In this document: piece after piece, positions 1-33,963 of the stretch | Numbering within the stretch: position 1 is the stretch's first letter | Layout of the letters: the number at the start of each line of letters is the position of its first letter | Assembly (NCBI GenBank): GCA_003220495.1 | Contig: QHSP01000106.1 | Location: 1 to 33,963 of the forward strand | DNA from: Candidatus Rokuibacteriota bacterium | Lineage (GTDB): Bacteria > Methylomirabilota > Methylomirabilia > Rokubacteriales > CSP1-6 | Direction: 5' to 3' | DNA: 33,963 nt | The notes under the pieces: model-generated | The model's input: only the letters and a program-made list of their open reading frames with translations | What the model was told of the DNA's origin: nothing | Database searches by the model: none | Made by a program: the position numbers and the translations under genes

Positions 1-47
1 CGGCTCGGCGCTCTCCTTCCACGAGGACCTGGCTCCGTCTTGGCGCG

Positions 48-1097
48 ATGGCCGATCGTATGGGCCAGGTGGACGTGGCGATCCAGTCGCTCGAGCAAGC
101 GTACGGGCCGTGGCGCGAGCACGCCTCGATCGGTCTCAAGGTCGGCGTGGTCATGTTCGTGACGTGCGTGCCGAAAGTCTGGCCGAGCGTCTCCGACGTG
201 TGGAGGCTCTGCCTGCCTTCGGCCTCTCGAATCGGACGCGCGTCCTTCCGCTCGTCGCGCGAGATGGTTCCGCAGCACATCTTCCGCGTTCTGGTCGAGG
301 CGGGCCGACGCGAGCCGGCGATCGCCCTCGCGCGGGCGCGCGGCTGGCTCCGCGACAAGGGCGACTATTGTCGGGCCAGCGATCTTCCGGTGTCGGGAGA
401 AACGGGCGGATTGCTGGCTATGATGCTCGAACCCGACCGCGCCGACTGCCTCATGCTGCTCGGCGAGCGGATCGCCGACGACGGGCTCGCGCGGCTCGGG
501 CGGCTGATGCTGCGGGATCGTGCCGAGCGCTCGCCCCGGCCCGAGATCAGGGCGCAGGCCGAGTGGGTGCTGCGCTATCGCCTGCCTGACCACGAGGTTC
601 CCAAGCTCTCGGAGTCGCTGAACGTGGCCGGCTGGCAGCTGCAGAACCGCAAGAACAGACCGACCGAGGCGCTCGCCGCCTACACGAGGGCCATCGCGGC
701 CGATCCCGCGTTCTCGTGGCCCTATAACAACATCGGGCGGCTCTACATGAGCCAGAACGACGACGCCCAGGCGCTGAGCTGGTTCACCAAGGCGCTCGAG
801 ATCAACCCGAGGCACCTGCGCGCCCAGTTCCACCAGGGCTTCGCCGCCGCGCGACTGGGGCGCTACGACGAAGCGTTCGCCGCTTACAACCGCGTGCTGA
901 CCATGAACCCGACTGACGCTCACGCTCACGCGCACGTCGGGTGGCTCCTCCTCAAGATCGGCCGCCAGACCGAGGGCCTTCGCGAGCTCCAGGTCGCCGT
1001 GCAGCTCGAGCCGGGTCTCGATGACGCGCGGCGATTCCTCGACGCCCAGTACGGGCGCGACGCCCGCCGCGGGCCGACGCCGTTCAGCGCGCGATGA
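48..1097 (+). CDS. TPR-repeat protein, paralogue of the next gene
   Basis: The encoded protein of 349 residues from this ATG has a conserved middle region with a YC pair, an ADC triplet and an RLGRLM...EVPK stretch, then three C-terminal TPR hairpins (for example EALAAYTRAIAADPAFSWPY, QALSWFTKALEINP and DEAFAAYNRVLTMNP). TPRs mediate protein-protein contacts; no catalytic motif is visible. The middle region and TPRs match the downstream gene, so the two are tandem paralogues. The reading frame is open to the window edge without a stop, and the N-terminus carries a hydrophobic stretch (about residues 30-48), so the true start may lie upstream. Codons 2-45 in the neighbouring frame also show high GC at third positions, which could mean an upstream gene or a frameshift at the edge. 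The stop overlaps the next start as ATGA (1094-1097), suggesting translational coupling. Confidence 0.8.
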   Translation: MADRMGQVDVAIQSLEQAYGPWREHASIGLKVGVVMFVTCVPKVWPSVSDVWRLCLPSASRIGRASFRSSREMVPQHIFRVLVEAGRREPAIALARARGWLRDKGDYCRASDLPVSGETGGLLAMMLEPDRADCLMLLGERIADDGLARLGRLMLRDRAERSPRPEIRAQAEWVLRYRLPDHEVPKLSESLNVAGWQLQNRKNRPTEALAAYTRAIAADPAFSWPYNNIGRLYMSQNDDAQALSWFTKALEINPRHLRAQFHQGFAAARLGRYDEAFAAYNRVLTMNPTDAHAHAHVGWLLLKIGRQTEGLRELQVAVQLEPGLDDARRFLDAQYGRDARRGPTPFSAR

Positions 1098-2461
1098 CGA
1101 TCCGTACAGTACGAGCCGTCGCGGCGGCGATGACGTTGACGCTCTGGATCGCGGCGGTTGACGCGGCTCAGGACCGCCCGGCGCCGACGGGAAGCGACCT
1201 CGACCGGGCGCAGGCGGCGTTCGACGCCGGCCGCTACACGGAGGCGCTCGGCCTGGCGCGACGCGCGGCGAACGCGGCGCCTACGTCGGCACGCGCGCAA
1301 ACCGTGCGGGCCGCCATGGCCGAGTTCATGGGCGAATTCGACGAGGCGCGCACGTTCTACGACCGCGCGGCCGCGCTCGCGCCCGACGACGCCGAGCTGA
1401 TCTACCGCACGGCGTCGTTCGCCGTCCGCGTGGGCGAGTACGATCGGGCCCTCGCCCAGCTCGATCGGCTGCTCGCCCTTCACCCATCGCACGTGCGCTG
1501 GCTCTTCCAGTGGGCTCCGACCTATATGCAGCCGGCTCTCATGCGCGATCATCCGTCGCTCGAGCACATCGTGCAGATCAAGCTCGACATCCTTACCGAG
1601 AAGGGCGATCTCGCGCAGGCCCGCCAGCTGGCGCGCTCGTACGCGATCGTGAAGCCGGGCGAGAACTACTGCGGCGAAGCGCAGGCCAAATCTCGCGCGG
1701 GCGCCGAGCGCGAGGAGACCTTCAAGGCGTTTCGGCTGGCGACCCTGGGCCAGCCCGAGGCGGCCGATTGCATCTGGTGGTACGGCCAGTGGCTCTCGGA
1801 CGAAGGGTACGTGCGACTGGGCCGCCTCATGGTCATCGAAGGCACACGCACGACGCCGTCGGCCGGGAACAAGGAGTCCGGCGCTCGCTATCTGAAGATC
1901 CGCCTCGGCGGCAACCGAGAGGTTCCCAAGCGCGCCGAGCAGCTCTTCCTCATCGCGCGCCAGCGCTACCTCCGGGACGGCGACGTCGACGGCGCGACCC
2001 GGCTCTTCGACGAGGTGATCCGGCTCGCGCCGACGTTCGCGCGTCCCTACAGCTATCGCGCGGCGATCGCGGCGGAGCTCGGCGATCGTGAGGTCGCGCT
2101 CGCGTGGCTGCATCGCGGGCTGCAGGCCGATCCCGACTCGTGGCGCACCCACCGGAACCTCGGCAAGCTGCTCTCGGATCTCGAGCGCTATCCCGAGGCC
2201 GAGATGCACCTGAGGAAGACCGTGCAGCTCTTCGGGGACGACGCCGGAGGGCGCTTGGCCCTCGCGCGGGTGCTCTACGCGCAGGGCAAGTACGACGATT
2301 TCGCCAGGGAGTCGCGTGCCGCCCTCGCCTTCTTCGCCACCGGGAAGATGTCCGTCCCCGAGGTGCAAGACTTCCTCGCGAAATTCGACCGCTGGGGGCC
2401 GGGCACCGCTCTGCCCCCGGCGTCAGATCCGCGGACGATCCTCGGATGGAACTATGACTGA
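1094..2461 (+). CDS. Exported TPR-repeat protein
   Basis: A protein of 455 residues. The first 25 residues look like a Sec signal peptide (basic MTIRTVR, a hydrophobic run, then AVDAAQ), so it is probably periplasmic. N-terminal TPR units (about residues 35-140) are followed by the region shared with the upstream paralogue (ENYC, AADC, YVRLGRLM, REVPK) and by further C-terminal TPRs (VDGATRLFDEVIRLAP, VALAWLHRGLQADP, PEAEMHLRKTVQL). The shared cysteines could form a disulfide in the periplasm, but that is inference. The start overlaps the previous stop by 4 nt, and the stop overlaps the next start by 8 nt, so the gene belongs to one operon. The function is unknown; it is most likely a scaffold or assembly factor for envelope partners encoded nearby. 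Confidence 0.88.
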   Translation: MTIRTVRAVAAAMTLTLWIAAVDAAQDRPAPTGSDLDRAQAAFDAGRYTEALGLARRAANAAPTSARAQTVRAAMAEFMGEFDEARTFYDRAAALAPDDAELIYRTASFAVRVGEYDRALAQLDRLLALHPSHVRWLFQWAPTYMQPALMRDHPSLEHIVQIKLDILTEKGDLAQARQLARSYAIVKPGENYCGEAQAKSRAGAEREETFKAFRLATLGQPEAADCIWWYGQWLSDEGYVRLGRLMVIEGTRTTPSAGNKESGARYLKIRLGGNREVPKRAEQLFLIARQRYLRDGDVDGATRLFDEVIRLAPTFARPYSYRAAIAAELGDREVALAWLHRGLQADPDSWRTHRNLGKLLSDLERYPEAEMHLRKTVQLFGDDAGGRLALARVLYAQGKYDDFARESRAALAFFATGKMSVPEVQDFLAKFDRWGPGTALPPASDPRTILGWNYD

Positions 2462-3512
2462 CCGGATCGTGCCGGTCCTGACGCTGATCGCCGCGCTCGC
2501 TCTCCTTCCCGCCCCGGGTGGCGCGGAGACGTACCGCTGGGTCGACGACCAGGGCAACGTCACCTACTCCGACCGCCCGCCGCAGCCGAGGGAACCCGGT
2601 GCAGCGACGGCGCCCGACCCGAGGGCATCGGAGCTGAGGAGCCCGGAGGTGAAGGCGCCCGATCCGACACCAAGGTCACGTGACGCGAAGGCGACCGTTC
2701 CGCCGACTCCCATTCCCCGGGCGGGACCGACGAAGCTCGACGAGCTACTCGAGCTGTCTGGAGTTCGCGTGCAGCTCGCCGGCCTTCTGAGCCGGGTGGC
2801 CATGGACCTGCGGCCGCCGCCGGCTCAGATGAGCGCCGCCGAGATCGCCGTCATCGACCGGATCCTCGCTCAATCGCTACGCCACGAGACGGTCTATGGA
2901 GCCGTGCGGGACGCGTTCCGCCCTCAGGTCGACCGACCGAATCTGGAAGCGACCGCCGCGTGGCTGCGTACTCCCGTGGCTCGGAAGATCGTCATGTTGG
3001 AGATCGCGTCCTCGGAGCCGAGCGCCGACCAGAAAGTGGCCGAGTACGCCGCGAGCCTCAAGGCGAACCCGCCGCCGACACGGCGTCTCGAGCTTCTCCA
3101 GCGACTGGATTGGGTCACGGGCGCGAATGAAACCTCGGCGGATCTCGTGGCCGCGATTGCACGAGGCCTGTCGACCGCCGTGTCGGCGACCGGGCCGCCG
3201 GAGACCCGGCTACGACCCGCGCAGCTCGAAGACCGAGCGGCACAGGTGCGAGCTCGGGCATACGAATCCCTGCGTGAGGTGCGCACGATGTCGATGCTCT
3301 ACACGTATCAGACACTCGGAGACGACGAGCTCACGGAGTACGTGCGGTTCTCGGGGTCCGACGCGGGCCGCTGGTACAACACCGCGATGCGCAAGGCCCT
3401 GGTGGGCTCGATCGGGAAGGTCGTCGAGCAGACCGCGACCGAACTGGTCCGAGCCGTGCCGCTCGAGCGTTGGGCGCGTGCCGCGATGCCGGCGCCGCAA
3501 CCGGTGAAATGA
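2454..3512 (+). CDS. Exported DUF4124-domain protein
   Basis: A protein of 352 residues when started at ATG 2454, the first Met followed by a clean signal peptide (MTDRIVPVLTLIAALALLPAP, cleavage near GGAET). An earlier in-frame ATG at 2316 lies deep in the previous gene and is rejected. Right after the signal comes a DUF4124 motif (TYRWVDDQGNVTYSDRPP), a small periplasmic module of unknown role. A Pro/Ala-rich linker follows (about residues 40-90). The remainder contains two segments resembling DUF2059-type helices (LEATAAWLRTPVARKI and DELTEYVRFSGSDAGRWY), which I assign tentatively. The gene overlaps the previous gene by 8 nt and the next by 4 nt (ATGA at 3509). No enzyme motif is visible. 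Confidence 0.85.
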   Translation: MTDRIVPVLTLIAALALLPAPGGAETYRWVDDQGNVTYSDRPPQPREPGAATAPDPRASELRSPEVKAPDPTPRSRDAKATVPPTPIPRAGPTKLDELLELSGVRVQLAGLLSRVAMDLRPPPAQMSAAEIAVIDRILAQSLRHETVYGAVRDAFRPQVDRPNLEATAAWLRTPVARKIVMLEIASSEPSADQKVAEYAASLKANPPPTRRLELLQRLDWVTGANETSADLVAAIARGLSTAVSATGPPETRLRPAQLEDRAAQVRARAYESLREVRTMSMLYTYQTLGDDELTEYVRFSGSDAGRWYNTAMRKALVGSIGKVVEQTATELVRAVPLERWARAAMPAPQPVK

Positions 3513-4720
3513 TGGCGACCGCGTGCCCTCGCTGCGGCGTCCCCGCTGTGGAGCGCGACAAGTGTGCGCAGTGCGGTGTCGTCGCCTCCGTCTACACCGC
3601 GGCTCTCGAGAAGATGCGGCGTCCCCCGACGCCCTCTGGGCCCCCCACGAGCGCGCCGGCAGCCCCGGCCCCGGCGCGCGACGCGGCGCCTCAACCGGTC
3701 CGACCGGCCCCCAGCGGGTCGGCCGCGTCGGCCACCTCGGTCATGACGGCCGCGCCCGCGCCGACGTCCGCGGTCGCCGCCGGCGGCTCGCGTCAGCTGA
3801 CGTTCCACGGCTCGGGCGGCACGCTCTTCGGGATCTACGTCGTGAACATCCTGCTGACGATCGTGACCTTCGGCTTCTATCGGTTCTGGGGCCGGGTCAA
3901 AGTTCGTCGCTTCATGCTAAGCCAGACGGCTTTCGAGGGTGATCGCTTCGCTTATCACGGCACCGGCAAGGAACTGCTGCTCGGGTTCGTCAAGGCGCTT
4001 CTGTTCGTCGGCATGCCGATCACGGCGCTGAGCACCGCAGCGCGACTCTCCGGCGACGTGAAGATCGTCATCGCGACCCAGGCGTTCACCTACCTCCTCG
4101 TCTTCATCTTCATCCCGATCGCCATGGTCGGGGCCCGCCGCTATCGCCTCAGTCGCACCTCGTGGCGCGGGATCCGCTTCTCGTTCCGGGGGCGAGCGTG
4201 GGCGTTCGTCAGGATCTTCATGCTGGCCACGCTCCTCAACAGCGTGACGCTCACGCTGTACTACCCCTTCTTCCAGGCTCGACAGCAGGGGTTCCTGGTT
4301 TCCAATTCGTACTTCGGCCGGCGGCCGTTCCGCTTCGACGGGCGCGGTCGCGACCTCTTCGGCGCGTACGTCGTCGCCCTGCTCCTGCTGGTGCCGACGC
4401 TCGGGCTCTATCTGTTCTGGTTCAACGCGAGGAAGACTCGCTATTTCTGGGGGCACACGTACTTCGAGACGGCGCGCTTCCGCTCCGCGATGACTGGCGG
4501 CGCGCTGCTGGTCCAGACGCTCGTCAACGCGATCATGCTGATCCTCACGCTCGGCCTGGCGTGGCCCTGGGTGCTGATCCGGCGCGCGCGCTTCGAGTTC
4601 GCGTGTCTCAGCGTCGAGGGTCCGCTCGACCTCGCGGGAATCGTCCAGGAGCCCCAGCTCGCCACCGCCACGGGCGACGCGCTCTCGAGCCTCCTCGGCG
4701 CGGACGTCGGTTTCGCGTAG
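3509..4720 (+). CDS. Zinc-ribbon plus DUF898 (YjgN-like) membrane protein
   Basis: A protein of 403 residues from ATG 3509, which overlaps the previous stop; a second ATG follows at 3512. The N-terminus is a zinc ribbon (CPRCG then CAQCG), joined by a Pro/Ala-rich linker (about residues 40-95) to a DUF898/YjgN-type polytopic membrane region. That region is an internal duplication: a first unit with LTFHGSGGTLFGIYVV and YRFWGRVKVRRF, and a second with FRFDGRGRDLFGAYVV and YLFWFNARKTRYF, each followed by a T-x-FE element and further membrane segments. DUF898 has no firmly established activity. The M48 protease gene starts 9 nt downstream, so the two products may act together in the membrane; that is inference from context. 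Confidence 0.9.
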   Translation: MMATACPRCGVPAVERDKCAQCGVVASVYTAALEKMRRPPTPSGPPTSAPAAPAPARDAAPQPVRPAPSGSAASATSVMTAAPAPTSAVAAGGSRQLTFHGSGGTLFGIYVVNILLTIVTFGFYRFWGRVKVRRFMLSQTAFEGDRFAYHGTGKELLLGFVKALLFVGMPITALSTAARLSGDVKIVIATQAFTYLLVFIFIPIAMVGARRYRLSRTSWRGIRFSFRGRAWAFVRIFMLATLLNSVTLTLYYPFFQARQQGFLVSNSYFGRRPFRFDGRGRDLFGAYVVALLLLVPTLGLYLFWFNARKTRYFWGHTYFETARFRSAMTGGALLVQTLVNAIMLILTLGLAWPWVLIRRARFEFACLSVEGPLDLAGIVQEPQLATATGDALSSLLGADVGFA

Positions 4721-4729
4721 CGGTCCGCG

Positions 4730-5830
4730 ATGCCCGGCGCGTTCACGGGCTACTACCTCGACGGCCGCAGCGCCGCGCGCCGCCAGGCGGCGGTCCGCCT
4801 GGCGGCCAGCGGCCTCGAGATCGCGCTCGGGGACGGAACGCGTCTTTGGTGGCCCTTGCGTGACGTTCGCCAGACGCAGGGCTTCTACGCCGGCGAGCAG
4901 ATCCGCCTCGAGCGCGGGGCGCCCTTTCCAGAGATTCTCCTGATCGACGACCCCGCGTTTCTGGGGGCGCTGCACGCGACGGCTCCAGGGTTCGGGCGCC
5001 GCTTCCACAACCCGGGATGGCGACGGTCGCGGGTGCTCCTCACGGTCGGAGCGGCGCTCGGCTCGGTGGCGGCCGGCGCGGTTCTCTACATGTGGGGGAT
5101 TCCCGCGGCCGCCGGCATGCTCGCCGCTCGAGTGCCCGTGTCCTGGGAGGAACGGCTTGGCCAGGCTGCAGTGGAGCAGATGACGGCGTCGAAGCGCCGC
5201 TGCGTCGACCCGGAGCGCGAAGAGGCCATCTCCGCGATCGTGAAGCGGCTTCTCGAGCCGCAGCCGCGCTCCCCGTATACGTTTCGCGTGACCGTCGTGG
5301 ACGACAAGACGGTCAACGCGTTCGCCGTCCCCGGCGGCCAGGTGGTGCTCCTCCGCGGACTCGTCGAGCGCTCGAATACCCCCGAGGAGCTGGCGGGAGT
5401 GCTCGCGCACGAGCTCCAGCACGTGCTCCAGCGCCACGCGACGCGTCTGTTGCTGCAGCACGCGTCCACGGGGCTCTTGCTCGTCGCCATTTCAGGGGAC
5501 ATCACGGGCGCGATGGCCTACGGCATCGAGAGTGCGCGCGTGCTGGGGACCCTGCGTTACAGCCGCCACCTCGAGAGCGAGGCGGACACGGAAGGGCTAC
5601 GGATGCTGTTGGCGGCGGACGTCGACCCGCGTGGGATGATCGCGTTCTTCGAGAACATGCGCGCCGCGGAGCGGGGCGCGCCGAGTGCCACCCGCTATCT
5701 GACGTCTCACCCGCTCGCCGCGGAGCGGGTCGAAACCCTCAAGCAGCTAGCGGCGTCCCACTCGAGAGGGTTCCGGCCGCTCCTGCCCGGCCGGGACTGG
5801 ACGGATCTCAGGCGGGTCTGCGGGGGCTAA
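4730..5830 (+). CDS. Membrane-anchored M48-family metalloprotease
   Basis: A protein of 366 residues. The catalytic zinc motif is HELQH at 227-231, and the ESEAD motif at 282-286 supplies the third ligand, as in the M48 (Ste24/HtpX/LoiP-like) family. NAFAVPGGQVVLLRGL before the active site and SHPLAAERV after it are also family hallmarks. The first about 85 residues form a separate small beta-rich module (GYYLDGRSAARR, LEIALGDGTRLWWPL, QIRLERG) of the kind seen N-terminal to some M48 proteases. A membrane segment follows at about 101-125 (VLLTVGAALGSVAAGAVLYM). It likely cleaves envelope proteins as quality control. The gene ends the plus-strand operon, and its stop is 3 nt from the stop of the convergent FIST gene. 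Confidence 0.94.
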   Translation: MPGAFTGYYLDGRSAARRQAAVRLAASGLEIALGDGTRLWWPLRDVRQTQGFYAGEQIRLERGAPFPEILLIDDPAFLGALHATAPGFGRRFHNPGWRRSRVLLTVGAALGSVAAGAVLYMWGIPAAAGMLAARVPVSWEERLGQAAVEQMTASKRRCVDPEREEAISAIVKRLLEPQPRSPYTFRVTVVDDKTVNAFAVPGGQVVLLRGLVERSNTPEELAGVLAHELQHVLQRHATRLLLQHASTGLLLVAISGDITGAMAYGIESARVLGTLRYSRHLESEADTEGLRMLLAADVDPRGMIAFFENMRAAERGAPSATRYLTSHPLAAERVETLKQLAASHSRGFRPLLPGRDWTDLRRVCGG

Positions 5831-5833
5831 GCG

Positions 5834-6802
5834 CTAGCGGCGCGGAGCGTCGCCGAGCGCGACGACGACGAGCGAGCCGTGGGAGTCGACCGGCCGGACG
5901 CCCCGTCCGTAGCCCGCGACGTCGTCGCACAGCCAGCCCACGCAGGGCGTACGGGAGTCCACCTCGCTCTTGATCGCGGCCCACTCGTCGGCCGCTGCAC
6001 GGCCGAGGGCACGGTGCCGCCCGCTGGACTCCACCACGAGCACGAGCCGGGCGCCATCACCTTCGAGCCGCTTCAGGGCCGACCTTGCTGCCTCCACGGA
6101 CCCCTGGATGAGGGTTTCGGGGTCGGGTGCCGACTGGGCATCGAAGCCCTCAGCGTAGCCCAAGCCAGTCGAGTAGGCGGCTTCGAGACACGCGGCGCTG
6201 GCAAGAGGCTCGCTTGTCGAGGTGCCGTAGACGACCGGGGACGAGAGAACGCTGCAGACCGTCCGCATCTTCGGGCCCATCAGGATTCGCCAGGGCTGTA
6301 AGAAGGACTCGGCAGGCGCTCCGAAACCCGGCTTCACGAACGCGAGACCGAGACCACGCGGATACCGCATTCTGAATGGCCAGCCGGAGAGGATCAGCCG
6401 GGCAGCTCCCTGTCCCGCCTCCGTCAGGTCGCGACCCCCCGAGGCGGCGACGCCGCTGACGGCGCCTTCGCCGTTGGTGAGGCAGATAACGAGGGCACCC
6501 GCCGTCACGGCACCGTTGTGCGTCAGGATCGCCGAGGTTGCGCCACCAGCGACGCCAACGGGGCCAAGGACCCCGCGAATGAGAGGTACGACGTCCTGCG
6601 CCGGCACGCCCGCAGTAACCAGCAGGACGAGGTCGGGCGAGGTCCCGTGGAGGCCCGTCCGCGCCATTGCGGTCGCGCGGACGGCTGCCCAGATCGCGTC
6701 CTGGTGCGAGGCGAACCCGATGCCGATCTGGAGGGTCTTTGACTCTGTCTCGACAGGGATCGTCGCGTACATGGTTCCGAGCATTTGCAGCAGGGGTGCC
6801 AA
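5834..6802 (-). CDS. FIST-domain sensory protein
   Basis: A protein of up to 322 residues, with FIST_N-like (LQIGIGFASHQDAIWAAVRA, SPDLVLLVTAG, GVAGGATSAIL) and FIST_C-like (ARLVLVVESSGRHRALG, PCVGWLCDDVAGYGRG) regions. FIST proteins are thought to bind small ligands and work with signalling proteins; the ligand here is unknown. The start is uncertain. The longest frame begins at TTG 6802, with ATG at 6784 and 6772 as alternatives; none has a strong Shine-Dalgarno. A sigma-54-like promoter at 6801-6786 would favour ATG 6772. The frame is open back to a stop near 6880 without a better start. It lies 79 nt downstream of a sigma-54 activator gene on the same strand, which suggests a shared signalling role. 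Confidence 0.82.
   Translation of the reverse strand: MAPLLQMLGTMYATIPVETESKTLQIGIGFASHQDAIWAAVRATAMARTGLHGTSPDLVLLVTAGVPAQDVVPLIRGVLGPVGVAGGATSAILTHNGAVTAGALVICLTNGEGAVSGVAASGGRDLTEAGQGAARLILSGWPFRMRYPRGLGLAFVKPGFGAPAESFLQPWRILMGPKMRTVCSVLSSPVVYGTSTSEPLASAACLEAAYSTGLGYAEGFDAQSAPDPETLIQGSVEAARSALKRLEGDGARLVLVVESSGRHRALGRAAADEWAAIKSEVDSRTPCVGWLCDDVAGYGRGVRPVDSHGSLVVVALGDAPRR
6786..6801 (-). promoter_or_regulatory. Candidate sigma-54 (-24/-12) promoter for the FIST gene
   Basis: On the minus strand 6801-6786 reads TGGCACC-CCTG-CTGCA. The consensus is TGGCACG-N4-TTGCA, so only two positions differ and the GG and GC dinucleotides have the canonical 10-nt spacing. The predicted transcription start is near 6775, only about 3 nt before ATG 6772, so the message would be leaderless or nearly so. 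It overlaps the alternative TTG start at 6802. The upstream gene encodes a sigma-54 activator, which makes the match more credible. It could still be a chance match. Confidence 0.4.
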
Positions 6803-6881
6803 TCCGGAAGGGGCTAGAAGATCAGGGACTTTCTTCGACGCCAGGCGCGGGAGGGTGTCAGTTCGGCAACAGGTGTGCTAT

Positions 6882-8234
6882 TTAGAGCATCCCGTATTCC
6901 TTCAGGCGACGGTAAATGGTCCTCCTGGAGATCCCGAGCGCGCTCGCGGCCGCTTCCTTGTCGTCCTTGTAGAAAGACAGGGCGCGGAGGATGAGGTCCT
7001 TCTCTACGTCCGCCAGCCGGGGTACGGATCCGCTAGCGGGCGCGGAGACGGCGGGCACCGAGGCGGTCCCGAGGACCGGCAGATCAGTGAGGGTGATCTG
7101 CTCGCGCGCGCCCATTGCGAAGGCTCGCTCGATGACGTTCTCGAGCTCGCGCACGTTGCCTGGGAAGTCGTAGGCGGCGAGCGCCCCCAGCGCGTCCTGG
7201 GTGATGCCCTTCACGTCGCGCCTGAACCGCCTGTTGTAGCGGCGGAGGAAATGGTTCACGAGCGCCGGAATGTCCTCGCGCCGGGTCCGCAGCTGCGGCA
7301 AGCTCACCCGAACCACGTTCAGCCGGTAGTAGAGGTCCTGGCGGAACCGCCCGTCGGCGATCGATCGATCGAGATCACGGTTCGTCGCCGCGATGACCCG
7401 GACGTCGACCGGGTGCGCCTTCGTCGAGCCGACCGGGCGCACCTGCATCTCCTGCAGCACGCGCAGCAGCTTTACTTGAAGTCCCGGAGACAGCTCGGCG
7501 ATCTCGTCCAGGAAGATCGTGCCCTCGTTGGCGCCGCGGAACAGGCCGAGCGCGTCGGAGACGGCGCCCGAGAAGGCCCCGCGGACGTGACCGAAAAATT
7601 CCGACTCGAGCAGATCTTCTGGAATCGCGCTGCAGTTCACGGGGATGAAGGGGCCCTTGGCGCGGCCAGAAAGCCGGTGAATCGCCGCGGCGACCAGCTC
7701 CTTGCCGGTCCCGCTCTCGCCCTCGATGAGCACCGGCGAGTCCGTGGTGGCGACCTTGCTGATGATCTCCTTCACCCTCTGCATCGGCGGCGCGTTGCCG
7801 ACGAGCTCGTTCACCGTGAGCTCTTCGCCCAGGCGCGTGCGGAGCGATTGAACCTCGCCCTTCAGGAACCGCCGCTCCGTTACCCGCGCCATCAGGTGGC
7901 GCAGCTCGTCGAGGATCAGGGGCTTGGACAGGTAGTCGTACGCGCCTTCCTTGAGGGCTTCGACGGCCGAGGCGATCGTCGGATAGCCCGTCATCACGAT
8001 GACCTCGATCGATTCGTCGTGACGCTTGATCTCACGGAGCAGATCGAGGCCGCTCATCTCGGGCATACGAATGTCGGTGATCGCGGCGTCGTACAACTCG
8101 GTGCGGATCGCTTCGAGCGCCTCGGTCCCGGTGCCGACGCATCCCACCTGGTAGCCCCATTGGGTAAGGGCTTCCTTCAGCAGTTTCAGGATCGAGGGTT
8201 CGTCGTCGACGACGAGGATCTTGGCGACTTCCAT
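6882..8234 (-). CDS. NtrC-family sigma-54-dependent response regulator
   Basis: A protein of 450 residues with the complete NtrC layout. The receiver domain (1-120) has the acidic pair D10/D11, phosphoacceptor D54, T82 and K104. The AAA+ domain has Walker A GESGTGKE (172-179), Walker B with FLDE (241-244) and a sigma-54 contact loop GAFSGA (219-224), which is usually GAFTGA. A C-terminal Fis-type helix-turn-helix (about 415-447, AAASALGISRRTIYRRL) binds DNA. ATG 8234 is preceded by AAAGGA. The regulator would activate RNA polymerase with sigma-54 after phosphorylation. No histidine kinase gene is adjacent, so it is an orphan here. It reads away from trxA and towards the FIST gene. Confidence 0.97.
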   Translation of the reverse strand: MEVAKILVVDDEPSILKLLKEALTQWGYQVGCVGTGTEALEAIRTELYDAAITDIRMPEMSGLDLLREIKRHDESIEVIVMTGYPTIASAVEALKEGAYDYLSKPLILDELRHLMARVTERRFLKGEVQSLRTRLGEELTVNELVGNAPPMQRVKEIISKVATTDSPVLIEGESGTGKELVAAAIHRLSGRAKGPFIPVNCSAIPEDLLESEFFGHVRGAFSGAVSDALGLFRGANEGTIFLDEIAELSPGLQVKLLRVLQEMQVRPVGSTKAHPVDVRVIAATNRDLDRSIADGRFRQDLYYRLNVVRVSLPQLRTRREDIPALVNHFLRRYNRRFRRDVKGITQDALGALAAYDFPGNVRELENVIERAFAMGAREQITLTDLPVLGTASVPAVSAPASGSVPRLADVEKDLILRALSFYKDDKEAAASALGISRRTIYRRLKEYGML

Positions 8235-8253
8235 GTCCTTTAACCGACTCTAG

Positions 8254-8266
8254 CATGGTCACCATG
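8254..8266. promoter_or_regulatory. Inverted repeat CATGGT-C-ACCATG, possible operator
   Basis: A perfect 6-bp inverted repeat with a single central base, 20 nt upstream of the response regulator start. It abuts and partly overlaps a minus-strand TTGACA (8270-8265), so a protein bound here could block the regulator's own promoter. The binding protein is unknown. Confidence 0.35.
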
Positions 8267-8327
8267 TCAAACTGACAAGCTATATAAACGTTTTCGGTAA
8301 TGCCTGGCTTGCGCTGGGAGCGCTGCC
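8265..8327. promoter_or_regulatory. Divergent promoter region between the regulator and trxA
   Basis: A short AT-richer segment in a GC-rich region. It starts with the perfect repeat TGTCA-AAC-TGACA (8265-8277), whose two arms also contribute a minus-strand TTGACA and a plus-strand CTGACA (8272-8277). An 18-nt spacer after CTGACA leads to GGTAAT (8296-8301), a 4/6 match to a -10 box, so a sigma-70-type promoter for trxA is plausible. A stem-loop follows at 8306-8327 (GCGCT-GGG-AGCGC, extended by GGC/GCC with a bulge). No good -10 box was found for the minus strand. Assignments rest on pattern only. Confidence 0.35.
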
Positions 8328-8369
8328 ATGTTAGCGTAGACGTTGACTTTTTACCGAGGAGACCGCCAC

Positions 8370-8699
8370 ATGGCGAACCCCGAGACCGTCCACCTGACCG
8401 AAGAGAATTTCGATGCGGCGATCGGCCGCGAAACCGGGCTCATGATGGTGGACTTCTGGGCTGAATGGTGTGGGCCGTGCCGCGCCATCGCCCCGGTTCT
8501 CGAGGATCTCGCGCGGGAGTCCGCAGGCAAGGTGACGCTCGCCAAGGTCAACGTCGACGAGAACCCCGGGCTCGCCGCGCGATACGGGATCCGCTCGATT
8601 CCAACGATCCTGTTCGTGAAGCAGGGCAAGGTCTCCGATCAGGTGATCGGCGCGGTACCCAAGGCCAAGCTCCAAGCAAAGCTGGACGCTCTCGCGTAG
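8370..8699 (+). CDS. trxA: Thioredoxin
   Basis: A protein of 109 residues with the thioredoxin active site WCGPC at 33-37, preceded by VDFWAE, and the cis-proline in SIPT (P78). It reduces protein disulfides in the cytoplasm using electrons from thioredoxin reductase. ATG 8370 follows GAGGAG at a good distance; the TTG at 8343 only adds a poor, unconserved extension and is rejected. No signal peptide. It is transcribed away from the sigma-54 regulator and is followed by the trpE region, so it may be the first gene of that unit. Confidence 0.97.
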   Translation: MANPETVHLTEENFDAAIGRETGLMMVDFWAEWCGPCRAIAPVLEDLARESAGKVTLAKVNVDENPGLAARYGIRSIPTILFVKQGKVSDQVIGAVPKAKLQAKLDALA

Positions 8700-8802
8700 C
8701 GCTGCCCCCAACGGGGTCTGTATCAGTACCGCCGGCACAGGCATCCCGTCGCTTTCTCCGAGCCGTGAGGAGTTCCGGGCTCTCGCGGCACAGGGCAACC
8801 TT

Positions 8803-10254
8803 GTGCCCGTGTTCGCCGAGCTTCCGGCCGATCTCGACACGCCGCTCTCCGCCTACCTTCGCCTGCGACCCGGGCCGTATTCGTTCCTGCTCGAGTCCGT
8901 CGAGGGCGGTGAGGTGTGGGCGCGCTACTCCTTCCTGGGCGCGGATCCGCTGATGGTCCTCACGGCGAAAAACGGCCGGCTCACGCTCAGCCGAGACGGC
9001 CGCACCGAGCGGCTGCCGGAGGGCAATCCGCTCGTCGCCGTCCGCGATCTCCTCAAGCAATTCAAGCCCGTCCCGGTTCCTGGGCTACCGAGGTTCCAGG
9101 GTGGCGCTGTCGGCTTTCTCGCGTACGACATGGTCCACCACATGGAGCGGCTGCCGCGCACGACCGAGGACGATCTCGGCCTGCCGGACGCGGTGTTCCT
9201 GTTCACCGATACCTTGCTGGTGTTCGACAACCTTCGCCACCGGCTGCTCGTCATCGCCAACGCGGTCATCGAGCGGCACGACCCTGCGGCCCTGGACCGG
9301 GCCTACGATCGGGCGGCCGTCCGTATCGGGATGACGCTCGCCAAGCTGGCGCGCCCGGCGAGGGCGCCGGCGACGTTCTCGCTACCGGCCGCGGCGCCGC
9401 TCCTCGCTGAGGGCGAGGCCGGCTTCACCTCGACCATGAACGAGGCCCAGTTCGTCGACGCCGTGCACCGAGCGAAGGAGTTCATCGCCGCCGGCGACGC
9501 GTATCAGATCGTGCTCTCGCGCCGGCTCGACTGCCGCCTCACGGCCGATCCGTTCACGGTCTATCGCGCGCTCCGCACGATCAATCCGTCTCCCTACCTC
9601 TTCTTCCTCCGGCTGGGCCCCATGTCCATCGTGGGCTCGTCTCCGGAGGTGCTGGTCCGGGTCGAGGGTGATCGGGTCGACCTCAGACCGATCGCCGGGA
9701 CGCATCCGCGCGGCGTCACCGAGATCGAGGACCGCGAGATCGAAGAACGGCTCAAGAACGACCCGAAGGAGCGCGCGGAGCACGTCATGCTGGTCGACCT
9801 CGGGCGGAACGACGTCGGCCGCGTCTCCGAGCTCGGCTCGGTCAAGGTCACCGAGTTCATGGAGATCGAGCGCTATTCGCACGTCATGCACCTGGTGAGC
9901 CACGTGACCGGCAAGCTCAAGGCCGGCAGCGACGCCCTCGACGTCCTTCAGGCTTCGTTCCCGGCGGGGACCTTGAGCGGCGCACCGAAGATCCGCGCGA
10001 TGGAGATCATCGACGAGCTGGAGCCGACGCAGCGGGGTCCCTACGGCGGCGCCGTGGGCTACGTCGCCTACTCGGGCAACCTCGATTCCTGCATCACCAT
10101 TCGCACCATCGTCTGTCACGGCCGGAGCGCCTCCGTCCAGGTGGGCGCCGGTATCGTCGCCGACTCCGATCCGAAGACCGAATGGCTCGAGACCGGCTCC
10201 AAGGCGCGCGGCATGATCCTGGCGTTGCGGCTCGCGGCGGGGACCGAGCGATGA
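8803..10254 (+). CDS. trpE: Anthranilate synthase component I
   Basis: A protein of 483 residues from GTG 8803. It makes anthranilate from chorismate, using ammonia from TrpG. The LLES motif (29-32) is part of the tryptophan feedback site. The PIAGT motif (296-300) carries Ala where aminodeoxychorismate synthase PabB has Lys, so TrpE is favoured over PabB. GTLSGAPK and [12 protein letters not shown] are further chorismate-enzyme signatures. Family-like residues continue upstream of the GTG in the same frame ([18 protein letters not shown], about 8758-8811), but that frame has no ATG, GTG or TTG back to the trxA stop. The true start is therefore upstream and non-standard (ATC 8743 or 8722 are candidates), or the sequence has an error, or the protein is shorter than usual. 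The stop overlaps trpG as ATGA. Confidence 0.93.
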
Positions 10255-10814
10255 TCCTCGTCATCGACAACTACGATTCCTTCACCTACAACCTCGTCCA
10301 GTACCTCGGTGAGCTGGGCGCGACGCTCGAAGTCGTGCGCAACGACACGCTGAGCTGCGACGCGATCGTCGCCAAGCGGCCCGAGCGCGTCGTGATCTCG
10401 CCCGGCCCGGGCAATCCCGATCAGGCAGGCGTGTCGCTCGAGGTCATCCGTCGACTCGGCGCGACGACGCCGATCCTCGGCGTCTGCCTCGGCCACCAGT
10501 CGATCGGCCAGGCGTACGGCGCCACCGTCGCGCGCGCAAAAACGCAGATGCACGGCAAGACGTCCGCGATCCGTCACGACGGCCGCGGCGTGTTCGCCGG
10601 ACTCGGCAACCCCTTCGTCGCCACGCGCTACCACTCGCTGGCGGTGATGCGTGACACGGTGCCCGACGCGCTCGAGGTCACGGCGTGGGCCGAGGACGGC
10701 GAGATCATGGGCCTTCGCCATCGGCGCGATCCCGTCGAGGGCGTCCAATTCCATCCCGAGTCGATCCTGACGATCGAGGGAAAGCAGCTGCTCAGAAATT
10801 TCCTCTCCGGATGA
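10251..10814 (+). CDS. trpG: Anthranilate synthase glutamine amidotransferase
   Basis: A protein of 187 residues, class I glutamine amidotransferase. The N-terminus [19 protein letters not shown] is typical of TrpG/PabA. The nucleophile is C79 in GVCLGHQ, and the catalytic His and Glu are H168 and E170 in HPES. It hydrolyses glutamine and passes ammonia to TrpE; in many bacteria the same subunit also serves PabB for folate. ATG 10251 overlaps the trpE stop by 4 nt, and its own stop overlaps thiL by 4 nt. The earlier in-frame start at 10182 lies inside trpE and is rejected. No other trp gene is in the window. Confidence 0.96.
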
Positions 10815-11839
10815 GTCAGCCCGGAGCTGCGACCGAGCGACGCCTGATCGAGATCATCCGGCGGGCGGCCCGGCGGGCGCCGGCGGTCCGGGTGGGAATC
10901 GGCGATGATTGCGCCGTGCTCGAGCCGGCCGCAGGGAGCTTGCTCCTGGCGACCACCGATCTGCTCATCGAGGACGTGCACTTTCGCCGCCGCTGGGCCA
11001 CCCCCACGGACATCGGCTGGAAGTCGCTCGCGGTGAACGTCTCCGATATCGCCGCGATGGGTGGTCGGCCCCGGTGGGGCCTGATCGCGCTGGCCTGCCC
11101 GGAGGCCGTGACCGTCGAGGAGGCCGAGGCTTTCTACACCGGCGTCCAGGCCCTCGCGACCGAGCACGACGTGGCGATCGTCGGCGGGGATACCTCCTCC
11201 TCCCCTCGAGGCTGGGTCGTCAACGTGACCCTTCTCGGTGAGGCGGTGCGGGCGCCAATCGTCAGGTCGACGGCACGCGTCGGAGACGTGATCGCCGTCA
11301 CGGGATCGCTCGGACGCTCCGCCGCCGGGCTGGCGCTCCTGGAGGCGAATCCCGCACCCGCCGGTGTCGGCGGTGACGCGCGCGCCGATGTGACCTCCGC
11401 GCACCTGAGGCCGCGTCCGCGGACGCGAGAGGGGCTATGGCTCTCGGAGGCCGGTGGCGTCACGTCGATGATCGACCTCTCCGACGGCCTCGCGACCGAC
11501 CTCGGCCATCTGTGCGAGGAGAGCGGGACCGGAGCGCGGGTCGATCTCGGCCGGATCCCGGTGGAGGCATCGGTGCACGCCGTCGCGCGAGCGCTCGACC
11601 GTGACGCGCTCACCTGGGCGACCGGCGGCGGCGAAGACTACGAGCTGCTGCTCACCGCCGCGCCCGACGCGCTCGACCGGCTCGCTGGCGGCCTCGTGCG
11701 CGCCACCGGGACGAAGCTCACCGCGGTGGGCCGGATGATGCGGGCCGCCGAGGGGATCCAGTATCTCGACGCCGAAGGGCATGCCGTGTCGGTCCGCCCG
11801 GGGTTCGAGCACTTCGTGACGGGGCGCGCCCGTGCCTGA
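10811..11839 (+). CDS. thiL: Thiamine-monophosphate kinase
   Basis: A protein of 342 residues, family of PurM-like ATP-binding kinases. It phosphorylates thiamine monophosphate to the active cofactor thiamine diphosphate. The motifs [48 protein letters not shown] and GGGEDYELL are the ThiL signature set in order. Start ATG 10811 is fixed by the ATGA overlap with trpG. The downstream DUF21/CBS gene begins 8 nt before the stop. No other thiamine gene is near, so its place in this operon is not explained by pathway. Confidence 0.97.
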
Positions 11840-13109
11840 GGGGTTCGGCCTGAAGCTCTTCGCGCTGTGCGCGCTGATCGTCTGCTCCGCGATCCTCACG
11901 GGCGCCGAAGCCGCCTACTTCTCGCTGGGCCGCGCCCGGCTCAAGCACGTCGCCCCGAAGGACGAAGACGAGCCGGTGGGCGCGCCAAAGACGCTCATCG
12001 AGCGCCCGCACGAGCTGCTCGTCACCTTGCTCGTCGGCATCACCGTGATCAATATCGGCGCCGCCGCGCTGGCCGCGACGATCGCCGACAGTATCTTCGG
12101 TCCGACCCTCGGCCTGTTCGTGGAGATCGTCGTGCTGGTCTTCGTGCTCACGACCTTCGGTGAAGTCCTGCCGATGACTCTGGCCGTCAAGTACCCGGAG
12201 CAATTCCTCGCTGTCGCCGGGCGGCCGGTGGCCTGGCTCGGTGTGGTCCTGGCACCGGCTCGGGCCGCGCTGGCGGGGCTGACCGCGCTGATGGTGCAGA
12301 TCGTGAGCCGAGGGCGCACCGAACAGGCGATGCTCAGCGAGGAAGAGCTGCGGACCCTCGTCGATGTGGGCGCCAGCGAGGGCGTGGTCGAGCGCGGCGA
12401 GCGAGAGATGATCCACAAGGTGTTCGAGCTCGAGGACACCCTGGTCCGGTCGGTCATGGTGCCGCGCACGGACATGGTGTGCCTCGACGTCGAGACCCCC
12501 ACGGCCGAGATCTTGCCGGCGCTCCGTGAGCACCTGCACTCGCGGGTCCCGGTCTACGAGGGTTCGATCGACGTCATCGTCGGAATCCTGTACGCCAAGG
12601 ACCTCCTGCCCTTCATGGAGGGGCTGCCGCCGGACTTCGATCTACGCGCCCACCTGCACCCGCCATACTTCGTTCCCGAGTCCAAGCGCGCCGACGCGCT
12701 GCTGCAGGAATTCCAGGCCAAGCGGGTCCAGATGGCGATCGTCGTCGACGAGTACGGCGGCACCGCCGGCCTGGTCACGCTCGAGGACCTGCTCGAGGAG
12801 CTCGTGGGCGAGATCGCCGACGAGTACGATGAGCCCGAACGGCTGATCCAGCGCGTCGACGCGACGACCTATCGGGTGGCCGGCAAGCTGCCGATCGAGC
12901 AGCTGAACGCCGCGACCGGCCTCAAGATCTCCAACGAGGGCTACGATACGGTCGGCGGCTGGGTCCTCGATCTCTTCGGCCGCGTGCCCCGACGAGCCGA
13001 GCGCGCCGAGACGGCCGAGCTGCAGCTGACGGTGGAGAAGGTGGAGCGGACGCGGATCGTCGAGGTGCTGGTGGCGCTGAAGAAGCCCGCGAAGGAGGCG
13101 GCCGCGTGA
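11832..13109 (+). CDS. DUF21/CBS-domain membrane protein (CorC/CNNM-like), first copy
   Basis: A protein of 425 residues starting with GTG 11832. An N-terminal DUF21 membrane domain (about 1-175) has several hydrophobic segments, including LFALCALIVCSAILTGAEAA and EIVVLVFVLTTFGEVLP. Two CBS domains follow (about 210-335: VMVPRTDMVCLD...RVPVYEG and VQMAIVVDEYGGTAGLVTLEDLLEE), then a CorC_HlyC-type C-terminal domain (about 345-420). This family is linked to magnesium or cobalt efflux and was once annotated as hemolysin; substrate here is not proven. The gene is coupled to thiL (8-nt overlap) and to its paralogue downstream (GTGA overlap). Confidence 0.95.
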   Translation: MPEGFGLKLFALCALIVCSAILTGAEAAYFSLGRARLKHVAPKDEDEPVGAPKTLIERPHELLVTLLVGITVINIGAAALAATIADSIFGPTLGLFVEIVVLVFVLTTFGEVLPMTLAVKYPEQFLAVAGRPVAWLGVVLAPARAALAGLTALMVQIVSRGRTEQAMLSEEELRTLVDVGASEGVVERGEREMIHKVFELEDTLVRSVMVPRTDMVCLDVETPTAEILPALREHLHSRVPVYEGSIDVIVGILYAKDLLPFMEGLPPDFDLRAHLHPPYFVPESKRADALLQEFQAKRVQMAIVVDEYGGTAGLVTLEDLLEELVGEIADEYDEPERLIQRVDATTYRVAGKLPIEQLNAATGLKISNEGYDTVGGWVLDLFGRVPRRAERAETAELQLTVEKVERTRIVEVLVALKKPAKEAAA

Positions 13110-14371
13110 GCCTCATCTGGCTGGCCGTACTGTGTCTGATCCTCACGATGTTCTTCTCGGCGGCCGAGATGGCGTTCATCGCCGCCAACCGCCTCCGGCT
13201 CAAATACCTCGCCGAGGAGGGCAGCGGCATCGCCCGAAACTACCTCGAGGCGTTTCGCCAGCCCGAGCGCGTGCTGTCGACCGCGATGATCGGCGTGACG
13301 ATCTCCCACATCGTGGCCGCCTCGGCGGTGACGTGGGCGCTCCTGCCGGCGCTCGGCGGCGTGGCGCCGATCGTGGTGACGATCCTGTTGACTCCGGTGA
13401 TGCTCGTCCTCGGCGAGATCATTCCGAAGGCCGTCGCGCGCGAGTGGGCGACCAGCCTGATCCTGAGGCTCTACCGGCCGCTGACCTGGGCCGCCCTGAT
13501 CCTCGTGCCGTTCGTCTCGTTCGCGAACTTCGTCGTCGGCGCGATCTTGAAGCTGTTCGGCGGTCGCCAGGGCGATCTGCGAGCCTTCGTCTCGCGCGAA
13601 GAGCTGAAGGCGCTGCTCCAGCTCGAGCCCGGTGAGGCGGACGTGACGACGATCGAGGCGCAGCTGATCGACAAGATCTTCGACCTGGGCGACACGACCG
13701 TGCGCGAGGTCATGGTCCCCCTGGTCGAGGTCGCCATGCTCCCCGAGACCGCCACGCCGCGCGACGCCGTCGCCTTCGTCATGGAGCGCGGGTTCTCGCG
13801 CGTGCCGATCTTCCGGCAGCGCGAGACCAACATCGTGGGAGTCGTCGGCGCCAAAGACATCCTGAGCCGCGGTGCCGCCGTACGGACCCTGGATGAGCTC
13901 AAGCGCACGCCGTACTATGTGCCCGAAACCAAGCGCATCGACGACCTGCTCCGCGAGATGCAGCGAAATCGCACCCACATGGCCGTCGTCGTCGACGAGT
14001 ACGGCGGGTCGACCGGCGTCGTGACGCTCGAGGACATCCTCGAGCAGATCGTGGGCGACATCCACGACGAGCACGAGCGGGCGAGCGCGCCCGCCGAGCG
14101 CCTGCCCGACGGCAGCTATCGGGTCGCCGCGCGCGCGAACATCGACGAGCTGAACGAGGCGCTCGACTGGGCTCTGCCCAAGCGAGACTACGAGACCGTC
14201 GCGGGGCTCGTGCTCGCGACCCTGCATCGGATCCCTCGCGCCGGCGAGGAGTTCCAGATCGCGGGCTATTCGATCACCGTCCTCGAGTCCGATGCCCGGC
14301 GCGTCATCTCGGTCAAGATCGTTCCGGTCGCCGGCTCCAACGCGCCGGTCGCCGGCACCAGCAGTACATGA
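13106..14371 (+). CDS. DUF21/CBS-domain membrane protein (CorC/CNNM-like), second copy
   Basis: A protein of 421 residues beginning at GTG 13106 inside the previous stop (GTGA). It has the same layout as the copy before it: DUF21 membrane region (LIWLAVLCLILTMFFSAAEMAF, VVTILLTPVMLVLGEIIPKAV), paired CBS domains (VMVPLVEVAMLP..., and HMAVVVDEYGGSTGVVTLEDILEQIVGDI) and a C-terminal CorC_HlyC domain. Sequence differs enough that the two are old paralogues rather than a recent duplication. They could form a heteromeric membrane assembly; that is inference. Confidence 0.95.
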   Translation: MSLIWLAVLCLILTMFFSAAEMAFIAANRLRLKYLAEEGSGIARNYLEAFRQPERVLSTAMIGVTISHIVAASAVTWALLPALGGVAPIVVTILLTPVMLVLGEIIPKAVAREWATSLILRLYRPLTWAALILVPFVSFANFVVGAILKLFGGRQGDLRAFVSREELKALLQLEPGEADVTTIEAQLIDKIFDLGDTTVREVMVPLVEVAMLPETATPRDAVAFVMERGFSRVPIFRQRETNIVGVVGAKDILSRGAAVRTLDELKRTPYYVPETKRIDDLLREMQRNRTHMAVVVDEYGGSTGVVTLEDILEQIVGDIHDEHERASAPAERLPDGSYRVAARANIDELNEALDWALPKRDYETVAGLVLATLHRIPRAGEEFQIAGYSITVLESDARRVISVKIVPVAGSNAPVAGTSST

Positions 14372-14429
14372 TCGCGCCGCGGCCGGCGGGGCGCCGACGG
14401 CCCGGGCGCGCACGAGGAGGAGAATGAGC

Positions 14430-15104
14430 ATGGCTGGAAGCATGGTGGAGTTCGCGTCGAACGGCAGCAAGACCGCCGGCTACCTGGCGACGCCCGCGAC
14501 AGGCAAGGGACCGGGTGTGCTGGTGCTCCAGGAGTGGTGGGGCCTGGTCGGTCACATCAAGAGCGTGTGCGACCGGTTCGCCGCGGAGGGCTTCGCGGCG
14601 CTCGCGCCCGACATGTACCACGGAAAGACCGCCAGCGAGCCCGACGGCGCCGGCAAGCTCTTCATGGCGCTCAACATCTCGCAGGCGGAGCGTGATCTGC
14701 GGGGCGCGGCGACGTACCTCCTGGGTCAGTCGTCGACGAAGAAGATCGGCGCGGTGGGCTTCTGCATGGGCGGACAGCTCGCCCTCTACGCCGCCACGCT
14801 CAACCCCTCGGTCTCCGCGTGCGTCAATTTCTACGGGATCCACCCGAACGTGAAGCCCGACTACACGAAGCTGTCGGGGCCGGTGCTCGGCCTGTTCGCG
14901 GAAAAGGACGGCTTCGTGACGCCCCAGGTGGCCAAGGACACTGACGCGGCCATCAAGAAGGCCGGCAAGCAGTCCGAGATCAACATCTATCCCGGGGTGG
15001 ATCACGGCTTCTTCAACGACGACCGGGCGGATGTCTACAACAAGACGGCCGCAGCCGACGCCTGGAAACGCACCCTCGGGTTCTTCCGCCAGCACGTGAA
15101 ATAG
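14430..15104 (+). CDS. Dienelactone hydrolase-family protein
   Basis: A protein of 224 residues with an alpha/beta-hydrolase fold of the dienelactone hydrolase type. The catalytic triad is visible: Cys112 in GFCMGG, Asp160 in EKDGFVT and His192 in DHGFFND, plus Glu35 in QEWWG. Dienelactone hydrolases open the lactone ring in chloroaromatic breakdown, but most genomic members act on unknown esters or thioesters. An AGGAGG at 14415-14420 lies 9 nt before ATG 14430 and only 3 nt before ATG 14424, so the later start is preferred; the difference is two residues. No signal peptide, so it is cytoplasmic. The upstream gap (14372-14429) shows no other signal. Confidence 0.93.
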   Translation: MAGSMVEFASNGSKTAGYLATPATGKGPGVLVLQEWWGLVGHIKSVCDRFAAEGFAALAPDMYHGKTASEPDGAGKLFMALNISQAERDLRGAATYLLGQSSTKKIGAVGFCMGGQLALYAATLNPSVSACVNFYGIHPNVKPDYTKLSGPVLGLFAEKDGFVTPQVAKDTDAAIKKAGKQSEINIYPGVDHGFFNDDRADVYNKTAAADAWKRTLGFFRQHVK

Positions 15105-15128
15105 CGTCCCGAGCCCGCGGCAACGACG

Positions 15129-15149
15129 GCCGGCTCCTCCCGAGCCGGC
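15129..15149 (+). terminator. Stem-loop after the hydrolase gene
   Basis: A perfect 8-bp stem GCCGGCTC / GAGCCGGC with a CTCCC loop, 24 nt after the hydrolase stop. It has no downstream T-run, as is often seen in high-GC bacteria, so it may be a terminator or an mRNA-stabilising end. The rest of the gap to 15221 holds nothing else recognised. Confidence 0.4.
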
Positions 15150-15221
15150 TCTCGCTGCCTCGCATCGCGACGGTCCGGTTTCTTGGTGCTCCCGGCGTCG
15201 GCGGGCGATAAGCTCGTGAAG

Positions 15222-17198
15222 ATGCGCGAGTATCCGCTCGATCTCTTCCTCCCCGCGGCTGGGTTCGGCGAGCGGCTCCGACCGGCCACGAGCCATTTGC
15301 CCAAGCCCCTCTTGCCGATCCTCGGCACGCCGATCATCGAGCGAATCCTGAACAAGCTCGCCAGGGTGTGCGACGGCAAGATCGGGATCAACCTGCACTG
15401 GAAGGCCGACCTCCTGCGCGCCTGGGCCGGGGCGTCCCCCTGGAGCGAGCGCATCGTCTTCTTTCCCGAGGATCCGATCCTCGGGACGGGCGGCGCGCTC
15501 AAGAACGCGGAGTCGATGCTCTCGAAGCGTCCGTTCATCGTCCACAACTCCGACATCCTCCTGGACATCGACTTCGCGCGTCTGGCCGAGGCGCACCTGT
15601 CCTCGGGCAATACCGCGACCCTCGTGTGTCACCGCTTGCCGCACCTGAGCAACGTCGTCATCGACGACAGCGGTCAGGTTCTGGACGTCGAGAACCCCGG
15701 CGCCTCGCGCCCGGATTCCTCCCACATCGCGAACAAGGTCGCCTACACCGGCATCGCCGTCTACTCGCCGGAGATTCTGGGATTCCTTCCCGCGGGCGTC
15801 TCCCACGCCACCGTCGCCTGGGTCGCGGCGTCGAAGGCCGGCTTCAAGGTCCGGGTGATGGACGTGACGGGCGCCTACTGGAACGACGTCGGAGATCCCG
15901 CCACCTTCGCGCGCGGGGTGCTCGACGCGCTGCGGGAGCGCGGCGAGACGGTCTACCTGTCGGCGGGCGCGCGCTGCGGAAAGGTCGAGATCGACGGCTA
16001 CGTCGTCCTCGAATCCGGCAGCCAGATCCGAGACGGCGCGCGGGTCAGGAACTGCATCCTCATGCCGGGAGCCGACGCGACCGGCGAACACGAGAACTCG
16101 ATCGTCGGACCCGACTACGAGATCTCCCTCGCCGAAGCCGACATGCAGCCGTCGATCCACGCCGCGGAGAAGAAGCGAGTCCCGCTGGGGGATCCGCTCT
16201 TCGCGCGACACTTCAGGGCGGCGCGTCCGGGAGCCGGGCGCGGATCGGCGTCGAGCGCGAGCTCACCCCTGTGGTCCGACGCGATTCTCGTCGGGCTCGG
16301 CGGCTCGGACCGCCGCTACTACCGCGTGCGGAACGACGGCTGGACCGCGATCCTGATGGAATGCCGGCCGGAGGACCCGGACTTCGAGCGGCATCTCGCG
16401 TACACCCGATTCTTCGCGCGGCACACCGTGCCGGTCCCAGCGCTCCTGACCGAGGACAGCGCGAACAAGCGCGCGCTGTTCGAGGACCTGGGCGACACGT
16501 CGCTCTACGCGTATCTGGCCCTGCCTCGCGATCACGAGAGCATCGAGAGCATGTATCGCGACGTCCTGCGGAGCCTCGTGACCTTGCACACGACCGCCAC
16601 CGCTCACGTCAACGAGTGCCCGCTCCTGGAAGCGCGGATCTTCGACTACGACTATCTCCGGTGGGAGACGACGTATTTCCTCGACCGGTTCGTCACTGGG
16701 CTGCGCCGGGTCGAGGTCGCGAGCCGGCCGGCCCTCGACGAGGCGTTCCATCGCCTGGCGCAATGCGTCTTCACCAAGCCCAAGGTCATCATCCACCGCG
16801 ACTTCCAGTGTCAGAACATCATGGTCCACGCCGGCGGCCCGCGGATCATCGACTATCAGGGCGCTCGCCTGGCGCCGCCCGCTTACGACATCGCGTCGGT
16901 GCTCTGGGATCCCTACCATCGGCTGGACGACGGGATGCGCGAGCGGTTGCTCGCCTACTACCTGGACGGGATGAAGGCCGGGACGGCGTTCGACGAGACC
17001 GCCTTTCGCGAGAGCCTCGTCGCCTGCCGGCTTCAGCGCCACATGCAGGCGCTGGGCGCCTACGGATTCCTCTCCGAGGTGAAGGGCAAGACGTACTTCT
17101 TGAAGCACGTCCCCGAAGCGCTCCGGCTGCTCCGGGAGGACGCCGCCGCGGTACGGGGAGACTATCCGGAGCTCGCCCGCCTGATCGCGTCGCTCTGA
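15222..17198 (+). CDS. MurU-like nucleotidyltransferase / AmgK-like sugar kinase fusion
   Basis: A protein of 658 residues from ATG 15222; TTG 15183 is an unconserved longer option. Residues 1-245 are a sugar-1-phosphate nucleotidyltransferase: GFGERLRP (14-21), PKP (27-29), GTGGAL (88-93), NSD with D111, and YWNDVGDP with D222. About 247-305 looks like a short left-handed beta-helix. After a Ser/Ala-rich linker (about 330-350) comes an APH-type kinase domain: LFEDLGDTSLYAYL, HRDFQCQN (H525-N532) and IDYQGARLAPPAYD with D544. In Pseudomonas, the separate genes amgK and murU turn recycled MurNAc into UDP-MurNAc; here the activities appear fused, in the reverse order. The sugar could instead be another hexose or hexosamine. 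The stop is 6 nt from the convergent rplQ stop. Confidence 0.88.
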   Translation: MREYPLDLFLPAAGFGERLRPATSHLPKPLLPILGTPIIERILNKLARVCDGKIGINLHWKADLLRAWAGASPWSERIVFFPEDPILGTGGALKNAESMLSKRPFIVHNSDILLDIDFARLAEAHLSSGNTATLVCHRLPHLSNVVIDDSGQVLDVENPGASRPDSSHIANKVAYTGIAVYSPEILGFLPAGVSHATVAWVAASKAGFKVRVMDVTGAYWNDVGDPATFARGVLDALRERGETVYLSAGARCGKVEIDGYVVLESGSQIRDGARVRNCILMPGADATGEHENSIVGPDYEISLAEADMQPSIHAAEKKRVPLGDPLFARHFRAARPGAGRGSASSASSPLWSDAILVGLGGSDRRYYRVRNDGWTAILMECRPEDPDFERHLAYTRFFARHTVPVPALLTEDSANKRALFEDLGDTSLYAYLALPRDHESIESMYRDVLRSLVTLHTTATAHVNECPLLEARIFDYDYLRWETTYFLDRFVTGLRRVEVASRPALDEAFHRLAQCVFTKPKVIIHRDFQCQNIMVHAGGPRIIDYQGARLAPPAYDIASVLWDPYHRLDDGMRERLLAYYLDGMKAGTAFDETAFRESLVACRLQRHMQALGAYGFLSEVKGKTYFLKHVPEALRLLREDAAAVRGDYPELARLIASL

Positions 17199-17204
17199 AC
17201 GACC

Positions 17205-17678
17205 TTACGCGGACGCGGCGGCGGCCTTCTCCTTGCGCTTACGGCGACCGGTGGCGCCGGCCTCGCCCTTGGGCGCCCGCTCCTTCTTCTCGGACTTCTT
17301 CTCCTTGTCCGTGGGCGCTTCGGCGCGGTCGACCAGCTCGAGGAACACCATCGGCGCGCCGTCGCCGGGACGGGGACCGGTCTTGATGATGCGCGTATAG
17401 CCGCCGTTCCGGTCGGCGAACCGCGCGGCGATCGTGTCGAACAGCCGGCCCACCACCTCCGTGTCGGGAACCATCGACAGCACCTGACGCCGCGCGTGAA
17501 GGTTCTCGCGCTTGGCCAGGGTGATCATGTGCTCGGCGAGCCCGCGAACCGCCCGGGCCTTCGTGTCGGTGGTGGCGATGCGCTCGTGCCGGAACAGCGC
17601 GACGAGCAGGTTGCGAAACAGCGCCCACCGGTGCTGCGTGAGCCGGCCGAGCTTGTAGCCGGCGTTCCGGTGCCTCAT
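17205..17678 (-). CDS. rplQ: Ribosomal protein bL17
   Basis: A protein of 157 residues. [22 protein letters not shown] and the RNGGYTRI region are bL17 signatures; it is a large-subunit protein near the exit tunnel. The usual length is about 120-130, so roughly the last 35 residues are an extra Lys/Glu/Arg/Ala-rich tail. AGGAGGAG stands 8 nt before ATG. It is the last gene of the cluster, directly after rpoA as in most bacteria. Confidence 0.98.
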
Positions 17679-17697
17679 CGCGTGACTCCTCCTGCGG

Positions 17698-18678
17698 TCA
17701 TTTCACACTGCCTCTGCCGAGCGCCCCCAGGACGTTCGGGTCGATCCGCATGCCGAGCGACAGGCCGAGGGCGGCGAGCGCCGTCTTGATCTCGTCGATC
17801 GACTTCTCTCCGAGGTTCTTCACGTGCTCCAGGTCGCCCTCGTTCTTCTGCACGAGGTCGACGACCAGGTTCAGCTCGGCGTTCTTCAGCGCGTTGATCG
17901 CGCGCGCCGGCAGCGCCAGCTCCTCGAGTGTCTTGCCCAGGGCGTCGCGCAGGAACGCCTCGCCTTCCGCGCCCTCGGCCTCTTCGTCCTCTCGCGGAAC
18001 CCCCGCCGCCAGCGGGTGGAAGTGCTCCCTGAGGTAGGTGGACGCGCGCGCGAGCGCATCGTCCGGGCTCACGGAGCCGTTGGTCCACACCTCGAGCACC
18101 AGCTTCTCGTAGTCGGTGATCTTGCCGAGCCGCGACATCTCGACGTTGTAGGACACGCGCGTGATCGGCGAATACGCGGCGTCGAGGGCGAGGGCGCCGG
18201 CCGGCGCGGCGACCGTGGCGCGATCGACCGCCTCGTAGCCGCGGCCCATGCCCACGCCGAGCTCCATCGTCACCCGGGCGCTCGACTCGAGCGTGAACAG
18301 ATGAATCTCGGGATTCACGACCTCGACGTCGGTCTCGGGCACGTCGGCGCCCGTCACGTCCTTCGGCCCCGTTACCTCCACTCGAAGAACTTTGGCCTCA
18401 CCCGAGGGCACCTGGATCGCGAGCTTCTTGATGTTGAGCAGGACATCGACCGTGCTCTCCTTGACGCCCGGGATCTTCGTCTCGACGTTCTTGACCCCGT
18501 CGATCCGGACCCACGACACCGCGGCGCCGGGCACGACCGCGAGCAAGGTGCGCCGGAGCGAGTTTCCGACGGTCAGCGCATAGCCCTTCTCGAAGGGCTC
18601 GGCGACGAGCCGGCCGTACCGGTCGGTCATGATCTCCCACTCGACCTTCTTCGGCCTCTGAAATGGAATACGTGGCAT
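17698..18678 (-). CDS. rpoA: RNA polymerase alpha subunit
   Basis: A protein of 326 residues from ATG 18678 ([15 protein letters not shown]). The N-terminal domain (about 1-230) dimerises and nucleates core polymerase ([15 protein letters not shown]). The C-terminal domain (about 255-320) has the helix-hairpin-helix region [19 protein letters not shown] that contacts promoter UP elements and activators. A longer in-frame start at 18801 lies in rpsD and is rejected. AAGGAAGG is close before the ATG. It starts 8 nt after the rpsD stop. Confidence 0.98.
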
Positions 18679-18686
18679 AGCCTTCC

Positions 18687-19310
18687 TTACTTGCTGTAGA
18701 GCTCGACGATGAGCTGCTCGGCGACCGGGATCTGGATGTCGTCGCGCAACGGCAGGCTTCGGACGACGCCCTTCTTCTCGTTCGGATCGAGCTCCAGCCA
18801 CTGGGGCACCTGCCCGCGGCCGGCGTTGACGTTATCGTCGATGCGCGCCTGCAATTTGGACGTCGGGCGCAGCTGGACCGCGTCGCCGACCTTCACCAGA
18901 AACGACGGCACCGAGACCTTCCGGCCGTTGACCTGGAAATGGCCGTGCGTCACCATCTGGCGCCCCTCGCGGCGCGAGGCCGCGAAGCCGAGCCGATGCA
19001 CGACGTTGTCGAGCCGGAGCTCGAGGAGTCGCAAGAGGTTCTCGCCGGTGACGCCCTTCTCGGCCTCGGCCCACTGGAAGTACTTGCGGAACTGGCTCTC
19101 CAGCACGCCGTAGATCCGCTTGGCCTTCTGCTTCTCGCGCAGCTGCACGCCGAACGCGGTCGGCTTGCCGCGGTTCAACCCGTGCTGACCCGGGGGATAG
19201 TTGCGCCGCTCGATCGCGCACTTGTCGGTGAAGCAGCGAGCGCCCTTCAAGAAGAGCTTCATGCCTTCGCGTCGGCACAGCCGGCACTTCGCGTCGCGAT
19301 ACCGCGCCAT
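18687..19310 (-). CDS. rpsD: Ribosomal protein uS4, zinc-binding form
   Basis: A protein of 207 residues. It binds 16S rRNA early in small-subunit assembly and, in E. coli, represses the alpha operon. Cys9, Cys12, Cys26 and Cys31 are all present at the positions of the zinc-binding version known from Thermus, and the S4 RNA-binding domain follows ([32 protein letters not shown]). Standard length. It lies between rpsK and rpoA with short spacers. Confidence 0.98.
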
Positions 19311-19319
19311 GGCCGCCCC

Positions 19320-19727
19320 CTACACCCGCCGCCGCTTCGGCGGGCGGCACCCGTCGTGCGGAATCGGCGTCACGTCACGGATCGCGGTGATCTCCAGACC
19401 GGCCGCCTGCAGCGAGCGGATGGCCGCCTCCCGGCCCGCGCCGGGACCACGCACGAAGACTTCGATCTGCTTCAGGCCGTACTCCATCGCCTTGCGGGCG
19501 GCGAGCTCGGAGGCCGTCTGGGCGGCGAAGGGCGTACTCTTGCGCGAGCCCTTGAACCCGGCGCTGCCGGCGCTCGACCACGACACGACGTTGCCCATCC
19601 GATCGGTGAGCGTGACGATCGTGTTGTTGAACGTCGCCTGGATGTGGGCGATGCCGGTGCGCACCTCGCGCCGCTCGCGCTTCTTGCCGCCCTTCTTCCG
19701 TGGTGCTGGTTTCGCTTCTTCGGCCAT
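19320..19727 (-). CDS. rpsK: Ribosomal protein uS11
   Basis: A protein of 135 residues of the 30S platform. [40 protein letters not shown] and the C-terminal [12 protein letters not shown] are diagnostic. A lysine/arginine-rich N-terminus of about 15 residues precedes the core. Its start lies 3 nt after the rpsM stop. Confidence 0.98.
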
Positions 19728-19730
19728 GCC

Positions 19731-20165
19731 TTACGCTCCCGCCTTCTTCGGCGCTGCCGCCGCCGGTGCCGCCGCGGGCGCCGAGGACGCCGCCGCCGGC
19801 TTCTTCTTGACCATCACGCCGCGCTTGGGGCCCTTCCGCGTCCGGGCGTTGGTGTGGGTCCGCTGACCCCGGACCGGCAGGCCGCGCCGGTGACGGATGC
19901 CACGGTACGCGCCGATGTCCATCAGGCGCTTCACGTTCATCGAGACGTCGCGGCGCAGGTCGCCCTCGACCTTGAGCTCGCGCTCGATGATCTCGCGGAT
20001 CCGGTTCACCTCGTCGTCCGTCCAGGCCTTCACCCGCTTGCTGGGATCCACGTTGGCCTTGAGAAGCACCCGCCGCCCGGTGGACCTCCCGAGTCCATAG
20101 ATGTAGGTGACCGCGACTTCGCCGCGCTTCTCCCGCGGTAGATCCACTCCCGCCACTCGTGCCAT
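19731..20165 (-). CDS. rpsM: Ribosomal protein uS13
   Basis: A protein of 144 residues of the 30S head. [26 protein letters not shown] and [25 protein letters not shown] are diagnostic. After the usual end comes an Ala/Pro-rich tail of about 25 residues ([15 protein letters not shown]). The usual length is about 118-126. Confidence 0.98.
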
Positions 20166-20181
20166 ACTCGCCTCCGCCCGC

Positions 20182-20295
20182 TTAGCCTTGTCGGGCCTTG
20201 TGTCGAGGATTCTTGCAGATGATCCGCGTCACGCCCTCACGCTTGACGATCTTGCAGTGTTCACAGCGCACCTTGATCGACGGTCGTACCTTCAT
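20182..20295 (-). CDS. rpmJ: Ribosomal protein bL36, zinc-binding form
   Basis: A small 37-residue protein, [19 protein letters not shown] then [18 protein letters not shown]. Cys11, Cys14, Cys27 and His32 form the zinc site of the metal-containing version. Length and sequence match the family. It sits in the standard place between infA and rpsM. Confidence 0.97.
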
Positions 20296-20317
20296 CGCGT
20301 CCTCATCCCCACGTCCA

Positions 20318-20536
20318 TCACTTGAATCGATAGGTGATCCGGCCTCGGGTCAGGTCGTACGGCGAGAGCTCGACCTTCACGCGGTCGCCCGGCAGGATCC
20401 GGATGAAGTTCATCCGCATCTTGCCGCTCACGTGCGCGAGCACCTTGTGGCCGTTCTCGAGCTCCACCCGAAACATCGCATTGGGCAGCGGCTCGACCAC
20501 CGTTCCCTCGACCTCGATCGCGTCCTCTTTGGTCAT
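20318..20536 (-). CDS. infA: Translation initiation factor IF-1
   Basis: A 72-residue OB-fold protein ([54 protein letters not shown]). It occupies the A site of the 30S subunit during initiation. The start overlaps the map stop as ATGA (20536-20533). Longer frames upstream lie in map and are rejected. Confidence 0.98.
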
Positions 20537-21324
20537 CGTCCTCGACTCGCCGGCGCCGTCGGCGCCGACTGGCCGCTGAGACTCGTCAGCACCTCCGGGC
20601 CGTTGTCCGTCACCGCCACGGTGTGCTCGAAATGCGCCGCCAGGCTCCCGTCCTGGGTCACCGCCGTCCACCCGTCGTCCAGGATCCGGACCTCCCAGCT
20701 CCCCATGGTGACCATCGGCTCGATCGCGAGAACCATCCCGGGCCGGAGCTGCGGGCCGCGGCCCGGGTCCCCGAAGTTGGGGATCTGGGGCTCTTCGTGG
20801 AGCGCGCGCCCGATCCCGTGACCGACGAAGGCACGAACGACCGCGAAGCCGTTCGCCTCGACGTGAGACTGGACCGCGTGCGACACGTCCGACAGTCGAC
20901 GGCCGGGACGGCACTCCTGGATGGCCAGGTCCAGGCTCTCGCGGGTGACGTTCAGGAGCTTCTGCACGTTCGCCGGCACGGTACCGATCGGCAAGGTGAA
21001 GGCGCAGTCGGCGTAGTACCCCTCTACGATGCACCCGAGGTCAAGGCCGACGATGTCGCCCTCGCGGATCTTGCGCCGGGCGGACGGAATGCCGTGCACG
21101 ACCTCCTCGTTGATCGAGATGCAGGCCGTCGCCGGAAATCCGCGGTAGCCCTTGAAGGCCGGCTCGGCGCCTTCGCGATGGATGTACGCTTCGACGTCCT
21201 CGTCGACCTCGAGCGTCGACATCCCCGGGCGGACGAAGCCGCGCAATCGCTCGACGACACCGGCCAGAATGTGGCCCGCCTGCCGCATGAGCGCGATCTC
21301 GCGCGCCGACTTGAGCACGATCAC
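20533..21324 (-). CDS. map: Methionine aminopeptidase, type I
   Basis: A protein of 263 residues starting at GTG 21324 inside the adk stop (GTGA). It removes N-terminal methionine from new proteins. The metal ligands are in [18 protein letters not shown] (two Asp), [12 protein letters not shown] (His), AIEP (Glu) and AHFEHT (Glu), with VVHGIPS earlier. A second in-frame GTG at 21318 is a possible start. It has no N-terminal zinc-finger extension. Confidence 0.97.
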
Positions 21325-21971
21325 CGCACGGCTCCCGCCGCGGCGCGAATCGCGTCGCGGATCGTCGCGACCGGCCCTTCGCCGGACACGGTCGTCAATA
21401 TATTTCGCTGGCGGTAGTAGTCGAGCAGCGGCGCCGTCTGCCGCCGATAGACCTCCAGGCGGTTCCGGACGGTGGCCTCGCCGTCGTCGTCGCGCTGGTA
21501 GAGCTCGCCGCCGCACGCGTCGCAGACCCCCGCGCGCTTCGGCGGGTTGGACGTCAGGTGGTACGAGTGGCCGCACGCGCGGCACACCCGCCGTCCGGTC
21601 AGCCGGCGCAGCAGCTCGGGCTCCGAGACGTCGAAGTAGACGACCGTGTCGAGCGACTGGCCGAGATCTTTCAGGAGCCGCGAGAGGGCTTCGGCCTGGG
21701 CGGTGGTCCGCGGGAAGCCGTCCAGGATGAAGCCTCGGCCGGCGTCGGCGACGGAGAGGCGCTCGGCCATCATCCGGATGATCACGTCGTCGGGCACCAG
21801 CGCGCCCTGGTCCATGTAGCGCTTGGCCTCGCGGCCGAGCGGGCTGCCCGCCGCCACCGCCTCGCGCAGCATGTCGCCGGTCGCCAGGTGGAGCACGCCC
21901 CATTCTTGCGCGAGGTCGCGGGCCTGAGTGCCCTTGCCCGCGCCCGGCGGTCCGAGAAACGTAATCCGCAC
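21321..21971 (-). CDS. adk: Adenylate kinase, zinc-LID type
   Basis: A protein of 216 residues starting at GTG 21971, 2 nt after the secY stop. It interconverts AMP, ADP and ATP. The P-loop is GPPGAGKGT, and FILDGFPRTTAQAEAL is the AMP-site segment. The long LID carries CRAC and CDAC, the four-Cys zinc site of metal-containing adenylate kinases. Longer frames upstream lie in secY and are rejected. Confidence 0.97.
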   Translation of the reverse strand: MRITFLGPPGAGKGTQARDLAQEWGVLHLATGDMLREAVAAGSPLGREAKRYMDQGALVPDDVIIRMMAERLSVADAGRGFILDGFPRTTAQAEALSRLLKDLGQSLDTVVYFDVSEPELLRRLTGRRVCRACGHSYHLTSNPPKRAGVCDACGGELYQRDDDGEATVRNRLEVYRRQTAPLLDYYRQRNILTTVSGEGPVATIRDAIRAAAGAVR

Positions 21972-21973
21972 GC

Positions 21974-23299
21974 TCAACTTCCGTATCCGCTCGAGCGCGA
22001 CTTGGACTTCTTCAGGAAGCCCTCGTAGTTCCGCATGAGCAGGTGCGATTCCATCTGCCGCACGGTGTCGAGGGCCACGCCCACGACGATCAGCAGGCTC
22101 GTGCCGCCGAAATAGAACGGCACGTTGAACCAGCGGATCAGGTAGTCCGGCAGCACCGAGATCAGCGCCAGGAAAAGGGCGCCCGGCAAGGTGATGCGCG
22201 TCAGCGTCCGGTCGATGTACTCCGCCGTCTTCTTGCCCGGCCGCACACCCGGGATGAAGCCGCCGTACTTCTTCATGTTGTCGGCCAGGTCGATCGGGTT
22301 GAACACGATCGCCGTGTAGAAGTAGGCGAAGAAGACGATCAGCGCCATGTAGCTCACGGTGTAGAAGAGACGTCCCGGCGACATCGCGTCCGAGATCGCC
22401 TGCATCCACGGGTGCGGCACGAACCGCGTCAGGGTCGCCGGGAACAGGATCAGCGAGGACGCGAAGATGACCGGGATGACGCCCGCCGTGTTGATGCGCA
22501 GCGGAATGTGCGTGGACTGGCCGCCGTAGACGCGCCGGCCGACGACGCGCTTGGCGTACTGCACGGGGATCTTCCGCTGGCCCTCCTGCATCAGGACCAC
22601 CGCCGCCGTCACGCCGACCATGACCAGGACGATCGCGGCGACGACGATGAGCTTCAGCTCGCCGTTCTTGATGAGGACGTACGAGGCGCTGATGGCCGAC
22701 GGCAGCCGCACGACGATGCCCGCGAAGATGATCAGCGAGATCCCGTTGCCGATCCCCTTCTCGGAGATCTGTTCGCCCATCCACATGATCAGCGCGGTGC
22801 CCGCCGTCAAGGTAACCATCGTCAGCAGGCGGAATCCCCAGCCGGGCGTCGGCACGATCGACATGCCCGTCGGGCTCCGCATGCTCTCGAGGCCATAGGC
22901 GATCCCGAGCGCCTGGACCCCCGACAGCACGATCGTGCCGTATCGCGTGTATTGGGTGATCTTCTTGCGGCCGGCCTCGCCCTCCTTCGCCAGCCGCTCG
23001 AGGGCCGGCACGACGACGGTGAGGAGCTGCAGGATGATCGACGCCGAGATGTACGGCATGATGCCGAGCGCAAAAATCGACAGCCTTCTCAGATTTCCGC
23101 CCGAGAAGAGATCGACCATCCCGAGCAAGGTGCCCTGGACCTGGTCGAAGAACTGCGCGAGCGCGTGACCGTCGATGCCGGGCGTCGGCACGTGCGCACC
23201 CACGCGGTACGCGATCAGCAGCACGGTGGTCATGATGACGCGGCGCTTCAGCTCCGGGATCTTGAAGACGTTCTGGAAGCTCTGGAGGCTCTCGATCAC
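21974..23299 (-). CDS. secY: Preprotein translocase channel subunit SecY
   Basis: A protein of 441 residues, the pore of the Sec export channel in the cytoplasmic membrane. About ten hydrophobic segments are visible; GAHVPTPGIDG near the N-terminus, VDLFSGGNLRRLSIFALGIMPYISASI and the C-terminal GTSLLIVVGVALDTVRQMESHLLMRNY are SecY hallmarks. The GTG start at 23299 overlaps the rplO stop as GTGA. Normal length. Confidence 0.98.
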   Translation of the reverse strand: MIESLQSFQNVFKIPELKRRVIMTTVLLIAYRVGAHVPTPGIDGHALAQFFDQVQGTLLGMVDLFSGGNLRRLSIFALGIMPYISASIILQLLTVVVPALERLAKEGEAGRKKITQYTRYGTIVLSGVQALGIAYGLESMRSPTGMSIVPTPGWGFRLLTMVTLTAGTALIMWMGEQISEKGIGNGISLIIFAGIVVRLPSAISASYVLIKNGELKLIVVAAIVLVMVGVTAAVVLMQEGQRKIPVQYAKRVVGRRVYGGQSTHIPLRINTAGVIPVIFASSLILFPATLTRFVPHPWMQAISDAMSPGRLFYTVSYMALIVFFAYFYTAIVFNPIDLADNMKKYGGFIPGVRPGKKTAEYIDRTLTRITLPGALFLALISVLPDYLIRWFNVPFYFGGTSLLIVVGVALDTVRQMESHLLMRNYEGFLKKSKSRSSGYGS

Positions 23300-23763
23300 G
23301 AAGCAGCCACTCGCTCGGGGAGCGTCTCGACCCGCCCGCCCTTGGCCTCGATCTTCGCGCGCGCGGACTCGCTCACCGCGTGCGCGCGCACGGTCAGGGC
23401 GTGCGCGACGTCGCCGCCGCCGAGCACCTTGACCCGCGCGCGGCCGCTCAGCTTGATGAGGCCGGCCTGGGCGAGACCGTCGGGATCGACGACCGCGTTC
23501 GCCGCAAACGATCCGAGCGACTTCAGATTCACGACGGCGTACGAGGTCTTGCCGCCGTACGGCATGAAGCCGCGCTTCGGCAGTCGCCGGTAGAGGGGCA
23601 TCTGGCCGCCCTCGAAGCCACCGGCCTTGCCGCCGCCGGACCGGGCGCTGTGGCCCTTGTGTCCCTTGGTGGAAGTCTTCCCGTGACCCGATCCCGGACC
23701 GCGACCGATCTTCTTGCGCCGCTTCGTGGCGCCCGGCGCCGGGCGCAGCTCGTCAAGCTTCAC
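23296..23763 (-). CDS. rplO: Ribosomal protein uL15
   Basis: A protein of 155 residues of the 50S core ([57 protein letters not shown]). Start codon is GTG 23763, which overlaps the rpmD stop by 11 nt. The stop overlaps secY. Normal length. Confidence 0.98.
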   Translation of the reverse strand: MKLDELRPAPGATKRRKKIGRGPGSGHGKTSTKGHKGHSARSGGGKAGGFEGGQMPLYRRLPKRGFMPYGGKTSYAVVNLKSLGSFAANAVVDPDGLAQAGLIKLSGRARVKVLGGGDVAHALTVRAHAVSESARAKIEAKGGRVETLPERVAAS

Positions 23764-23941
23764 GGGTCACGCTCAGCACGAAGTAGACCTTGGCGATCAT
23801 GCCGCGGACCGTCGCCGAGTCGTCGTGGCTCACCGACTGGCGCAGCCGCCGCAGTCCCAGCGCCCGGACCGTCGCCTCTTGCTTGGGCGAGAGGCCGATC
23901 ATCGACCGGGTCAGGGTGACCTTAAGCTTCTTGTCGGGCAC
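23753..23941 (-). CDS. rpmD: Ribosomal protein uL30
   Basis: A 62-residue protein starting at GTG 23941 ([46 protein letters not shown]), the short bacterial form. GGAGGAG stands 7 nt before the GTG and lies inside the end of rpsE. The gene overlaps rpsE by 20 nt and rplO by 11 nt. Confidence 0.96.
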
Positions 23942-24461
23942 CGGCAATCTCCTCCGCGGGGGCGACGACGCCATCGCCGCGTCGCCGCGCCGCATGCAGA
24001 TCTTGCAAGCGCTTGATCCGGCGGAGCGCGTCGATCGTCGCCTTCAGCACGTTGTGGGGATTGTTCGAGCCGAGGGTCTTCGTGAGAATGTCCTGCACGC
24101 CCGCCGCCTCGAGGATCGGCCGCACGGCGCCGCCCGCGATGACACCCGTTCCGGGCACCGCCGGCTTGAGGAAGACACGGCCGGCTCCGAAATGCCCCGT
24201 GATCTCGCAGGGGATCGTCGTGTCCTTGAGCGGGACGAAGATCAGGTCCTTCTTGGCGTGCTCGACGGCCTTCCGGATGGCCTCGGGCACCTCGTGGGCC
24301 TTGCCGAGGCCGACGCCCACGTGGCCGCGCCCGTCGCCGACCACGACCAGCGCCGTGAACGAGAACCTCCGCCCGCCCTTGACGACCTTGGCCACGCGGT
24401 TGATGGAGACGACGCGATCGTTCAGCTCGAGCACGCTCGGATCGATCTTCGCTTCCGCCAC
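23922..24461 (-). CDS. rpsE: Ribosomal protein uS5
   Basis: A protein of 179 residues of the 30S decoding side ([60 protein letters not shown]). Start codon GTG 24461 follows AGAGAGGAA. Unlike its neighbours it is separated from the gene before it by 90 nt that holds strong stem-loops. Confidence 0.98.
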
Positions 24462-24487
24462 GTTCCTCTCTCTCTTCTGTTCGAGCA

Positions 24488-24551
24488 GCGGCTTTGCCGC
24501 CGCAACCCTCCTGGGGGAGGTCTCGGAGGGGGCCGTCGAGGCCCCCTCCGA
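24488..24551 (-). promoter_or_regulatory. Stem-loops between rplR and rpsE
   Basis: A perfect 12-bp stem (TCGGAGGGGGCC at 24523-24534, loop 24535-24539, GGCCCCCTCCGA at 24540-24551) begins directly at the rplR stop codon. A second hairpin, GCGGC-TTT-GCCGC, is at 24488-24500. Between them CCTCC and GGAGG segments could pair in an alternative way with the big stem. There is no T-run, so it is not a standard terminator; it may attenuate, pause or process the message before rpsE. The remaining bases to the rpsE start carry its Shine-Dalgarno. Confidence 0.55.
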
Positions 24552-24917
24552 TTAGAACACCAGGCCGCCGGCGCGAGCCGCGTCGGCGAGCGCCTTCACT
24601 CGTCCGTGATACATATACCCGCCGCGATCGAACACGACGCGCTCGATCCCCTGCGCCTTCGCCTTGCCCGCCAGGAGCTCGCCGACGAGCTTGGCGGCGG
24701 CCACGTTGCCTCCCTGCGGCTGGCGCGCGCGGAACTCCTTGCTCCGGCTGTCCACGGCCAGCAAGGTCCGCCCAAGGTCGTCGTCGACCAGCTGGGCGTA
24801 GATATGATTCAGGCTGCGGAAGACGGCCAGTCGAGGCCTCGTCCCGGAGCCACGCACGTACCGGCGCACGCGCCGGTGCCGGACATCTCGCGAAGCGCGC
24901 CGCTCTTTCGTGATCAC
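24552..24917 (-). CDS. rplR: Ribosomal protein uL18
   Basis: A protein of 121 residues that binds 5S rRNA ([43 protein letters not shown]). Start GTG 24917 overlaps the rplF stop as GTGA. Normal length. The strong hairpin described at 24523-24551 begins right after its stop. Confidence 0.98.
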
Positions 24918-25462
24918 TTGGCCCCCGCTCCCGCCTTCTTACCAACCTTGCGGCGGATCACCTCGTCCGAATACTTGATCCCCTTGCCCTTGTACGGATC
25001 GGGCTCGCGGAGCGCGCGCAGCTTCGCGGCGGTCTGGCCGAGCAGCGCCTTGTCGGCCCCCTTCAGGGTGATCGCCACCTGCCGCTCGATCTCCGCCGTA
25101 ATGCCGTCCGGCAGCGGGAAGACCACGGGGTGCGAGTAGCCCAGCGCGAGGGTGATCGCCTTGCCCTGGACCTGCGCCCGGTAGCCGATTCCTACGATGT
25201 CCAGCTTGCGCTCGAAACCATCTTTCACACCGGTCACCATGTTCGCCATCAGCGCGCGAGCCAAGCCGTGCATCGCGCGGATCTTCCGATCGTCGCCGGT
25301 GCGCGAGATCACGAGCTGGTTGCCGTCGAGCTTCGCGCTGAGCCCCGCCGGCACGGGCTGCATCAGCTTGCCCTTGGGTCCCTCGGCGCGCACGGTCGCC
25401 CCCTCGATCTGGACCTTCACTCCCTGCGGGATGCTGACGGGCTTCCGGCCGATCCGTGACAT
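24914..25462 (-). CDS. rplF: Ribosomal protein uL6
   Basis: A protein of 182 residues near the factor-binding site of the 50S subunit ([57 protein letters not shown]). Normal length, ending in a short Lys/Gly/Ala tail. It starts 9 nt after the rpsH stop. Confidence 0.98.
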
Positions 25463-25471
25463 GGCGCTCCT

Positions 25472-25867
25472 CTACCACACGTAGGCGAGCACTTCGCCGC
25501 CGACCTTCTGCTTGCGCGCGTTGCGGCCCGTCACCACGCCCTTCGACGTCGACATCAGCGCCACGCCCATCCCGGCCAGGATGGACGGGATCTGGTCGTG
25601 GGTGACGTACACGCGCCGTCCGGGTGTCGAGACCCGGACGAGCCCGGAGATCATCTTCTCGTTGCCCACGCCGTACTTGAGGTAGACGCGCAGGGTCCCC
25701 TGCTTGTCGTCCTCGAGCACGCGGAAGTTCTTGATGAAGCCCTCGTCCTTCAGGATCTCGGCGATCCGCACCTTGAGTCGGGAGGAGGGAATGTCCACCT
25801 TCTCGTGCTCGGCGCGGCTCGCGTTGCGGATGCGCGTCAGCAGATCGGCGATCGGATCGCTTCGCAT
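25472..25867 (-). CDS. rpsH: Ribosomal protein uS8
   Basis: A protein of 131 residues from ATG 25867 (MRSDPIADLLTRIRNASRA, SILAGMGVALMSTSKGVVTGRNARK). It binds the central domain of 16S rRNA and, in E. coli, represses the spc operon by binding near rplE; no equivalent mRNA site is evident here. Longer frames upstream run through rpsN and are rejected. Confidence 0.98.
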   Translation of the reverse strand: MRSDPIADLLTRIRNASRAEHEKVDIPSSRLKVRIAEILKDEGFIKNFRVLEDDKQGTLRVYLKYGVGNEKMISGLVRVSTPGRRVYVTHDQIPSILAGMGVALMSTSKGVVTGRNARKQKVGGEVLAYVW

Positions 25868-25872
25868 ACGCG

Positions 25873-26058
25873 CTACCAGCTCGCCTTCACGATGCCCGGA
25901 ACCTCGCCCTTGAGCGCCAGCTCGCGAAAGCAGAGCCGGCACATCTCGAACTTCCGGAGGTAGCCGCGCGGGCGGCCGCACAGCTTGCACCGCGAATAGG
26001 CGCGCGTCGAGAATTTCGGTTTACGCTGAGACTTCATGATGAGCGCGGTCTTGGCCAT
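25873..26058 (-). CDS. rpsN: Ribosomal protein uS14, type Z
   Basis: A 61-residue protein with CKLC and CRLC, the zinc-binding short form of S14 (also called rpsZ). It belongs to the 30S head. It starts 6 nt after the rplE stop and ends 5 nt before rpsH. Confidence 0.98.
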
Positions 26059-26064
26059 GCGAAG

Positions 26065-26745
26065 CTACTCCCTGAACGGCATACCCAGGTGCGTGAGCAG
26101 CACCTTGGCGTCCTCGTCCGTGCGCGCCGTCGTGACGATGCTGATGTCCATGCCGCGGACCTTGTCGACCTTGTCGTAGACGATCTCCGGGAAGATCAGC
26201 TGCTCGCGCAGACCGAGCGCGTAGTTGCCCCGGCCGTCGAAGCCCTTGGGCGGCACGCCGCGGAAGTCGCGCACGCGCGGCAGCGCGACGTTGATGAGGC
26301 GGTCGAGGAACTCGTACATCCGGGCGCCCCGCAAGGTCACCTTCGCGCCGATCGGCACGCCCTCGCGCAGCTTGAAGTTCGCGATCGACTTCTTGGCCCG
26401 CGTGACGATCGGCCGCTGGCCGGAGATCAGCTGCAGGTCGGCGGTCGCGAAGTCGAGCACCTTCGCATTCTCGCGCCCTTCGCCGACGCCCATGTTGATG
26501 ACGACCTTCTCCAGCCGCGGCACCTGGTACGGGTTGGAGAACCCGCGCTCCTTCATGACCGCCTGGACGATCGTCTTGTGGTACATCTCCTTCAGCCGCG
26601 GCTTGGTCTCGCCGGTGCCCTTCGGGCGGCCCTTGGCGACGGGCGCCGCCGCCGCGGCTGGCCCTCCGCCCTTCTTGGGCTGGGCCTTCGCGGCCGGTTT
26701 CTGCGCCGTCGGTGGCTTCTGAGTGGTTTGCGTTTCTTTCGCCAT
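26065..26745 (-). CDS. rplE: Ribosomal protein uL5 with N-terminal extension
   Basis: A protein of 226 residues that binds 5S rRNA. The core starts at about residue 48 ([20 protein letters not shown]) and contains [32 protein letters not shown] and [15 protein letters not shown]. The first about 47 residues are a low-complexity Lys/Pro/Ala/Gln-rich extension not found in common uL5 of about 180 residues. An internal start at ATG 26586 (residue 54, KEMYHK) would give a near-standard protein, but ATG 26745 directly after rplX fits the operon better. Confidence 0.97.
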
Positions 26746-26749
26746 GGTC

Positions 26750-27076
26750 TCAGCCCTTGTCGATCGATTCGCCGCAGCGCTTGCAGATCCGCAGCTTGCG
26801 CCCGTCGGCGAGCGTCTTGATCCCGCTGCGCGACGGCTTGTCGCAGCGGCCGCAGACCACCAGCACGTTGGACAGCGCCAGCGGGCTCTCGCGCTCGATG
26901 ATGCCGCCCTGCCGCAGCTTCTGCGTCGGCCGCTGATGCTTCTTCATCATGTTGATCTTCTCGACCAGCACCCGCCCGCCGATCGGCAGGACGCGCAGCA
27001 CCTTGCCGCGCTTGCCGCGCTCGCGGCCGGCGATGACCGCTACCGTGTCGCCTCGTCGCACGTGGGTGTGTTGCAT
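26750..27076 (-). CDS. rplX: Ribosomal protein uL24, CxxC form
   Basis: A protein of 108 residues with a KOW motif ([25 protein letters not shown]) and [21 protein letters not shown]. It starts 50S assembly. Two CxxC pairs near the C-terminus (CGRC and CKRC) suggest a zinc site. The start ATG 27076 shares one base with the rplN stop (TGATG). Confidence 0.98.
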
Positions 27077-27444
27077 CAGATGACCTCGGGCGCGAGCGAG
27101 ATGATCTTGGTGAACTGGCGCTCGCGCAGCTCGCGCGCCACCGGCCCGAAGATGCGCGTGCCCACCGGATTCTCGTCGGGCTTGATCAGAACCACCGCGT
27201 TGCGGTCGAAGCGGATGTACGATCCGTCCCGCCGCCGGACTTCCTTGACCGTCCGCACCACGACCGCGCGGGCCACCTCGCCCTTCTTCACGGTCCCGTC
27301 GGGCGTCGCCTCCTTGATGGCCACGATGACCGTGTCCCCGAGCGAGGCGTAGCGCTTGTTGGCGCCCCCCATCACCCGGATGCACTGGACCTTCTTGGCG
27401 CCTGAATTATCGGCGACGTCGAGCATCGAGCGCGGCTGGATCAT
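27076..27444 (-). CDS. rplN: Ribosomal protein uL14
   Basis: A protein of 122 residues ([54 protein letters not shown]), standard length and sequence, forming an intersubunit bridge. It begins 2 nt after the rpsQ stop. Confidence 0.98.
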
Positions 27445-27446
27445 CG

Positions 27447-27695
27447 CTAGGACACGCGGCTGAGGACCTTGCGGATCCGCCAGCGCTTCTCCTTCGAGAG
27501 CGGCCGGGTCTCCTCGATCAGCACCCGGTCGCCCACCCGGCTCTCGTTGGTCTCGTCGTGCGCCTTCAGCTTCTTCGACGCCCTGACCACGCGCTGGTAG
27601 CGCGGATGGCGGAACACCCGCTCGATCCGCACCACGCGCGTCTTCTGCATCGCGTCCGACACGACCACGCCTTCACGACTCTTCCGCTCACCCAC
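27447..27695 (-). CDS. rpsQ: Ribosomal protein uS17
   Basis: A protein of 82 residues with an OB fold ([40 protein letters not shown]). GTG 27695 is used as start; the gene overlaps the end of rpmC by 8 nt. Confidence 0.97.
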
Positions 27696-27888
27696 GGGAT
27701 GCGCCCTTCTTCTCGCGGAGCACAGTGTTGGCCCGCGCCAGATCTTTTTTGGCCTGGCTCAGCCGCGAGGGGTTCTTGGCCATCCCCATCGAGAGCTGGA
27801 ACCTGAGATTGAAGATCTCCTCGGTCAGCTCCCGCGCCTTCTGCTGGAGCTCGTCCTCGGAGAACTCACGCCACTTCGCCGCTTTCAT
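27688..27888 (-). CDS. rpmC: Ribosomal protein uL29
   Basis: A 66-residue two-helix protein at the tunnel exit (MKAAKWREFSEDELQQKARE, EEIFNLRFQLSMGMAKNPSR). It offers part of the docking site for trigger factor and SRP in well-studied bacteria. Standard length; lies 15 nt after rplP. Confidence 0.97.
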   Translation of the reverse strand: MKAAKWREFSEDELQQKARELTEEIFNLRFQLSMGMAKNPSRLSQAKKDLARANTVLREKKGASRG

Positions 27889-27903
27889 CGTCCAGTCTCC
27901 GGG

Positions 27904-28320
27904 CTAGAGAGCCCTCGTGCGTGACACGAACTTCGTCGTGATACCGATCTTCTGGGCCGCCGTCCGGAACGCGACACGGGCGATGTCCTCGGGCACGCCG
28001 ATCATCTCGTACAGGATCCGTCCGGGCTTCACCACGGCGACCCACTCCTCCGGGTTTCCCTTGCCCTTGCCCATCCGGGTTTCCGCCGGTTTCTTCGTCA
28101 CCGGCTTGTCCGGGAAGATGCGGATCCAGACCTTACCACCGCGCTTGAGGCTCCGGGTGAGCGCCACGCGCGCGGCCTCGATCTGTCGGTTCGTCACCCA
28201 TCCGGGCTCGAGGGCCTTGAGGCCGAAATCGCCGAAGGCGAGGGTCGACCCGCGCACGGCGATGCCCTTCATCCGGCCGCGCTGGGCCTTCCGATACTTG
28301 ACCCGCTTGGGCATCAGCAT
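27904..28320 (-). CDS. rplP: Ribosomal protein uL16
   Basis: A protein of 138 residues near the peptidyl transferase centre and A-site tRNA ([50 protein letters not shown] split over the core). Both M1 and M3 are possible starts; MLMPKR is the usual form. Standard length. Confidence 0.98.
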
Positions 28321-28332
28321 GAGGGATTCGCC

Positions 28333-28977
28333 TCAGGCTTCAGCCGGCGCGGCGCGAAGCACCTCGCCCTTGAAGACCCACACCTTGACGCCGATCGTGC
28401 CGTAGGTCGTGTGCGCGGTCGCCAGCCCGTAGTCGATGTCGGCGCGGAGCGTGTGGAGCGGTACCCGCCCGTCGCGATACCATTCGCGCCGCGCGATCTC
28501 GCCGCCGCCCAGCCGTCCGGCGCACGCGATCCGGATGCCGTCGGCACCCAGGCGCAGGGCGGAGGTCACGGCCTTTTTCATCGCCCGTCGGAACGCGACG
28601 CGCTTCTGGAGCTGCAGCGCGACGTTCTCGGCGACGAGCTGCGCGTCGAGCTCGGGATGGATGACCTCCTCGATGTTGAGGTAGATCTCCTTCCCGGTCC
28701 GCGCCTGCAGCTCGTTCTTCAGCTTCTCGACCTCGGACCCCTTGCGGCCGATGATGATGCCGGGGCGCGCCGTCGCGATGGTGATGCGCGCGCGGTTGGC
28801 CGAGCGCTCGATGTCGATCTTCGCGATGCCCGCGTGATAAAGCTGGTCCTTGATGAAGCGCCGGATCTTCACGTCCTCGTGCAGGAGATTCGCGTAGGCC
28901 TTCGTCGCGAACCAGCGCGAGCTCCAGCTCCGCGTCACGCCGAGCCTGAAGCCGATCGGATGTGTTTTCTGACCCAT
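28333..28977 (-). CDS. rpsC: Ribosomal protein uS3
   Basis: A protein of 214 residues at the mRNA entry channel. [20 protein letters not shown], the KH-domain motif [18 protein letters not shown] and the C-terminal [21 protein letters not shown] are diagnostic. Normal length. Confidence 0.98.
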
Positions 28978-28980
28978 CGT

Positions 28981-29484
28981 CTACTTTTTCTCCTTCGGCT
29001 TTCGGCCGCCCTTGGCCGCCGGCTTCGGTCCCCCGCGTGCCGCACTCCGCCGGGCCGGCGCCCGTCGGGCCGGGGCAGCTGGACGTTCTGCGCGCGCCGG
29101 CGGCGGCGCGCTCGGACGGGCCGGCGCGGGCGCCGCGATGGCGCCGTTCACCTCGTCGCTGACGCCGATCGTCAGGTGGCTCGTACGATGCTTGATCGAG
29201 AACGCGCGGCCCATCGCGCGCGGCTGCACGCGCTTGAGCACCGGGCCTCCGTCGGCGTACGCCTGAACGACCCGCAGATCGTCCAGGTCGCGCACCTGGT
29301 GGTTGTGCTCGGCATTCGCCACGGCCGAGCGCAGCACCTTCTCGACCAATCGTGCGGCGGCGCGCGGCGTGTACTCGAGCGTCGCGAGCGCTTCCGCCAC
29401 GGGCTTGCCGCGGATCTGGTCGAGCACTAGCCGGGCCTTCCGCGCCGACACGCGGACGAAACGGGCGCGCGCCATCGTTCGCAT
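28981..29484 (-). CDS. rplV: Ribosomal protein uL22 with long C-terminal tail
   Basis: A protein of 167 residues; the conserved core is about 1-115 ([59 protein letters not shown]). uL22 lines the exit tunnel with its beta-hairpin. The last about 52 residues are an Ala/Pro/Arg-rich tail ending in a Lys-rich stretch, absent from ordinary uL22 (about 110 residues). Start is ATG 29484 or 29475, three residues apart. Confidence 0.97.
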
Positions 29485-29489
29485 CGCGA

Positions 29490-29783
29490 TCAGGTCTTGC
29501 CGGTCGGCGACGTCGCCGCCTTTTCGGCGGTACCGTGCGCCCTGAACGTCCGGGTCATCGCGAACTCACCCAGCCGATGGCCCACCATGTTCTCAGTCAT
29601 GTACACGGGGATGAACTTCTTGCCGTTGTGAACGGCGACCGTGTGACCGACGAACTCCGGCGGGATCGTCGTCCGCCGGGACCACGTCTTGAGCACCTTC
29701 TTCTGCCGGGTGCGATTCAGCTCTTCGATCCGCGCCAACAACGTTTCATCGATGTACGGGCCCTTCTTCAGCGAGCGTCCCAT
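29490..29783 (-). CDS. rpsS: Ribosomal protein uS19
   Basis: A protein of 97 residues of the 30S head ([60 protein letters not shown]). Standard length. It lies 9 nt after rplB and 5 nt before rplV. Confidence 0.98.
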
Positions 29784-29792
29784 CGCGTGCTC

Positions 29793-30617
29793 CTATTTCT
29801 TCCGTCGCGTCACGATGAAGCGGTCCGACGGTCTGGCGCCGCGCCGCGTCTTGTAGCCCTTCGTCGGCTTGCCCCATGGGGTCATCGGATGGTTACCCTT
29901 CCCCTTGCCCTCGCCGCCGCCCATCGGGTGATCGACGGGATTCATGACCGTGCCGCGGACCGTCGGACGGAACCCGCGCCAGCGGACCCGACCCGCCTTG
30001 CCGATCGAGACGTTCTCGTGGTCGAGGTTACCGACCTGGCCGACCGTCGCCATGCACGCGAGGGCGACCAGCCGCACCTCGCCCGAGGGCAGCTTGAGCG
30101 TGGCGCGCTCGCCTTCCTTCGCAAGGAGCTGGGCCTGAGTGCCCGCGCTCCGACAGAGCTGCGCGCCGCGTCCGGGCTGGAGCTCGACGTTGTGCACGAG
30201 CGTACCGACCGGGATATTCCGCACGGGCAGCGCGTTGCCGGGCAGGATGTCGGCCTGCGGCCCCGACATCACGGTGTCCCCGACCCGGATCCCCAGCGGG
30301 GCGATGATGTAACGCTTCTCGCCGTCCTTGTAGTGGAGCAGCGCCAGCCGCGCCGAACGGTTCGGGTCGTACTCGATCGCGGCGACGCGCGCGGGGATCC
30401 CGTACTTCTCGCGCCGGAAGTCGACCTGGCGAATCATCTGCTTGGCGCCGCCGCCGCGATGACGCACGGTGATACGCCCGTAGACGTTTCGGCCGTTCGT
30501 CCGGCGCTTGGGAACCAGCAGGCCCTTCTCCGGCTCGGTTTTCGTGATCTCGTCGTACGTGACGTACGTCAGGTAGCGAAGCGAAGGCGACGTCGGCTTG
30601 ACGGTGCGGATGGCCAT
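29793..30617 (-). CDS. rplB: Ribosomal protein uL2
   Basis: A protein of 274 residues close to the peptidyl transferase centre. Diagnostic segments are [20 protein letters not shown], the Gly-rich C-terminal [20 protein letters not shown] with the conserved His, and [14 protein letters not shown]. Standard length; starts 3 nt after rplW. Confidence 0.99.
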
Positions 30618-30620
30618 ACC

Positions 30621-30914
30621 CTACGCCCCCTCGACGAGCTCGATCTTATGGCCGGGGGCGAGCGTCACGATCGCCTTTTTCCAGTCGGCGCGCCTTCCCT
30701 CGGAGCGACCCATGCGTTTCAGCTTTCCCTCGAACGAGGCGGTCCGGACGGACGACACCTTGACGTTGAACACGGTCTCGACCGCCACGCGGATCTCGAC
30801 CTTGTTCGCGTCGGGCCGAACCCGGAACGCCACCGTGTTCTGCTCTTCCTTCTGCCGCATGCTCTTTTCCGTCATCAGCGGACGGATCAAGATCTCGCGC
30901 GCCGCTCGGCTCAT
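30621..30914 (-). CDS. rplW: Ribosomal protein uL23
   Basis: A protein of 97 residues at the tunnel exit, the docking site of trigger factor and SRP (REILIRPLMTEKSMRQKEEQ, VAFRVRPDANKVEIRVAVE). The Shine-Dalgarno GAGGAA falls in the stem-loop described upstream (30919-30947). Confidence 0.98.
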   Translation of the reverse strand: MSRAAREILIRPLMTEKSMRQKEEQNTVAFRVRPDANKVEIRVAVETVFNVKVSSVRTASFEGKLKRMGRSEGRRADWKKAIVTLAPGHKIELVEGA

Positions 30915-30918
30915 TGTA

Positions 30919-30947
30919 GCGGGTTCCTCGAGGCCGCCTCGAACCGC
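30919..30947 (-). promoter_or_regulatory. Stem-loop covering the rplW ribosome binding site
   Basis: On the minus strand GCGGTTCGAGG, loop CGG, then CCTC-GAG-GAACC-C-GC form an 11-bp stem with a 3-nt and a 1-nt bulge. The GAGGAA that should serve as rplW Shine-Dalgarno lies partly in the bulge and partly in the stem, 7 nt before ATG. The structure could limit rplW translation. The other bases of this 61-nt gap (30915-30975) show nothing further. Confidence 0.4.
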
Positions 30948-30975
30948 GGGTGGCCTGCCATAGGTACTCGTGGAG

Positions 30976-31605
30976 TCATCGCGCCAGCGCCGCCTCGAGG
31001 GCCAGAAGCCCCGCGCGCTCGCACACCACGCGGCGGGCGTGCAGCAGCTGGTAGACCGACACGTGCGCCGGCGTCTCGATGGTGAGCCAGGGCACGTTCC
31101 GCGCCGCGCGCATCACGGCCCCGTCCATCTCGCGCAGGACGATGAGCGTCCGCTCCCCGGCAACGCCGAGGCCGGCGAGTCGGCCGACCAGCGACTTCGT
31201 CTTCCCATCGCGCACGTCGAGGCTCTCGATCGCGGACAGCTCGCCGGCGGCGATCTTGGCCGCGACGGCCGCGCGAAGCGCCAGGCGCCGCATGCTGCGC
31301 GGCATGTCCTTGTCGTAGCTCCGCGGTGTGGGACCGAACGGCTTGCCGCCGCCCTTCCACTGGACGGCCCGCGTCGAGCCCTGCCGGGCGCGGCCGGTCC
31401 CCTTCTGCTTCCACGGCTTGCGGCCGCCGCCCGAGACCTCGCTCCGGCCCTTGGTGTCGTGCGTGCCGGCGCGACGGTCGGCCAGCTCGCGGGTCACCGC
31501 CTGATGGAGCAGCGGCACGCGGCTCTCGGCGCCGAAGACGTCCGCCTTCAGCTCGACCGATCCCGTCGCCTTGCCCTTCGCGTCCAGCACCTGTACGGTC
31601 GGCAT
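30976..31605 (-). CDS. rplD: Ribosomal protein uL4
   Basis: A protein of 209 residues from ATG 31605 (MPTVQVLDAKGKATGSVELK); the loop WKQKGTGRARQGSTRAVQWKGGG reaches the exit tunnel wall. In E. coli L4 represses the S10 operon by binding its leader; here tuf precedes rpsJ by 3 nt, so that leader is absent. Longer frames upstream lie in rplC and are rejected. Confidence 0.98.
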   Translation of the reverse strand: MPTVQVLDAKGKATGSVELKADVFGAESRVPLLHQAVTRELADRRAGTHDTKGRSEVSGGGRKPWKQKGTGRARQGSTRAVQWKGGGKPFGPTPRSYDKDMPRSMRRLALRAAVAAKIAAGELSAIESLDVRDGKTKSLVGRLAGLGVAGERTLIVLREMDGAVMRAARNVPWLTIETPAHVSVYQLLHARRVVCERAGLLALEAALAR

Positions 31606-31607
31606 CG

Positions 31608-32285
31608 CTATTTCTTTTCCGGGACCTTCTGCTGCTGCGCCTTGGTCGCCTTCACCGACTTCCGCAGCATCACCAGGGTTCCGTTGGCGCCGGGCACCGC
31701 GCCCCGCACCAGCACGAGATTCTGCTCGGGCATCACGCGCACCACCGCGAGGTTCAGCACGGTCCGCCGATCGCCGCCCATGCGCCCGGGGAGATGATGA
31801 CCCGGCCACACGCGCGAGGGATCCGACGAGGCGCCGATCGAGCCAGGGGCACGATGGAACATCGAGCCGTGCGTCGCGTCGCCGCCGTACCAGCCGTAGC
31901 GCTTGACGCCGCCCTGGAAGCCCTTGCCCTTCGTGACGCCGACGACGTCGACCAGCTCACCCGGCGCGAACATCTCGACGGTGAGCGCCTGGCCGAGCTG
32001 GTAGCCCTGAACCTTTTCGGTCTTCTCGAGCCGGACCTCGCGCACGACCTGCATCGGCGCCACGTTCAGCTTCTTGAACACGCCCGCCGCCGGCTTCGAC
32101 ACGTTCTTCTTCTTCGCGCCGAACCCGAGCTGCAACGCATCGTACCCGTGCGACTCCGCCGTCTTGATGCCGATGACCGTGCAGGGCCCAGCCTCGATGA
32201 CGGTCACAGGCACGTGACTTCCGTCGTCGGCAAACACCTGCGTCATCCCCACTTTTCTACCGATCAGTCCTTCTTTACGCGCCAT
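31608..32285 (-). CDS. rplC: Ribosomal protein uL3
   Basis: A protein of 225 residues from ATG 32285 (MARKEGLIGRKVGMTQVFAD). Diagnostic are GVTKGKGFQGGVKRYG, THGSMFHRAPGSIGASSDPSRVWPG and KGHHLPGRMGG-like GRMGGDRRTVLNL. It helps to start 50S assembly. A longer in-frame start at 32342 reaches into the palindromic element and is unconserved. The rplD start is 2 nt after the stop. Confidence 0.98.
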   Translation of the reverse strand: MARKEGLIGRKVGMTQVFADDGSHVPVTVIEAGPCTVIGIKTAESHGYDALQLGFGAKKKNVSKPAAGVFKKLNVAPMQVVREVRLEKTEKVQGYQLGQALTVEMFAPGELVDVVGVTKGKGFQGGVKRYGWYGGDATHGSMFHRAPGSIGASSDPSRVWPGHHLPGRMGGDRRTVLNLAVVRVMPEQNLVLVRGAVPGANGTLVMLRKSVKATKAQQQKVPEKK

Positions 32286-32330
32286 GGTTACTCTCGAAGT
32301 TCCCGGTTTCTCCTCGAGCTCCTGCATCTC

Positions 32331-32452
32331 GCGGCCGATCAAAACCGTCCCAGATGCGAGGCGCCGACGAGCGACGACTGAGGCGTATGCCGCATACGCC
32401 GCAGGGAGGAGCGAGGAGGCAACGAAGCAGATGGGCGGTTTTCATCGGCCGC
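32331..32452. repeat. 122-bp imperfect palindromic element between rpsJ and rplC
   Basis: The outer arms are GCGGCCGATCAAAACCG (32331-32347) and CGGTTTTCATCGGCCGC (32436-32452), which pair at 16 of 17 positions. The centre is a perfect 9-bp repeat, GGCGTATGC-C-GCATACGCC (32382-32400). Further matches in between (CCCAGATGC against GCAGATGGG with a 2-nt mismatch) show one long palindrome centred near 32391. The element ends 1 nt before the rpsJ stop codon. It has no reading frame of its own. Its form suggests a dispersed intergenic repeat of REP or MITE type; only one copy is in this window. The rest of the gap (32286-32330) holds the rplC ribosome binding region. Confidence 0.75.
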
Positions 32453-32453
32453 T

Positions 32454-32774
32454 CTACAGCTTGATCTCGACGTCGACGCCGGCCGGGAGATCGAGCTTCA
32501 TCAATGAGTCGACCGTTTGAGGAGTCGGGTCGACGATGTCCAGGAGGCGCTTGTGCGTTCGCATCTCGAACTGCTCGCGCGATGTCTTGTCGACGTGCGG
32601 GCTCCGCAGCACCGTCCAGCGGTTGATGATCGTGGGCAGCAAGACCGGACCGGACACGCGCGCGCCGGTGCGGCGCACCGTCTCCACGATCTCCTTGACC
32701 GACCGATCGAGCAACTGGTGATCGTATGCCTTCAGGCGAATCCGAATTTTCTGATCAGCGGCCAAGGTTGCCAT
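32454..32774 (-). CDS. rpsJ: Ribosomal protein uS10
   Basis: A protein of 106 residues ([51 protein letters not shown]). It is part of the 30S head and also the NusE antitermination factor. Its start lies 3 nt after the tuf stop, and its stop codon is next to the palindromic element. Confidence 0.99.
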
Positions 32775-32777
32775 GCG

Positions 32778-33963
<1,186 letters not shown>

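Follow-up and report, generated by a model that had tools for sequence, protein, structure and literature searches.

The palindrome between rpsJ and rplC in a Rokubacteria genome is very probably an old copy of a dispersed IS5-type repeat

Non-autonomous transposable repeats (MITEs) have been described in bacteria and archaea, among them RUP, NEMIS, ERIC and Nezha (PMC3733652, PMC2229807) and those of Haloquadratum (PMC3119063). They span 70–300 bp, have no coding capacity, fold strongly and lie beside genes; they have terminal inverted repeats in common with an insertion sequence, and they duplicate their target. In the IS5 family, the target measures 4 bp and is of the kind C(A/T)A(G/A) or YTAR (PMC11677980). 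Here, we describe a repeat family of Rokubacteria that is like these MITEs in each of these respects, and whose partner transposase passes the NCBIfam IS5 model. A 122-nt palindrome between the ribosomal protein genes rpsJ and rplC is, very probably, an old and no longer intact copy of this non-autonomous IS5-type repeat.

The window analysed here, 33,963 nucleotides of Candidatus Rokuibacteriota bacterium, is a whole contig and ends inside tuf (32778–33963); tuf is often duplicated, which would explain a contig break within it. On the minus strand, the genes run tuf (truncated by the contig end), rpsJ (ribosomal protein S10, 32454–32774, TAG stop at 32454–32456), rplC (ribosomal protein L3, 31608–32285), rplD, rplW and rplB. 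Between the rpsJ stop (32454) and the rplC ATG (32285) lies a gap of 168 bp, as compared to 3 bp between tuf and rpsJ. The palindrome (32331–32452, minus strand) fills 122 bp of this gap, beginning 1 nt past the rpsJ TAG and stopping 45 nt short of the rplC ATG. An earlier note on this DNA had seen correctly that it takes up most of the gap; its placement inside the S10 operon, on the other hand, needs a qualifier. Because tuf sits directly upstream of rpsJ, we take the gap to be the junction of a tuf–rpsJ unit with an rplC–rplD–rplW–rplB unit, as presumed from the str and S10 clusters, and not the middle of a tight operon.

The palindrome itself is real. Its outer arms (32331–32350 and 32433–32452) are 90% complementary over 20 bp. 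Read on the mRNA (minus) strand, the 5′ arm is GCGGCCGATGAAAACCGCCC (32433–32452), the diverged equivalent of the intact terminal repeat described below, and the 3′ arm is GGACGGTTTTGATCGGCCGC (32331–32350), as judged from arm complementarity and site comparison. Two motifs conserved across the family, CATCTGCTTCGTTG (32420–32433, first on the mRNA strand) and CGCCTCGCATCTGG (32350–32363), lie opposite one another in the stem, and an asymmetric internal loop is conserved as well. At the centre (32382–32400) lies the hairpin GGCGTATG-CCG-CATACGCC, a perfect 8-bp stem with a 3-nt loop. The 122 nt fold into a single hairpin of −72 kcal/mol, against a mean of −43.0 kcal/mol (sd 3.4) for 200 dinucleotide shuffles, none of which does as well (z −8.43). 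The reverse complement, which is the transcript strand, adopts the same fold, more weakly.

Only one copy had been noticed, and within the window that holds; in the genome as a whole, the family occupies about 10 places. A BLAST search with the 122 bp finds two strong copies there, 83% (E 7e-23) and 82% (E 5e-21) identical, plus weaker ones; with a covariance model trained on six copies, the count is six full-length places and four partial ones. By covariance model, the family is present in 56 of 99 sampled genomes, with at least 35 matches in the richest. Arms of the window-copy type (GATGAAAAC..GTTTTGATC) also occur at non-orthologous, unrelated sites in other genomes. An exact 22-nt core appears in 112 stretches among 84,980 species genomes, every one of them Rokubacteria or NC10. 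The consensus repeat was absent from the plasmid and phage records searched, and the exact core from the viral contigs searched. As far as tested, then, the family is confined to Methylomirabilota (Rokubacteria, NC10). At some places the repeat forms tandem or clustered arrays (L113, L121, L132, L112, G025:C98), and at one (L010/L074, G000:C101:9459–9526) an internally deleted copy of about 68 bp has kept its outer arms. A search of the open-licence literature found no published repeats or insertion sequences in Rokubacteria, and the family is new and unnamed.

Intact family members are 148 bp long, carry terminal inverted repeats CAGGCTGCTGAAAAA and lie between two copies of a 4-bp YTAG target. 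The intact copies in G016, for instance, measure 152 bp when both YTAG sites are counted, the duplicated target adding 4 bp to the 148, and have the ends CAGGCTGCTGAAAAA and TTTTTCAGCAGCCTG. When the joined flanks of five copies were searched in two sister species, both had contiguous empty sites with a single CTAG for L115 and L123, and one of them had such a site for L116 as well. A search by the end sequence of the repeat also returned insertion sequences that end alike. Seven IS5-family insertion sequences from the same bacterial family have YTAGCAGG ends (in G001, G003, G006, G010, G011 and G027). The one at L189 in G003, from the genus of the window, is 1,346 bp long and encodes a 373-aa IS5-family transposase (270 bits against the NCBIfam model NF033581, cut-off 140; Pfam DUF772 and DDE_Tnp_1). 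These partner insertion sequences share the terminal ends CAGGCTGCTGAAAAA with the repeat, and duplicate CTAG or TTAG. The insertion sequences at L214 and L216 are flanked on either side by TTAG in direct repeat, which shows a target duplication and not a longer inverted repeat.

Because of its terminal repeats, duplicated CTAG, empty sites and IS5-family insertion sequences with the same ends, we regard the family as an IS5-type MITE. Its dispersed copies have no coding capacity, and its target duplication agrees with that of the partner in length and sequence. Together with the copies in the genome and its relatives, these features bear out the mobile, non-coding, dispersed repeat that the earlier note had suggested. 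At the window copy itself, neither a YTAGCAGG end nor a target duplication can be recognised; with its outer ends lost, this copy is probably immobile. The matching transposase, which we infer moves the repeat in trans, is found in 5 of 57 genomes, and G006 has a diverged version. The genome of the window and the repeat-richest genomes (G016, G026) yielded no close copy, which may reflect real loss or a draft-assembly gap.

The position of the repeat at stop codons is explained by its target CTAG, which is rare in these genomes and common at TAG stops. In 400 kb of two relatives, CTAG is seen 111 times versus 1,114 expected from base composition, a depletion of about 10-fold. In 60 of the 77 copies keeping an end, this TAG or TAA serves a neighbouring gene as its in-frame stop, versus 55 of 178 (31%) other YTAR sites (Fisher P 4.5e-12) and 35 of 90 sites for CTAG alone (P 4e-7); these P values should be taken as indicative, since reading frames were assigned from GC bias at codon positions and the copies lack full independence. 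A stop codon is likewise the target of the insertion sequences in L187, L189 and L202. Between co-directional genes, CATCTGCTTCGTTG comes first on the mRNA strand in 43 cases versus 13 (P 7e-5). An orientation bias of this kind is unexpected from CTAG, a symmetric palindromic target.

The rpsJ–rplC gap was also compared among relatives. Family members occupy it in 10 genomes from 6 genera (G000, G001, G002, G004, G007, G019, G030, G066, G067, G072), and probably, by coordinates, in G023 too. In the remaining genomes, the gap is short or contains some other hairpin, in certain cases one with a GTAC-type centre and perhaps distantly related to the family; many genera are without the element. In five genomes (G011, G012, G032, G014 and G028; L036, L043, L046, L054 and L057), a different hairpin lies in the gap, with an GTACAACCnCGTAC centre and arms like CGATnAAAACC, possibly a distant branch of the family, and another class of gap hairpin, with GGGGGGCGAAGCCCCCC, is seen in further genera (G029, G021 and G024; L044, L047 and L053). 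In the sister species G002 and G004 (L037, L045), the inversion takes in the element and about 20 nt of flank, and the left arm is duplicated, the pattern expected from a template switch at a palindrome. The centre is deleted in G001 and replaced in G007; in G006, only GCGGCCGC is left at the gap. The latter led us to consider whether the rpsJ copy had duplicated a 6-bp CGGCCG target. Slippage deletion between palindromic CGGCCG ends fits equally, and we do not claim such a duplication.

Among six rpsJ-site copies, 95% of pair cells hold standard pairs and 15 of 39 pairs have changed on both sides, a result reached by none of 500 shuffles. The hairpin may have been kept by selection or by arm-to-arm correction, or each copy may already have been a hairpin on arrival, and these data do not discriminate among the three. 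In a tree of 39 copies, there is no grouping by site: the rpsJ copies fall in separate branches, as do the copies that follow methylmalonyl-CoA mutase in three genera. This implies that the same junctions were hit repeatedly, or that homogenisation takes place among the copies of a genome. We also considered, and rejected, an rpsJ-site hairpin inherited from the common ancestor of all six genera, given the lack of grouping by site, though copy-to-copy conversion could hide such a history. G000, G002 and G004 share the 122 bp without a single difference, even though the flanking 250–300 bp are only 82–91% identical (9–18% diverged); in other copies common to the genus, divergence is similar to that of the flanks or higher. 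At 10–16% divergence, the neutral probability of 122 unchanged bases is 3e-6 to 6e-10. This identity is unexplained; constraint, horizontal exchange and the merging of similar paths in metagenome assembly are all possible causes.

Several of these observations could also be read as signs of a site-specific cis-regulatory RNA of the rplC-led operon, a ribosomal-protein-bound leader or attenuator for which the dispersed copies would be secondary. Recurrent occupation of the gap, the two-sided changes and the identity in three species are in line with this idea, but many copies lie at unrelated genes, the losses, inversions and altered centres at the gap itself and the many genera without an element there do not suit a regulator, the rpsJ-site copies are not together in the tree, and Rfam gives no match above gathering score (best 16.4 bits versus 50). 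We consider it improbable. The absence of the element in G006 also argues that it is not essential. The earlier proposal of a useful RNA structure keeps part of its ground: co-varying arms and the shared junction speak for it, and the loss in G006, the inversions in G002 and G004 and the capacity of arm-to-arm correction to keep the arms alike speak against it.

Slightly less probable still is a bidirectional transcription terminator, with a GC stem between A and T tracts. Intact copies do have AAAAAGG...CCTTTTT around their GC-rich stem, and 31 of 87 copies lie between convergent genes. At the window copy, however, the tract is just TTTTG and no terminator-like site is present (GC stem then at least 5 T in 8 bases); since many copies, moreover, lie between genes of one operon, termination is unlikely, and at this gap it would cost rplC and the following genes their upstream promoter. 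The GTAG at the rpsJ edge, for its part, recalls REP elements moved by RAYT-type tyrosine transposases, the GTAG class of which often supplies a TAG stop (PMC3733652). A REP is nonetheless scarcely credible here: intact copies measure 148 bp and not 20–40 bp, the terminal inverted repeats, 4-bp target duplication and IS5-type (DDE-type) ends are foreign to REP/RAYT elements, and the empty sites also disfavour it.

Returning to the IS5-type MITE, a transposase supplied in trans would have moved the family. Its target occurs seldom in coding DNA and often at TAG stops, and an insertion there rebuilds the stop by target duplication, leaving the gene unharmed. The rpsJ copy would have arisen by insertion at or beside the rpsJ stop and then lost its outer ends. 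An intercistronic hairpin would presumably be tolerated at this position, and it may stabilise, process or partly uncouple the tuf–rpsJ and rplC messages while transcription continues through it. Other MITEs (PMC3733652) suggest, by analogy, that the most likely effect would be protection or processing of the upstream message.

It is conceivable, if rather unlikely, that this stop-codon-seeking family has been co-opted further, as an intercistronic RNA device. Copies at the same junctions in different genera, oriented in a preferred way, would then govern how stable upstream messages are or how they are processed, and constraint on the rpsJ copy would be strong enough to have kept it identical in three species, its inversion notwithstanding. 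Such junctions, with recurrent or retained copies, would be rpsJ–rplC, methylmalonyl-CoA mutase to branched-chain aminotransferase, an oligopeptide permease pair, a cytochrome c pair and glutamine synthetase. More generally, the family illustrates how mobile repeats can spread through a compact genome and leave its genes intact, and its presence at the same junctions in several genera, ribosomal ones included, makes it a test case for distinguishing hot spots, selection and homogenisation.

How, then, does this family compare with those already described? It differs from the known MITEs in its unrelated sequence, in its IS5-type YTAG target and in providing a stop codon in most intact copies, and from IS5 elements proper in being without a transposase, so that only the ends are in common. 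The ends of GTAG-tagged REPs likewise often give flanking genes their TAG stop, a precedent for repeat-supplied stops, whereas REPs are tied to RAYT transposases and lack a comparable target duplication. YPAL/RU-2 and ERIC/RU-1 of enterobacteria resemble the family as long palindromic intergenic repeats (127–168 bp) transcribed with their neighbours, but they have other ends, and YPAL duplications range from 3 to 26 bp (PMC2229807). The Rokubacteria repeat is thus a known kind of element, with an unusually clear placement at stop codons.
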